A stretch of DNA of 64,000 bases, taken from contig JAQVBE010000006.1 of the NCBI GenBank assembly GCA_028690445.1, forward strand, positions 62,001 to 126,000. The letters run 5' to 3'. Both the position numbers and the translations under genes were made by a program. This stretch comes from Aliarcobacter sp. (lineage in GTDB: Bacteria > Campylobacterota > Campylobacteria > Campylobacterales > Arcobacteraceae). Below, piece after piece: positions 1 through 64,000 of this stretch; the stretch's first letter is position 1; each line of letters opens with the position of its first letter. The notes below the pieces were generated by a model that was not told where the DNA came from, searched no databases, and saw only the letters and a list, made by a program, of their open reading frames with translations.

Positions 1-1050
1 ACAGATTTTGATATAAAAAATAGACATATTTATGTGGAAAATGCAAGAGGTTGTCCTTTTGAATGTGAGTTTTGTTTATCTTCTATTGAGACAAAAATGC
101 GATATTTAGATGTTGATATTTTCTTAAATGAAATAGATAAACTTTGGAATAGAGGTGCTAGAAGTTTCAAGTTTATAGATAGAACTTTTAATATAAAAAT
201 ATCTTACGCAAAAGCAATCTTAGATTATTTCTTAGCAAAACAAGAAGATTATTTCTTACATTTTGAAGTAATTCCTGATAATTTTCCAGAAGAACTAAGA
301 GGTTTAATAAAACAGTTTAAACCAGGATGTTTACAGCTTGAAGTTGGTATTCAAACTTTAAATTTAGATGTGGCAAAGCAGATTCATAGAAATCTAAAAA
401 TTGATAAAATCAAAGATAATCTAAAATTTTTATCACAAGAAACAAATGCTCATATGCATATAGACTTAATTATAGGACTTCCAAGTGAAGATATAGAAAG
501 TTTTGGAAGAAATTTAAATCAACTTTATACTTTATCAACGGGTGAAATTCAAGTAGGAATTTTGAAAAAATTATCAGGGACAACACTTGATAGACATGAC
601 AAAGTTTATGGAATGGTTTATAATGATTCTCCACCTTATGATATTTTACAAAATGATTTGATTAGTTTTTCACTTATGCAAGAGATGAAAAGATTTGCTA
701 GATTTTGGGATATTATTTATAACAGTGGAAATTTTCAAAAAACAACGGCACTTCTTTTTTCAGATGGAAAAGTTTATGAAAACTTTTTTGATTTAAGCAA
801 ATGGTTATATAAAAGAAGCGAATCAACATATAAAATTTCACTTGATAGAATGGCTGAATTTTTATATGAATTTATGTCAGCGAAACATGAAAAAGAGTTA
901 ATCGCAAATACAATTTTGGAAGATGTTATGAAAGTAGGTGGAAGAAATATACCACCTTTTTTGAAGAAAATAATTCCTCAAAATTATGACTTTACACAAA
1001 AAGATGTTTCAAAAGCAAATAAAAGACAACAACTAAGAAATAATGAGTAA
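1..1050 (+). CDS. Radical SAM protein (B12-binding/DUF4080-like), 5' truncated by window edge
   Basis: Frame is open from base 1 (TDFDIKNRHIYVENARGCPFECEFC); CxxxCxxC-type radical SAM motif CPFECEFC. Confidence 0.85.
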   Translation, partial: TDFDIKNRHIYVENARGCPFECEFCLSSIETKMRYLDVDIFLNEIDKLWNRGARSFKFIDRTFNIKISYAKAILDYFLAKQEDYFLHFEVIPDNFPEELRGLIKQFKPGCLQLEVGIQTLNLDVAKQIHRNLKIDKIKDNLKFLSQETNAHMHIDLIIGLPSEDIESFGRNLNQLYTLSTGEIQVGILKKLSGTTLDRHDKVYGMVYNDSPPYDILQNDLISFSLMQEMKRFARFWDIIYNSGNFQKTTALLFSDGKVYENFFDLSKWLYKRSESTYKISLDRMAEFLYEFMSAKHEKELIANTILEDVMKVGGRNIPPFLKKIIPQNYDFTQKDVSKANKRQQLRNNE

Positions 1051-1199
1051 AAAATTCATTAGGAGTTGCTTATAATATGTAAAAACTGCAAAAGAGAAAC
1101 TTGATACAAAGTTTTTGACTTTTTTTAGTTAAGATAATCTTATGAATTACAACAAGACTATCTTTACTTTACTCATACTTTATATCCTAGTAGATATTA

Positions 1200-2312
1200 T
1201 TAAGAGTTACTTCTTTTAAATAATTTTGAAAAAACTGGAACTACTACTGGAATAATTTTAGCACTTATAAATCCTACAATCATTCCAACAATTATTTCAC
1301 TCAAAAATCCACCCATTGGAATAGATTTTATAATATCAAAAGAGTGTAACATATGTGTTTCATGTACTATTATTCCACCACCAACGGCTAACATAGCAAC
1401 TGTTCCTACCACACTAATTGTTTTTATGATATAAGGCATTGAATTTACAAATCCATTTCCAATTGTTTGTAAAACTAAACTTCTTTTTTCTTGTAAATAA
1501 AAACCTATATCATCAAGTTTGATGATTAAAGCTACAATTCCATATACAAAAACTGTTGTTAAAATACCTACTAAAACTAAAACGGAAACTTTTGTTAAAA
1601 AATTTGTATCTGCTATCAAACTAAGCGTAATTACAATAATTTCAAAAGATAAAATAAAATCTGTTTTAATCGCACCTTTTACTTTTTCATCTTCTAATTT
1701 TTCAGTTGATAACTCTTTTATAGTTTCTTTTTCATTTGCTACTTTGTGATGAGTTCCAACCTTTTCTAAAATACTTTCAACTCCCTCATAAGCTAAATAA
1801 ATTCCCCCTAAAATCAAAATAGGAGAGATTAACCAAGGAACGATATAACTCATTAATAAAACAGCTGGGATAATGATAAATTTATTTTTAAAACTTCCAA
1901 TAGCAATTTTATAAACTATTGGAAGTTCTCTTAACGCAGCTTTTCTTTTTGCTTCTAAGATGGCTGTTTGTCTGATTTGCTCTAATTCATCTAGAATCTT
2001 TTGTTGAGATTTTTCATCTAGTTTTTCAATATTATGTTTAAATTCATCAACAGTTTTTGCTTTTTTTAATTCATTTTTTAAAATATCAGATGTTGTATCA
2101 TTCGTAAAATTTGCAATTGCAGCTAAATCATCAACCACAAGACCTGATGATTTTATACTTGCTAGTTTTGTATAAGTTGCAATATCATCAAAAAGTAATC
2201 CAACATCATCAATAGAAGTTACTAAACTTTTAGTAGCAGTTGCTATAGTTTTTCCAGATAGAGAACTAATATCATCTGCTAAAACGGATAAGTATCCTAA
2301 AAATCCTGCCAT
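1200..2312 (-). CDS. DUF808/YedI-like multi-pass inner membrane protein
   Basis: N-terminus MAGFLGYLSVLADDISSLSGKTIATATKSLVTSIDDVG is characteristic; several TM segments. Confidence 0.85.
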   Translation of the reverse strand: MAGFLGYLSVLADDISSLSGKTIATATKSLVTSIDDVGLLFDDIATYTKLASIKSSGLVVDDLAAIANFTNDTTSDILKNELKKAKTVDEFKHNIEKLDEKSQQKILDELEQIRQTAILEAKRKAALRELPIVYKIAIGSFKNKFIIIPAVLLMSYIVPWLISPILILGGIYLAYEGVESILEKVGTHHKVANEKETIKELSTEKLEDEKVKGAIKTDFILSFEIIVITLSLIADTNFLTKVSVLVLVGILTTVFVYGIVALIIKLDDIGFYLQEKRSLVLQTIGNGFVNSMPYIIKTISVVGTVAMLAVGGGIIVHETHMLHSFDIIKSIPMGGFLSEIIVGMIVGFISAKIIPVVVPVFSKLFKRSNS

Positions 2313-2366
2313 TTATATTCCTAATTTTTTTGTAGTTATTTTATCATAAATAAAAATTAAGCCAAT

Positions 2367-3209
2367 TTAGTTTAGTTTATAATCTGATAATCTAACAAAT
2401 CTAAAACCCTCTTTTTTTAGCTCTTTTATAGCTTCAATTGTTCCAATTGCTGTTTGAGATTCAGGGTGATTCATATGAATTATTGCTATTTCACCTTTTT
2501 TTGCTTTTAAGAAAGCTTCTTTTACTTTTTTAGTAGAATAAGTGGCTCCAGCATCTCCTAAAATAGAAAATCCAACTACTTGATGATTTAGTTTATTTGC
2601 AACACGAACTGCTACTTCATCATAATAAGCAGTTCCTGAACGGAAATATTTTGGTCTTTTGTGAGTTATTGATTCTATTTTTCTTGCATTTAATTCTATT
2701 TCATCAACCAATTCTTCAACACTATTTGTTCCAGTTAATCCATAAATTGATTTTCCATTTACAGAAGCTGGTTTGTGTTCTAATCCATGATTTGCTATTT
2801 CAAATAAAGGATTTAAAGATAATTTTTTTAAAGTAGAAAGATTTTTGTTTATCCATCTAGCATTTATAAATAAAGTTGCAGGAATATTTTCTTGTTCTAA
2901 AAAATTAATCAATTTTTCATCATAACCCATTCCTAGAGGACTTCCACAAGCATCCATTGTAAGTGCTATTACTTTTTCATTTGTAAAAAGTTTAGTTTTT
3001 ATACCTTTTACATTCTCACCCCACTGTTTTGGAGTTTGATTTTGAAATTCAACAGCAATATTTTTTCTAAATATTTCATACTCTTTTTTAGAACTACTTG
3101 GTTGCTCACTAAAATAATTGTCACTTGCAGTTTTTGCACAAGCACTAAAGCCAAGAGCAAATAATAAAGAAAAGATAATTGATTTTTTCATAGATTTTCC
3201 TAATAACAA
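2367..3209 (-). CDS. Polysaccharide deacetylase family protein (secreted/lipoprotein)
   Basis: LTMDACGSP..., FEIANHGLEHKP, IIHMNHPE motifs typical of NodB-fold deacetylases; signal peptide. Confidence 0.8.
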   Translation of the reverse strand: MLLGKSMKKSIIFSLLFALGFSACAKTASDNYFSEQPSSSKKEYEIFRKNIAVEFQNQTPKQWGENVKGIKTKLFTNEKVIALTMDACGSPLGMGYDEKLINFLEQENIPATLFINARWINKNLSTLKKLSLNPLFEIANHGLEHKPASVNGKSIYGLTGTNSVEELVDEIELNARKIESITHKRPKYFRSGTAYYDEVAVRVANKLNHQVVGFSILGDAGATYSTKKVKEAFLKAKKGEIAIIHMNHPESQTAIGTIEAIKELKKEGFRFVRLSDYKLN

Positions 3210-3260
3210 AATAGATATAATAAATAATACTATATGAAAATTTAATAAAGAAGTTGATTA

Positions 3261-4517
3261 ATGCAAGAAGAAAATAGAGTTTTTGATGTAATTGTAATTG
3301 GTGGTGGACCTGCTGGAATAATGGCAAGTATTAGTGCTGCAAAAGAGAATAAAAGTGTATTATTACTTGAAAAGCTTTCAAAAATAGCAGCCAAACTAAA
3401 AGCCACTGGTGGAGGAAAATGTAATCTTACAAATACTTTATCAAGTGAAGAATTCATGGCAAAATTTGGTAAAAATGGCAGATTTATGAGCCATGCTTTA
3501 GAAGCTTTTAATGCAAATGATTTAAGGAATTTTTTCGCAAGCATTGGAGTTGAAACAATTGCAAGAGATGGGTTTAGAGTATTTCCACTTGAACATAGTT
3601 CATCTATTATTTTAGAGGCTTTGGACAAAGAACTAAATAGATTAAATGTAAAAGTTGATTGTTCTGTTGATATTCAAAGCATACAAAAAAAAGATGATAT
3701 TTTTATCATAACAAGCCAATCAAATATCTATAAAACAAAAAATATTATTCTAGCAACGGGAGGTTTAGGTTATCCAACTCTTGGAGCAACGGGTGATGGA
3801 TATATTTTTGCAAAAGAGTTTGGACATGAAATCACATCTTTACATCCAGCTATGATGCCACTTTTTACAAAAGAGAAAAATTTTGCCTCATGTAAAGCTG
3901 ATACAATCGCAAAAGCTATTTTAAAAGTTGATTTACCAAAATACAAAAAACTAAAACTAACGGGTGATTTGATTTTCACAAATAATGGAATCCGTGGACC
4001 TGTGGTTTTAGATTTTGCCAGAGAACTTACTCCAATTTTAGCCAAATATAATGAAGTTCCTTTGCTTATTAGTTTTTTAAAAGGCAAAAATGAAGAAGAA
4101 ATTTATACACATATCAAAAAAGAGATTGAAAAAAATCCAACAGCCACAGTTTTAGAAAACCTAACTACTCTTTTGGCTTCAAGTGTTGCCCAAGAAATTT
4201 GTAATATTTGCCAAATAAATCCAGATGAAAAGTTCAAAAATATAGATGGAATTAAAAGAGAAAAACTAATAAAAACCCTAGCATGGACGCCACTTACAGT
4301 TATCGGTCATGAGGGATTTAAAAATGCCATGATTACAAGAGGTGGGGTTGAACTTAAAGAAATTGAGTCAAAAACTATGGAAAGTAAACTCATATCAGGC
4401 TTATACTTTTGTGGTGAAGTGGTAAACATAGATGGACCATGCGGTGGATATAATCTTCAATGGTCTTTTTCTAGTGGATTTTTGGCGGGGAAAATAGCTT
4501 CAAAAGAAGCTATTTAA
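3261..4517 (+). CDS. NAD(P)/FAD-dependent oxidoreductase, HI0933/BaiN family
   Basis: [18 protein letters not shown] dinucleotide-binding motif; GGGKCNLTN and [13 protein letters not shown] motifs. Confidence 0.9.
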
Positions 4518-4519
4518 AA
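4491..4519. terminator. Hairpin at the convergent gene ends
   Basis: aaatagcttc-aaaa-gaagctattt stem-loop overlapping both stop codons. Confidence 0.5.
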
Positions 4520-6487
4520 ACTTGCCCATTCATCGTCATCTTTAGTATTTGATAAAACTACTTTTGTATCACGTTTTATATTTGAAGTTTTAGTAGGTGT
4601 ATGTGGTTTTGTTGCCGTTTGAGTTTTATTTGAAGTTGATTTATTCTCTAAAACTTTTGCAGTAACTTCATTTTTACCAATAAACTCTTTTGCATTTGCA
4701 TTTGAAACAACTAATTTAGCTATTGTATCTGTTTGAATAGCAACCTCATAAGTTTGTGTAGCAATAATTGCATTTTGTTGAGTTTGTTGATCTAAAGAGC
4801 TAATAGCATCATTTATTTGCTCAATTCCAGCAAGTTGCTCTTTACTTGAACCTTCAACATTTTTTATAAGTTCAATTGTTTGTGAAATATTATCATTTAG
4901 CATTTTATAACCACTAATCATATCTTCTGATATTTTTTTACCTTGGTCAGCTTTTTTTGTTGCAGTTTCAACAAGAATTTTTATCTCTTTAGCCGCATCT
5001 GCACTTCTTGAAGCTAGATTTCGTACCTCTGCTGCAACTACTGCAAATCCTTTTCCAGCTTCACCAGCAGTTGCTGCTTCTACGGCGGCATTTAATGAAA
5101 GAATATTTGTTTGGAAAGCAATTTGGTCAATTACAGTTATTGCTTCGTTTATCGCATTTACTTCTTTATCTATTTCATTCATGGCATCTGTTGTTTGGTT
5201 TGCTAGTTTTTCACCTTTTGAAGCTGAATCAGTTACACTTGAAGCTAATTGAGACATTTTTACAATATTATTTGTATTGTTTGAAATATTACTTGAAATC
5301 TCTTCCACTGCAGCAGCTGTTTCTTCTAAAGCAGCCGCAGCTTCATTTGAGTTTCTATTTAAAGTATCAACATTTTTAAGTAAAATTACACTACTTGAAT
5401 CAAGAGTTAAACCATTTGATTTATTTTCAACAAGCATATCATTTATAATATCAGCAAGATTATTTAATCCAACAGTTACTCCACTATTACAACCTGTTAT
5501 TCTATAAGTAAAATCAAGATTTGCATATTTTTCTAAAGCTAGACTTATATCATTTATATTTGTACAAACTCTTGATTGTAAGCTTGTTAACATATCATTA
5601 ATGTGGTGTCTTAGTTCTTCTAAACTTTGAGTTTGAGTTTTATTGTCTAATCTTTTATTTAAAAAACCATCTTTGATTGTTAAAATAATTTGCTTTATTT
5701 CTTCTAAAAATAAGTTATCTGAATCTATCGAATTTTTTGTTTTAATGATATTTTGATTTACAATTTTTGCCATAGCTCCAAATTCATCATGATTAACATC
5801 ATCAAGCATTTCTACATTAGTAGATTCTTTGTTTACATAACCAAAGAAACTTAATAATCCTTTTTGGAAATTATTTATAGTTGTTATTAGTTGATTTGAT
5901 AAAAGAAGTGAGAAGCCAACAAAGAAGATTATTGAAATAATTGCAATTGCAATCAAAACAATATCCAGTGTATTTATAGCATCTTTTTTAGCTTCGGTTG
6001 CATTTATATTTATCTGTTTTAGTTGTTTTTCAAGGTTTAGCCCAATCTCAGAGATTTGTTTTATTACAGTCAATATTTCAGGGGTCTCTTTTTCTATTCC
6101 ACTTTTATAATCAGGTATTCTTTTTTGTGATAATTCATCAAAGTTTTTCATGTAGTTTTTTGATTCATTTACGATTGAATCACATAAATCTCTATTCTCT
6201 TGTATTCCTAATTTAGATTTTAATTCTAAAACATAATTAGTTAAAAGTTCAAAATCATCTTTTACTATTTTTGCTTTTGCTTCATCAGGGCTTCTTAAAA
6301 ATTGATAAACGGATATTCTTCCTTTTAATACTTGTTGAATAAATAAATCAGTTTGATTAGCTGCATTTGTTCGTTGTTCTGTAATCCGATTGAAGTAAGT
6401 AAATATCAAAGCTGATATTATTACGATTCCTATAAACGCCGTTGGTAAAAGCATAAGCTTTATTTTTGTAGAAATATTTTTTAACAA
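4514..6487 (-). CDS. Methyl-accepting chemotaxis protein with C-terminal EWASF pentapeptide
   Basis: Two TM segments, signalling hairpin ([40 protein letters not shown]), C-terminal DDEWASF. Confidence 0.95.
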
Positions 6488-6648
6488 GTTTAATCCTTTT
6501 TTAAGAAATGATAATGAATACTACAAATTTTAAGCAAAATTTTAGCTTAAATTAAATAATTTAATACCTGATAAAATTAATTGTAATTCAAGCAAAAAAA
6601 TTAGTATTTTAGTTCTAAAATTACATAAGAAATATATAAATTTATACT

Positions 6649-6673
6649 ATTATAAAAGCATACTCATTATAAT
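6649..6673. promoter_or_regulatory. Candidate NikR-type operator upstream of the nickel importer
   Basis: ATTATAA-N11-TTATAAT perfect 7-11-7 dyad ending 24 nt before the ATG. Confidence 0.4.
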
Positions 6674-6697
6674 TAATAAAAAATTTCAGGACAAAAA

Positions 6698-7420
6698 ATG
6701 AAAAAAATAATATTTTTAATTCTTACTACACTTTACGCAAATGCGCACTTTCTGACATTTATGGCAAACACAGATAATATATTTAATCAAAAACAAACAA
6801 AGGTAAATTTTGACATATCTTTTATTCATCCCTTTGAACAAACAGGTATGGTTATGGAAAAGCCAGAAGTTTTTGTAAATTCTAAAAATAATAAATTAAA
6901 CCTGACACAAACTACAAAATTTAACCAAAAAGCTTGGAATAGTTCTTATGAAATCAAAATTCCTGGAGTTTATAAGTTTTTTGTACAACCACAGCCATAT
7001 TTTGAACCCTCAGAAGAAAAATTCATTTTTCATGTTCCAAAATTAATTATTAGTTCTTTTGGATTAGAAGATGGTTGGGATGAACCAATTGGTTTAAAAT
7101 ATGAAATTATTCCACTTATTAAGCCTTTTGGTTTATATGCAGGAAACTTATTTCAAGGAAAAGTTTTACATGATGGAAAACCAGCAGCTAACATAGAAGT
7201 TGAAGTTGAGCTTTATAATGAATTTGGTTTAAAAGCACCAACAGATTCTCATATAACACAAGTTGTAAAAACAGATGATAATGGAGTTTTTTCTTTTGTA
7301 ATGAATCACAAAGGTTGGTGGGGATTTGCAGCTTTGATAGAAGAGGGTGAATTAAAATATACAGATGGAAAAAATTATCCAGTTGAAAATGGAGCTTTAA
7401 TTTGGGTAAAGGCTTACTAG
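6698..7420 (+). CDS. nikK: DUF4198-type periplasmic component of nickel ECF transporter (NikK-like)
   Basis: Signal peptide, DUF4198-like features, first gene of an operon with CbiM/CbiQ/CbiO homologues. Confidence 0.8.
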   Translation: MKKIIFLILTTLYANAHFLTFMANTDNIFNQKQTKVNFDISFIHPFEQTGMVMEKPEVFVNSKNNKLNLTQTTKFNQKAWNSSYEIKIPGVYKFFVQPQPYFEPSEEKFIFHVPKLIISSFGLEDGWDEPIGLKYEIIPLIKPFGLYAGNLFQGKVLHDGKPAANIEVEVELYNEFGLKAPTDSHITQVVKTDDNGVFSFVMNHKGWWGFAALIEEGELKYTDGKNYPVENGALIWVKAY

Positions 7421-7421
7421 A

Positions 7422-8030
7422 ATGCATATAGCAGATGGGGTTTTATCTCTTGAATCAACAGTTATTATATCAGCCATTAGTTTAATTGCTTTTTATAAAG
7501 CTATAAAAACTATAAAAGAGGATGAAATACCACTAACAGCTGTTGCAAGTGCTATGTTTTTTATAGCTTCATTTATTCATATTCCCTTTGGAGTTACCCA
7601 AATACATCTCATTCTTTTGGGAGTAATTGGAATATTTTTAGGACTTAGTAGTTTTATTTCTATTTTAATCGCTTTGATTTTACAAGCTTTACTTTTAGGT
7701 TATGGTGGAGTTGCTTCAATTGGAGTTAATCTTTTTGTTATGGCAACACCTGCCCTTATAATTTACCATATAAATAAAACTGGAATATTTTTAAGAATAA
7801 ATGAAAAAGTAAGATTTTTTTTAATAGGATTTTTAGGAGCATTTTTTGCCACACTATTTTTAGTACTTATTTTATACTTTTCAAAACCACAATACGAATG
7901 GGCTGCTTATAGTATTTTTGGAGTTAATATTATAACTATGATAATAGAAGGGTTTGTAAGTATGTTTTTACTTATGTTTATAAAAAAAATATATCCAAAG
8001 CTTTTAAGCGTAAAAAAGCAAAAGGATTGA
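7422..8030 (+). CDS. nikM: Energy-coupling factor transporter S component, CbiM/NikM family
   Basis: N-terminal MHIADGVLS (metal-binding N-terminus of CbiM/NikM). Confidence 0.92.
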   Translation: MHIADGVLSLESTVIISAISLIAFYKAIKTIKEDEIPLTAVASAMFFIASFIHIPFGVTQIHLILLGVIGIFLGLSSFISILIALILQALLLGYGGVASIGVNLFVMATPALIIYHINKTGIFLRINEKVRFFLIGFLGAFFATLFLVLILYFSKPQYEWAAYSIFGVNIITMIIEGFVSMFLLMFIKKIYPKLLSVKKQKD

Positions 8031-8031
8031 T

Positions 8032-8451
8032 TTGAAAAAAATATTTTTATTTTTACTAATAGTTAGTTCATTATTTGCCCATAAAATAAATCTTTTTGTA
8101 ACAAATGAAGAAAATGGTGTAAATATCTATTCTTATTTCGCAAGTGGTGATCCTTGTAAAAATTGTAAATTGATTATAAAAAATAGTGAAAATATTATTT
8201 TAGAAGATACTTTAGATGAAAAAGGAAAATATCTTTTCCCTTCAAAATATAAAGAAATAGAAATTACAATAGATGCTTCAAGTGGACATATTGTAAAACA
8301 GGATGTTGTAGTTGAAAATATAAAAAATGAATCATTACAAAATCATCTAAAAAAAGAAGAAGATGACCAATATATAAAAATCTTGATTTCATTATTTTTG
8401 ATTATAGGAATTTTTTATGCTCTAAAAAAGCTAAAAAGAAAAAAGCAATAA
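8032..8451 (+). CDS. nikL: NikL-like small component of nickel ECF transporter
   Basis: Secreted domain plus one C-terminal TM, TTG start, operon position between CbiM and CbiQ. Confidence 0.7.
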   Translation: MKKIFLFLLIVSSLFAHKINLFVTNEENGVNIYSYFASGDPCKNCKLIIKNSENIILEDTLDEKGKYLFPSKYKEIEITIDASSGHIVKQDVVVENIKNESLQNHLKKEEDDQYIKILISLFLIIGIFYALKKLKRKKQ

Positions 8452-8454
8452 TAG

Positions 8455-9096
8455 ATGAATAATGAAGCTATAAAACTAATTGTTTCAGTACTTTTTTCTT
8501 TTTTTGTAGCTTTTACTTCTTTAGAATATTTCTATATTTTACCAGTTTTATTGGTTTTGATTTATGAGAGAAAAGATTTAATAAAGATATTTAAAAAGCT
8601 ATTTTTATTAAATTTTTTTATTTTAACTTTGGTTTTATTTGTAGCTTTTCAAGACCATAAAATGGCGATTGAGCTATTTTTTAGAACAAATCTAATTTTG
8701 CTTTTTAATATTACAATCTTTTACAAATCAAAGGGTTATGATATTGTAAGAGGATTTAATACTTTAAAAGTTAGTCCAAAATTTATCTCTATTTTTTATT
8801 TTACGATTTGTTTGATTGAGTATTTACTAAAAGAGTTTAAAAATATCAAAACAAGTCTAAAATCACGAGGTTTCCAAGCTAAAACTTCTATGTTTGTTTA
8901 TCAAACATTTGGTAATATCTTTGCTATGATGTTTATAAAAGCCATAAAAAAATCTGAAGATATGAGGCTTAGTATGATTGCACGAGGTTTTAGTTCACAA
9001 ATATTTTTACTTGAAACAAATAAAATTTCTATAAAAGATATTTTAGTTCTGTTTTGTGTGGGAATTATTATTTTAATAAAGGTTATGTATATATGA
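8455..9096 (+). CDS. nikQ: Energy-coupling factor transporter T component, CbiQ/NikQ family
   Basis: Hydrophobic; LKSRGFQAKT and MIARGF repeats typical of CbiQ coupling motifs. Confidence 0.88.
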   Translation: MNNEAIKLIVSVLFSFFVAFTSLEYFYILPVLLVLIYERKDLIKIFKKLFLLNFFILTLVLFVAFQDHKMAIELFFRTNLILLFNITIFYKSKGYDIVRGFNTLKVSPKFISIFYFTICLIEYLLKEFKNIKTSLKSRGFQAKTSMFVYQTFGNIFAMMFIKAIKKSEDMRLSMIARGFSSQIFLLETNKISIKDILVLFCVGIIILIKVMYI

Positions 9097-9746
9097 GTTG
9101 TTCACTAAATCTAAGAGCCATTTCATACAAAAATGAAGATAAAGAGATTTTTAACGATATATCTTTGAATTTAGGACATGAAGAAAAAATAGCAATAATT
9201 GGCTCAAATGGAAGCGGTAAAAGCACACTTCTAAAAATCATCGCAGGACTTATAAATCCAAGTTCAGGTTATATAGAAGTTTTCCACGAAAAAATGAATA
9301 ACTTAAAAGATTTTTCAAAATATAGAAGTGATATAGGATATTTACCCCAAGATGTAACAAATCACTTTTTATGCCCAACTGTTATAGAAGATGTGATTTT
9401 TTCCCTTCGAGCAAAAGGAGTTTCAAAAAATGAAGCCTTAATTCAAGGTGAAGAAATTTTAAAAGAACTAAAAATAACCCACTTAAAGCATAGAGTAATT
9501 TTTGATTTAAGCGGAGGTGAACAAAAAATCGTAGCCCTTGCAGGACTTCTAGTCCTCAAACCAAAAATACTACTTTTAGATGAACCCACAAATGCCCTAG
9601 ATGAACAAAGCGAAAAACGAATAATAGAGATTTTAAACTCAATCAAAAAATCAATGATTATAGTATCTCACCATAGAAGTTTTATTGATAGTTTAGTAAA
9701 TAAAGTTTATAGATTGGATTGTGGGAGTTTTGGGGAGATGAGTTAG
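9093..9746 (+). CDS. nikO: Energy-coupling factor ATPase, CbiO/NikO family
   Basis: Walker A GSNGSGKST, LSGGEQ signature, Walker B LLLDEP; ATGA overlap with nikQ favours start at 9093 rather than 9054. Confidence 0.92.
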   Translation: MSCSLNLRAISYKNEDKEIFNDISLNLGHEEKIAIIGSNGSGKSTLLKIIAGLINPSSGYIEVFHEKMNNLKDFSKYRSDIGYLPQDVTNHFLCPTVIEDVIFSLRAKGVSKNEALIQGEEILKELKITHLKHRVIFDLSGGEQKIVALAGLLVLKPKILLLDEPTNALDEQSEKRIIEILNSIKKSMIIVSHHRSFIDSLVNKVYRLDCGSFGEMS

Positions 9747-9808
9747 TTGAATATGTTTTGAAAGCAATGCTTAGTTATAATAAATAACTATATAATCAAG
9801 GTTTACAA

Positions 9809-12508
9809 ATGGTATTAAGTTGGAATGAAATAAAAAACAGAGCAATAAACTTTTCAAAAGAGTGGGAAACAGAAGAAAAAGAACACGCAGAATCTCAAAG
9901 CTTTTGGAATGATTTTTTTGACATTTTTGGAATCAGTAGAAAAAGAGTAGCTTCATTTGAAGAACCAGTTAAAAAACTTGGAGAAAAAAGAGGAAGAATC
10001 GACCTTTTTTGGAAAGGTACACTTCTTGTTGAGCACAAATCTCGTGGCAAAGACCTTGACAAAGCCTACACTCAAGCCCTTGATTATTTCCCTGGACTCA
10101 AAGAAGCTGAACTTCCAAAATATATTTTAATCTCTGATTTTGAAATCTTTAAACTTTATGATTTAGAAGAAGACAAATCTTACGAATTTACTCTAAATGA
10201 ACTATATAAAAATGTTCATCTTTTTGGATTTATTGCAGGTTATACAAAACACAAAGTTGTTGCAGAAGACCCAATAAATATTAAAGCTGCCGAGCTTATG
10301 GGAAAACTTCATGATGAGCTAAAAGATACTGGTTATGATGGTCACGCTTTGGAGCATTTTTTAGTACGACTTCTATTTTTAGAATTTGCAGAAGATACAG
10401 CTATTTTTGAAAGAAGATTATTTACTGAGTTTATTGAAAATAGAACTTCTATTGATGGAAGTGATGTTGGAAGTAGATTTACAGAGCTTTTCCAAGTATT
10501 AAACACGCCATTTGATAAAAGACTAAAAAATCTTGATGAAAGTTTGGCAAGTTTTCCTTATGTAAATGGAAAACTTTTTGCAGAGTTTTTACCAATTCCT
10601 TCTTTTGATAGTAAAATGAGAGATATTTTACTTGAGTGTTGTTATCTTGATTGGAGCAAAATATCTCCTGCTATTTTTGGTTCTCTTTTTCAATCAATCA
10701 TGGACAAAGCCCACAGAAGAAATCTAGGTGCTCATTATACAAGTGAAGCAAATATTTTGAAACTAATCAAACCCCTATTTTTAGATGAACTTTATGAAAA
10801 ATTTGAAAAAGTTAAAAAGAACAAAAAACAACTAGCAGAATTTCACAAAGAGTTATCAACTTTGCACTTCCTAGACCCAGCATGTGGAAGTGGAAATTTC
10901 CTCATCATCGCATATAGGGAACTGCGAATTTTAGAGCTTGAAATATTAAAAATTTTATACACAGAAAGCGTACTTGATATATCTTCAATTATCTGGTTTG
11001 ATGTAGACCAATTCCACGGAATCGAAGTTGAAGAGTTCGCTTCTCAAATAGCACAAGTTGCAATGTGGCTAATCGACCACCAAATGAATATGATGATAAG
11101 TGAACATTTTGGGCAATACTTTGTGAGACTTCCACTAAAAAAATCAGCAAATATCGTTCATGCAAACTCACTTCAAATTCCATGGGAAGATGTGATAAGC
11201 AGTGATAAATTAACTTATATTTTGGGTAATCCCCCGTTTATTGGTTCAAAACTTTTAAATACAAATCAACGAAAAGAAATGGAAACTATTTTTGCTGATG
11301 TAAAAAATGGAAAAGTTTTAGATTATGTAACTGCTTGGTATTTAAAAGCTTCAAAATATATCCAAAATACAAAAATAAAAGTAGCTTTTGTATCTACAAA
11401 CTCAATATCACAAGGTGAGCAAGTAGGGATTTTATGGAAAGAGTTATTTTCAAACTATGGAATAAAAATCCACTTTGCACACCAAACTTTCAACTGGAGC
11501 AATGAAGCAAAATCAAATGCAGCAGTTCATGTGGTAATCGTTGGATTTGCATCTTTTGACACAATTAATAAAAGAATATTTGAATATGAAAATATAAAAG
11601 CTGAAGCCCATGAAAAAAATGCAAAAAATATAAATCCTTATTTAGTTGAGGGAGATGATTTAATCATTGAATCAAGAAATAATCCTTTGGTTAAAGTACC
11701 ACAAATATCTTTTGGCAATATGCCACTTGATGGAGGAAATTTAATTATTGAAGATGAAGAATTAGAAGAATTTCTAAAAAAAGAACCAAATGCAAAAGAT
11801 TATATTTTATCATTAATAAGTGCTAGAGAATTTCTTAACAATAAAAAAAGATGGTGTTTATGGCTTGAAAATATAAGTCCAAAAGAACTTAGAAATATGC
11901 CTTTAGTTATACAAAGAGTTGAAAATGTAAAAATATTCAGAGAAACAAGTATTGCTCCATCAACTCAAAAACATGCTTTAACCCCAACTTTATTTAGAGA
12001 TAGAAAAAGACCAAATACATTTATTGTCGTTCCAAGTACGACATCTGAAAATAGAGCTTATATTCCAATGGGATTTTTTGATAAAAATTATATTGCAAAT
12101 AATAGTTGTCACATCATCCCAAATGGAGATTTATTTTTATTTGGACAACTTACATCACTTATGCACATGTCATGGGTTAAATATACTTGTGGAAGATTAA
12201 AAAGTGATTATAGATATTCAAAAGATTTAGTTTACAATAACTATCCATTTCCAAAAAATGTAGATGAAAAACAAAAATCAGCAGTTGAAGAAAAAGCACA
12301 AAATGTTTTAAATATTCGTTTACAATTTAGTGATTGTAGCCTAGCCGACCTTTACGACCCACTTTCTATGCCACCAAATCTAAAAAAAGCCCATCAAGAA
12401 TTGGACAAAGCAGTGGATAACTGCTACGGCACAAAATCATTCAAAAACGATAAAGAAAGAATCGAGTTTTTATTTGGATTGTATGAGGAGTATTTGAGTG
12501 GAAACTAA
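9809..12508 (+). CDS. MmeI-like type IIG restriction-modification protein (N-terminal nuclease + N6-adenine methyltransferase + target recognition domain)
   Basis: N-terminal GRIDLFWKGTLLVEHKSRGKD (PD-(D/E)XK-like), LDPACGSGNFLIIAYRELR (motif I), NPPFIG (motif IV), about 900 aa. Confidence 0.9.
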   Translation: MVLSWNEIKNRAINFSKEWETEEKEHAESQSFWNDFFDIFGISRKRVASFEEPVKKLGEKRGRIDLFWKGTLLVEHKSRGKDLDKAYTQALDYFPGLKEAELPKYILISDFEIFKLYDLEEDKSYEFTLNELYKNVHLFGFIAGYTKHKVVAEDPINIKAAELMGKLHDELKDTGYDGHALEHFLVRLLFLEFAEDTAIFERRLFTEFIENRTSIDGSDVGSRFTELFQVLNTPFDKRLKNLDESLASFPYVNGKLFAEFLPIPSFDSKMRDILLECCYLDWSKISPAIFGSLFQSIMDKAHRRNLGAHYTSEANILKLIKPLFLDELYEKFEKVKKNKKQLAEFHKELSTLHFLDPACGSGNFLIIAYRELRILELEILKILYTESVLDISSIIWFDVDQFHGIEVEEFASQIAQVAMWLIDHQMNMMISEHFGQYFVRLPLKKSANIVHANSLQIPWEDVISSDKLTYILGNPPFIGSKLLNTNQRKEMETIFADVKNGKVLDYVTAWYLKASKYIQNTKIKVAFVSTNSISQGEQVGILWKELFSNYGIKIHFAHQTFNWSNEAKSNAAVHVVIVGFASFDTINKRIFEYENIKAEAHEKNAKNINPYLVEGDDLIIESRNNPLVKVPQISFGNMPLDGGNLIIEDEELEEFLKKEPNAKDYILSLISAREFLNNKKRWCLWLENISPKELRNMPLVIQRVENVKIFRETSIAPSTQKHALTPTLFRDRKRPNTFIVVPSTTSENRAYIPMGFFDKNYIANNSCHIIPNGDLFLFGQLTSLMHMSWVKYTCGRLKSDYRYSKDLVYNNYPFPKNVDEKQKSAVEEKAQNVLNIRLQFSDCSLADLYDPLSMPPNLKKAHQELDKAVDNCYGTKSFKNDKERIEFLFGLYEEYLSGN

Positions 12509-13484
12509 TAATATAAAAATTATTCAAGAAATTTTAGTAAAAGCGAATAAATATGATTTGGCAACTAAATTAGAAAATGCTTATTATGAAAATGAATTAA
12601 TAGATAATTGGAATGGTGGAATAGGAAGAACAATAATATTTGTAAATCCAAAATATATTATGGAATTGGAAAAATTAGTTGAAGAAGATATAGAATTATT
12701 AATAAAGATATTTGACCAAATGCAACAAGAATACGATGAAATAAAATATATTAAATTTAAAATAAATATAAATATGCAACAAAACCATACCCAAAATAAT
12801 GAACTTGCAACATTTTGGGAACAAGGACATTTTAAACTTTTCATTAGTCATTTAGCAAAATATAAAATACAAGCCACTAATCTAAAAGATGGACTAAAAT
12901 TATATGGAATATCTGGATTTGTTGCTCATGTTGATATAGAAACAAGTAAACAATGGCAAGATGAAATTGAAAAAGCATTACATACAATGGACGCTTTAAC
13001 AGCAATTTTAAGGGAAGGCTTTAAAGAAAGTAATTGGTGCGACCAAGAAGTAGGTTTTGCAGTTGGCAAAGATATATTAATTATTCCAATTAGACAAGGA
13101 ATTAGACCTTATGGGTTTATAGGAAAATATCAAGCTATACAAGGTAATAATACAACTGTTCAAGATGTAGCCAAAAAAGTATTTAATACGATAGTTAAAA
13201 ATCCTAAAACTAGAAATAAAATGCTTACATGTTTAACTAATCTAATTTCAAATTCAACACATATAGAAACTGCTTTAAAACAGTTAGAAATATTATCTGA
13301 AATATCAGATTTACCACAAGAACTTTTAGAACAAATGGCAAAACAAATTGAAAATAATAATGTATTAATTCATTCATCAGATTTTATAAATAAACTCGAT
13401 GTTTTTTTTAATCAGTGCGGAATAAGTATTATTTTAAAAAATAAAGACAATATTTCAGAATTTATTGGAAAAATACCATTCTAA
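12498..13484 (+). CDS. TIR-domain protein with uncharacterised N- and C-terminal regions
   Basis: KLFISHLAKYKIQATNLKDGLKLYGISGFVAHVDIETSKQWQDEIEKALHTMDALTAILREGFKESNWCDQEVGFAVG; conserved SxWCxxE glutamate; GTG start overlapping the RM gene by 11 nt. Confidence 0.85.
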   Translation: METNNIKIIQEILVKANKYDLATKLENAYYENELIDNWNGGIGRTIIFVNPKYIMELEKLVEEDIELLIKIFDQMQQEYDEIKYIKFKININMQQNHTQNNELATFWEQGHFKLFISHLAKYKIQATNLKDGLKLYGISGFVAHVDIETSKQWQDEIEKALHTMDALTAILREGFKESNWCDQEVGFAVGKDILIIPIRQGIRPYGFIGKYQAIQGNNTTVQDVAKKVFNTIVKNPKTRNKMLTCLTNLISNSTHIETALKQLEILSEISDLPQELLEQMAKQIENNNVLIHSSDFINKLDVFFNQCGISIILKNKDNISEFIGKIPF

Positions 13485-13539
13485 ATAAAGTATCTCTAGG
13501 TTATTTATATTATCAATTTTTAACAGCAGTTAGAAAAGA

Positions 13540-14149
13540 TACAAGAAAATAAAATCTCAATATAAAATTTATAATATTCGTGGTTTTCAAGTGATGTTAG
13601 ATAGTGATTTAGCTCAACTTTATGGGGTTGAAACAAAAAGAATAAACGAAGCTGTTAGAAATAATCCAAATAAATTTCCTGATGATTTTTATTTTGAAGC
13701 AACAGATGATGAACTTGAAAACTTGAGGTAATAGATACAGTCCAAAACTATTCACAGAGCAAGGGATATACATGCTTGCAACCATACTAAAAAGTAAAGT
13801 TGCAACTGATATAACTGTGATGATAATAAGAACTTTTGCAAATATGAGAAAACTTATAAATAGCAATGATTTTTATATACATCAACTAAAAGAGTTAGAA
13901 AAAAGACAATTAACTTATGAAATAAAATCAGATGAAAAATTTGATAAGATTTTTGATGCCCTAGAAAATAAACAAATTCATCCCACAAATGGAATTTTTT
14001 ACAATGGACAAATTTTTGACTCATATATTTTTATATCAGACTTAATAAAAAGTGCAAATAAATCTATTGTTTTAATTGATAATTATATCGATGATACAAC
14101 CTTAACACTTTTTTCAAAAAGCCAAGATATAAAGATTTGGCTTAATTAA
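13540..14149 (+). pseudogene. ORF6N-domain protein, frameshifted and 3' truncated
   Basis: IYNIRGFQVMLDSDLAQLYGVETKRINEAVRNNPNKFPDDF...ENLR* then, in the +1 frame, RYSPKLFTEQGIYMLATILKSKVA...IDDTTLTLFSKSQDIKIWLN*. Confidence 0.85.
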
Positions 14150-14386
14150 AATTCAGGCTAAAGAGTTAAACAATATTTCATATTATTATTTAAAAAGGAT
14201 TATCTTCAAATGACCTGTAAAAAATACCATTATTGCAATTCTAAACATATGAGAGTTTTAAGTTGTAGATTTTTTTATTTATTTAAAACAGCATCTAGTT
14301 TATAGTATGCTGTTTTAACGATGTTTAAAATTTAAGTTAATAACTTTAATTAGATTACTATTTTTTTAATTGTTTGTAATTTAAAT

Positions 14387-14782
14387 TTATTTTAAATCAC
14401 ATTTAGATGCATCACCTTTAGCATCCATATATCCCCAAGTAGTAAAACCTATACCAGATGAATATTTTACATTTCTAACAGCATTTGCATTAAGTGTTTT
14501 TGCTTTTTCAGATAAAACATAATCTACTTGTTCTTTTGTTGGGTCTGCATGAAATGCTGTAAGTTTTTTTACACTTACATCAATTTGTTCTATTGTTTTA
14601 CAATTTTTATCATTTAAATTACTTTCTGAAATAAGAACAGTTGATGAAGCACTGTTAATATTTTCAGGAATATTAATCCCTGAGTCAGTTCTATATGCAC
14701 ATCCAGTAATACCTAACCCTAAAGTAGCTAAAATCGCTAAATTAATTATTTTTTTCATTTTTTTCCTTGGAAATAATTTCAT
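14387..14782 (-). CDS. Small lipoprotein, possibly RcsF-like
   Basis: Lipobox LGITGC (LATLGLGITGCAYR); 'EKAKTLNANAVRNVKYSSG' resembles RcsF/YbjQ-type folds (weak). Confidence 0.6.
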   Translation of the reverse strand: MKLFPRKKMKKIINLAILATLGLGITGCAYRTDSGINIPENINSASSTVLISESNLNDKNCKTIEQIDVSVKKLTAFHADPTKEQVDYVLSEKAKTLNANAVRNVKYSSGIGFTTWGYMDAKGDASKCDLK

Positions 14783-14875
14783 ATTTGTTATTTAAATAAA
14801 ATATGTAAGATTATTATATTGTTTTATTTTTATTTAGTAAAGATATAAACAGAGCTTTGATCAAAATTTCAAATT

Positions 14876-15040
14876 TACACTCTTGAGGTAAAAATAACAA
14901 AAAACTTTCATGATAGATTTATGATACTAGACAATAAAGATGTTTATCACATAGGAGCTAGTTTGAAGGATTTGGGTAATAAAATCTTTGCATTTAGTAA
15001 AATAAATATTGATTGTAATAATATTTTGAAGAGATTGTAA
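14876..15040 (+). pseudogene. Detached C-terminal fragment of the ORF6N-domain gene
   Basis: Frame YTLEVKITKNFHDRFMILDNKDVYHIGASLKDLGNKIFAFSKINIDCNNILKRL*, the usual C-terminus of ORF6N proteins like the one at 13540-14149. Confidence 0.75.
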
Positions 15041-15047
15041 AATCTCC

Positions 15048-15680
15048 TCAAAGATTTCTTAAAATCTCAATTTGTTCATCTTGAGAATAATTAAATCTAA
15101 ATTCACTCTCTTTTAAATAGTAAAAAAAGTTATCTTCTTCAAACCCTTTGTATTTTTTAAGATTATCTTCCAAAAATTTCCAAAATATATTTAGGTTTGT
15201 TTGGTGGGAGTTTAAAGAGTGGATTTTATTCCAATTTAGATATTGAATAAAACCATCTTCAATATCAAAAGCGCGTCTGCCGATTTTTGGCATCAAAAGT
15301 GTATATACTTTTTCATTTGAATAAAATCCCATGATATTTATAGATTCACTTAGGGATTTCTTTTTTTTCTTTTTTTCTCGCTCTTTTATGTAATAAAACT
15401 CTTCATATTCATTGTAATCATGTATTGAATCGTTGTATGCATTTTCTAAATATAAAGCAATTTTTTTTCTAAAACTATCAAATCTATCTTTGATAGTTTT
15501 ATAGTTTACTTCCAGTTCTTTTGATACTTGTAAAGCATTTTTATTTTCACAAAATTTGATGATAATTAAATCATCCTTTTGAAGCTTTTTTAGGGAATAT
15601 TTTTTTGCACAAGTTTTACATTTTATGTAATTATTTGCTAAAGTATAAAAAGTTGTGTTGTTACAGTTTTGACAAATCAT
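15048..15680 (-). CDS. IS1595-like transposase-derived protein (zinc ribbon + HTH + short C-terminal part)
   Basis: MICQNCNNTTFYTLANNYIKCKTC zinc ribbon; SHQTNLNIFWKFLEDNLKKYKG...ESEFRFNY matches the IS1595 DDE C-terminus. Confidence 0.65.
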   Translation of the reverse strand: MICQNCNNTTFYTLANNYIKCKTCAKKYSLKKLQKDDLIIIKFCENKNALQVSKELEVNYKTIKDRFDSFRKKIALYLENAYNDSIHDYNEYEEFYYIKEREKKKKKKSLSESINIMGFYSNEKVYTLLMPKIGRRAFDIEDGFIQYLNWNKIHSLNSHQTNLNIFWKFLEDNLKKYKGFEEDNFFYYLKESEFRFNYSQDEQIEILRNL

Positions 15681-15766
15681 AGATTTATTCTATCTTTTTT
15701 TTATATAAATAGTTCCAAAAATACCTAAGAGAAAATTAAAATTATTGGAGATTTAGACTTTTTGGG

Positions 15767-15809
15767 TTAAACTATTTGAAATGAATATATATTCACAAAA
15801 ATAGTTTAA
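15767..15809. promoter_or_regulatory. Nested inverted repeat upstream of hypB
   Basis: TTAAACTATTT (15767-15777) / AAATAGTTTAA (15799-15809) flanking the palindrome TGAATATATATTCA (15782-15795). Confidence 0.4.
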
Positions 15810-15824
15810 ACAAAAGGAAATAAT

Positions 15825-16649
15825 ATGTGTAAAGATTGCGGTTGTACAATAGCAGGGCAAGAACATCATCACCATCACCACCACGATGACCATGAACATG
15901 GAATTGTTCATGACCACGACCATCCACATGACAATACAACTTGGAATACAACACATCAAGCAGCTCACGAAACACTTAATCATAATCCACAATTAAACGA
16001 TGCAAAAACAATCTCTGTAATTAAAAAAATCTTAGATAAAAATGACCATGAAGCAACACACAATAGAGCTCATTTTGACCAACACAAAGTTTTAGGAATA
16101 AATCTTATGTCAAGTCCTGGAAGTGGAAAAACTACACTTTTAGAAAACCTAGCTGATATGGTAGATTTTAAATTTGCAGTTGTTGAGGGTGATTTAGAAA
16201 CTTCAAGGGATGCTGATAGACTAAAAGCAAAAGGAATAAATGCAGTTCAAATACAAACAGGAAGTGCTTGTCATCTTGATGCATTTATGGTTCATAAAGG
16301 ATTACATGATATTAGATTAGCTGATATTGATGTATGTTTTGTAGAAAATGTAGGAAATCTAGTTTGTCCAGCGTCTTATGATGTAGGAACACATTTAAAT
16401 ATTGTACTTGTTTCAGTTCCTGAAGGGGAAGACAAAATAGCTAAATATCCAGTTATGTTTAGAAGTGCAGATTTAATACTTATTACAAAAACAGATTTAC
16501 TTCCATATTTTGATTATGATATTGAAAAAGAAAAAATGGAAGCTAGAAAACTAAAACCAAATGTAGATATTTTAGAAGTAAATATCAAAGATAAACAATC
16601 ACTTCAAAATGTAATTGATTGGATAAATTTCAAAAGAAAGATGAGATAA
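15825..16649 (+). CDS. hypB: Hydrogenase nickel incorporation GTPase HypB with His-rich N-terminus
   Basis: MCKDCGCTIAGQEHHHHHHHDDHEHG; SPGSGKTTLLE P-loop; CHLDA. Confidence 0.97.
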   Translation: MCKDCGCTIAGQEHHHHHHHDDHEHGIVHDHDHPHDNTTWNTTHQAAHETLNHNPQLNDAKTISVIKKILDKNDHEATHNRAHFDQHKVLGINLMSSPGSGKTTLLENLADMVDFKFAVVEGDLETSRDADRLKAKGINAVQIQTGSACHLDAFMVHKGLHDIRLADIDVCFVENVGNLVCPASYDVGTHLNIVLVSVPEGEDKIAKYPVMFRSADLILITKTDLLPYFDYDIEKEKMEARKLKPNVDILEVNIKDKQSLQNVIDWINFKRKMR

Positions 16650-16653
16650 GAGT

Positions 16654-16935
16654 ATGTGTTTATCAATACCATCAAAAATAAAAAGTATAGATACAGAGAT
16701 GAATACTTGTGTAGTTGATACTATGGGAGTTGAAAGAAGTGCTAGTTTAGATTTAATAGACCAAGATGTGGTAGTTGGAGATTATGTTTTAATTCATATT
16801 GGATTTGCAATGAATAAAATAGATGAAGAGGATGCTTTGGAATCACTCAAAGTCTATCAAGAAATCATAGATAAAATGGAAGAAAATGACCGTTTAGCAG
16901 CTATTGAAGAAGCTGAAAATTGCCCAAATAGATAA
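16654..16935 (+). CDS. hypC: Hydrogenase maturation chaperone HypC
   Basis: MCLSIPSKI N-terminus, GDYVLIHIGFAMNKIDEEDA. Confidence 0.97.
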   Translation: MCLSIPSKIKSIDTEMNTCVVDTMGVERSASLDLIDQDVVVGDYVLIHIGFAMNKIDEEDALESLKVYQEIIDKMEENDRLAAIEEAENCPNR

Positions 16936-16939
16936 TATC

Positions 16940-18085
16940 ATGGAAAAAGAACTACAACTAAAAGATTTATACGATGGTTTTCGTGATGCAAAAACCATAA
17001 AAGCGTATCAAAAAATCATAGAAGAAGATGCAAAAAAACTAGGTCGTGATATAAATATAATGGAAGTTTGTGGAGGGCATACACATACTATCATGAAATA
17101 CGGTCTTCCTCAACTTCTTCCCTCAAACATCAAGTTTATTCATGGTCCTGGCTGTCCTGTTTGTATTATGCCAAAAGAGAGAATTGACCATGCGTATATT
17201 CTTAGTTTACAAGAAAATATAATTTTAGTAACTTTAGGAGATATGATAAAAGTTCCAGGAAGTCGTGGAAGTTTACAAGATGCAAGGGCAAAAGGTGCTG
17301 ATGTAAGATTTGTTTATTCTCCACTTGATTGTATCAAGATAGCAAATGAAAACCCTTCAAAAAGAGTTGTTTTTTTTGCAATTGGTTTTGAAACAACAAC
17401 ACCAATGACGGCAGCACTTTTACAAGCAGTTATAAAACAAGATATAAAAAATATAGCTTTTCATATAAATCATGTAACAGTTCCTGAGGTTATGCGAGAG
17501 TTGATTGATAGTAGAGACGAACATGTGGATTCGTATAATAATAGAATTGATGCTTTTTTAGGACCTTCTCATGTAAGTGTTATTAGTGGAAGTAAGATTT
17601 ATGAAGAGTTTCCCAAAGATTATAAAAGACCTGTTGTAGTTTCTGGATTTGAACCTGTTGATGTAATGCAAGCAATTTCTATGATTTTAAAACAGTTCAT
17701 AGAAAATAGATGTGAGTTGGAAATAGAATACAAAAGATTGGTTTCTTATGATGGAAATAAAAAAGCTCAAGAGTTAATGAATAAATACTTTACAAAATGT
17801 ATGTTCAAATGGAGAGGTTTAGGAAATATTCCAAAAAGTGGATTAGAATTAAAAGATGAATATGCAAAATACAATGCAAAAGTAATCTATAAAGATATTC
17901 TGCCCCTTGAAGAAATAGAAGACCATAAACTTTGTATTTGTGGAGATATTTTAAGAGGAATAGCAAATCCACCTGATTGTACAATCTTTGGAAATGCCTG
18001 TAAACCAACAAAACCAGTTGGCTCTTGTATGGTAAGTAGTGAAGGTGCTTGTGCTGCTTATTACAAATATGGGAATTTGATATAA
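16940..18085 (+). CDS. hypD: Hydrogenase maturation protein HypD
   Basis: VCGGHTHTIMKYGLPQLLP, HGPGCPVCI motifs; MEKELQLKD start preferred over the 16904 start inside hypC. Confidence 0.97.
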   Translation: MEKELQLKDLYDGFRDAKTIKAYQKIIEEDAKKLGRDINIMEVCGGHTHTIMKYGLPQLLPSNIKFIHGPGCPVCIMPKERIDHAYILSLQENIILVTLGDMIKVPGSRGSLQDARAKGADVRFVYSPLDCIKIANENPSKRVVFFAIGFETTTPMTAALLQAVIKQDIKNIAFHINHVTVPEVMRELIDSRDEHVDSYNNRIDAFLGPSHVSVISGSKIYEEFPKDYKRPVVVSGFEPVDVMQAISMILKQFIENRCELEIEYKRLVSYDGNKKAQELMNKYFTKCMFKWRGLGNIPKSGLELKDEYAKYNAKVIYKDILPLEEIEDHKLCICGDILRGIANPPDCTIFGNACKPTKPVGSCMVSSEGACAAYYKYGNLI

Positions 18086-18138
18086 AGACAACTAAGAATA
18101 CAAATAAGTAAAAAATATAGTAAAAGCAGAGAAAACAA

Positions 18139-19137
18139 ATGAGTAAAACAATAACACTAGCACATGGAAATGGTGGAGCTGAAAACAATGAACTTATAAC
18201 TAAAGTTTTTTATAAAGCTTTCAAAAATGACATACTAAGTAAAAGTGAAGACGCAGCAGTTATTCAAAATGGTACTTTAGCTTTTAGTACAGATTCCTTT
18301 ACAGTTAGTCCTTTGTTTTTTAATGGAGCAAACATAGGAAAATTAGCTGTTTGTGGAACTTGCAATGATTTAGCTATGATGGGTGCAAAGCCAAAATATC
18401 TTACTTGTTCTGTGATTATTGAAGAAGGTTTTGAAATACGAGAGCTTGAAAAGATTGTAAAAAGTATGAAAGAAGAACTTGAAGTAAATGGAGCAATTGT
18501 AGTAAGTGGAGATACAAAGGTCGTGCCAAAAGGTGCTGTTGATAAGATTTTTATAAATACTACGGGAATTGGAGAGATTTTATATAAAGGTATTAGTTCA
18601 AATAGTATTACCCAAAATGATGTAATTCTTGTAAGTCGTGATATTGGTGCTCATGGTGCTACTATTTTTGCTGCAAGAGAAGGAATGGATATGGAAACAT
18701 CTTTAAAAAGTGATTGTGCTTCTTTATATCCACAAGTAAAAGCTTTAGTTGATAGTGGTGTAAAAATTACAGCTTTAAGAGATGCAACAAGAGGTGGAGT
18801 TAGTGCTGTTTTAAATGAATGGGCAAAACAATCTGATATTTGTATCGAAATTGATGAAGAAAAAATTCCTATTTGTGATGAGGTAAAAGGTATTTGTGAA
18901 ATGTTAGGATTTGAAGCTATGAGCCTAGCAAATGAAGGCACTTTTGTTCTTGCAATTCCAAATGAAGATGCTTTGAAAGCATTAGAAGTTTTACAAACAT
19001 TTGAGTATTCAAAAACAGCTTCAATTATAGGAAGAGTAACACAACAATATGAACAAAGAGTAATACTAAATAGCCAATGGGGAACTAAAAGATTTTTAGA
19101 TGTTCCAACGGGCGAATTATTACCAAGAATATGTTAA
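18139..19137 (+). CDS. hypE: Hydrogenase maturation protein HypE
   Basis: LAHGNGG start; DATRGGVSAVLNE; C-terminal PRIC. Confidence 0.97.
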   Translation: MSKTITLAHGNGGAENNELITKVFYKAFKNDILSKSEDAAVIQNGTLAFSTDSFTVSPLFFNGANIGKLAVCGTCNDLAMMGAKPKYLTCSVIIEEGFEIRELEKIVKSMKEELEVNGAIVVSGDTKVVPKGAVDKIFINTTGIGEILYKGISSNSITQNDVILVSRDIGAHGATIFAAREGMDMETSLKSDCASLYPQVKALVDSGVKITALRDATRGGVSAVLNEWAKQSDICIEIDEEKIPICDEVKGICEMLGFEAMSLANEGTFVLAIPNEDALKALEVLQTFEYSKTASIIGRVTQQYEQRVILNSQWGTKRFLDVPTGELLPRIC

Positions 19138-19148
19138 TAAAGTAATCT

Positions 19149-20798
19149 ATGAAAATACTTTTAATTATCTCATCATTTAATAGTTTGTCTCAAAGTGTCT
19201 ATTGTAAACTTAAAGAGTTAGAGTATGAAGTTTATATAAAATTTGCCATATCAAAAGAGTTGATGATAGAAGCGGTTAATAAAATAAATCCAGATATTGT
19301 TTTTTCACCTTTTTTAAAACAATTTATTCCAAATGAGATTTTTGAAAACTATCCAACTTTTGTTCTTCATCCAGGAATAATAGGAGATAGAGGGCATCAT
19401 TCTTTAGATAATGCTATAAATGATGAATTAAAAGAATGGGGTGTTGTAATACTAAAAGCAAATGAAGTTTTAGATGGTGGAGATATATATGCACAAGTAA
19501 CTTTTCCTATGAGAAAAACTACTAAAGCTTCATTATATAGAAATGAAGTAACTTTATCAACTTTAAAAGCAATGGAAGAGTTTTTACAAAACTATCAAGA
19601 TAAAAACTTCATGCCAATAAAACAAATTCTAAATCCAATACATAAAAATTTAACGCAAGAAAATAGAAAAATAGATTGGCAAAAAGATAATACGGAGCAA
19701 ATATTAAAAAAAATAAATATGTCAGATTCATATCCTGGGGTATTAGATGAAATTTTAGGAGTAAAGTGTTATTTATTTAGTGCTTTTATTGAAGATACTT
19801 TAAGAGGCAAAGTAAAAGAAATATTAGCAAAAAGAGATGGAGCTATTTGTTTAGGAACTATTGATGGCTCTATTTGGATATCTCAGATTCAAGAACTAGG
19901 CTCTTTTAAACTTCCTGCTACTTATGTACTAAAAGATAAAATAAAAGGAATAGAAGAAAAAAGAATTCCTTTAGTAATTGAAGATGATAGAAAAAGTTTT
20001 TATGAGTTAAGAGTAAATAGACAAGATGAAGTTGCTTATTTATATTTTAACTTTCACAATGGCGCTATGACATCAGCTCAATGTATAAAACTAAAATATG
20101 CAATAGATTATCTAAAAGAAGAATGCAAAGTTTTAGTTTTAATGGGAGGTGATGACTTCTTTTCAAATGGAATACACTTAAATATTCTTGAAGATAGTAA
20201 AAAGCAGGGTGAAGATGGTTGGAGCAATATAAACGCTATGAATGAAGCTGTAAAAGCAGTATTAGAATGTGATGAGATTATAACAGTTGCTTCATTTGCT
20301 AAAAACTCAGGAGCGGGTGGAGTGTTTTTAGGACTTGCATGTGATTTTGCTATTTCAAAAGAGGGTGTTATTTTTAATCCCCATTATAAAACTATGGGTT
20401 TAAGTGGAAGTGAATATCATACTTACTCTTTACCAAAAAGAGTGGGAGTTCAAAAAGCAGAAGAGTTACTAAAAAATTGCTTACCTATAAATTCAAACTA
20501 TGCAAAAAAGATAAATATGATTGATGAGGTATTTTCTTGCGATGAATATGAATCAAAATTAGAAGAGTTTTGTCAAAACTTGCTTAATGATGATTTTTAT
20601 GAGGATTTTATAGATAAGAAAAAAGATGAGTTTGAAGAAAACTTTGTATATATGCAAAACTCCAAAGAAAAAGAACTTCAAATCATGTACAATGAATTTT
20701 GGGATGAATCAAGCTCTTTTCATAGTTTGCGATATGATTTTGTACATAAAATAAAACCATTAAATACACCAAAAAGATTAAAGGATATAAATGCATGA
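19149..20798 (+). CDS. hypX: HypX/HoxX-like hydrogenase maturation protein (formyltransferase-like + enoyl-CoA hydratase-like)
   Basis: HPGIIGDRGHHSLDNAI...DGGDIYAQ (formyl-THF transferase-like N-half) fused to crotonase-like GGDDFFSNGIHLN...GAGGVFLGLACDFAI; located in the hyp operon. Confidence 0.88.
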   Translation: MKILLIISSFNSLSQSVYCKLKELEYEVYIKFAISKELMIEAVNKINPDIVFSPFLKQFIPNEIFENYPTFVLHPGIIGDRGHHSLDNAINDELKEWGVVILKANEVLDGGDIYAQVTFPMRKTTKASLYRNEVTLSTLKAMEEFLQNYQDKNFMPIKQILNPIHKNLTQENRKIDWQKDNTEQILKKINMSDSYPGVLDEILGVKCYLFSAFIEDTLRGKVKEILAKRDGAICLGTIDGSIWISQIQELGSFKLPATYVLKDKIKGIEEKRIPLVIEDDRKSFYELRVNRQDEVAYLYFNFHNGAMTSAQCIKLKYAIDYLKEECKVLVLMGGDDFFSNGIHLNILEDSKKQGEDGWSNINAMNEAVKAVLECDEIITVASFAKNSGAGGVFLGLACDFAISKEGVIFNPHYKTMGLSGSEYHTYSLPKRVGVQKAEELLKNCLPINSNYAKKINMIDEVFSCDEYESKLEEFCQNLLNDDFYEDFIDKKKDEFEENFVYMQNSKEKELQIMYNEFWDESSSFHSLRYDFVHKIKPLNTPKRLKDINA

Positions 20799-21132
20799 AT
20801 ATTCAATAGTTCAATCATTACTAGAAAGTTGTGAAGAACACGCAAGAACAAATAATGCAAAAGAAGTTACAAAAGTTGTTGTAAAAATTGGAGTTTTAAG
20901 TGGAGTTGAGCCTGAGTTACTTCAAACTGCATTTGATACTTTTAAAGAAAAAACCGTCTGTCATAATACTTTGTTTATTATAAATGTTCAAAAAATAGTT
21001 ATTGAATGTTTTGATTGTAATACAATTTCAACTTTGGAAAAACATGAGTTTTGTTGTCCAAAATGTGAAAGTGTAAATATAAAAGTAACAGATGGTGAAG
21101 ATATGTATCTGATGAGTTTAGAATTGGAATAA
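20791..21132 (+). CDS. hypA: Hydrogenase nickel insertion protein HypA
   Basis: MHEYSIVQSLLESCEEHA; zinc CxxC pairs ECFDC / CCPKC. Confidence 0.96.
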   Translation: MHEYSIVQSLLESCEEHARTNNAKEVTKVVVKIGVLSGVEPELLQTAFDTFKEKTVCHNTLFIINVQKIVIECFDCNTISTLEKHEFCCPKCESVNIKVTDGEDMYLMSLELE

Positions 21133-21224
21133 AAATTATTTATTAAAAAATAGACTTAAAAGTACGCATTTTTTTCAAACTTATGATATTATTTTTCATA
21201 TATAAGCTAGTTCAAGGCTTTCAG

Positions 21225-22559
21225 ATGAAAAAAATAACTTTAGAAAGATTACTTTATAAAAATTATTTGAAAACATCACTTGTATCAATATTTTTGATTG
21301 AGTTGTTTTTGGTGTTTTTTTATTTTATAATTCATAAAAACATGATAAATAAAAGTTCTGAATTTTTATTAAATAATGTTGAAAATTCAATCTCTTTAAT
21401 TATCGAAAATCATTCTGGAATTACAAAAGAAGAGTCTATAAAAAGCCAATCTTTGGACCAGTTACTTAAATATTTTATTAAAATGAAATTACCCTATGAT
21501 GCAAAACTTTTTATTATTGATAGTCAAGGAGAAATGTTATATGCGGATGATAATTTAAAAGAATTATTAGGTATTTCTACCAATGAATTAAATATTTTAA
21601 ATCATCAAAATCTAAAAATAGTGAATTATTTTAAAGAGATTATGAAAGAAAAAAATCGTAATAAAATAGTCTTAAATGAAAAAAAATATCTTTTGTTTTC
21701 AAGAAAAATTCAAATAAATTCTTTATATATTGTAGCTTTTATTGAAGAAGATAATATTATAAATAAAATTAATGATTTGCAAAAGTATAACGATAAATTG
21801 GCTTATATGGTTATATCTTCAGTATTGATTTTTTATATTATGTTTTTCTTTTATTTATCTTTTAAAGCAAAAGAGTTTGTAGATAAAATAAATGCACCTT
21901 TATTAAATATAGTTGAAGTTACAAAAAATTTAGGAATAAAAAAAGACATAAAAAATCTTGAATCTTGTGGAATCTTTGAAATAGATAGATTAAGCACAAA
22001 TTTTAATAATATGATGGTTGAATTAGATACAAGAACAAATAAACTTGTTTTGGAAGAAACAAAAAGAGTATATCAAGAAAAATTAGCAAATACAGACCCA
22101 TTAACAGGTGCATATAATAGAAGATATTTAAATGAGTTTTCTTTTGAGTATCTAAAAATAGTAAAAAGAGAAAACAAAGATTTATCTTTATTATTACTTG
22201 ATTTAGATGATTTCAAAAAAATAAATGATACTTTTGGACATGAAATTGGTGATATTGTAATAAAAAAAGTAGTAGAAATATCAAAAAATAGCATAAGAGA
22301 AAGTGATTTAATTATTCGATTTGGAGGAGATGAATTTATAATTTTATTACCAAATACAAATATCCAAAGTGCAAGATTTGTTGCAAATAAGATTATCAAT
22401 AAAATAAATGAATATAACCAAAATAAAGAATTTCATTTTTCTGTGAGTATTGGAAGTTCTCATTATCAAATTAATGATGATTCAATTGATAATATAATTT
22501 TAAGAGCAGATGAATCTTTATATGAGGCAAAAAAGATAGGTAAAAATTGTGTTATTTAA
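21225..22559 (+). CDS. Membrane-bound GGDEF diguanylate cyclase
   Basis: Two TM segments; DPLTGAYNRRYL; RFGGDEFIILLP. Confidence 0.93.
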   Translation: MKKITLERLLYKNYLKTSLVSIFLIELFLVFFYFIIHKNMINKSSEFLLNNVENSISLIIENHSGITKEESIKSQSLDQLLKYFIKMKLPYDAKLFIIDSQGEMLYADDNLKELLGISTNELNILNHQNLKIVNYFKEIMKEKNRNKIVLNEKKYLLFSRKIQINSLYIVAFIEEDNIINKINDLQKYNDKLAYMVISSVLIFYIMFFFYLSFKAKEFVDKINAPLLNIVEVTKNLGIKKDIKNLESCGIFEIDRLSTNFNNMMVELDTRTNKLVLEETKRVYQEKLANTDPLTGAYNRRYLNEFSFEYLKIVKRENKDLSLLLLDLDDFKKINDTFGHEIGDIVIKKVVEISKNSIRESDLIIRFGGDEFIILLPNTNIQSARFVANKIINKINEYNQNKEFHFSVSIGSSHYQINDDSIDNIILRADESLYEAKKIGKNCVI

Positions 22560-22640
22560 GAAAATAATAATAATTATTCATTTATTGATTGTTAACCAAT
22601 CTTTACTAGAATAATGTGATATACAAAGAGGGAAAATAAT

Positions 22641-23051
22641 ATGTTATTAATGAAATTACAATCAAAAGAGAAGTTTTCTTTTTTACAATTGGCTCACTAT
22701 CTAGCACGAATTGACAATAAATATGGACAAAAAGAAGAAGAAATTATTTTAGAATATTGTACTGAAATGGGAATTGAGAATTTAGATAATTTTGATTTTG
22801 ATAACTTTAGTTTAGAAAAAATATTAAATGATTTTAAATCAGAAACAAGTAAAAAAATTGTTATTTTAGAATTGATGATTTTAATTCATATTGACCACTC
22901 TTTTAATTTAAATGAAAAAATATTAATACAAAAAATTTCAGATAGTTTTGGAATAGATATATCTGATGTAAATGATTATTCTCAATGGGGAAAATCAGTC
23001 GCTATGTTATATGAAGTTGCTAAAATATTTATAAATGAAAAGAATATATAA
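22641..23051 (+). CDS. TerB-like hypothetical protein
   Basis: All-helical, LAHYLARIDNKYGQKEEEIILEY pattern (weak TerB similarity). Confidence 0.5.
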   Translation: MLLMKLQSKEKFSFLQLAHYLARIDNKYGQKEEEIILEYCTEMGIENLDNFDFDNFSLEKILNDFKSETSKKIVILELMILIHIDHSFNLNEKILIQKISDSFGIDISDVNDYSQWGKSVAMLYEVAKIFINEKNI

Positions 23052-23103
23052 CAATATGCATAATTTAAATTCTAATACTAGGAATTTTAGATAAAATAGC
23101 TAC

Positions 23104-23304
23104 ATGGAAATAATAGAAACACTAAATAGTAAAATTGATAAATTAATTCACGATTATGATAAATTAAGATTAGAAAATCTAGCACTTCAACAAGAATTAG
23201 ATTCTATGAAAAATGAAAATGATGAACTAATAAGAAATAATCAAGATATGTTTCTACGAATAGATAGTACATTAACATTAATAAAGGCACGAAATCGTGA
23301 ATAA
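23104..23304 (+). CDS. Small coiled-coil protein (ZapB-like)
   Basis: Heptad-rich 66 aa, immediately upstream of a ZapA-like ORF. Confidence 0.45.
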   Translation: MEIIETLNSKIDKLIHDYDKLRLENLALQQELDSMKNENDELIRNNQDMFLRIDSTLTLIKARNRE

Positions 23305-23506
23305 AGAGGTTACTTTTCATATAAATAATATGGCATATACTATAAATATTGATGAAACTATATATAAAGAGCTTTCTAAATATTTAAATTTAGAAAAGAA
23401 CAATGATACTAGAGATTTACTAGCAGCTTACATACGATTATCTCAAGAATATAATATTTTTAAAAAAGATATTGAAGATATAACAACCAAACTTTCAAGG
23501 TTTTAA
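23297..23506 (+). CDS. Small protein, possibly ZapA-like
   Basis: 69 aa, MNKEVTFHINNMAYTINIDET...; overlaps the preceding ORF by 8 nt. Confidence 0.4.
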   Translation: MNKEVTFHINNMAYTINIDETIYKELSKYLNLEKNNDTRDLLAAYIRLSQEYNIFKKDIEDITTKLSRF

Positions 23507-23507
23507 A

Positions 23508-23939
23508 ATCAAAGGTTTTTCACTACTAGAAATTATAATTACTATAATTTTAATAGCTATTATTACCTCTTTTGCAATTCCTAAATTTACAAATATAAAT
23601 TATAATACAAATATTTCTACTTTAAAATCTCAATTAGCTTTAATTCAAAATGGAATTGTAAAATATAAAAATAAAAACATTTTACTTTCAAATAATGAAG
23701 AATTAGTTATTTTAGATGCTGTTCCACAAAATAGTAGTGGTGAAAAACTTTTTTCCAAAGTAATAAATTTTTCAATAGTTTCAACAAATAATACAAAAAG
23801 AGAATCTGGAATGTGGGCAAAAATAGCTAATAATTCTTATGCATTTTATCTTCTGAGGGATAAAAGTGCTCTGTTTTCATTTGAAAATGGAATATTTTTA
23901 TGTAAAAGTAGCGAAGAATTATGTAGAGAGATTGAATAA
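23508..23939 (+). CDS. Type II secretion/type IV pilin-like prepilin, apparently non-canonical (ATC) start
   Basis: IKGFSLLEIIITIILIAIITSFAIPKFTNIN... ending EELCREIE*; AAGG SD 7 nt before ATC; no ATG/GTG/TTG between the in-frame stop at 23481 and the prepilin motif; stop overlaps the priA ATG. Confidence 0.75.
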   Translation: MKGFSLLEIIITIILIAIITSFAIPKFTNINYNTNISTLKSQLALIQNGIVKYKNKNILLSNNEELVILDAVPQNSSGEKLFSKVINFSIVSTNNTKRESGMWAKIANNSYAFYLLRDKSALFSFENGIFLCKSSEELCREIE

Positions 23940-25786
23940 TGTATTATTATGAACTAGCACTTTTAAAATCGCCACTAAATAATCTTACTTTTCAAAGTGA
24001 AGAAAAAATTATACTTGGGAAAAAAGTTTTAATAAAACTAAAACAAAGAAAAAATTTAGATGAAGCAGTTGTTATAAAGGAGGTTGAAAAACCAATTTTT
24101 AAATGCAGTGATATTGTTGAAATTACGAATGAATATTTCGATGAAAAGATGTTACAAATTGCTAGTTTTGTATCTCAATATTATGTTTGTTCTCTTGGTG
24201 AAGCTTTGAGTGTTTATATTCCCTTTGATGAAGATATAAATCCAATTTTTAATAAAGAAAAATTTGATAGTAAAATAGTTTTATCAGCACAACAAGAAAA
24301 AGCAAAAGAGTTTTTAAAAGATAAAAAACAAGCACTTTTATTTGCAGATACTGGAGCTGGTAAAACAGAAGTTTACATAAAAATAATAGAAGAGCATTTA
24401 AATGCAAATAAACAAGCAATTTTATTAATGCCTGAAATTTCCCTAACTCCTCAAATGCAAAAAAGATTAGAAAAAGTATTTGGAAAAAGTATTGCTATTT
24501 GGCATTCAAAAATTACTAAAAAGAAAAAAGAAGAGATATTAAAAGGTTTACAAGAAGGAAGTATAAGATTAATTGCAGGGGCTAGATCAGCACTTTTTTT
24601 GCCATATTCAAACTTAGGTATAATTGTTGTAGATGAAGAACATGATGACTCTTATAAAAGTGATTCAAAACCTAGATTTCATACAAAAGATTTATCTATT
24701 TATATGGCAAAAAAGTTTGATATTCAGCTTGTTTTAGGAAGTGCAACGGTTTCTTCTAGTTCTTTTTATAAAATACCTTTTTTTAGACTAGATGAAACTT
24801 ATCATCAAACTAAAAAGATTTATAGTTTCGAAGATAGTGAGGTAAATTTATCACTAAAAGTTATAAATAAAATAGCAAAAAACATAGATGGTGGAAATCA
24901 AGTAATAATATTTTTACCAACACGCGCAAACTTTAAATACCAAATTTGCACAACTTGTGGGAAATCAGTTGAGTGTCCTTATTGTTCAGTTTCAATGAGT
25001 TTACATAAAAATGATTTAGCTCTAAAATGCCATTATTGTGGATATGCACAACAAATCCCTGAAACTTGTCCTTCTTGTCATAATGGAATAATCAAAAATC
25101 TACGAGTTGGAACTGCTCAAATTGAAGAGGAATTAAAAGAAATCTTTCCAACCAAGATAATAAAAAGATTTGACCGCGACCAAATAAAAACAAATAACCA
25201 ATTAAAAACTATATTAAATGAGTTTAATAAAGGTAAAATTGATATTTTAGTTGGAACTCAAATGCTTTCAAAAGGACACGATTATCACAATGTTCGATTA
25301 GCTGTTGTTTTAGGAATAGATTCTATTTTAAATATGAATTCATACAAAGCAAGAGAAAAAGCTCTATCTTTACTTATTCAAATATCTGGACGAAGTGGAC
25401 GAAAAGGTGAGGGTGAAGTTATTATTCAAACAAAAAATGAAGGTTTTTTTAATCACTATTTAAATGAATCAAATTATAAAGAGTTTTTAGAGAGTGAATT
25501 AGAGTTTAGAAAAGAGCTTTATCCACCATTTTTAAAGATGGCAAAAATCACTTTTTCCCATGCCAATGGACTTAAAATAAAAGATGAAATGGACTCTTAT
25601 GTTCAGATTTTAAAAGCAAATAAAGATATTGAAGTTGTGGGTTTTGGACAAAGTCCAATTTTCAAAATGGCAAATAAATATCGATATGAAATCCTTGTTC
25701 GTACAAACAATATAAAAGCACTTTTAAATGCACTTCATAGTATTCAAAGTCCAAACGCTTCAATAGATATGGACACAATTTACTAA
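23939..25786 (+). CDS. priA: Primosomal protein N' (PriA helicase)
   Basis: ADTGAGKTEVY, DEEHDDSYK, zinc-binding cysteines, GTQMLSKGHDY. Confidence 0.96.
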   Translation: MYYYELALLKSPLNNLTFQSEEKIILGKKVLIKLKQRKNLDEAVVIKEVEKPIFKCSDIVEITNEYFDEKMLQIASFVSQYYVCSLGEALSVYIPFDEDINPIFNKEKFDSKIVLSAQQEKAKEFLKDKKQALLFADTGAGKTEVYIKIIEEHLNANKQAILLMPEISLTPQMQKRLEKVFGKSIAIWHSKITKKKKEEILKGLQEGSIRLIAGARSALFLPYSNLGIIVVDEEHDDSYKSDSKPRFHTKDLSIYMAKKFDIQLVLGSATVSSSSFYKIPFFRLDETYHQTKKIYSFEDSEVNLSLKVINKIAKNIDGGNQVIIFLPTRANFKYQICTTCGKSVECPYCSVSMSLHKNDLALKCHYCGYAQQIPETCPSCHNGIIKNLRVGTAQIEEELKEIFPTKIIKRFDRDQIKTNNQLKTILNEFNKGKIDILVGTQMLSKGHDYHNVRLAVVLGIDSILNMNSYKAREKALSLLIQISGRSGRKGEGEVIIQTKNEGFFNHYLNESNYKEFLESELEFRKELYPPFLKMAKITFSHANGLKIKDEMDSYVQILKANKDIEVVGFGQSPIFKMANKYRYEILVRTNNIKALLNALHSIQSPNASIDMDTIY

Positions 25787-25845
25787 ATTAACCTAAAATT
25801 AGTCTTCTTTGTTGTAAAATAAATCAAAAATTAATAGGAGAACTA

Positions 25846-27033
25846 ATGGCTTATACAAAAGAAGAATTCAAACAATTAGTAGATGATATTCAATCACAAT
25901 CATGGTACAAAAATCCAATCGGATTTGGTATTGCAAAAGTAGATAGAGGACAAATTAATAAAGATAAAATATTACAAGCAACTTTCCCTTTAATAAATTG
26001 GAATGAAAATTTTGGAAGTGCAGCTGTTTTATTAAATGCATTAAAAGAAGCTGGTGAAAATGTAGATACTTCAAAATCTGAATTAGTATGCAAAATTTCT
26101 GATGCTTTTTTAACTTCTTGCATTGAAGCTTTTAGACCATTTATTCCTGAAGCAAAAGGTGATGCACATAAAAATGTTCAAGTTATCTCAACACTTGCAT
26201 CACTTCCAATTGATTCAGGATTAAGCGCTGATGATTATAGAGTTGTATTTATTTTTGAAGATACAGCACCTGAAAGTACAGAAGCTGTATATTTAAAACT
26301 TTATGCACTTTCAACAGCAAAAGCAGCACTTAGAAGTTTAAATTTAACTGGTGCATTTGGAAAATTACATAACTGCGCATGGGTTGGAAATCAACCAATT
26401 GAACTTGACTGGTTAAGAGCAAATGAAATCGTGTTAAAACTTTCAGGAAAATACCCAACTATTGATATGGTTGATAAATTCCCAAGATTCTTACAACACA
26501 TAATTCCTGCTGATAATACAAGAATTCTAGAAACTTCAAAAGTTAGAATGGGAGCACAATTAGCAGCTGGAACAACAGTAATGCCAGGTGCTGCTTATAT
26601 TAACTTTAATGCAGGAACTTTAGGTTCAGTGATGGTCGAAGGAAGAATTTCTTCAAGTGCTGTTGTTGGAGCTGGTTCGGATGTTGGTGGAGGAGCTTCA
26701 ATTCTAGGAGTTTTAAGTGGAACGGATGGAATTCCAGTAAGTATCGGAGAAAATACACTTTTAGGTGCAAACTCTTGTACTGGAACAGCAATTGGTGATG
26801 GTTGTATTTTAGATGCAGGTGTTACAATCCTTCCTGGAACTAAAATAGCATTATCTGATAAAGCTGTTGAGCAATTAAAAGAGATTAATCCAGGCAAAAC
26901 TATTACTAATGTTATGAAAGGTAGTGATTTTATTGGAGTAAATGGTGTTCACTTTAGAGTTAATTCTTCAAATGGTCAAACAATTGCTATGAGAAGTACA
27001 AGAGAAGTTAAATTAAACGCTGATTTACATTAA
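25846..27033 (+). CDS. dapD: 2,3,4,5-tetrahydropyridine-2,6-dicarboxylate N-succinyltransferase
   Basis: Left-handed beta-helix hexapeptide repeats (GAGSDVGGGASILGVLSGTDG). Confidence 0.92.
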   Translation: MAYTKEEFKQLVDDIQSQSWYKNPIGFGIAKVDRGQINKDKILQATFPLINWNENFGSAAVLLNALKEAGENVDTSKSELVCKISDAFLTSCIEAFRPFIPEAKGDAHKNVQVISTLASLPIDSGLSADDYRVVFIFEDTAPESTEAVYLKLYALSTAKAALRSLNLTGAFGKLHNCAWVGNQPIELDWLRANEIVLKLSGKYPTIDMVDKFPRFLQHIIPADNTRILETSKVRMGAQLAAGTTVMPGAAYINFNAGTLGSVMVEGRISSSAVVGAGSDVGGGASILGVLSGTDGIPVSIGENTLLGANSCTGTAIGDGCILDAGVTILPGTKIALSDKAVEQLKEINPGKTITNVMKGSDFIGVNGVHFRVNSSNGQTIAMRSTREVKLNADLH

Positions 27034-27055
27034 TTTTATCTTTAAATAGTTTTTA

Positions 27056-27091
27056 TAAGGGCAAGAAGTTTTCTTCTTGCCCTTTTTATTT
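27056..27091 (+). terminator. Rho-independent terminator after dapD
   Basis: aagggcaagaag-tttt-cttcttgccctttttatttt. Confidence 0.9.
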
Positions 27092-27171
27092 TAACTCTAA
27101 TCAACATATAACCACATATATCGTATAATCCCAACCTTAAACAAATACAAAACACATAATAAAAGAGAAAC

Positions 27172-28956
27172 ATGATAGAACTTTCAAATGTATCAAAAAG
27201 CTATGGACCAAATGAGCTTTTTAGTGAACTAAATTTAAGATTAAATTCTGGTAATAAAATTGGATTAGTAGGAAGAAATGGTAGTGGAAAATCTACACTT
27301 TTTAAGCTAATTCTTGGTGAAGAACAAGCTGATAGTGGAGAAGTAATGATTCCACGAAATTATAAAATCGGAGCTTTAAAACAATATTTTGATTTTACTG
27401 AAAAAACTTTAGTTGATGAAACAGCACTTGCACTTGCTGAAGATGATAAATTCAGTATTTATAAAGTTGAAAAGATTTTATTTGGTCTTGGATTTTCTCA
27501 AGAAGATTTAGAAAAAGAACCAAAATCTTTTTCAGGTGGTTTTCAAATTAGAATAAATCTTGCAAAACTTCTATTAACTGAACCAAATATGCTTTTACTT
27601 GATGAGCCAACAAACTACTTGGATATTTTATCTATTAGATGGTTAAAAGCCTTTCTTAAAAACTTTGAGGGTGAAGTTATTTTAATTACACATGATAGAG
27701 ATTTTATGGATAGTGTTTGTACTCACACAATGGGAATTATTAGAAGAAATGCATATATGATTGCAGGTGGAACAGAGAAGTTTTATGAGCAATTAGCAAG
27801 TAATGAAGAACATCATGAAAAACAAAAAATAGCTCAAGATAAAAAAATCAAAGAACTTGAAGAGTTTATTGCAAAAAATAAAGCACGAGCTTCAACAGCT
27901 GCTCTTGCACAATCAAAAGTTAAAATTCTTGAAAAAATGGATGTTTTAGAAGATATTGGTTATGACTCAACTTTAAAATTTGATTTTAATTACAAAGATA
28001 CTCCAGCTAAGTTTTTACTTGAAGTAAAAGATGTGAGTTTTGGTTATACAAAAGATAATATATTATTTAAAGATATTTCATTTGCCCTTGAAAAAGGTCA
28101 GACTTTAGGGATTATTGGGAAAAATGGTAAAGGAAAATCAACTTTACTTAATGTAATTGCAAATGAATTAAAAGCTTTAAGTGGAACTATTGATTATCAT
28201 GGAAGTACAGTTTTTGGACACTTTGGACAAACAAATATTTCTCACTTAAACTTAAATAGCACAATTATGGATGAAATCCATTCAACAAATACAAAATTAC
28301 CAGAATCAGTAGTTAGAAGTATTTGTGGTTTAATGATGTTTAGTGGAGATAATGCTAAAAAGAAAATTTCTTTATTATCAGGGGGAGAAAAATCTAGGGT
28401 AATGCTTGGAAAAATTATTGCAAAAGATGTAAATTTACTTTTCCTAGATGAGCCTACAAATCACCTTGATATGGATTCAATCGCAGCTTTGACAAAAGCT
28501 ATAAAAGCTTTTGAGGGTTCAAGTATTATCGTAACACATAGTGAAGAGTTATTAAGAGAAGTTTGTGATAGATTGATTGTATTTGCAAATGATGAAGCTA
28601 TATGTTTTAATGGAACTTATGATGAGTTTTTAGAAAAAATTGGTTGGGATGATGATGTTGTTGAAATTAAAAAAGAAAAAAATGTAAAAGTAAACAAAAA
28701 AGAGAGCAAAAAATTAAGAGCTGCTATTGTTTCTGAGAAAAGTAAAGCAACAACACCGATTAAAAAACAGATGCAAGAAATAGAAGAAGAGATTGAAAAA
28801 CTGGAAGATTCTCTTGAAGATGCTAGAGTAAAACTTTCAAGAGATATTCCAAAAATTGAGAAAAATATTGAAGATAAATTTGCTCAATTGGAAGCTTTAC
28901 AAATCAAACTTGATGTTATGAATAAAGAGTTTGAAATAAGAATGAATGAGGTTTAA
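27172..28956 (+). CDS. ABC-F family ATP-binding protein
   Basis: Two ABC domains (GRNGSGKST, GKNGKGKST), two LSGG/FSGG signatures, C-terminal coiled coil. Confidence 0.93.
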   Translation: MIELSNVSKSYGPNELFSELNLRLNSGNKIGLVGRNGSGKSTLFKLILGEEQADSGEVMIPRNYKIGALKQYFDFTEKTLVDETALALAEDDKFSIYKVEKILFGLGFSQEDLEKEPKSFSGGFQIRINLAKLLLTEPNMLLLDEPTNYLDILSIRWLKAFLKNFEGEVILITHDRDFMDSVCTHTMGIIRRNAYMIAGGTEKFYEQLASNEEHHEKQKIAQDKKIKELEEFIAKNKARASTAALAQSKVKILEKMDVLEDIGYDSTLKFDFNYKDTPAKFLLEVKDVSFGYTKDNILFKDISFALEKGQTLGIIGKNGKGKSTLLNVIANELKALSGTIDYHGSTVFGHFGQTNISHLNLNSTIMDEIHSTNTKLPESVVRSICGLMMFSGDNAKKKISLLSGGEKSRVMLGKIIAKDVNLLFLDEPTNHLDMDSIAALTKAIKAFEGSSIIVTHSEELLREVCDRLIVFANDEAICFNGTYDEFLEKIGWDDDVVEIKKEKNVKVNKKESKKLRAAIVSEKSKATTPIKKQMQEIEEEIEKLEDSLEDARVKLSRDIPKIEKNIEDKFAQLEALQIKLDVMNKEFEIRMNEV

Positions 28957-29762
28957 GCTAATAATAGCTTAAAGCTCTTCGGCGTAAATAGTCGAAGTGT
29001 CTCACTCTTTTGTGATTTTAACTCATTTGAAAAACCATTTTTACTAAATATTACAAAAATATCTACATTTAAATCTGCAGTTTTACAATCTTCTTTTAGT
29101 TTATTTAATTCATTTTTCTTTAGTTTAGAGCTTATATATTTACAATTTCCAGCGATAATTTTCCCAGAAGTTGTTTTTGCAACTAAATCAATTTCAACTT
29201 TTTCATCCCAATATTTACCAAATTGTTTAACTGGATCTTCTTCAAAAGAGTCTCTAAGGCATTCCATTGCTAACTCTTCAAAAATAAAACCACCAAATTC
29301 TGCTTCTTTATTTTCATAAAGTTCGTAAAATTCTTTGTAGTTTTTCTCTTTTATTCCTTTATAAATAGGAGAAACAAAAGCAAACCAGAATCTTAAAAAA
29401 GGTGTTGTAAAAAGAAGTTTTTTAGAAATTTTATCATCACCTCTTTTTTTTGCTAGGTGATGTTGTGAAGATTCAATCTCAATTATTCCTCTATCAATAA
29501 GTTTTTCAACACATTTCATTCCTTCTTCAAAGCTAACAAATGCTCTTTTAAAAGATGAGTTTGTTCTTCTGTCGCCTTGTGCAATCCCTGTTAAAATGGC
29601 ATGGTCAACTTTGTATCCACCACTTATAGTATTAATTTCATATCTAAGATTTGTATATTCATCTAAAATATGTTTTTCTATTAGTTCAATTAATGGTTTT
29701 GTAGTATCTATTTTTATATTTAATCCACCAAATACTATAAAGTATTTAACTGCTGTTTCCAT
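28953..29762 (-). CDS. DUF234-domain (PD-(D/E)XK-like) protein without the usual N-terminal ATPase
   Basis: KKLLFTTPFLRFWFAFVSPI, FGGFIFEELAMECL, VEIDLVAKTTSGKIIAGNCKY. Confidence 0.7.
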   Translation of the reverse strand: METAVKYFIVFGGLNIKIDTTKPLIELIEKHILDEYTNLRYEINTISGGYKVDHAILTGIAQGDRRTNSSFKRAFVSFEEGMKCVEKLIDRGIIEIESSQHHLAKKRGDDKISKKLLFTTPFLRFWFAFVSPIYKGIKEKNYKEFYELYENKEAEFGGFIFEELAMECLRDSFEEDPVKQFGKYWDEKVEIDLVAKTTSGKIIAGNCKYISSKLKKNELNKLKEDCKTADLNVDIFVIFSKNGFSNELKSQKSETLRLFTPKSFKLLLA

Positions 29763-29840
29763 ATCTGTGATTTTGTTTTCTTGGCAAAAAATTCTAAATT
29801 GATTTTTTGTTGATTGGTCTATTAAAATAATGGTAAATCC

Positions 29841-30293
29841 TTAATTTTTATTATATTTTTGTAAAAAATTGTTTAGTGAATTTGCAAATTGTTGAGCATC
29901 TTTTTGAGAAAAAGCTGCTGGTCCTTTTGTGATTTCTCCACTATCTCTTATTTCTTGCATAAGATTTCTAATTGCTAAATACTGTTTTATATTATCTTTT
30001 GTGTATATAGCACCTCTATGATCTATTGCATGGGCATTCTTCTCAATTGTTCTATTGGCAAGTGGAATATCTGCTGTAATTACTAAATCATTTTCTTCTA
30101 ACATCTCAACAATCTTATCATCAGCTTCATCTGCACCTTGGTTTACAATTATATATTGTATGTGATTAGAATCACCTATATTTATTTTTTTATTAGCAAT
30201 TACAATAGTATCAATTTTTTGTTTTTCTATAGCTCTTAAAATTATAGGTTTAAGTAAATTAGGAAAAGCATCTCCATCTATAAAAAGTTTCAT
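29841..30293 (-). CDS. YaiI/YqxD family (DUF188) protein
   Basis: FIDGDAFPN, NQGADEADD, ADIPLANRTIEK, GPAAFSQKDAQQFAN. Confidence 0.95.
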   Translation of the reverse strand: MKLFIDGDAFPNLLKPIILRAIEKQKIDTIVIANKKINIGDSNHIQYIIVNQGADEADDKIVEMLEENDLVITADIPLANRTIEKNAHAIDHRGAIYTKDNIKQYLAIRNLMQEIRDSGEITKGPAAFSQKDAQQFANSLNNFLQKYNKN

Positions 30294-31636
30294 ATTTTAA
30301 ATAAATCTTTTGGGTCTATATGAGCTGAATCTTTTGTTGCTTGAAACATTAAGCTATCATCTACTCGTCCTACAACATAACCTTGTTTTATCCACTTTCC
30401 AACAACTAAAGTAGGTGAAATTTCATCTAAATGAGAATAAATCGTATGAAGCCCACCTTCATGTTGAATAATAACTACATTAGCCAACATTCCAGCATTT
30501 TTTTTTGCATAAACAACTTTTCCATTTAAAACAGAAACAACTTTTGCCTTTTGTTCATCACTTTTTAAAACGATTGATTCATTAAATAATTTTATTTTAT
30601 AAACAGGATCATAGTAAGTTCCGAAGTTTTTTACCACTTTAAATGATTTTAAAGGAGCAATAGTTTTTTCACCTTTATATTTTATTATTTGAATACCATC
30701 AGTTGAAGAACCTATTTTTTTAACATCAAGATTTAGATTTTTTGCATATCTTTGGTTTCTAACATCAGCTGTTTGTACTACATCATCATCTAAAGGCGCA
30801 GAAGATGATTCTTCTTCTGTAACTTTTTGATTAGTAGCTTTCTTTTGTGCTAAAAGTTCTTGTAGTTTTCTTCTTTTATCTTCTGCTTCATTTTCAGCTC
30901 TAGCTTGAGCTTTTTTTGTCTCTTCTTCTTTTAAAATATTTAATTCAGAAAGAAGATTTTTTAATGATTCTTGTTCTTTTGCAACTTTATTTAACTCTTC
31001 TTGATAAGATTTATGTTGTTCTTCTAAACTAATAAGGGAACTTGAATGTTTTTCTTTTAAAATTGTTAATTTGTTTTTTGTTTTTTGTCTATCTTCAATA
31101 TAAGAAGCTATTTTTTCTATATCTTTTTGATTATTTTTTGTATTTGTTGATAATGCACTATAATTTGTGTTTAATTTTGAAACTTTTTCTTTTGAATATT
31201 GTGATAATAAAGTATAGATTTCATTATCAATTAATTCTTGTAAAGTATCTTCCGATGCCAACTTTAGTGCAATAGAAATAGAAAATTCTTCGATTATCGT
31301 ATCAACAATTTGTTCTTCATGGCTAGTTTTTTCTCTAATTAATTCAGTAGATTTAGAGTTTAAATCACTTAATTTATATTTTGCATCTTCTAAAAGTTTT
31401 TGATGTTCTGTAATATCTGAATTAATTTGATTTATATCTTTTTCAAGAGTTGTAATATTTGAGTTTTGACTTTCAATTTTTTCTGCTAATTCCTTTATTT
31501 TTAAATTTGCATTTTCTTTTTTATCATCACTGGAATTAAGCTTTTCAGTATTAGTTTGTATTTTCTTGTCGATATTAGACGCTGCGAAAATAGTATTTAA
31601 TGATAATATTATCAATAAAAAAAATAGTTTAATCAT
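30290..31636 (-). CDS. EnvC-like murein hydrolase activator (coiled coil + LytM/M23)
   Basis: Signal peptide, long coiled coil, NGKVVYAKKNAGMLANVVIIQHEGGLHTIYSHLDEI. Confidence 0.88.
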   Translation of the reverse strand: MIKLFFLLIILSLNTIFAASNIDKKIQTNTEKLNSSDDKKENANLKIKELAEKIESQNSNITTLEKDINQINSDITEHQKLLEDAKYKLSDLNSKSTELIREKTSHEEQIVDTIIEEFSISIALKLASEDTLQELIDNEIYTLLSQYSKEKVSKLNTNYSALSTNTKNNQKDIEKIASYIEDRQKTKNKLTILKEKHSSSLISLEEQHKSYQEELNKVAKEQESLKNLLSELNILKEEETKKAQARAENEAEDKRRKLQELLAQKKATNQKVTEEESSSAPLDDDVVQTADVRNQRYAKNLNLDVKKIGSSTDGIQIIKYKGEKTIAPLKSFKVVKNFGTYYDPVYKIKLFNESIVLKSDEQKAKVVSVLNGKVVYAKKNAGMLANVVIIQHEGGLHTIYSHLDEISPTLVVGKWIKQGYVVGRVDDSLMFQATKDSAHIDPKDLFKI

Positions 31637-32465
31637 TATTTATCTTATATTTTAATAATACTCCAAATATTGTAAATATAGAAATACAAAATGATAGTAA
31701 AAATATTTTCATAAGTTCAACAAATATATTTATATCTATATCAACAATTTCGTGTAATTCTAGAGGAAATAATACTGTCATATTATGAGAAATATAATAT
31801 AAAAATCCAGCAGAAATTAAAAATGATAATAAAGAGCTAATTAAAGCATAATTTAATATTGATGAAGCACTATATAAAATAGAAGCACCATGAAGCCTTA
31901 AAATGGATATTTTTACACTATGTTCATGGAACCAAAGTTTTATTTGTTTCGCAATAATAATTATTGCAAAAATAGTAATAATAAAAAATAGGATAAAAGA
32001 GACACTATTTAATAAAAGTAATAATAAATATATTTGATTATGATTTTTATAAAAAACTTCAACTTTTTTTACATTTTTATTTTGTAATAAAGTTTGTTTT
32101 ATATCTTCAAGTTCACTACTTGTTGGAAATATTTCTAAATAAATTTGATAAAAATTTGGAAGTCTTTGTTTTAAAAGTTCAATTGAAGTATCTGATAAAG
32201 TTGATTGTATGCTTGAAATAATTTTATCATTTGGTAAATTTTGTATTTTTTCTACTTTTATACCAGCTAATTCTTTAATGGCATTTTTTTCTAAAGGATT
32301 AATTGTAACTATAATAATAGAATAATCCCTTGATATTTTTGATTTATAATTATCAACTACATTATTTATCAATAAAAACATAGAAAAAGTAATTAACATT
32401 GAAAGTAAAGGAATTAAAAAAGCAAATACATTTTTAAGAAACTTCATAAATAATTCCATCCTCAA
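31629..32465 (-). CDS. ftsX: FtsX-like cell division permease
   Basis: Four TM segments, downstream of an FtsE-like ATPase. Confidence 0.82.
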   Translation of the reverse strand: MRMELFMKFLKNVFAFLIPLLSMLITFSMFLLINNVVDNYKSKISRDYSIIIVTINPLEKNAIKELAGIKVEKIQNLPNDKIISSIQSTLSDTSIELLKQRLPNFYQIYLEIFPTSSELEDIKQTLLQNKNVKKVEVFYKNHNQIYLLLLLLNSVSFILFFIITIFAIIIIAKQIKLWFHEHSVKISILRLHGASILYSASSILNYALISSLLSFLISAGFLYYISHNMTVLFPLELHEIVDIDINIFVELMKIFLLSFCISIFTIFGVLLKYKINND

Positions 32466-33096
32466 TTGATAATTGTCTAAATTTAATTCCTAGATTTTTT
32501 GGAACACGGTGAGTTACAACAACAATAGTAATTCCTAATTGTTCATTTGCACCTTTTAATAAATTCCATACAACTTCGGCTGAAAAATCATCGAGATTTC
32601 CCGTTGGTTCATCTGCTATTATTATTTTTGGATTATGTGCTAATGCACGTGCCACAGCAACTCTTTGTTGTTCTCCACCACTTAATTCATTTGGATAATA
32701 GCCAGCTCTGTGAGCAAGTCTTACATGAGCTAATAATTTGTTAGCTTGGTCTTTAGATATTTCATCTGAATAACCATTTATTTTAAGAGGAATCATAATA
32801 TTTTCTTCAATAGTATATTCATTTATTAGTTTATAATCTTGAAAAATAATACCAATATCTTTTCTTAAAATTCTTAATCTTTTTCCTCTTATACCAAAAA
32901 CTTCTTGATTATCTATTTTAAGACTACCGTGTTTTAAAGGAATATCTCCATAAAATGATTTTAAAAGTGTTGATTTACCACTTCCTGAATTTCCACCTAT
33001 AAAAATAAATTCCTTTGGTTTTATAGAAAAATTCCCTTTTTTTATAACATATTTATTATCATCATATGAAAGATAAATATTCTTAGCTTCTATCAT
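32434..33096 (-). CDS. ftsE: FtsE-like ABC ATPase
   Basis: GGNSGSGKSTLLK, LSGGEQQRVAVARAL, IIADEPTGNLD. Confidence 0.9.
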   Translation of the reverse strand: MIEAKNIYLSYDDNKYVIKKGNFSIKPKEFIFIGGNSGSGKSTLLKSFYGDIPLKHGSLKIDNQEVFGIRGKRLRILRKDIGIIFQDYKLINEYTIEENIMIPLKINGYSDEISKDQANKLLAHVRLAHRAGYYPNELSGGEQQRVAVARALAHNPKIIIADEPTGNLDDFSAEVVWNLLKGANEQLGITIVVVTHRVPKNLGIKFRQLSIEDGIIYEVS

Positions 33097-34286
33097 CTAC
33101 TTAAAATCTCTTTTAACTTTTCGTGTGCATTTATATTAGAACTAGTAGGAAGAGGGTTTCCTTGATAATAAGAAATATTTCCATCATTTACATAAAGATA
33201 TTTTGTTACAGGTCTATCAAAATTTCCCATTGTTAATTTTATAAGTCCTGAATTTTGAGAGTTTTCAATGATATAAAGTTCTTCTACATGAATAAAATAA
33301 TCTTTTTCAATTAATGATTTTGTTGGAATTGTTGTTAAAATATTATTAAAATTTACTTTAATATCAAAAGAGAAATCAAAATTTAAATTAATATTTTCAT
33401 CAATATTTTGTGCTTCTAAAACCACATCATAAATATTTTTACCTTGTTTTTTCCATCTATCCTCATATTTACTAGATATTGCTAAATCTTTGTTTATATC
33501 GATAGTTATTCTTCCTTTAGGAAGATTTGTTAAAACTTCTGTACAAAAATCAAAATATTTTCTACTGTCAGTTCGTAGTTCTAGTGTTCCAGAAATTTTT
33601 AAAACTCTTAAAGCTTCGTTTACAAACTCATTTGAATAGATTCTTCTATGTGGTTTTTTGTCCCAAGGAACAGGAAAATGTACAAATATTTTTCCTACTT
33701 TATTTGATTCAATAAATTCCATAAAAAGTCTTGCATCATAATTTACAACTAAAATATTTGTAATATTTTGAAGTTCAAGTTGTTTTAATAATTGTTCAAT
33801 AGAAGGATAATGAATTTCAAGACCAATAAATTGGATATTTGGATTTGTTTTTGCTTGGTGTAAAAGATGTCTTCCACTACCAAAACCAATTTCAATTTGA
33901 ATTTCTTTATCTGTACTAAAATCATCAACAAAATAGTTAATATCTTTTAGATATTCATTTTTTGCCTCTTCTTTTACTTTTAAGTTATGTGTATTTGAGA
34001 ATAATACTTTTGCATTATTCAAATCTACATATGCATTTAAAGCATTTTTTACTAATGTAACAGGAGATAATCTTGTAACTTTATCAGCTTTAATCATTAA
34101 ATCATCATTCTTCGGTTTTAGTGATAATAAAAATTCTTTATTTTCATTTTCTAATGCAATTCTATATTCAATTTTTCTAGTTTTTTGTGTAAAATTGTAA
34201 GATTTTGCAATAAACTTAAATCCTACCCCATCCTTTTGTGATGGAGTAGTTATTAATTCTTTTTTTTGAAATACTATATGTGGCAT
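33093..34286 (-). CDS. trmB: tRNA (guanine-N7-)-methyltransferase
   Basis: EIGFGSGRHLLHQA, HFPVPWDKKPHRRI; long Campylobacterota-type form. Confidence 0.92.
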   Translation of the reverse strand: MPHIVFQKKELITTPSQKDGVGFKFIAKSYNFTQKTRKIEYRIALENENKEFLLSLKPKNDDLMIKADKVTRLSPVTLVKNALNAYVDLNNAKVLFSNTHNLKVKEEAKNEYLKDINYFVDDFSTDKEIQIEIGFGSGRHLLHQAKTNPNIQFIGLEIHYPSIEQLLKQLELQNITNILVVNYDARLFMEFIESNKVGKIFVHFPVPWDKKPHRRIYSNEFVNEALRVLKISGTLELRTDSRKYFDFCTEVLTNLPKGRITIDINKDLAISSKYEDRWKKQGKNIYDVVLEAQNIDENINLNFDFSFDIKVNFNNILTTIPTKSLIEKDYFIHVEELYIIENSQNSGLIKLTMGNFDRPVTKYLYVNDGNISYYQGNPLPTSSNINAHEKLKEILSR

Positions 34287-35335
34287 TTATCTTCTTGATT
34301 ATAATAATTTTGGTTTAGTTTAATTTTTGCTAAATTTGAAGTTGGATTAGAAAGTAAATTAAAACTCATACCTTGTACAGAGTTTGAAGAATTTTCCAGA
34401 CCATCTTTATCTATTACGATTATTTTATAATAATAAGCTTTTCCACTATCTTCAGTAGTATCCGTATATTCTAAAGTATCTGCATTAACTTCTTTTATTT
34501 TCGAATAACCTAAAGCACTAAATGAACTTCTATATATTGCATATTTTACAACGTCACTTGTGCTAGATGGATTCCAACTTATAGTTATTCTTTTAGCTTG
34601 ATTATTTGTTGTTTTGATATTACTAACATTAGCTGGTAAAGGTTTTGTTTTCCCTATAACAACTTTAGTAGGAGCTGCTTCTACATCATCATAACTAAAT
34701 GCTTTAATCCTATATTTATAACTAGTATTATCATCTAATCCTGTATCTAAATATTCAACCTGAAGTCTTTCTTTTATTGTTTTTAAAAGTATCCATTCAT
34801 TTAAAAAGGTATTATACTTTTCAATTCTATAATAACCAACCCTTGTATCTGTATGTGGTCTCCAAATTAATTTTATGCTTTTTGGTAAATTTGAGATTGC
34901 TTGCATAAATTCAACAGGAGTGATTCTTGGAAGAGTTTGAACGATATAGGCATCAGTTGTTTTTGATTCAATTCCATCATCCGTTATTGAAGATATTTGA
35001 TATGCATATCTTGTTTTGGGTTCTAAGCCTTTATCAACATAATGAGTTGCGTATTTATTATCCATCGTTTTTATAAGTTTTAACTCATTTGAACCTTTAT
35101 CTAATTCTGTTCTGTAAAAATTATAACCTACAACTCTTGAATCATTTACTTTTTCCCATTCAAATCCAATATTTGCCATATCAGGAATAGATTTAATAGA
35201 ATTGTAACTTACCACTTCAATAGAATTATCTACCTTTGGTTTTGTTGGAGCATTGAAGTTATCAATGATATTTGTACAACCACTAAATAAAAGTATTAAA
35301 GTTGCTAACGATGTTGTTTTCATTAAGTTTGTCAT
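34274..35335 (-). CDS. Fibronectin type III repeat lipoprotein
   Basis: Lipobox LLFSGC; three FN3-like repeats (WEKVNDSRVVGYNFYR, WRPHTDTRVGYYRIE, WNPSSTSDVVKYAIYR). Confidence 0.85.
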   Translation of the reverse strand: MTNLMKTTSLATLILLFSGCTNIIDNFNAPTKPKVDNSIEVVSYNSIKSIPDMANIGFEWEKVNDSRVVGYNFYRTELDKGSNELKLIKTMDNKYATHYVDKGLEPKTRYAYQISSITDDGIESKTTDAYIVQTLPRITPVEFMQAISNLPKSIKLIWRPHTDTRVGYYRIEKYNTFLNEWILLKTIKERLQVEYLDTGLDDNTSYKYRIKAFSYDDVEAAPTKVVIGKTKPLPANVSNIKTTNNQAKRITISWNPSSTSDVVKYAIYRSSFSALGYSKIKEVNADTLEYTDTTEDSGKAYYYKIIVIDKDGLENSSNSVQGMSFNLLSNPTSNLAKIKLNQNYYNQEDKCHI

Positions 35336-36287
35336 TTATATTCTCCTTTTTAAAATTAATATTTAGGAATTCATCCATATCATTTGGTAAATTTGCTTTG
35401 AAACTCATTTGCTTATTTGTGATAGGATGAGTTAAATAAAGATAATAAGCATGCAAATAAAATCTATTTATTCTATTTAATTCGCCCTTAAAACCATATA
35501 AATTATCCCCTAAAATATGCCTATTTATCGAACTCAAGTGAACTCTAATTTGATGAGTTCTTCCTGTAAATAATTTAGCGGCTATTAATTCATAATTTTC
35601 TTTATCACTTAATGCAATCTTATTAAATGCTGATTTTGCAAATCTTCCATTTTGTTCAATTGACATTTTTAATCTATTATTTGAATTTCTAGATATTGGT
35701 TTATCTATTATAATATTATCTTTTAATGGCATATCAATTATTGCTAAATAGTATCTTCCCATAGTTTTATCTTCTAATTGTTTTGACAATCCTACATGGG
35801 CTTGATTTGTTTTTGCAACAACCATTACACCACTTGTTCCTTTATCAATTCTATGTACGATACCATGTCTTTCTTCGCCACTCAATGTTGATAATGATAT
35901 ATTATTTAATTTTAGCCAATCAACTAAAGTCGCATCCTTGACACTTGGTGCATCATGAACAGTTAAGTTGTAAGGTTTATTTATAACTAAAATATCATTA
36001 TCCTCAAAAATAATTTGTACATTTTTATCTTTTAAAGACTCTTTTACAAAATTCTCATCTTTTTTAGGATTTAATTCAGATTCTGGAAAATGAACATCAA
36101 CATTTTGATTTTCTTTTAATTTAAGACCAGTTTTACTTACAATTTTCCCATCCACTCTTACAAATTCTTTTTTTATTAATTGTTCGATTTGATTTCTTGA
36201 AGCATCAATTTTTGATGCTAGAAATTTATCAAGTCGATTTGTTTCAGAAACAATAAAAATTTTATCCATATTTAGATACTCTTTCAC
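35283..36287 (-). CDS. RluA/RluD family pseudouridine synthase
   Basis: S4 domain, HRIDKGTSGVMVVAKT catalytic motif. Confidence 0.95.
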   Translation of the reverse strand: MKEYLNMDKIFIVSETNRLDKFLASKIDASRNQIEQLIKKEFVRVDGKIVSKTGLKLKENQNVDVHFPESELNPKKDENFVKESLKDKNVQIIFEDNDILVINKPYNLTVHDAPSVKDATLVDWLKLNNISLSTLSGEERHGIVHRIDKGTSGVMVVAKTNQAHVGLSKQLEDKTMGRYYLAIIDMPLKDNIIIDKPISRNSNNRLKMSIEQNGRFAKSAFNKIALSDKENYELIAAKLFTGRTHQIRVHLSSINRHILGDNLYGFKGELNRINRFYLHAYYLYLTHPITNKQMSFKANLPNDMDEFLNINFKKENINDKLNENNIVSNFNTFI

Positions 36288-36288
36288 T

Positions 36289-37395
36289 ATGCGTTTATTT
36301 GATAAAAGAATTATTTCCCATTTTGATTATTTGTTAATAATATTTATTTTACCTTTGATATTTATATCATACCATTTAATTGGTGAAACAAACGAAAGAT
36401 TAGCTAATAAACAACTAGTATATTATGTAATTTCTATTTTTATATTTCTAATAGTTTTTATTTTACCTATTAGAAGAAAAATTAGAGTTATTCCGACTTT
36501 ATATTGGTTAGGTATTATATTACTAATTGCTGTTGAGTTTTTAGGTATTTCAAAATTAGGTGCTACGAGATGGTTACCTATACCTTTTCTAAACACGACT
36601 ATTCAGCCTTCAGAATTAATAAAACCAGTATTTATTTTAATGCTTGGATATTTAGTTTATCATAAACCACCACCAAAAGGCGGGTATGGTTTCTTAGATT
36701 TCCTTTATTTTTCAATTTATATTTTATTACCATTTATATTAATTGCTAAAGAACCTGATTTAGGAACAGCAATGATTTTACTTTTAGTAGGTTATGGAGT
36801 TTTATTTATTATTGGTATAAATTGGAAAATTTGGGCAACTATTTTTCTTGTAATAGGAATATCTTCACCATTTATTTATACTTATTTAATAAAAGATTAT
36901 CAGAAAAAAAGAATCACTGATTTTGTTTCAGAAGAGCCAAGTTATCATGTTCAACAATCAATTATAGCAATTGGTTCAGGTGGGCTTACAGGAAAACAAA
37001 GTGAAGATGCAACTCAAACACAACTAAAGTTTTTGCCAATTGCAACAAGTGACTTTATTTTTGCGTATTTTGTTGAAAGACATGGATTTCTTGGTGCAAT
37101 TGGGTTGATATTTTTATATACATTAATAATAATTCATTTACTTAGCATGAATTATTATTTTAAAGATGATTATATGATTAGAGTTTTTTCTTCAGGATTA
37201 GGACTATTAATCTTTTTTAATATGAGTGTAAATATTTTAATGGTTATAGGTTTTGCACCAGTTGTTGGACTCCCTTTACCATTATTCTCTTATGGAGGAA
37301 GTTCTTTTATTAATTTTATTGTAACCTTTGCAATTTTAGAAAACTTGTTAGCATTTAGATATATGAATTTGTATAATTATGAAAGAAAGTTATAA
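36289..37395 (+). CDS. rodA: Rod-shape determining SEDS glycosyltransferase RodA
   Basis: SEDS family motifs (AKEPDLGTAMIL, GGLTGKQS, PLPLFSYGGSS). Confidence 0.95.
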   Translation: MRLFDKRIISHFDYLLIIFILPLIFISYHLIGETNERLANKQLVYYVISIFIFLIVFILPIRRKIRVIPTLYWLGIILLIAVEFLGISKLGATRWLPIPFLNTTIQPSELIKPVFILMLGYLVYHKPPPKGGYGFLDFLYFSIYILLPFILIAKEPDLGTAMILLLVGYGVLFIIGINWKIWATIFLVIGISSPFIYTYLIKDYQKKRITDFVSEEPSYHVQQSIIAIGSGGLTGKQSEDATQTQLKFLPIATSDFIFAYFVERHGFLGAIGLIFLYTLIIIHLLSMNYYFKDDYMIRVFSSGLGLLIFFNMSVNILMVIGFAPVVGLPLPLFSYGGSSFINFIVTFAILENLLAFRYMNLYNYERKL

Positions 37396-37407
37396 AATAA
37401 GAGTCAG

Positions 37408-38121
37408 TTAAATGATTCCTTGTTTTTCTAAAACATCAGTTAAAATTTTTAAATCATCAATTGAATTACCACACACTTTTTTATCAGTTTTTATTTCAAC
37501 GATTTCTTCTTGTTTTTCTCCCACATATATATAATTCAAAATATATTCTCGTTTTAATAAATCAACAGTACTCCTATCTTCGCATAAAGAGTCTTGAATT
37601 TGTTTTTTAAATTTGTTTTTTAAAAATTTATCATCTAAAAGAACTTCGTGAAGTTGATATTTATAATAAATAGTTTTATCTTTTTTATAGATGTCAATTA
37701 AAGTACTATTCATATCTATTTGTATTGGTAATTTATCTTTAAAACTCTCAATTTCTTTTTCTAAAGCATAATCTTCAAAAAAGTAGAATTTACTAACTTC
37801 AATGAAAAAATTTATAGAAAATAATAAATTAATACTTACTAATAATTTTGATAGAAATGACCAAATTTTTGAACCACTATATTTGTTAGCTGTCCTATAA
37901 ATAGCTAATGATATAAGAATAGAATAAATTAAAATGATAAAATATAAAAAGAATTCTAAATAATTTTCCTTATTTTGTGCATATTTTGTTTGCATAAAAT
38001 ACATTTCAAAAAAAACTTCAATTAAAAATGATAAAAAAATAAACCAGAACCAAAAAACAACAACTAAAGAAGTTTCTCCATTTATTAGTTTAAAAAAATA
38101 GTTTTTATTTATTGATGACAT
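37408..38121 (-). CDS. Hypothetical membrane protein
   Basis: Three TM segments then soluble region; no family recognised. Confidence 0.6.
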   Translation of the reverse strand: MSSINKNYFFKLINGETSLVVVFWFWFIFLSFLIEVFFEMYFMQTKYAQNKENYLEFFLYFIILIYSILISLAIYRTANKYSGSKIWSFLSKLLVSINLLFSINFFIEVSKFYFFEDYALEKEIESFKDKLPIQIDMNSTLIDIYKKDKTIYYKYQLHEVLLDDKFLKNKFKKQIQDSLCEDRSTVDLLKREYILNYIYVGEKQEEIVEIKTDKKVCGNSIDDLKILTDVLEKQGII

Positions 38122-38129
38122 TTTTTTCC

Positions 38130-38912
38130 TTAGTATAATCTATATTGTACATTGAATCTTAGTTTTGTTGATGTTTGAGGTTTTGGATAATCTTTATATG
38201 CAATCTCTATTAATTCCACGGAATAATCATCTAAAACAGCGTATCCAGAGGAATCTATCACTTTTAATCCCGTAATACTTCCATCTGGATGAAACATAAA
38301 CTCAATAACATTTACTCCACCAATTTTAAGTTTTGCTGCAAGTGGTGGATAACCTAATCTATTTAAAACCCTTTGAGTAATAGTTTGAAAATTAGTTAGA
38401 TTTTTTTCTAAATATGCTTTTTGAACTTTTGTAAACTTATCATATTCTTCACCGTATAATTTTTGAAGTTCATTTAAAATTTCTTTATTAATAGGTTGTT
38501 TTTGAGATAAGAAATCTTCCAATGTTTTATCTTGAAGAGATTCTTTTTTATTTACAATTTGTTCATTTAATACTTTTTTTTGTAATTCTTTTGATTTTTC
38601 AAAATCTATTTTTTTATTATTCTCAACTTTTTTTTGAATCTCTTTTTTTACTACTACTTCTTTTTGAATTTCTGGAAGTTCAAATTTTTTTTCAATTATA
38701 GGTTTAACTTTTTCTTCTATTACATTATTTATTATAGGTTCTTCTTTTTTTAATTTTATAAATTTTACATCAGACTTTTTTATAACTTCTTGTTTATTTT
38801 GATTATTTTTCTTAAATTCATCATTATTATATTTCTTAAATAGAAAAAAATGTAAAGATATTGAAATAATAAAGGCTAGGATAATAATTCTCATAGCGCG
38901 ATTATAGTACAA
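38130..38912 (-). CDS. TonB family protein
   Basis: N-terminal TM, K/E-rich linker, C-terminal LNRLGYPPLAAKLKIGGVNVIEFMFHPDGSI TonB-like domain. Confidence 0.85.
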   Translation of the reverse strand: MYYNRAMRIIILAFIISISLHFFLFKKYNNDEFKKNNQNKQEVIKKSDVKFIKLKKEEPIINNVIEEKVKPIIEKKFELPEIQKEVVVKKEIQKKVENNKKIDFEKSKELQKKVLNEQIVNKKESLQDKTLEDFLSQKQPINKEILNELQKLYGEEYDKFTKVQKAYLEKNLTNFQTITQRVLNRLGYPPLAAKLKIGGVNVIEFMFHPDGSITGLKVIDSSGYAVLDDYSVELIEIAYKDYPKPQTSTKLRFNVQYRLY

Positions 38913-38944
38913 TTACGCTAATAAATGATTAATAGGAATATAGA

Positions 38945-40225
38945 ATGTTTAATAAATCAATAAAAGCTTATGAAGAAGCTTGTGAAGTAATTCCAGGAGG
39001 AGTTGATTCACCTGTTCGTGCTTTTAAAAGTGTTGGAGGAACTCCACCTTTTATAGAAAAAGGTGAGGGTGCTTATTTATTCGATATAGATGGAAATAAG
39101 TATTTAGATTTTGTACAAAGTTGGGGACCACTTATTTTTGGTCATTGTGATAAAGATATTGAAAATGCAGTGATTGATACTGCAAAAAAAGGTTTATCTT
39201 TTGGAGCTCCTACAATTCTTGAAACACAACTAGCAAATGAAATTGTTGATATGTTCGATAATATCGATAAAGTTAGATTTGTTAGCTCAGGAACTGAAGC
39301 TGTAATGTCTGCAATTAGACTTGCACGTGGGGTAACTGGTAAAAATGATATTATAAAATTTGAGGGTTGTTATCATGGACACTCAGATTCACTTTTAGTA
39401 CAAGCTGGTTCTGGAATGGCAACATTTGGAAGTCCAAGTAGTCCAGGAGTTCCATCAGATTTAACAAAACATACTTTAATTTGTGAATATAATAATATTG
39501 AAAATCTAAAAAAATGTTTTGTGGATAGTTCAGATATTGCTTGTATTATTATTGAGCCAATCGCCGGAAACATGGGATTAGTTCCAGCAAATGAAGAATT
39601 TTTAAAAGCTTGTAGAGAGCTATGTGATGCAAATAATGCTCTATTGATTTTTGATGAAGTAATGTCAGGTTTTAGAGCTTCTTTAAAAGGTGCAAGTGGA
39701 ATTTCAAAAATAAAAGCTGACATAATTACTTTTGGAAAGGTAATTGGTGCTGGAATGCCTGTTGGTGCATTTGCTGCAAATAAAAAAATTATGGGATATT
39801 TAAGCCCTGATGGAACTGTTTATCAAGCTGGAACTTTAAGTGGAAATCCAGTTGCAATGGCGGCTGGATTAGTGAGTTTACGAAAATTAAAAGCTAATCC
39901 AGAAATATATGATGATTTAAGTGTCAAAGCTTTAAGGTTAGTAAATGGTTTAAAAAGAGTTGCAAATGAAAATAATATTCCTTTACAAGTTAATACAAGA
40001 GGAAGTATGTTTGGTTTCTTTTTTTGTGAAAAAGAACCTAAAAATTTCAAAGAAGTAGGTCTTTGTGATTTTAAAAGATTTGCAATATTTCATAATGAAA
40101 TGTTAAAAAAAGGGTTTTATTTTGCTTGTTCGCAATATGAAACAGGCTTTATTTGTACAAAAATTACAAATGAAGATATTGATGCTTGCATTAATGCAGC
40201 TAACCAAATTATGAAAAATTTATAA
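38945..40225 (+). CDS. hemL: Glutamate-1-semialdehyde 2,1-aminomutase
   Basis: [52 protein letters not shown] site. Confidence 0.97.
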
Positions 40226-40243
40226 ATAAAAAGGAAATAAAAA

Positions 40244-40558
40244 ATGCCAACAATTAAAAATGTAGAATTAACAAAAAAAGCAAATATCTATTTTGATGGA
40301 AATGTTACAAGTAGAACTTTTATTGAAGTAAATGGTGATAAAAAAACTTTAGGTATTATGATGCCAGGAGAGTATACATTTGGTACAAATGATGCAGAAT
40401 TAATGGAAATTATTGCTGGTGAATGTGAAGTTAGATTAAAAGATAGTACACAATGGAATACTTATACAGAAAATACATCTTTTAATGTTCCTGCAAATTC
40501 TAGTTTTGATATTAAAGTAAAAGTTATAACAGATTATTGTTGTTCATTTATTAAATAG
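40244..40558 (+). CDS. ppnP: Pyrimidine/purine nucleoside phosphorylase (PpnP, DUF1255)
   Basis: KTLGIMMPGEYTFGTNDAELMEIIAGECEV, FNVPANSSFDIKV. Confidence 0.92.
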   Translation: MPTIKNVELTKKANIYFDGNVTSRTFIEVNGDKKTLGIMMPGEYTFGTNDAELMEIIAGECEVRLKDSTQWNTYTENTSFNVPANSSFDIKVKVITDYCCSFIK

Positions 40559-40570
40559 TTGGAAGTTTAA

Positions 40571-40885
40571 ATGCAAGATGAAAACTCAACTAAACCAAAA
40601 CATCAAGATAAAGTAATTGCTTTAGATAATTTATCTTTAGGAATTTCAATAGTTGCAGCTATTATAATAGGTTTTGGTATTGGATATGGTTTAAAACAAT
40701 TAACTGGATATACTTGGACTTTATGGCTTGGTATTGCATGGGGAATTGTAGCCGCAATTGTAAATGTTTATAGAGCATATAAAAGAGCTCAAAAAGTGTA
40801 TGAAGGTATGGAAAATGACCCAAGATATGCTTATCGAGCAAAATATGGAGATAAATCTTTTGATAAAGATAATGATGAAGATTAA
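40571..40885 (+). CDS. AtpZ/AtpI-like membrane protein
   Basis: Two TM helices (IVAAIIIGFGIGYGL...LWLGIAWGIVAAIVNVYR). Confidence 0.8.
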   Translation: MQDENSTKPKHQDKVIALDNLSLGISIVAAIIIGFGIGYGLKQLTGYTWTLWLGIAWGIVAAIVNVYRAYKRAQKVYEGMENDPRYAYRAKYGDKSFDKDNDED

Positions 40886-41426
40886 TCTAGAAATTCAAAA
40901 ATTTGCAAAGGTCTTTATTCTTTTAGACTTTTGTATTATTTTGTATTCTTTGTTTTTCCAAAATAAATTTTGGTTACTAAATACACAAGTTGCATTTATA
41001 TCTTCTTTATTTATTATCATTGCCTCTTTTTTATCTTATAGAAAAAATATTCAAAATAGATTATCAAACCTTGATTTAAGTCAAATAAATGAGAGCGTTG
41101 ATAGAGATAAAATTGATGAAATAGATGACCCATATGATTTGTATACGCAATATAAAGAAATACCCGAGGATGAGTTAACTACTGAAAAAATTAAAGAGAT
41201 AATTAATGATGAAAAATCAAAAGTAAAAAGAAATTCTTTTAAAAATACAATTTTTTCAGCGAGTGGATTTTTGTCAATCTATAGAATTTTAGGTTATGGA
41301 ATTTTAATATTTGGTTTTTTTGCTTTAAATAATAATAAAGTTTTTTTGCCAATTGCATTTATTATAGGATTAGGAATAGTTCCAATTGGGATTTTATTTT
41401 CAAAGCTTCTTGAAAAAAAGCTTTGA
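40875..41426 (+). CDS. Hypothetical membrane protein
   Basis: MKINLEIQKFAKVF start overlapping the preceding gene; four TM segments; longer upstream start at 40764 unlikely. Confidence 0.65.
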   Translation: MKINLEIQKFAKVFILLDFCIILYSLFFQNKFWLLNTQVAFISSLFIIIASFLSYRKNIQNRLSNLDLSQINESVDRDKIDEIDDPYDLYTQYKEIPEDELTTEKIKEIINDEKSKVKRNSFKNTIFSASGFLSIYRILGYGILIFGFFALNNNKVFLPIAFIIGLGIVPIGILFSKLLEKKL

Positions 41427-41430
41427 AAAT

Positions 41431-42111
41431 TTAAAGAATTAAAGGTAAATCAATTGTTACTTTAGTGTCATCATAAGTTAATATAAAAGAGTTTGTCTCT
41501 TTTATATTTAATGATGAAAAATCACTTTCTTCATTTGCTACAATCTCGACACTTATTAAAGAGTATTTTATATTATCAATTTTAATATACTCTCCAATTT
41601 TTAATAAAATAGAACAAGCTACATTATTTTTATTTTTGAAAACTTCAAAAACACTATTTAATGTCTTTATAAATGAACTTGCATCTAATTTAAATTCCGG
41701 AATTGATGGGTCATAATTTTTTGTAAAATTAATATTATTTTTTATTTTGCTTGTTGAAATTGCTAAATCAACTAAAGTAAAGATATTTGTTGTATTGATA
41801 TTTTTAATGTTAAGTTTTGATTCTTTTTTCACCATAGCACTTTTATAAAGTTTCATATGTATTTCATCTTCATTTTCATAACTAATTGTTATTGCATAAA
41901 ATGTATAGTTTTTAATTGTTAAATCAATATAAGAAGTTAATGCTCCAAAAGTTTTTGGAGCATACGTTAATGCTAAATCAAAAAGCTCTTTTTGTTTAAT
42001 TCTATTTAACAAAAATTGAGCTTCTGAATTTGAATAAATTATTTTTGAGCTAGATGAAAAAGATAAAATAGGATTTAAATCTAATTCAACCCACTCTTCA
42101 AAAAAACTCAT
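41431..42111 (-). CDS. Conserved hypothetical protein downstream of rpoD
   Basis: Intact ORF; weak PAS-like/HK-like N-terminus; family not recognised. Confidence 0.55.
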   Translation of the reverse strand: MSFFEEWVELDLNPILSFSSSSKIIYSNSEAQFLLNRIKQKELFDLALTYAPKTFGALTSYIDLTIKNYTFYAITISYENEDEIHMKLYKSAMVKKESKLNIKNINTTNIFTLVDLAISTSKIKNNINFTKNYDPSIPEFKLDASSFIKTLNSVFEVFKNKNNVACSILLKIGEYIKIDNIKYSLISVEIVANEESDFSSLNIKETNSFILTYDDTKVTIDLPLIL

Positions 42112-42115
42112 ATTT

Positions 42116-43996
42116 CTAACTTTCTACATAATTTTTAAGATTTTTACCAACTTTTGGATGTTTAAGTTTTTTAATTGCACTTGATTCAATTTGTCTAACT
42201 CTTTCTCTTGTAACTGAAAGTTCTTTTCCAATTTCTTCTAGTGTTCTATCACTTGCATCTTCCATAAGACCAAATCTCATTCTAATAACTGCTTGTTCTC
42301 TCTCATTCAGTTGTCCTAATATTTGATCAATTTGATTTTGTAAATCTTCTTTCATAATATTATCAACAGGAGTTGGAGCTTTTTCATCTGGAACAAAATC
42401 TCCAAATTTACCATCATCATCGCTACCAATTGGGGCTTCAAGCGAAACAGGTTCTTTTGTGATTTTAATTACTTGTTTAACTTTATCAACAGGTAATCCA
42501 ACTTCTTTTGCGATTTCATCAACATCAGGCTCTTTACCATTTTCTTGAATACCTTTTCTAATGATTTTATTGATTCTGTTGATCGTTTCAATCATATGAA
42601 TTGGAATTCTAATAGTTCTTGCTTGGTCTGCAATTGCTCTTGAAATTGCTTGTCTAATCCACCATGTTGCATAAGTAGAGAATTTATAACCTTTTTTATA
42701 TTCAAACTTATCAACAGCTTTCATAAGACCGATGTTTCCTTCTTGAATTAAATCTAAGAATGGTAAACCTCTATTTGTATATCTTTTTGCAATAGATACA
42801 ACAAGTCTAAGGTTTGATTTTGCCATTCTTGTTTTAGAAGTATCAGTAATTTGTTTACCTCTTTTAATTTGTTCAAGAACATCTTTTAACTCTTCAGGTG
42901 CTAAATCAAATCCACCTTTTGAAGCTTCTTTAGTTTGGAAAAGTTTTTTAATTTCCATATAAGAAGAAACCATAGTAGCTTCTGGAACCATTGTAGTAAT
43001 TTGAGCTTTTGTTAAATTTACAATGTTATCTAAAATCTTTTTGTGATTTTTTAATAATGTTTCATTAAATAAAGGTAATTTATACTCTAATCTTTTTAGT
43101 TCACCATCAAAACCTGTATCAGATTTTAAAGCTGTTTCCATTGCTTTTACAATTTCAGTAATTAATTTAGAAGTTGGTCCTAAATCTAATAAAGCTTCTT
43201 TTAAAATTCTTTTTTTGAATGCAACTGCAAGATTAAAAGTCATTTGATCTGTTTCGTCATCTGATTTTGCAGTTTCTTTAGCAGCAAATTTAAGCCAATC
43301 TTTTTTTGCTTTTTCTAGTATTTTAAATGCTTCAATAATAGTTTGAGCTCTTTTATCAAGTTTTTTTAACTTTTTAGCACTAGTTTTTTCACTATCTTCT
43401 TCATCATCTAAAACTTCAGAATCTTCTTCTATAATTTCATCTTCAATTTCTTCTTCTTCTTCATTTTCAGAATCATCATCAAAATTTCTAAATAATTCTT
43501 TTACTTTTCTTTCTCTATTTACTAAAGGTTCTTTATATTCTAAAATGAAATCAATTAAGTAAGGTACATAACAAATAGCATCAAGAATAATATCTTCACC
43601 CATTTCAATTCTTTTAGAGATTTCAATCTCTTCTTCTTTCGTAAGTAATGGAATTTGTCCCATTTCTCTTAAATACATTCTAACAGGAGAATCTGATCTT
43701 GACCACTCAAGTAATTCTTTATTTTTCAATAAATCATATACATCGTCTTCATTTTCAATTAGCTTTTCTCTTAATTCTTTTCTTTTTTTAGCTTCTTCAG
43801 CATTCATTCTTTTTGCTTGTTCTTGAGAACTAATTACAGTCACATTGTATAACTGAATCAAAGCTAAAAGTTTTTTGATGTTTGGACCTGAAGGTGCTTT
43901 TGGAAAGATTTTAATAATTTTTTCATAAGTAAGTACTGATTCTTTGTACTCTTTTACTAATTGCTCAATAGTTTTATTTATATCTTTTACACTCAT
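42116..43996 (-). CDS. rpoD: RNA polymerase sigma factor RpoD
   Basis: [57 protein letters not shown]; acidic insertion. Confidence 0.98.
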
Positions 43997-44171
43997 ATTT
44001 TTAGGGAATCCTCTTTTTAAGATGGTCGGATATTATATCCAAATTAGTTAAACAATTGATTAAAAACAAAAATTTAAACAAAAATTACTGTAAAATTAGT
44101 TAAAATGCATTTTTTTTGAAAATATATATTTAATAGCTTTTTAAAGTTTATTAAACTCAAGGACATAAAAT

Positions 44172-44675
44172 ATGAATAAAATTACTGGAAAAGTATGGAA
44201 TTTTGGGGCTAATATAGATACAGATGTTATTATTGCAGCAAGATATTTAAATAGTTCAGATCCTGAACATTTAGCAAAATATGTAATGGAAGATGCAGAT
44301 CCTGAGTTTCCTAAAAAATTACAAAGAGGTGATGTAATAGTTGCAGGAGAAAATTTTGGTTGTGGTTCAAGTAGAGAACATGCACCAATTGCTTTAAAAG
44401 CTGCTGGAGTTGCTGCTGTTGTTGCTCCGTCATTTGCAAGAATTTTTTACAGAAATGCTTTTAACATGGGATTACCAATTTTTGAATTACCTGAATCATT
44501 AGAAATAAAAGAGGGTGAAGAGATTTCTATTGATTTAGATAATGGGAAAATCACAAATAACACTACAAATAAAACTTATGATTTCATTGCAATTCCTCCA
44601 TTTATGCAAGAATTAATTGCAGCTGGTGGATTAATAAATTATGCAAAAGCCGAAATGGGAAGAGGAGATAAATAA
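44172..44675 (+). CDS. leuD: 3-isopropylmalate dehydratase small subunit
   Basis: [34 protein letters not shown]. Confidence 0.95.
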
Positions 44676-45742
44676 TGAAAAACTATAGAATATCAGTAAT
44701 CAAAGGTGATGGAATAGGTCCAGAAATCGTTGATGAAGCAATAAAAGTATTAAATGCTGTTTCTAAAAAATGTGGTTTTGAATTATCTTATAAAGAATAT
44801 TTAATGGGTGGAATTGCTATTGATACAACTGGTGTTCCACTTCCAAAAGAGACAATTGATGGTGTTTTAGATTCTGATGCTTGTTTATTTGGTTCTATTG
44901 GTGGAGAAAAATGGGATACATTACCAAGAGAATTAAGACCTGAAACTGGACTTTTAAAGTTTAGAGAAGAGATGGGTGTTTATGCAAATTTAAGACCCGC
45001 TATTGTTTATGATGAATTAGTAAATGCATCTACTTTGAAACCTGAAGTAATTAAGGGTTGTGATATTATGGTAGTACGTGAGCTTATTGGTGGAATTTAT
45101 TTTGGTCAGCCACGTGCTAATGATGGATTCAAAGCTTATAATACAATGGTTTATACAAAACCAGAAATAATTAGAATTGGTAAACAAGCATTTGAACTTG
45201 CTATGAAAAGAGATAAAAGAGTTTGTTCTGTTGATAAAGCAAATGTATTAGAAGTTTCTCAACTTTGGAGAGATACTATGAATGAGTTATCACTTGATTA
45301 TCCAGAAGTTACACTTTCTCATATGTATGTAGATAATGCAGCAATGCAACTTGTAAGAAATCCAAAACAATTTGATGTTATTGTAACTGGAAATATTTTT
45401 GGAGATATTTTATCTGATACAGCTTCAATGGTTGTGGGTTCTATTGGATTATTACCATCAGCTTCAACAGGAGATAAAACAGCTATTTATGAGCCAATTC
45501 ATGGTTCTGCTCCTGATATTGCAGGACTTGGAATAGCAAATCCAATTGCAACAATTTTAAGTGCATCTATGATGTTAAGATACTCTTTAAATGAAGCAAA
45601 AGCAGCAGATATGATAGAAAATGCAATAAAAGCCGCATTAAAAGATGGATATAGAACAAAAGATTTAGCTTCATTTGATGCTATTGAAGTTTTAAATACT
45701 ACTGCTATGGGTGATTTAATCACTAAATATATAAACAAATAA
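44675..45742 (+). CDS. leuB: 3-isopropylmalate dehydrogenase
   Basis: [35 protein letters not shown]. Confidence 0.96.
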
Positions 45743-45775
45743 TAAAGGAAGCATTGCTTCCTTTATCTCTTTTTA
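45742..45775 (+). terminator. Rho-independent terminator after leuB
   Basis: aaaggaagc-att-gcttccttt followed by a T-rich run. Confidence 0.8.
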
Positions 45776-45847
45776 ACAAAATAATAATTATTAAAATACA
45801 ATTAACTTTTTCTATGATAATATAAATCTAAAAAATTGGATGATAAT

Positions 45848-46774
45848 ATGAATAAAAAATATAGATTAATCACAAGAAGTGATATGGATGGTTTAGTGTG
45901 TGGAACTTTACTTACATATTTAGATATTATTGATGAGATTATATTTGTCCATCCAAAAGATATGCAAGATGGAAAAATTGCTGTTACTTTAAATGATATT
46001 ACTACAAATCTTCCTTATGTTGATGGTGTTTATTTAGCTTTTGATCATCATTATTCTGAAACATTAAGAAATGAAAAAAAAGATAATCATATTATAAATC
46101 CAAATGCTCCAAGTGCTGCACAAGTTGTTTATGATTATTATGATGGTGATAATGTTTTTCCTGGATATTTTACAAGTATGATGAATGGAGCAAATAAAGC
46201 AGATAGTGCTGATTTTATTGAGGATGATATTTTAAATCCAAGAGCTTGGGCATTATTGAGTTTCTTAATGGATTCAAGAACTGGACTTGGAAGATTTAAA
46301 GATTTTAGGATTTCAAATTATCAACTTATGATGGATTTAATTAAATATTGTGCAAAACATAATATTGATCAAATATTTGAACTCCCTGATATAAAAGAGA
46401 GGGTAGAATTATATTTTAAATATGAAAATGAATTTAAAGAACAATTGAAAAAAGTTACAATAATTAAAGATAATTTATTAATAATTGATTGTAGATATGA
46501 AGAAGTTATCTATCCTGGTAATAGGTTTATGATTTATGCTATGTATCCAGAACAAAATATTTCAATTCATGTTATGTGGGCAAAAGATAAAGAAAAGGTA
46601 GCTTTTAGTGTTGGAAAATCAATAATTAATAAAACTTCAAAAACAAATGTTGGTGAACTAATGCTTAAATATGGCGGTGGCGGTCACGAAGCAGCAGGTG
46701 GATGCCAAATTGATATTAATGATTCAGTTAATGTTTTAGAAGAGTTAACTAAACAAATTAATCTAGATAATTAA
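45848..46774 (+). CDS. DHH/DHHA1 family phosphoesterase (exopolyphosphatase-like)
   Basis: RSDMDGLVCGTLL, FDHHYSET, LKYGGGGHEAAGGCQ; start MNKKYRL chosen. Confidence 0.85.
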   Translation: MNKKYRLITRSDMDGLVCGTLLTYLDIIDEIIFVHPKDMQDGKIAVTLNDITTNLPYVDGVYLAFDHHYSETLRNEKKDNHIINPNAPSAAQVVYDYYDGDNVFPGYFTSMMNGANKADSADFIEDDILNPRAWALLSFLMDSRTGLGRFKDFRISNYQLMMDLIKYCAKHNIDQIFELPDIKERVELYFKYENEFKEQLKKVTIIKDNLLIIDCRYEEVIYPGNRFMIYAMYPEQNISIHVMWAKDKEKVAFSVGKSIINKTSKTNVGELMLKYGGGGHEAAGGCQIDINDSVNVLEELTKQINLDN

Positions 46775-46798
46775 AAGAAGCTGTTAAAGCTTCTTTTT
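46773..46798. terminator. Hairpin between convergent genes
   Basis: aaaagaagc-tgttaaa-gcttctttttta. Confidence 0.7.
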
Positions 46799-47146
46799 TA
46801 AGTTTTCATTAAATTCTTCAAAAGAGGGTAAATTTAAATTTGCAACTCTTTGTTTTTTACCCCACATTGGTTCCGGAAAATATGAATCTTCCTCGAACCT
46901 TGCCATAATATGAAAATGTACATGAGGAATATAATTCCCAAAAGATGCAATATTTATTTTTTTTGGTTTAAAATAATCTAACATCTCTTTTTCAATTATG
47001 TCTAGGTATTTAAATATCTCTTGTTTTGTTTCATTATTACATTGTGAAAATTCTTTTATATTTTCAATTGTAAATATTTTTAACCAAGGTATTTCCGAAT
47101 TTTCTATTTCAATTTTTATTAAGTTATTCTTGTAAATTAAAGACAA
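46784..47146 (-). CDS. HIT family protein
   Basis: Histidine triad HVHFHIMAR. Confidence 0.92.
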   Translation of the reverse strand: MSLIYKNNLIKIEIENSEIPWLKIFTIENIKEFSQCNNETKQEIFKYLDIIEKEMLDYFKPKKINIASFGNYIPHVHFHIMARFEEDSYFPEPMWGKKQRVANLNLPSFEEFNENLKKKL

Positions 47147-47406
47147 AAGGAATCCTTTAAATATTTTTATATTTTGAAATATTACTATAATTTTTATTAA
47201 ACGCCATATTTAAAGTATATTCAACTAGTTTTAAGTAAAAATTAATTATAATCCAGCTCCATTTTTCAACCACAGAAGAAGTTTTTATAAAATATTTTTA
47301 TTTTATAAAGAGTTGGTTAAAGCTTAAAAGTAAAATATTTTTATTTACTAATGCTTTTTCCTGTTGATTAATTGGCAATAACACAAATGAAAGAGGAGAC
47401 AGGCTT

Positions 47407-47520
47407 ATGAAAGTAAGAGCTTCAGTAAAGAAAATGTGTGACAAATGCAAAATTGTCAAAAGAAGCGGAATCGTTAGAGTAATCTGCGAAACTAAAAAAC
47501 ACAAACAAAGACAAGGATAA
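47407..47520 (+). CDS. rpmJ: 50S ribosomal protein L36 (below the ORF-track size limit)
   Basis: [37 protein letters not shown]. Confidence 0.98.
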
Positions 47521-47525
47521 GACAC

Positions 47526-47894
47526 ATGGCAAGAATCGCAGGTGTTGATTTACCAAATAAAAAGAGAATGGAATATGCGTTAACGTATATTTACGGAATC
47601 GGATTACATAATTCTAGATTAATTTTAGATGCTGTTGGAATTGATTTCAATAAAAGAGCTTTTGAATTAACAGAAGACGAAGCGGCAATTATCAGAAAAG
47701 AAATCCAAGACAACTATTTGGTTGAGGGTGATTTAAGAAAAAAAGTTGCTATGGATATTAAAGCTTTAATGGATTTAGGTTCATATAGAGGGTTAAGACA
47801 TAGAAAAGGTTTACCTTGTAGAGGGCAAAAGACTAAAACTAATGCTAGAACAAGAAAAGGTAAAAAGAAAACTGTTGGTGCAGCAACTAAATAA
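47526..47894 (+). CDS. rpsM: 30S ribosomal protein S13
   Basis: [50 protein letters not shown]. Confidence 0.99.
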
Positions 47895-47904
47895 GGGATT
47901 GTAG

Positions 47905-48297
47905 ATGGCAAAAAGAAAAGTTACTAGAAAAAAAATTGTAAGAAAAAATATTGCTGACGGTATCGTACATATTGCTGCAAGTTTTAATAATACAATGGTT
48001 ACAGTTACGGATAATGCAGGAAACGCAATCGCATGGTCAAGTGCTGGAAATTTAGGATTTAAAGGTTCTAAAAAATCAACTCCATTTGCAGCGCAAGCAG
48101 CTGTTGAAGATGCAATGGCTAAAGCAATGGAACACGGAATCAAAAATGTTGGGATTAAAATTCAAGGACCAGGTTCAGGTAGAGATACAGCTGTTAAAGC
48201 AGTTGGAGCTATGGATGGAGTTAGAGTTACTTGGTTAAAAGATGTTACACCATTACCACATAATGGTTGTAGACCTCCTAAAAGAAGAAGAGTGTAA
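47905..48297 (+). CDS. rpsK: 30S ribosomal protein S11
   Basis: [33 protein letters not shown]. Confidence 0.99.
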
Positions 48298-48307
48298 GGA
48301 GTAAATA

Positions 48308-48934
48308 ATGGCAAGATATAGAGGACCAGTAGAAAAAATCGAAAGAAGACTTGATGCGGATCTTGGACTTAAGGGTGAGAGAAGATTATCAGGTAAAAGT
48401 GCTTTAGAAAAAAGACCATTTGCTCCAGGACAACATGGACAAAGAAGAGCAAAAATTTCTGAGTATGGTTTACAATTAAGAGAAAAGCAAAAAGCTAAAT
48501 TTATGTATGGTGTTTCTGAAAAACAATTTAGAAAATACTTTATTGAAGCAGCAAGAAGAGAAGGTAATACAGGGGCTAACCTTATTACATTAATTGAACA
48601 AAGACTAGATAATGTTGTATTTAGAATGGGATTTGCTACAACTAGAGCAAATGCTAGACAATTTACAACTCATGGACACATTTTAGTTGATGGGAAAAAA
48701 GTTGATATTCCTTCATTTATAGTAAAAGCTGGACAAAAAATTGAAATTAAAGAAAAATCAAAAACTAATCCTCAAGTTGTAAGAGCATTAGAATTAACAA
48801 ATCAAACAGGAATGGTTGACTGGGTTAATGTTGATAAAGAAAAAGTATTTGGAATTTTCACGAGAATACCAGCTAGAGAAGAAGTTGTTATTCCTGTTGA
48901 AGAGAGATTAATCGTAGAGTTATATTCTAAATAA
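48308..48934 (+). CDS. rpsD: 30S ribosomal protein S4
   Basis: [25 protein letters not shown]4 domain. Confidence 0.99.
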
Positions 48935-48951
48935 TAAGTAAAAGGTAGTTA

Positions 48952-49950
48952 ATGAAAAAATTTGCAGAAACACCGTTTTTACCAACTGAAGTTGAAATAG
49001 AGGCTATCAGTGATAATGAAGCTAAAATATCAGCATATCCATTTGAAGATGGTTTTGCAATTACTTTAGCACACCCTTTAAGAAGACTTTTATTAAGTTC
49101 TTCAGTTGGTTATGCACCAATTGCAGTAAAAATAGAAGGTGCTTCACATGAGTTTGACTCATTAAGAGGTATGTTAGAAGATATAGCTATTTTTGTTATA
49201 AATTTAAAGAATATTAAGTTTAAAATAAATGGCGATAAAGAACAAGTTGTAGTTGAGTATTCTTTCAATGGACCAAGAGAAATTAAAGGTGAAGACCTTA
49301 TTAACTCTGATGTTGAGATTGTATCAAAGGATGCTCATTTAGCAACAATTAATAGCGATTGTAATTTAACTTTTTCTGTAATTATTCAAAGAGGTATAGG
49401 ATATATGCCTTCAGAAGATATTAGAGATATGGTTAGTTCTGATTATATTCCTATTGATGCATTTTTTACACCAGTTAAAAAAGTGGTTTATGATATTGAA
49501 AAAATGTTAGTTGAAGATAATCCTAACTTTGAAAAAGCTGTGTTTACTATACAAACTAATGGACAAATTTCTCCAATTACTGCTTTTAAAGAAGCTGTAT
49601 CAGTTATGTATGCGCAAATGTCAGTTTTTAACAAAGTTTTTGATTTATCAGAAGTAACAGTAAGTGAAAGTGGTGAAGAGCCATTAGAGCTTAAAGAATT
49701 AGTTCAAAAAATTGATGATTTAAATTTAAGTGCAAGAAGTTTTAACTCTTTAGATAGAGCTGGACTTAAATTCTTAGGTGAATTAGTACTTATGAGTGAA
49801 GTTGAAGTTAAAAATATTAAAAATCTTGGGAAAAAATCTTATGATGAAATCGCAGAGAAATTAGAATCTCTAGGTTACCCAGTTGAAAATACACTTCCAG
49901 AAAATGTTGCTTCTACATTAAGAAGAAAATTAGAGCAACTAAAAGCATAA
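48952..49950 (+). CDS. rpoA: RNA polymerase alpha subunit
   Basis: FAITLAHPLRRLLLSS; alpha-CTD SARSFNSLDRAGLKFLGEL. Confidence 0.99.
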   Translation: MKKFAETPFLPTEVEIEAISDNEAKISAYPFEDGFAITLAHPLRRLLLSSSVGYAPIAVKIEGASHEFDSLRGMLEDIAIFVINLKNIKFKINGDKEQVVVEYSFNGPREIKGEDLINSDVEIVSKDAHLATINSDCNLTFSVIIQRGIGYMPSEDIRDMVSSDYIPIDAFFTPVKKVVYDIEKMLVEDNPNFEKAVFTIQTNGQISPITAFKEAVSVMYAQMSVFNKVFDLSEVTVSESGEEPLELKELVQKIDDLNLSARSFNSLDRAGLKFLGELVLMSEVEVKNIKNLGKKSYDEIAEKLESLGYPVENTLPENVASTLRRKLEQLKA

Positions 49951-49963
49951 TTAAGGGTTTAAT

Positions 49964-50314
49964 ATGAGACATAAGCATGGATATAGAAAGTTAAGTAGAA
50001 CTTCTTCTCATAGAAAAGCATTGTTAAAAAATATGGCAATTGCGATTATCGAAAGAGAAAAAATCGAAACAACTGTACCTAAAGCAAAAGAATTAAAAAG
50101 ATATATTGAAAAATTAGTAACTGTTGCTAGAGACGCTGATTTAAATACACATAGATATGTATTTGCAGCTTTACAAAGTAAAGAAGCTACTAAAAAATTA
50201 ATTAATGAAATTGCACCAAAATACCTAGGTAGAAATGGTGGATATACTTCAATAATTAAAACAAGAATTAGAAGAGGTGATGCTACACCAATGGCATTCA
50301 TTTCTTTTGTATAA
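49964..50314 (+). CDS. rplQ: 50S ribosomal protein L17
   Basis: [25 protein letters not shown]. Confidence 0.99.
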
Positions 50315-50336
50315 TAAGAAATAAGTAATTATTTTT

Positions 50337-50370
50337 AAGGGATAGAAGAAAATCTTCTATCCCTTTTTTA
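50337..50370 (+). terminator. Rho-independent terminator of the alpha operon
   Basis: aagggatagaag-aaaat-cttctatcccttttttatt. Confidence 0.9.
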
Positions 50371-50484
50371 TTATTTTAATAATAAAAAGCAACTTACAAA
50401 AAACTCATTTTATAACCTAAATTTAATCATATTTTAGATAAAATCCAGCGTAATATTACAATTGTAAAATCATAGGAGAACCGA

Positions 50485-51846
50485 TTGATAACTCTAAAAG
50501 AAGCACTAAGTTTAGCTAGTGATGATATAATAAAATTAAGAGATGATTTAAATCAAAAAATAAGAGAAAACAACATAGGTGCCTATGTTGAACAACTAAC
50601 TTCAACAGATATTTCAACTTCAGGAATGGGTATTCCAATAGCTATTAAAGATAATATAAATGTAAAAAATTGGGAAATCACTTGTTCTAGTAATATTTTA
50701 AAAGGTTATATTTCACCATATAATGCAACTGTAATTAATAATTTAGAAAAAGCTGGTTTATCTCCATTTGGTAGAACAAATATGGATGAATTTGCAATGG
50801 GAAGTTCAACTGAATCTTCTTGTTATGGAAAAACATTAAATCCAATTGATAATGAAAAAGTTCCAGGAGGAAGTAGTGGTGGTTCAGCTGCTGCTGTTGC
50901 TGCTGGAATTGCTATTGCTGCACTTGGAACTGATACAGGTGGAAGTATTAGACAACCAGCTGCTTATTGTGGTTGTGTTGGAATGAAACCAACTTATGGA
51001 AGAGTTTCAAGATATGGAATAACTGCTTATTCTTCATCTTTAGATCAATGTGGACCAATAACACAAAATGTTGAAGATGCTGCTATTTTATATGACATTA
51101 TAAGTGGATATGATCCATTGGATTCAACTTCTGCAAATGTGGATTATGAAGCGGTTACTCCAAAACTTAACCCAAATAAAAAATTAACAATAGCTGTTAT
51201 TGATAACTTTGTATCACAAGCAAGTCCAGCTATTCAAAAAGGTTTTGAAAAAGCAGTTAAGGCTTTAGAAGAGGCTGGTCACAAAATAATTCATAAAAAT
51301 ATGTTAGACACAGATAAGATTGTATCAACCTATTATATCGTGGCAACTGCTGAAGCATCTGCAAACTTAGCAAGATTTGATGGTGTTAGATTTGGAAATA
51401 GAAAAGGTGATGCTGGACTTAAAGATATGTATCTTCAAACAAAATCACAAGGGTTTGGATCAGAAGTACAAAAAAGAATTATGTTAGGTTCTTTTGTATT
51501 AAGTTCTGGATATTATGATGCATATTATATAAAAGCTCAAAAAGTTAGACATTTAATAAAAAATGAATATTCTACTATTTTTGCTGAAGCTGATTTAATT
51601 TTATCTCCAGTTGCTCCGACAACTGCTCCAAAATTCGGTTCATTTAAAACTTCTTTAGAAATGTATTTAAGTGATATTTATACAATTTCTATAAATCTTG
51701 CAGGACTTCCTGCTATTTCGTTGCCTGTTGATAAAGATGAAGATGGAATGCCAGTCAGTTTTCAATTTATTGCAAAAGCGTATGATGAACAAACATTATT
51801 TGACGGTGCTTTATCTTTAGAAAAAGCTATAAATTATATTAAATAA
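50485..51846 (+). CDS. gatA: Asp-tRNA(Asn)/Glu-tRNA(Gln) amidotransferase subunit A
   Basis: Amidase signature PGGSSGGSAAAVAAGIA...GTDTGGSIRQPAAYCG. Confidence 0.97.
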   Translation: MITLKEALSLASDDIIKLRDDLNQKIRENNIGAYVEQLTSTDISTSGMGIPIAIKDNINVKNWEITCSSNILKGYISPYNATVINNLEKAGLSPFGRTNMDEFAMGSSTESSCYGKTLNPIDNEKVPGGSSGGSAAAVAAGIAIAALGTDTGGSIRQPAAYCGCVGMKPTYGRVSRYGITAYSSSLDQCGPITQNVEDAAILYDIISGYDPLDSTSANVDYEAVTPKLNPNKKLTIAVIDNFVSQASPAIQKGFEKAVKALEEAGHKIIHKNMLDTDKIVSTYYIVATAEASANLARFDGVRFGNRKGDAGLKDMYLQTKSQGFGSEVQKRIMLGSFVLSSGYYDAYYIKAQKVRHLIKNEYSTIFAEADLILSPVAPTTAPKFGSFKTSLEMYLSDIYTISINLAGLPAISLPVDKDEDGMPVSFQFIAKAYDEQTLFDGALSLEKAINYIK

Positions 51847-51853
51847 ATATTAA

Positions 51854-53311
<1,458 letters not shown>

Positions 53312-53340
53312 AAAAAGAGGTTTATTAACCTCTTTTTATT
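53312..53340 (+). terminator. Terminator after guaB
   Basis: aaaaagaggtt-tatt-aacctctttttatt. Confidence 0.85.
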
Positions 53341-53833
53341 AAATAATAACTTCACCTTTTGGTGTATTTCTTACTTCATCTATTTTAAAACAATCATTCG
53401 CGATATTTCTTGAACTTGTATCTTGATATTGGCTTACAATTTTATGAATTGTTTTTAATTCATCTTTTGAGAATATTGATTCATCAAACTCTTCTTCCAT
53501 TTTTATAAAATTTAATTCGATAAATTTTTCTTTTTCTATAACTTCAATATCTAAATAATCTAATAATTCTTGCATTAAAAAGATTCTTTCATCATCTTCT
53601 TCTAAATCTTCTTCATTTGCAACTATATCAAAAAGTTCGCTAATTATGACAGGTTCAGGATGTCTTGCTCCTTTTATATAAGTTTCATTAAATATTTTAT
53701 TTGCACAAAATTTTTGATGATTAAAATCCATTAAAAAAAGCATAATTGCTACTTTTTTATCATTCAAGTGTTTTACTTGTTTATGTAGCATATATAAAAT
53801 TACATTTGCTACTTTTGTCATATCTATAGTCAA
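53339..53833 (-). CDS. Panacea/SocA-like (DUF4065-like) protein
   Basis: KVANVILYMLHKQVKHLNDKKVAIMLFLMDFNHQKFCANKIFNETYIKGARHPEPVI; C-terminal ELKTIHKIVSQYQDTSSRNIANDCF. Confidence 0.55.
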   Translation of the reverse strand: MTIDMTKVANVILYMLHKQVKHLNDKKVAIMLFLMDFNHQKFCANKIFNETYIKGARHPEPVIISELFDIVANEEDLEEDDERIFLMQELLDYLDIEVIEKEKFIELNFIKMEEEFDESIFSKDELKTIHKIVSQYQDTSSRNIANDCFKIDEVRNTPKGEVII

Positions 53834-53913
53834 TATTTTTCCTTTGTTTAGTAAGGGGAAGTATATAATATTAAAAATAAATATTTTGTTTAATTTTTGT
53901 TTTATTATATTAT

Positions 53914-54042
53914 TTAAATTTTAATCAAATAATCTAAATCCTTAATAGTAACAATACTTTCATTATCAAGTTTTTTTCTAAGTCTATACACTATATTTCT
54001 AATAGTATTTTCATCAACTAATCCTTCAAAAACATTATTTTC
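53914..54042 (-). pseudogene. C-terminal winged-helix fragment of an OmpR-type response regulator
   Basis: Minus-strand frame ENNVFEGLVDENTIRNIVYRLRKKLDNESIVTIKDLDYLIKI*. Confidence 0.6.
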
Positions 54043-54112
54043 AAAAAATTTAGGAAGAAATAAAGTAGTTATTTATGATGAATTTGATGAATTTATAAAA
54101 ACTGTAGAATAA
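54041..54112 (+). pseudogene. C-terminal fragment of a GGDEF-domain gene
   Basis: SKNLGRNKVVIYDEFDEFIKTVE*, resembling the 'AKxxGRNxVVxY' end of GGDEF domains. Confidence 0.45.
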
Positions 54113-54113
54113 T

Positions 54114-54614
54114 TTATTTCACTGTTTTCATCAAAATATCACGATAGTGATTTAACTCTTTCATTTTTACATCATCACCATTGTTTATATCAGGATGATA
54201 TTTATGTGCTAATTCTTTATATCTTTTTTTTATCTCTTCTTTTGAAGGAGAGTGTGTAAATCCAAAAAAATCTTTTGCTTTTTGAACTTCATCAACCCTA
54301 GGAGCATTTGCAAAACCTTTAAAATCAGATTGATTAAAATTTCTAAATTCATTAAAATTGAAATTTTGCCCATTTTGAAATTGAGAACTATCAAATTTAA
54401 AACTAAAACTATTTGCTCTCATTTTTTTCTTGAAGTTATAAATTAAAAAAACAATAATTACAAAGAAAATTCCTACTATCATCAAAAAAGTTCCAAAATT
54501 TGTAAATATTAAATAAAAAATAAAAAATAAAATAGCTAATCTAACTAATCTATTAAAAATATAAATAATTGTATTACTGTACATAAAAACTATCCTTTTA
54601 AATAAAGGGTGCAT
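54114..54614 (-). CDS. Membrane-anchored J-domain protein (C-terminal J domain)
   Basis: Two TM segments; KDFFGFTHSPSKEEIKKRYKELAHKYHPDIN with HPD motif. Confidence 0.9.
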   Translation of the reverse strand: MHPLFKRIVFMYSNTIIYIFNRLVRLAILFFIFYLIFTNFGTFLMIVGIFFVIIVFLIYNFKKKMRANSFSFKFDSSQFQNGQNFNFNEFRNFNQSDFKGFANAPRVDEVQKAKDFFGFTHSPSKEEIKKRYKELAHKYHPDINNGDDVKMKELNHYRDILMKTVK

Positions 54615-54754
54615 TATATAATTGTTTAGTGAATAAGTAAATTAAGGAATTATAAAACTTTAATAAAGAAGTTTCTATCCAAAAAGAGTTATCATGATTT
54701 AACATCTCCTTTGAGATATTAAATCATATGATTCTATTAATATTTTAGGATTGC

Positions 54755-55327
54755 TTATAGTGCGTGGTGTTGAGTATGCTCTTCTTCCCCTTCCGCAAAT
54801 TTAAAAAATTTAACATAAGCCTCAATATATTCTCTTCCAGCTTTGACATCGTTAATATCATAATCTTTCAATGCAAGAACACGCTCAAATTTTTTATTAA
54901 GCTCAAAAGATTTTTCTTTTTCTATCATATTTTTTAAAGGTGAGAGATTCCCGACCTCAATACTTTTATCCGCAGCTAATACTTTTTTATCAATAGTTGT
55001 TCCCGATTCTTTCAAACCCGTAAATGGTGCATTTTCTGCTATTCTATGGACTCTAACTAACGTTTCAAGAAAAAGTTTTTCAGCCACTACTTTTGCCTCT
55101 GGACTTAAATCTCTAACTTTCATACTATCTTTAAATACATTCTTAATTTCATTTTCATCTTTTAGTTGAACCCACTTCAAAGCATAGTTGACATTATTGT
55201 TTTCCATTGCTTTCTTCCCATCCGCTACAGTTGGTCCATCCATCGTGTCACAATGAGCACTAACTGAAGTAGGTATAGTAGCCATAATGCCTATTGCTGT
55301 TGCAATGCTTAATATTATTTTTTTCAT
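54755..55327 (-). CDS. DUF6448-like secreted protein with predicted mature N-terminus HCDTMDGP
   Basis: Signal peptide MKKIILSIATAIGIMATIPTSVSA then HCDTMDGPTVADGKKAMENNNVNYALKWV; His-containing C-terminus EEHTQHHAL. Confidence 0.7.
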   Translation of the reverse strand: MKKIILSIATAIGIMATIPTSVSAHCDTMDGPTVADGKKAMENNNVNYALKWVQLKDENEIKNVFKDSMKVRDLSPEAKVVAEKLFLETLVRVHRIAENAPFTGLKESGTTIDKKVLAADKSIEVGNLSPLKNMIEKEKSFELNKKFERVLALKDYDINDVKAGREYIEAYVKFFKFAEGEEEHTQHHAL

Positions 55328-55537
55328 TTTTCTTATTCCTTACTTATAAATATTTTTCAAAAATTGAAATTATTAATTAACATATTTTTTGTTTTAAGTT
55401 TTTAATAATTATTTATGAAGTTTCAGTCTAATTTAACTGATAAAAAAAGTCATTGATTAAAATCAAGTTTGGTTCTTGGCTAAGTTTTTGCAATGGTACC
55501 AAAAGTGACACATGCCTTAAATATAGAATAACGTTAA

Positions 55538-55600
55538 GATGTGGCAAAAGATTTAGGAGTATCTCTTGCTACATTCTATAGATAGATTTCTGATAGATAA
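55538..55600 (+). pseudogene. Remnant of the HTH of a serine resolvase/recombinase
   Basis: DVAKDLGVSLATFYR*ISDR* (TAG where Trp is usual). Confidence 0.5.
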
Positions 55601-55619
55601 TATTAAATTATTTATATTT

Positions 55620-56729
55620 TTATAAAAAATGTTTTAAACCAGAATATCCTATATAAAAACCTAAACATAAAATAAGCCCTCCAGAAAAATATGGTGCTTT
55701 TCTTACAATATTTCCAAATCCAGTAAACTTTTTTGACATATATTTTGTACTTAAAGCAGCAATTACACCAGTTGCAACAAGAGTTAATGCAAGACCTATA
55801 CTAAAACCTAAAACTAAAGTAGCACCCATTGCTACTTTTTTAAGTTGTAAGCAAAGTAAAAGTACTGTAATTGTTGCAGGACAAGGAATAAGACCTCCTG
55901 TTAAACCAAAAAGTAGTACTTGAGTATTTGTAACTTCTTTATTTGCAAATCGTTTTTTTATATCATTTGCATGGGCTAATTCATGGGCATCTTGATATTC
56001 AGTAGAATCAATATCTAATCCTTCTACTTCATCATGTAAATGTTCATGAGAATGTTCTTCAAATTCAATTTGATAAGTATATATTTCATTATTATTAGTA
56101 ATAAAAATTTCTGCTTTGAATTCATGTGGTTCAGGAATTTCATCAATTGATTCTAAAAAATTATCTTTTTTTATAAATAAGAATTTTTGAATTTCATTGT
56201 TATCTCTTTTAGTTTCAATACTAAATATAGTTTCTTCTAATTTTATTTCATTAGAAATTAATCTGAATTTTGGAGCTTGTCCTTCTTCAAATATTGAAAG
56301 ATTAATAACTCCGATTTTTGTTTCGATTTTAAAATCTTCACTATGATGATGGTGATTATTATCATGATGATGCTCATGAGTACAACAATGTTCATTTTTA
56401 TATGTCTGTCTAATCATCCATAAAGCAATTCCTAAAATAATAACAGCTGAGATAACTTGTAAATATGGCTCAATTACTTCATTACTATATGCTGCACCAA
56501 AATATAATCCTGTTAATGCAATAATCCAAACAACAGCTGTATGTGAAATAGTCGCCGCAACTCCTAACATTATAGCTTGAGCAACAGTTCCTTTTATTGC
56601 AATAATAAAAGAAGCCATCATCGTTTTTGAATGACCTGGTTCTAATCCATGTAAAGCACCTAACATAATAGCACTAATCATCAAAAGCCAAATATTAGCT
56701 CCTTGTGTAATAAGTGTGGTTATATCCAT
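55620..56729 (-). CDS. RcnA/NicO-family nickel/cobalt exporter with inserted soluble domain
   Basis: MLGALHGLEPGHSKTMMASFIIAIKGT; His-rich CCTHEHHHDNNHHHHSED; GGLIPCPATITVLL. Confidence 0.92.
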   Translation of the reverse strand: MDITTLITQGANIWLLMISAIMLGALHGLEPGHSKTMMASFIIAIKGTVAQAIMLGVAATISHTAVVWIIALTGLYFGAAYSNEVIEPYLQVISAVIILGIALWMIRQTYKNEHCCTHEHHHDNNHHHHSEDFKIETKIGVINLSIFEEGQAPKFRLISNEIKLEETIFSIETKRDNNEIQKFLFIKKDNFLESIDEIPEPHEFKAEIFITNNNEIYTYQIEFEEHSHEHLHDEVEGLDIDSTEYQDAHELAHANDIKKRFANKEVTNTQVLLFGLTGGLIPCPATITVLLLCLQLKKVAMGATLVLGFSIGLALTLVATGVIAALSTKYMSKKFTGFGNIVRKAPYFSGGLILCLGFYIGYSGLKHFL

Positions 56730-56739
56730 TTTCTATTCC

Positions 56740-57009
56740 TTATAAATATTTTGTAATTTCTTTAAATTCTTCTAATATTTCATTATAGTTTAAACTACCA
56801 TCTTTTACTGCGTCATCTAAACAGTGATTAATATGGTCATGTATTAGAAGTTTTTTTGCATTACTTATTGCTTTTTCAACAGCATGTAATTGTTGAGCTA
56901 TTTCAGAACAAGAACGCTCTTCTTCAATCATAGTAATAACACTTTTTAAATGTCCATTAGCTCTTTTTAATCGTTTTGATATATCATCATGTGATGTATG
57001 TTTTGACAT
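56740..57009 (-). CDS. RcnR/CsoR family metal-sensing repressor
   Basis: MSKHTSHDDISKRLKRANGHLKSVITMIEEERSCSEIAQQLHAVEKAISNAKKLLIHDHINHCL. Confidence 0.93.
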   Translation of the reverse strand: MSKHTSHDDISKRLKRANGHLKSVITMIEEERSCSEIAQQLHAVEKAISNAKKLLIHDHINHCLDDAVKDGSLNYNEILEEFKEITKYL

Positions 57010-57013
57010 ATTT

Positions 57014-57034
57014 ATATCCTCTATAGGGGGATAT
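57014..57034. promoter_or_regulatory. Candidate RcnR operator
   Basis: ATATCC-tctataggg-GGATAT dyad containing a G5 tract, directly upstream of the rcnR start codon. Confidence 0.55.
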
Positions 57035-57087
57035 GAAATACTACAAAATAGTTAATTAATATATACTTATTACCTATAATTTTAAAT

Positions 57088-57106
57088 TGTCAAGTCAATC
57101 TTGACA
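57088..57106. promoter_or_regulatory. Perfect dyad TGTCAAG-N5-CTTGACA next to the P-type ATPase remnant
   Basis: Read directly; possible plus-strand promoter TTGTCA-19 bp-TATATA overlapping it. Confidence 0.3.
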
Positions 57107-57112
57107 GTTTTT

Positions 57113-57736
57113 ATATAAAATTCCAACCAATTGATCCAAAACTTATCACAAAACATGAAGAGTTAAGCGGATTAGGAATCATTGCAACAATTGATAATAA
57201 AGAAATTTTAATAGGAAATAAAAAACTTCTTTCAAAGTTTAATATTCAAATTGATAAGATAGAAGAAAAACAAAGTGCTATTTTTATGGCTATTGATAAT
57301 AAATTTGCTGGATATTATTATAAATGATATTATAAAAATGGAAGCAAAAGAGATTATTAATGAACTTAAAAAACTAGATATTTCTAAAACTTATATGCTA
57401 ACAGGAGATAAAAAAGAGGTTGTTTTAGATGTTGGAAATAAATTAGGAATTGATGTAATAAGATATGAACTTTTACCACAAGAAAAATTAACTTATTTTG
57501 AACAAATAAAAAAAGAGACTAATCAAATAATAGCATTTATTGGTGATGGAATCAATGATGCTCCTATTTTAGCAAATGCTGATGTTAGTTTTGCAATGGG
57601 AAGTGATTTAGCAGTAAAATCTGCTGATATTATTCTTTTGAATGATAATATACAATCTATTTTTAATTCTATGAGAATTCTTAGATACTATAAAACAGTA
57701 ATTAAAATCAATATTATAAGTAAAAATAATAGATAA
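57113..57736 (+). pseudogene. Heavy-metal P-type ATPase remnant (P/N-domain region only, frameshifted)
   Basis: HEELSGLGIIATIDNKEILIGNKKLLSKFNIQ...FAGYYYK* then, in another frame, INDIIKMEAKEIINELKKLDISKTYMLTGDKKEV...FIGDGINDAPILANADVSFAMG; no HMA, TM or DKTGT regions. Confidence 0.88.
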
Positions 57737-57804
57737 ATTATTCAAAAAATTTTTAATAATTGTAATGATAGAATGCCGAAAATTTATATAAAAAGAGTTT
57801 ATTT

Positions 57805-58728
57805 ATGCAAGAGTTAGATAGTCAATTCGAAATAGAAGAATCAGAGATTTCTCAAAAAGATAAGAAAAAAGCAACTACAAGTATTTGGGTAAGTGCTTTT
57901 GTAAATTTATGTTTAGCAATAGTTCAGATAATCATAGGTATTTTTTCACATTCTCAAGGTTTAGTGGCAGATGGTATTCACTCATTATCTGATTTAGGAG
58001 CTGATTTTGTAGCTTTAGTTGCAACATGGAAAAGTAAACAAGCAGCTGATACAACTTATCATTATGGATATAAACGTTATGAAAATTTAGCTTCTTTGAT
58101 ATTAGGAGCTTTACTTTTGGTTGTTGGTATTGGTATGTTGTGGTCAGCTGTTCAAAAACTTCAAAATCCAGAATCAATTCCAACTGTTCAAACAATTGCT
58201 TTATGGACAGCTTTAGGTGCTTTAGTTGCTAAAGAGTTATTGTTTAGATATATGCTAGCAATTGCTAAACTTGTAAAATCAAGTATGTTAATTACAAATG
58301 CTTGGCATGCACGTTCAGATGCTGCTTCATCATTAATAGTAGCTATTGGTATTCTTGGAAATATTTTAGGATTTCCTATTTTGGATCCAATTGCTGCACT
58401 TATTGTTGGATTTGTAGTTGGTAAAATGGGATGGAAATTTATGTGGGATGCAACTCAAGATTTATTAGACAGATCGGTAAGTTATGAAGAAGTAGAGGCT
58501 ATAGGTAAAGAAATAGGCGAAACAGAAGGTGTAATTGGTTTTCATGAACTAAAAACAAGAAAAACAGGAGATATGATTTTAGCTGATGTTCATTTAGAAA
58601 TAGATGCAACTATCACGGTTGCACAAGGACATGAGATTGCAAAAAGAGTAAAACAAAATGTTATGTCTAAACATTCGGTGCTTTATATAATGGTTCATGT
58701 TGACCCTGTTTATATTAATAATAATTAA
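57805..58728 (+). CDS. Cation diffusion facilitator (FieF/CzcD-like) exporter
   Basis: GLVADGIHSLSDLGADFVAL, AWHARSDAASS, LLDRSVSYEEVEAI. Confidence 0.95.
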   Translation: MQELDSQFEIEESEISQKDKKKATTSIWVSAFVNLCLAIVQIIIGIFSHSQGLVADGIHSLSDLGADFVALVATWKSKQAADTTYHYGYKRYENLASLILGALLLVVGIGMLWSAVQKLQNPESIPTVQTIALWTALGALVAKELLFRYMLAIAKLVKSSMLITNAWHARSDAASSLIVAIGILGNILGFPILDPIAALIVGFVVGKMGWKFMWDATQDLLDRSVSYEEVEAIGKEIGETEGVIGFHELKTRKTGDMILADVHLEIDATITVAQGHEIAKRVKQNVMSKHSVLYIMVHVDPVYINNN

Positions 58729-59092
58729 AATAAAGCTATGTCTCGACATGAGGGGTTTAAAAGTTTTATAAAGAAAATGTTCAGAAGAGGTTCGCGGCCT
58801 CTTCTAATATTATAAGATAATAAAGATACTTAAGAAGGAGAACAAAAACTTAAACTCTTTATTTATAAGTTAATTATAAACACATACAATAAACCAAACA
58901 TTTACAAATAATATATAAAAAGTTAACAAGAAAAAATCATATAGAACAATTATCAATTAAGTCTTATTTTTGGATTTAGTATGTATAAATTATATGAAAT
59001 TAGTTAAAAATTAAATGATAAAAGAGATTGATAATAATCAAGAAACTTTAACAAATTATAAAGTACAATATTCAAAAAGATTGGAGAATCAA

Positions 59093-59305
59093 ATGTTTCA
59101 TATACCTAATGGTATGGAGTTAGTGATTATAGCTTTACTAATTTTAGTTTTATTTGGTGGTAAAAAGATACCAGAATTTGCAAAAGGTTTAGGTTATGGA
59201 ATTAAGAATTTCAAAAATGCTTTAAATGAACATGATGAAACTAACAAAACAGAAGAAGTAAAAACAACTATTTTAAAGGTAGATGAGAAAATTAGGGACT
59301 GTTAG
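59093..59305 (+). CDS. TatA/E-like protein, C-terminus truncated by an IS end
   Basis: MFHIPNGMELVIIALLILVLFGGKKIPEFAKGLGYGIKNFKNAL; stop codon lies inside the putative IS256 terminal repeat. Confidence 0.75.
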   Translation: MFHIPNGMELVIIALLILVLFGGKKIPEFAKGLGYGIKNFKNALNEHDETNKTEEVKTTILKVDEKIRDC

Positions 59306-59560
59306 AAATTCCGTGTCAATCAGATAAAATAATATCAAGGATTGACAATGGAAGAGCAAATTGAATTTGATTTTAATGAAATATTAAATCAATTTAGAAA
59401 TGGTAAAAAACTAACAGGTAAAGATGGACTTTTAGCTCCACTTATCAAATATGTATTTAATGTAAATCTTTCACAAAAAGGTTCATATAATTATATTTTA
59501 ACTTTTAATCATAATGTTTGTGTAGCACAAACAAAAAGAGGAAGTTTTAATTTAAATTAA
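59295..59560 (+). mobile_element. IS256-family remnant (left end + N-terminal transposase fragment)
   Basis: gggactgttagaaattccgtgtcaatc IS256-like end; transposase N-terminus FNEILNQFRNGKKLTGKDGLLAPLIKY then GSFNLN after an internal deletion. Confidence 0.75.
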
Positions 59561-59636
59561 ATCCTTAAGGTTAATAAAATTCTTTATACATTCATTCTTT
59601 ATATAAATAGTAATATCCTCAATATGAATAGAAGGC

Positions 59637-61490
59637 TTAATTAAAAAAAATTTCAAACCTAGCTCCATTTTGAGTATTTGATGCAGATATTTTACCATTA
59701 AACTTTTGTTCAACAATAGTTTTCACAATAAATAAACCAATACCAATTCCTTTATCTTTTGATGTTATATAACTTTCAAAAATAGATTCTATAGGTTCTA
59801 TTTTTATTCCACCTGCATTATCTTCAATTTCTATTTTAAATTTATCGTCAAATTTTTTTAATTTTATATTTATATATTTGTTTTCTATATTTGTTTCGCA
59901 AAGAGCATCTTTTGAATTTAAAACAATATTCAAAATAATTTGAGAAAATTCATTTGCATTACCTTGTAAGAAATAATTATCATCACTCGAAAAATTAACA
60001 TCAATCAGATTGTTTTTCATAGAATCATTTACAAAATCAATACATCTTTTTACTTCATCATCTACACTAAATTTTGTTTCAATATTGCTGTTTTGAAAGA
60101 AACTTTGAAATGTATTTATTGTTTGTGATAAATGATTTAGAATGTTTTTGTTTATATCTATCTTCTGTAATAGCTCTTCTTTTGAAATTTTACTAAATTT
60201 TAGTTTTGCTTCAATATTAGTATTTATTGAACCTAATTCTGCTAAAGGTGTTCTCCATTGATGAGCAAGATTTCCACTTAGTTCTCCTAGGCTTGATTGT
60301 TTTGATTTGATTAGTGCTAGTTTTTGATTCTTTTCATTTTCATTTTGAAAAAATTTTATTTTATAAGCTATCGCAAATGAAAGCATTACTGTATCCCAAA
60401 CCATTGAAAAGTTTGTTATATTAATAGTATATGAATTATACGGTAATAAATTCCAATAAAGTACACCCATAAAAGCAATTACAAAAAATAATGTACCACC
60501 TGTGGCAATGATATAATATAAAGCTTGCTTTGCTCCCTCTTTATAACTTTTGATAGTGATAACAATAAAAAATATTAAACTAAAAGCTAAAAATAATATA
60601 GCTATTTTTTGTATTAAAGAATTTGATACAAAAAATCTTAAAAGAACAAATAAAAAATTGATTATGCCTACAATCAATACTATTTTTTTTATTTTTCCTT
60701 TTAATTCTAAAAAATAAATTGTAAAAAATGCTAATCCTATAATACATAAGGGTATACCAATAATAAAAGAATCATTTACTAGAATTGATGGAATATTTAA
60801 GTCATTTGTTACGTATCTAAATAAAGTAATATTTGTTATAAAATACCCAAACATAAAAATTGTATAAGATAAAATTGATTTGTCTTTTGTAATAAAATAT
60901 AAAAAAAGATTGTATATAATAAATGCAAATGCTATAGATGAAGTTACTATAACTATTTTATAAAAGGTAATCCAACTACTATTTAATTGAGCTTCCGAAC
61001 TAAAAGCAAAAGAGCTTATTACAGGGAATTTACTCTTAATTTTTAGAAGATAAATAAAATTATTAGAGTTCTTTTCTAATTTAAATCTAATAGGATATAC
61101 TTTTTCTATTCTATCTTTTACATCTACAATTGAACCACTTTTATTTATATTTATTAATTGATTTTTATTAAATACATATAACTCTTGAATATTTTCTCTA
61201 ATAATACTTTTTGAATCAAAATAAAGTTGTTCATATCCAATAGAGCTTACTTCAAATAAAAACCAATATGTTTCATTTGTTAATCCAAAACTTTTAGCAT
61301 CTTTGGGTAAGTGCGTAAGTTCATTTGATATGGCATGAGTGTAAGCTTCTTGAGCTGTTAAATTTTCACTTGTTTTGAAATAACCACTTTTATGGATAAT
61401 AATATTTGAATTTAGATTCTCAATGCTATCTAAAGCATAAATATTTAAGTGTAGAAAAAAGAGTAAAAAAATATATTTTATTGTATTCAT
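59637..61490 (-). CDS. 7TMR-DISM sensor histidine kinase
   Basis: Extracellular DISMED2-like domain, seven TM, HQWRTPLAELGSI H-box, EIEDNAGGI / DKGIGIGLFIVKTI ATPase boxes. Confidence 0.92.
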   Translation of the reverse strand: MNTIKYIFLLFFLHLNIYALDSIENLNSNIIIHKSGYFKTSENLTAQEAYTHAISNELTHLPKDAKSFGLTNETYWFLFEVSSIGYEQLYFDSKSIIRENIQELYVFNKNQLININKSGSIVDVKDRIEKVYPIRFKLEKNSNNFIYLLKIKSKFPVISSFAFSSEAQLNSSWITFYKIVIVTSSIAFAFIIYNLFLYFITKDKSILSYTIFMFGYFITNITLFRYVTNDLNIPSILVNDSFIIGIPLCIIGLAFFTIYFLELKGKIKKIVLIVGIINFLFVLLRFFVSNSLIQKIAILFLAFSLIFFIVITIKSYKEGAKQALYYIIATGGTLFFVIAFMGVLYWNLLPYNSYTINITNFSMVWDTVMLSFAIAYKIKFFQNENEKNQKLALIKSKQSSLGELSGNLAHQWRTPLAELGSINTNIEAKLKFSKISKEELLQKIDINKNILNHLSQTINTFQSFFQNSNIETKFSVDDEVKRCIDFVNDSMKNNLIDVNFSSDDNYFLQGNANEFSQIILNIVLNSKDALCETNIENKYINIKLKKFDDKFKIEIEDNAGGIKIEPIESIFESYITSKDKGIGIGLFIVKTIVEQKFNGKISASNTQNGARFEIFFN

Positions 61491-61505
61491 GAAAATTCTT
61501 TAAGT

Positions 61506-62195
61506 TTATCTTGCTGTATCTAGTTTCCAGCCTCTGCCTTTTATTGATAAAATTATATCAAATCCTATTTTTGAACGAAGTCTATTTAAAAGATTTTTTA
61601 GTGCAGAATCAGTTATTTCTTCATATCCCCAAATATGTTCTATTATTTGTTCTTTTGTCAAAGTTCTATCATAATTATCTATAAATAATCTTAGTAAATC
61701 TTTTTCTTTTTTTCCAAGATTTATTACTTCTGCATTTTTGTATAACTCATCAGATAAAAGATTGTAAATTAAACCATCACAAAAAGTAAAAAATTTTCTA
61801 ATAGATTTTTTTCTTCGTATAACTTTATCAAATGTTTCAAGAAAATTATTTAGTTCTAAAGGTTTTAAAATATAGCCATCTATGCTACTATTTGCTGCTT
61901 TAAAAAGTGTATTTTGGTCTGAGTAAGAAGTTAATATAATTATTGGTATGGATTGATTTTCTTCTCTTATTTTTTCTATTAATTGTAAGCCATCTATTTT
62001 GGGCATTTTTATGTCTGATAAAATAATATCAGGCTTTTCTAATTTAAATATCTCAAAAGCTTCTTCTCCATCTTTTGCAATGAAAATTTTTCCAAAAAAG
62101 ATTCTTAAAGTTTCTGTTACTTGAGCTCTAACAATATCATCGTCTTCAGCAAATAAAACAGATAGGTTTTTAAAAAAAATCAAATCGTAAGACAT
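61506..62195 (-). CDS. OmpR-family response regulator
   Basis: VLFAEDDDIVR, ILSDIKMPKIDG, winged helix TKEQIIEHIWGYEEITDSALKNLLNRLRSKIG. Confidence 0.94.
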   Translation of the reverse strand: MSYDLIFFKNLSVLFAEDDDIVRAQVTETLRIFFGKIFIAKDGEEAFEIFKLEKPDIILSDIKMPKIDGLQLIEKIREENQSIPIIILTSYSDQNTLFKAANSSIDGYILKPLELNNFLETFDKVIRRKKSIRKFFTFCDGLIYNLLSDELYKNAEVINLGKKEKDLLRLFIDNYDRTLTKEQIIEHIWGYEEITDSALKNLLNRLRSKIGFDIILSIKGRGWKLDTAR

Positions 62196-62238
62196 TTAAT
62201 ACCTTTATATATTTCTTGTTTAAGTATAACAAAATCAA

Positions 62239-62260
62239 AGTCCCATAATAGTCCCATAAT
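62239..62260. promoter_or_regulatory. Tandem 11-bp direct repeat between divergent response regulator and adhesin genes
   Basis: AGTCCCATAAT AGTCCCATAAT, with GGGACT in inverse orientation at 62283-62288. Confidence 0.5.
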
Positions 62261-62333
62261 AAGATTTAAATCTATCTGATAGGGGACTAGTCTTTTGTTA
62301 GAATGTAGCTATAACAAAAATAAAGGAACAAAG

Positions 62334-64000
62334 ATGAAAAAATTTAACTGTGATTTTGCTTCGCATTTTAGAATCCTAAAAGGTGGGAAAATAAGCCTAG
62401 TAGTATCAGCTCTTCTAGGAAGTGCAGTAATTGCAAGTGCAGCTCCAACAGGAGGAGTAGTAACAAGTGGAAATGCAACTATTTCACAAAATGCAAATAC
62501 CACAAATATAAATCAATCAACACAAAAAGCCTCAATAAACTGGCAAAACTTTAATGTAAAATCAAATGAAACAGTTAACTTTAATCAACCAAATAAAAAT
62601 TCTATTACTTTAAATAGAGTAGTAGGTAATGAAAAATCTGTTATTGATGGAACATTAAACGCTAATGGACAAGTTTGGATATTAAACTCAAATGGTATTT
62701 TGTTTAACTCAACTGCTAAAGTAAATACCTCTGGACTAATAGCTACAACAGCAGAACTTTCTGATAAAGATTTCCAAGATGGAAATTATAACTTTAAAAA
62801 CTCAAAATCAAACTCAGTAGTAAACTTAGGAACTATAAATGTATCTAATAATGGATATGTAGTATTAGCTTCAAATGAAGTAAGAAATGCTGGAACAATA
62901 AAAGCAATAAAAGGAAAAGTATATTTAAGTGGTAATAGTGAATATACAATAAACCTAAATGGGAACTCAATAGTAAATCTAATAGTAACTAAAGGTGTGT
63001 TAGATGCAATGGTAGAGAACTCAGGAACTATAATCGCAAATGGTGGAGAAATATATCTTACAACAAACGCGGTAAATGAACTTTTAAAAGGTGTAGTAAA
63101 TAATACAGGTGTAATTGAAGCAAACTCACTTGATGATGTAACAGGGAAAATAGTACTTACTGGAAATACAGTGATTAATAGTGGATCTTTACTAGCAACT
63201 GGTGAAAAAAAAGGTGGAACGATTTTAGTAGGTGGGGATTGGCAAGGTTCAAACTCTGATATCTATGGACAAGCTTCTATTTCATATTTAACAAATACAA
63301 GTATTATTGATGCATCAGCAACTGCCAATGGTAATGGTGGTAAAGTGGTTGTGTGGTCAAACCTTACAGATGGTATAACTGTAGCAAATGGTTCAATAAA
63401 AGCAGAAGGTGGAGCAAATGGAGGAAATGGTGGATTTATAGAGACATCAGGACATACACTTTCAGTAAAAAACGGAATTAAAGTAAGCACAAAAGCCCCA
63501 AAAGGGAAAAGTGGAAGTTGGTTACTAGATCCTGTGGATATTGAAATTTATCATGCAGTAGATGCTACGGCTGATGATGCATTTGATGTTACCAATCAAG
63601 ATGTATTTAACATCGATGGGGGTAGTGCTTATCCAAATTGTACCGCAGGCGAATGTGACCCTCAAAGACTTTATTTAGCTTCAGATGATACTACATCAAA
63701 AATTTCCGACTACACCATCAACACCGCTCTTAATGCGGGAACATCGGTGTATATCTCAACCTATAAAGATGGAAGCAGTAGTGGCAATGGAGATATTACT
63801 GTAAGCTCAGGGGTGGATATTCACACATCAGTAAATACAGGTGTAGATAATAATTACACACCGCGAACTTTAGGGCTTTATGCGTATCGCAATATCATTA
63901 TTGATCATGCCAATATCATAGCGCACGATTCTGATAGTCCACTTTCAATTGAATTGTCTTCGGGTATGTCAGCTATAACAGCGCTCGGGAACACTTATTA
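62334..64000 (+). CDS. TpsA-type filamentous haemagglutinin/adhesin, 3' end outside the window
   Basis: Open frame to window end: long signal peptide, GNATISQNANTTNINQSTQKASINWQNFNVKSNETVNFNQPNKNSITLNRVVG...GQVWILNSNGILFNSTAKVNTSGLIATT (TPS domain), GSWLLDPVDIEI. Confidence 0.93.
   Translation, partial: MKKFNCDFASHFRILKGGKISLVVSALLGSAVIASAAPTGGVVTSGNATISQNANTTNINQSTQKASINWQNFNVKSNETVNFNQPNKNSITLNRVVGNEKSVIDGTLNANGQVWILNSNGILFNSTAKVNTSGLIATTAELSDKDFQDGNYNFKNSKSNSVVNLGTINVSNNGYVVLASNEVRNAGTIKAIKGKVYLSGNSEYTINLNGNSIVNLIVTKGVLDAMVENSGTIIANGGEIYLTTNAVNELLKGVVNNTGVIEANSLDDVTGKIVLTGNTVINSGSLLATGEKKGGTILVGGDWQGSNSDIYGQASISYLTNTSIIDASATANGNGGKVVVWSNLTDGITVANGSIKAEGGANGGNGGFIETSGHTLSVKNGIKVSTKAPKGKSGSWLLDPVDIEIYHAVDATADDAFDVTNQDVFNIDGGSAYPNCTAGECDPQRLYLASDDTTSKISDYTINTALNAGTSVYISTYKDGSSSGNGDITVSSGVDIHTSVNTGVDNNYTPRTLGLYAYRNIIIDHANIIAHDSDSPLSIELSSGMSAITALGNTY

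What the first reader, a model, noticed from the sequence alone, without database searches (positions are those of the whole stretch)
9809..13484. MmeI-like type IIG RM protein translationally overlapped by a TIR-domain gene: candidate two-tier defence module
The RM stop codon lies inside the TIR reading frame (GTG at 12498, RM stop at 12506-12508), so the two genes are probably co-translated. The TIR domain keeps the SxWCxxE glutamate expected of NADase-type TIRs. It is flanked by an N-terminal region of about 100 aa and a C-terminal region of about 100 aa that I cannot assign. A single-chain restriction enzyme paired with a TIR effector suggests an abortive-infection back-up triggered when restriction fails, by analogy with PrrC/EcoprrI. 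I do not recognise this pairing as a named system, but I could not search.
Basis: partly seen in the sequence, partly recalled or inferred. Interest (0 to 1): 0.75.

Follow-up and report, generated by a model that had tools for sequence, protein, structure and literature searches.

The report
TIR suicide-gene cargo behind MmeI restriction enzyme
Behind this bacterium's DNA-cutting enzyme MmeI sits an interchangeable slot that carries a different predicted cell-suicide or anti-phage gene in nearly every relative examined; here it holds a TIR gene, with a fossil of the gene it replaced still beside it.

Summary
9809-12508 encodes an intact MmeI-family (type IIG/IIL) enzyme, and 12498-13484 a TIR protein whose GTG start overlaps the MmeI stop.

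The reading as a fixed two-gene system is not supported: 17 of 19 TIR homologues have no MmeI in the flank read. The evidence points instead to a cargo slot. Eleven other MmeI orthologues carry different 3' content (TPR-HEPN, RhuM, DUF3800, pentapeptide-TM, unknowns). 9 of 12 overlap the MmeI stop, against 21-24% for random gene ends. In a more distant MmeI subfamily the slot holds SIR2-HerA, PrrC/RloC-like AAA_13, Abi_C, ApeA-HEPN, nSTAND or TIR. In most of the 71-100%-identical set the Shine-Dalgarno lies in MmeI's last codons (Y-E-E-Y-L).

Directly behind the TIR stop is a 23-codon fossil of a pentapeptide cargo (95.9% DNA identity). The N-terminal domains are shuffled: the TIR's is shared with DUF3800 proteins in type I RM operons, and the TIR family's native one is on a DUF3800 in another MmeI slot. 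Standalone relatives end in an SSB-tail mimic (DDIPF/DDLPF).

Best reading: a coupled, swappable back-up effector, extending the rlo/mlo genes known at Campylobacter type I loci. No function was tested; the trigger is inferred.

The parts
9809..12508 (+). MmeI-family type IIG/IIL restriction-modification enzyme (nuclease, helical spacer, MTase, TRD, C-terminal domain)
   Evidence: Pfam MmeI_N/hel/Mtase/TRD/C; MmeI 5hr4 1083.8 bits with nuclease D..ExK and MTase NPPF regions aligned
12486..12490 (+). AGGAG Shine-Dalgarno inside MmeI's conserved C-terminal codons (Y-E-E-Y-L), 7 nt before the TIR start
   Evidence: Same element at 7-8 nt spacing at L047, L051, L053, L061, L063; AGGA at L050
12498..13484 (+). 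TIR cargo gene, 328 aa, GTG start, 11-nt overlap with the MmeI stop
12498..12803 (+). N-domain 1 (residues 1-102), helix-helix-strand-strand-helix-helix-strand, shared with DUF3800 proteins of type I RM loci
   Evidence: 51.5% identity to G012, blastp E 1e-24, loci L025-L028, L087, L089, remnant L090
12807..13163 (+). TIR domain (residues about 104-222)
   Evidence: TIR_2 3.6e-11; 81% identical to the Sulfurovum homologue L006; TIR fold
13047..13049 (+). Putative NADase glutamate E184 of SNWCDQE
   Evidence: Invariant in 14 homologues
13164..13484 (+). C-terminal helical bundle and tail ...GKIPF (degenerate SSB-tail-like end)
   Evidence: Model helices 221-306, pLDDT about 90; tails of relatives DDIPF/DDLPF
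13481..13552 (+). Fossil: last 23 codons plus stop of a pentapeptide-TM cargo gene (LNKVSLGYLYYQFLTAVRKDTRK*), fused to the TIR end
   Evidence: 23/23 aa to G425 cargo residues 400-422, E 1.8e-8; 95.9% over 73 nt
13555..14149 (+). Frameshifted ORF6N/RhuM-like (PADLOC PDC-S05) pseudogene, probably another former neighbour
   Evidence: PDC-S05 8.5e-40; frames

Best explanation
The TIR gene is the current occupant of a cargo slot at the 3' end of an MmeI-family RM gene. SHOWN by sequence: MmeI's last codons contain an AGGAG ribosome-binding site. Different effector-type genes start 7-8 nt behind it and overlap the MmeI stop. Cargo is gained, replaced and deleted, leaving fossils. The same effector domains and N-terminal domains are reshuffled between this slot and type I RM operons. 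INFERRED: the TIR is translated in step with MmeI. It acts as a second-tier NAD-degrading abortive effector when phage DNA escapes or blocks restriction. Its N-domain 1, found almost only in RM loci, senses or docks on something common to RM loci, while its parent family used another N-domain and an SSB-like tail.
For: MmeI and TIR identity and overlap. Different content in the slot of 12 orthologues, 9 overlapping, above control. Shine-Dalgarno in MmeI codons. Pentapeptide fossil after the TIR stop; DUF3800 ends left in G037; DUF3800 and RhuM fossils beside other cargos. Two N-domains by two effectors: N1-DUF3800 in type I loci, N1-TIR here, N2-TIR in L006 and standalone, N2-DUF3800 in G038's MmeI slot. 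N-domain 1 lies in RM loci in 8 of 9 cases: type I x6, IIG x1 (window), III x1 remnant. Cargo in a distant subfamily includes SIR2, AAA_13 (PrrC/RloC-like), Abi_C, ApeA, TIR. Independent MmeI-TIR in a Deinococcus plasmid, MmeI-Abi in Pseudomonas.
Against: No expression, phage or NAD data. The N1-TIR fusion was seen once only. In Gammaproteobacteria MmeI 3' ends look like background (4 of 16) and most plasmid MmeI have no tight 3' partner, so the slot is mainly a feature of the window's phylum. Intact cargo without intact MmeI (L006, L053) shows cargo does not need MmeI to persist. Some cargo (pentapeptide-TM, the 179-aa and 263-aa proteins) has no demonstrated toxic activity.
Confidence: 0.6

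Rival explanations
1. Hitch-hiking cargo: the slot is a convenient expression site. The TIR is an independent defence gene with its own trigger and borrows only MmeI's transcription and translation, with no functional link to restriction.
For: 17 of 19 homologues act without MmeI in the flank read. Cargo survives MmeI loss (L006, L053). Cargo types share no obvious partner surface for MmeI.
Against: N-domain 1 is almost confined to RM loci of three types. Effector-type genes recur in RM loci, and cargo is shared between type I and IIG loci (pentapeptide gene in G083).
Confidence: 0.3
2. PrrC-like guard: MmeI protein binds and silences the TIR through N-domain 1, and phage anti-restriction releases it.
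For: Analogy with PrrC/EcoprrI as described in PMC3710099 and PMC2610378; overlap giving stoichiometric synthesis; RM-linked N-domain 1.
Against: An intact TIR with a deleted MmeI exists (L006, though with N-domain 2). N-domain 1 is not MmeI-specific, as it serves type I loci too.
Confidence: 0.2
3. Plain defence-island neighbourhood: unrelated genes happen to lie next to each other and the overlap is accidental.
For: Defence genes cluster; 21-24% of gene ends in related genomes overlap anyway.
Against: 9/12 overlap; constant Shine-Dalgarno spacing; swap fossils exactly at the slot; same position used by many effector classes.
Confidence: 0.08

Closest known systems
rlo/mlo (restriction-linked ORFs) of Campylobacter jejuni type I hsd loci (Miller et al. 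2005, as cited in PMC2610378 and PMC5183652)
   Same: Variable extra ORFs, some of RloC type, inserted in RM loci of Campylobacterota; N-domain 1-DUF3800 genes here sit in just such places.
   Different: There the host is a type I hsd operon; here the slot is the 3' end of a single-chain MmeI enzyme, with the ribosome-binding site inside its codons, fossils of replaced cargo, and TIR cargo.
PrrC/EcoprrI and HEPN effectors embedded in RM operons (Anantharaman et al. 2013, PMC3710099)
   Same: Second-line suicide effector coded with an RM system; ApeA, PrrC/RloC, RhuM and Fic neighbours named there recur in the slots found here.
   Different: Effector here is a TIR (and DUF3800), not a HEPN nuclease; host enzyme is type IIG; RM-mediated silencing is not shown and is weakened by L006.
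Backup effectors of BREX and related systems (PMC12839542)
   Same: Interchangeable effectors recruited beside a methylation-based system.
   Different: Multi-protein PglZ/PglX systems; a text search for MmeI and DUF3800 in that paper found nothing.
Bacterial TIR NADases (AbTir, BtpA, PdTIR; Thoeris ThsB)
   Same: TIR fold and W-x3-E glutamate.
   Different: Own family with a C-terminal helical bundle and, in relatives, an SSB-like tail; no ThsA partner.

Membership tests
MmeI (type IIG/IIL) RM enzymes | N-terminal nuclease, helical spacer, adenine MTase, TRD and C-terminal domain in one chain | tested here: met
   All five Pfam domains; full-length alignment to 5hr4
MmeI (type IIG/IIL) RM enzymes | Cuts and methylates a specific site | not testable with these tools
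   Needs enzyme assay or methylome
TIR NADase effector | TIR fold with catalytic Glu in SxWxxxE | tested here: met
   TIR_2 hit, fold match, E184 invariant
TIR NADase effector | NAD+ cleavage | not testable with these tools
   No assay
Thoeris | ThsB TIR with adjacent ThsA effector | tested here: not met
   Only weak ThsB hits (25 bits); neighbours are MmeI and pseudogenes
PrrC/RloC-type RM-guarded toxin | ABC ATPase plus HEPN anticodon nuclease | tested here: not met
   No such domain in the window protein; an AAA_13 protein of this kind occupies the slot of L071
PrrC/RloC-type RM-guarded toxin | Toxin silenced by the linked RM enzyme | tested here: inconclusive
   Intact TIR with deleted MmeI in L006 argues against it, but with a different N-domain
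rlo/mlo restriction-linked ORFs | Variable ORF inside a type I hsd locus | tested here: not met
   Window host gene is type IIG; the N-domain 1-DUF3800 relatives meet it
Proposed MmeI 3' cargo slot | Different genes overlapping the stop of orthologous MmeI, with a Shine-Dalgarno in MmeI codons | tested here: met
   9/12 overlap, Shine-Dalgarno spacing 7-8 nt

The most novel reading that the evidence does not exclude
In this phylum MmeI-type enzymes are chassis: their conserved last codons double as a ribosome-binding site for whichever suicide effector sits behind them. The effectors (TIR NADase, RNase H-fold DUF3800, HEPN, SIR2) are exchanged as modules and built from a small set of sensor domains, one of which (N-domain 1) reads a state common to type I, IIG and III restriction. 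The standalone TIR family is a separate surprise: it mimics the host SSB C-terminal tail, probably to sense or reach SSB partners at phage replication forks.
Probability: 0.35. Interest if true: 0.8.

Novelty: new variant of a known kind. Interest (0 to 1): 0.62.

Why it matters
It offers a defined place, the 3' end of MmeI-type genes, to look for new abortive effectors, and a natural set of domain swaps (two N-domains by two effectors) for testing what an RM-linked sensor domain recognises. The fossils catch effector exchange in the act. If N-domain 1 reads the state of restriction, the old question of how RM systems trigger second-line suicide, answered so far mainly for PrrC, becomes testable in a small protein. 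The SSB-tail mimic gives a concrete handle on how a TIR family may sense infection.

Tried and rejected
(1) MmeI-TIR as a fixed pair: rejected, see homologue contexts. (2) Thoeris or retron-TIR membership: only weak TIR-domain hits. (3) Homology of N-domain 1 with the native TIR N-domain: not supported, hhalign probability 0.4%; the blastp alignment starting near residue 50 against TIR relatives is not evidence of a shared N-terminus. (4) N-domain 1 outside the phylum: none in IMG/VR or plasmids; genome contigs could not be rescanned. (5) Solved relatives by sequence for the TIR protein: none; N-domain 1 gave no fold match of its own, as Foldseek hits were to RNase HII for DUF3800 and to TIRs. 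(6) Mixed alignment A3 misplaced the N-domains and was discarded for A5. (7) Universality of the slot: rejected after Gammaproteobacteria (4 of 16, background level) and plasmids. (8) Phages: no TIR homologue. (9) One search compared a profile that contained the query and was ignored.

Full report
OBSERVATION. The two ORFs, the GTG at 12498 and the RM stop at 12506-12508 are as described. The first protein has all five MmeI Pfam domains and aligns end to end with crystallised MmeI (5hr4, 1083.8 bits). The second has a TIR domain at residues 115-215. Its model matches TIR structures BtpA, PdTIR and AbTir, and E184 of SNWCDQE is invariant in 14 homologues. The window lies in a 2.42-Mb, nearly complete genome.

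NOT A FIXED PAIR. A scan of genome contigs found 19 homologues of the TIR protein. Only two have MmeI sequence in the flank read; three loci had short upstream flanks. In L006 (Sulfurovum) MmeI is reduced to a 68-codon remnant (residues 1-29 joined to 859-897) that the TIR start still overlaps. In L022 (Spirochaetae) a 60%-identical MmeI lies 1.3 kb downstream.

A CARGO SLOT. The family scan and phylum scan gave MmeI orthologues of 71-94% identity. Read at the 3' end they carry: TPR plus LA2681-like HEPN (G045, 94% identical MmeI); RhuM (G049); a 263-aa SH3-like protein (G070); a 179-aa protein (G039) with partial similarity to it; pentapeptide-TM proteins (G092, G425, G413); DUF3800 (G038); a 195-aa ORF then DUF3800 (G428); or nothing intact (G024, G037). 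With the window, 9 of 12 have a start codon within 20 nt before the MmeI stop end. In twenty random 20-kb stretches of four related genomes 77 of 332 gene ends do (p about 3e-4; with the distant subfamily 23 of 32, p about 1e-7 or lower). The loci are not fully independent, so these values are rough.

COUPLING. In the window AGGAG (12486-12490) lies 7 nt before the GTG and is part of the codons for MmeI's conserved Y-E-E-Y-L end. The same element at 7-8 nt precedes the cargo start in L047, L051, L053, L061 and L063, and AGGA in L050; L048 has its own AAGGA.

FOSSILS. Starting at the TIR's last codon, 13481-13552 reads LNKVSLGYLYYQFLTAVRKDTRK*. This is 23 of 23 residues of the end of the G425 pentapeptide cargo (E 1.8e-8), with 95.9% DNA identity over 73 nt. 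So a pentapeptide cargo stood here before the TIR. The empty-looking slot of G037 keeps the last 14 codons of a DUF3800 cargo, and its start resembles that of the G038 DUF3800 gene (by eye). L061 and L006 keep DUF3800 starts behind their cargo, and L047 a RhuM piece. A pentapeptide relative also sits in the type I RM operon of G083 (L026), so cargo is shared between RM types.

SHUFFLED DOMAINS. Residues 1-102 of the window TIR (N-domain 1) match the N-termini of DUF3800 proteins (51.5% identity to G012). These lie in type I RM loci, right behind hsdS in L025, L028, L087 and L089 and elsewhere in the locus in L026 and L027. A remnant lies between type III mod-like and res-like genes (L090), and one copy (L088) lies behind folC without RM (hsd, mod, res and folC named by eye). 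The TIR part is 81% identical to L006 over the TIR domain while the N-terminal parts do not correspond (25.6%; hhalign probability 0.4%). The TIR family's native N-domain 2 in turn is found on the DUF3800 of G038's MmeI slot (hhalign 95.7%; a phylum HMM search hits only a TIR and this protein, E 1.4e-7). DUF3800 itself models as an RNase HII-like fold (1eke, E 1.7e-6). So two N-domains and two effectors occur in all four combinations, all tied to RM loci except the standalone TIRs.

DISTANT MmeI SUBFAMILY. MmeI-like enzymes of about 42% identity sit in an operon with a DEAD helicase and a GIY-YIG/T5orf172 protein. In four loci (L059, L060, L078, L079) the helicase overlaps the MmeI stop directly. 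In others the gap holds SIR2 plus HerA (L058, L069, L073), AAA_13 of PrrC/RloC type with an Mrr-nSTAND3 protein (L071), Abi_C (L068), ApeA HEPN (L056), DUF2971 (L067), nSTAND proteins (L072, L075), SIR2 (L076), or a 295-aa protein plus a TIR (L074).

SCOPE. Outside the phylum the pattern is sporadic. A Deinococcus radiophilus plasmid has MmeI overlapped by an unrelated TIR, Pseudomonas mendocina has MmeI then Abi_C, and Methylobacterium currus MmeI then a PLD protein. Most other plasmid MmeI lack a tight 3' gene, and in Gammaproteobacteria 4 of 16 overlap, the background rate.

SSB-TAIL MIMIC. All the TIR relatives with a full C-terminus except L022 and L023 end in acidic-x-PF (EWDDDIPF, YDDLPF, DEIPF). 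This is the same tip as SSB, LPF in Bacteroidota and IPF in most others (VPF in two), as in their own SSBs where these could be read. A Klebsiella plasmid copy ends ESDDIPF; none of 363 control ORFs ends in PF. The window protein has lost the acidic part (GKIPF).

MECHANISM. Shown: anatomy, slot behaviour, fossils, shuffling. Inferred: coupled synthesis, NADase activity, and a back-up abortive role. PrrC-like silencing by MmeI is possible but weakened by L006 and L053. The trigger read by N-domain 1 is unknown; its near confinement to RM loci suggests something common to restriction (RM proteins, unmodified or cut DNA).

PRIOR ART. HEPN, RhuM and Fic genes in RM operons, including ApeA in epsilonproteobacteria, are described in PMC3710099. 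rlo/mlo ORFs in C. jejuni type I loci are described in PMC2610378 and PMC5183652. Backup effectors of BREX are in PMC12839542. I found no paper on an MmeI 3' slot, a DUF3800-RM link or a TIR with an SSB tail. Only open-licence papers were searched, so absence is weak evidence. Hence: new variant of a known kind.

Noticed in passing
L006-L021 TIR C-termini; window 13464-13484: Standalone TIR family members end in a mimic of the host SSB C-terminal tail (DDDIPF, DDLPF, DEIPF), LPF or IPF as in their own lineage's SSB; 0 of 363 control ORFs end in PF. The window copy is degenerate (GKIPF).
   Followed up: partly
L056-L060, L067-L079, L105-L107: Recurrent operon of an MmeI-like enzyme, a DEAD helicase and a GIY-YIG/T5orf172 protein, often with a Fic gene and a variable effector insert between MmeI and helicase; no matching named PADLOC system for the helicase or nuclease beyond weak hits.
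   Followed up: partly
window 13555-14149: Frameshifted ORF6N/RhuM-like (PDC-S05) pseudogene behind the TIR gene; related ORFs lie behind other MmeI genes (L064, L074).
   Followed up: partly
L054 (G023): A second genome of the same genus carries MmeI (96% identical over 423 aa) at the same chromosomal place behind the same ABC-transporter gene, but the contig ends inside MmeI, so its cargo is unknown.
   Followed up: no
L053 (G092): MmeI is broken into three pieces while the overlapping 467-aa pentapeptide cargo is intact.
   Followed up: partly
L090 8190-8300: 37-residue remnant of N-domain 1 between a putative type III mod and res gene.
   Followed up: partly
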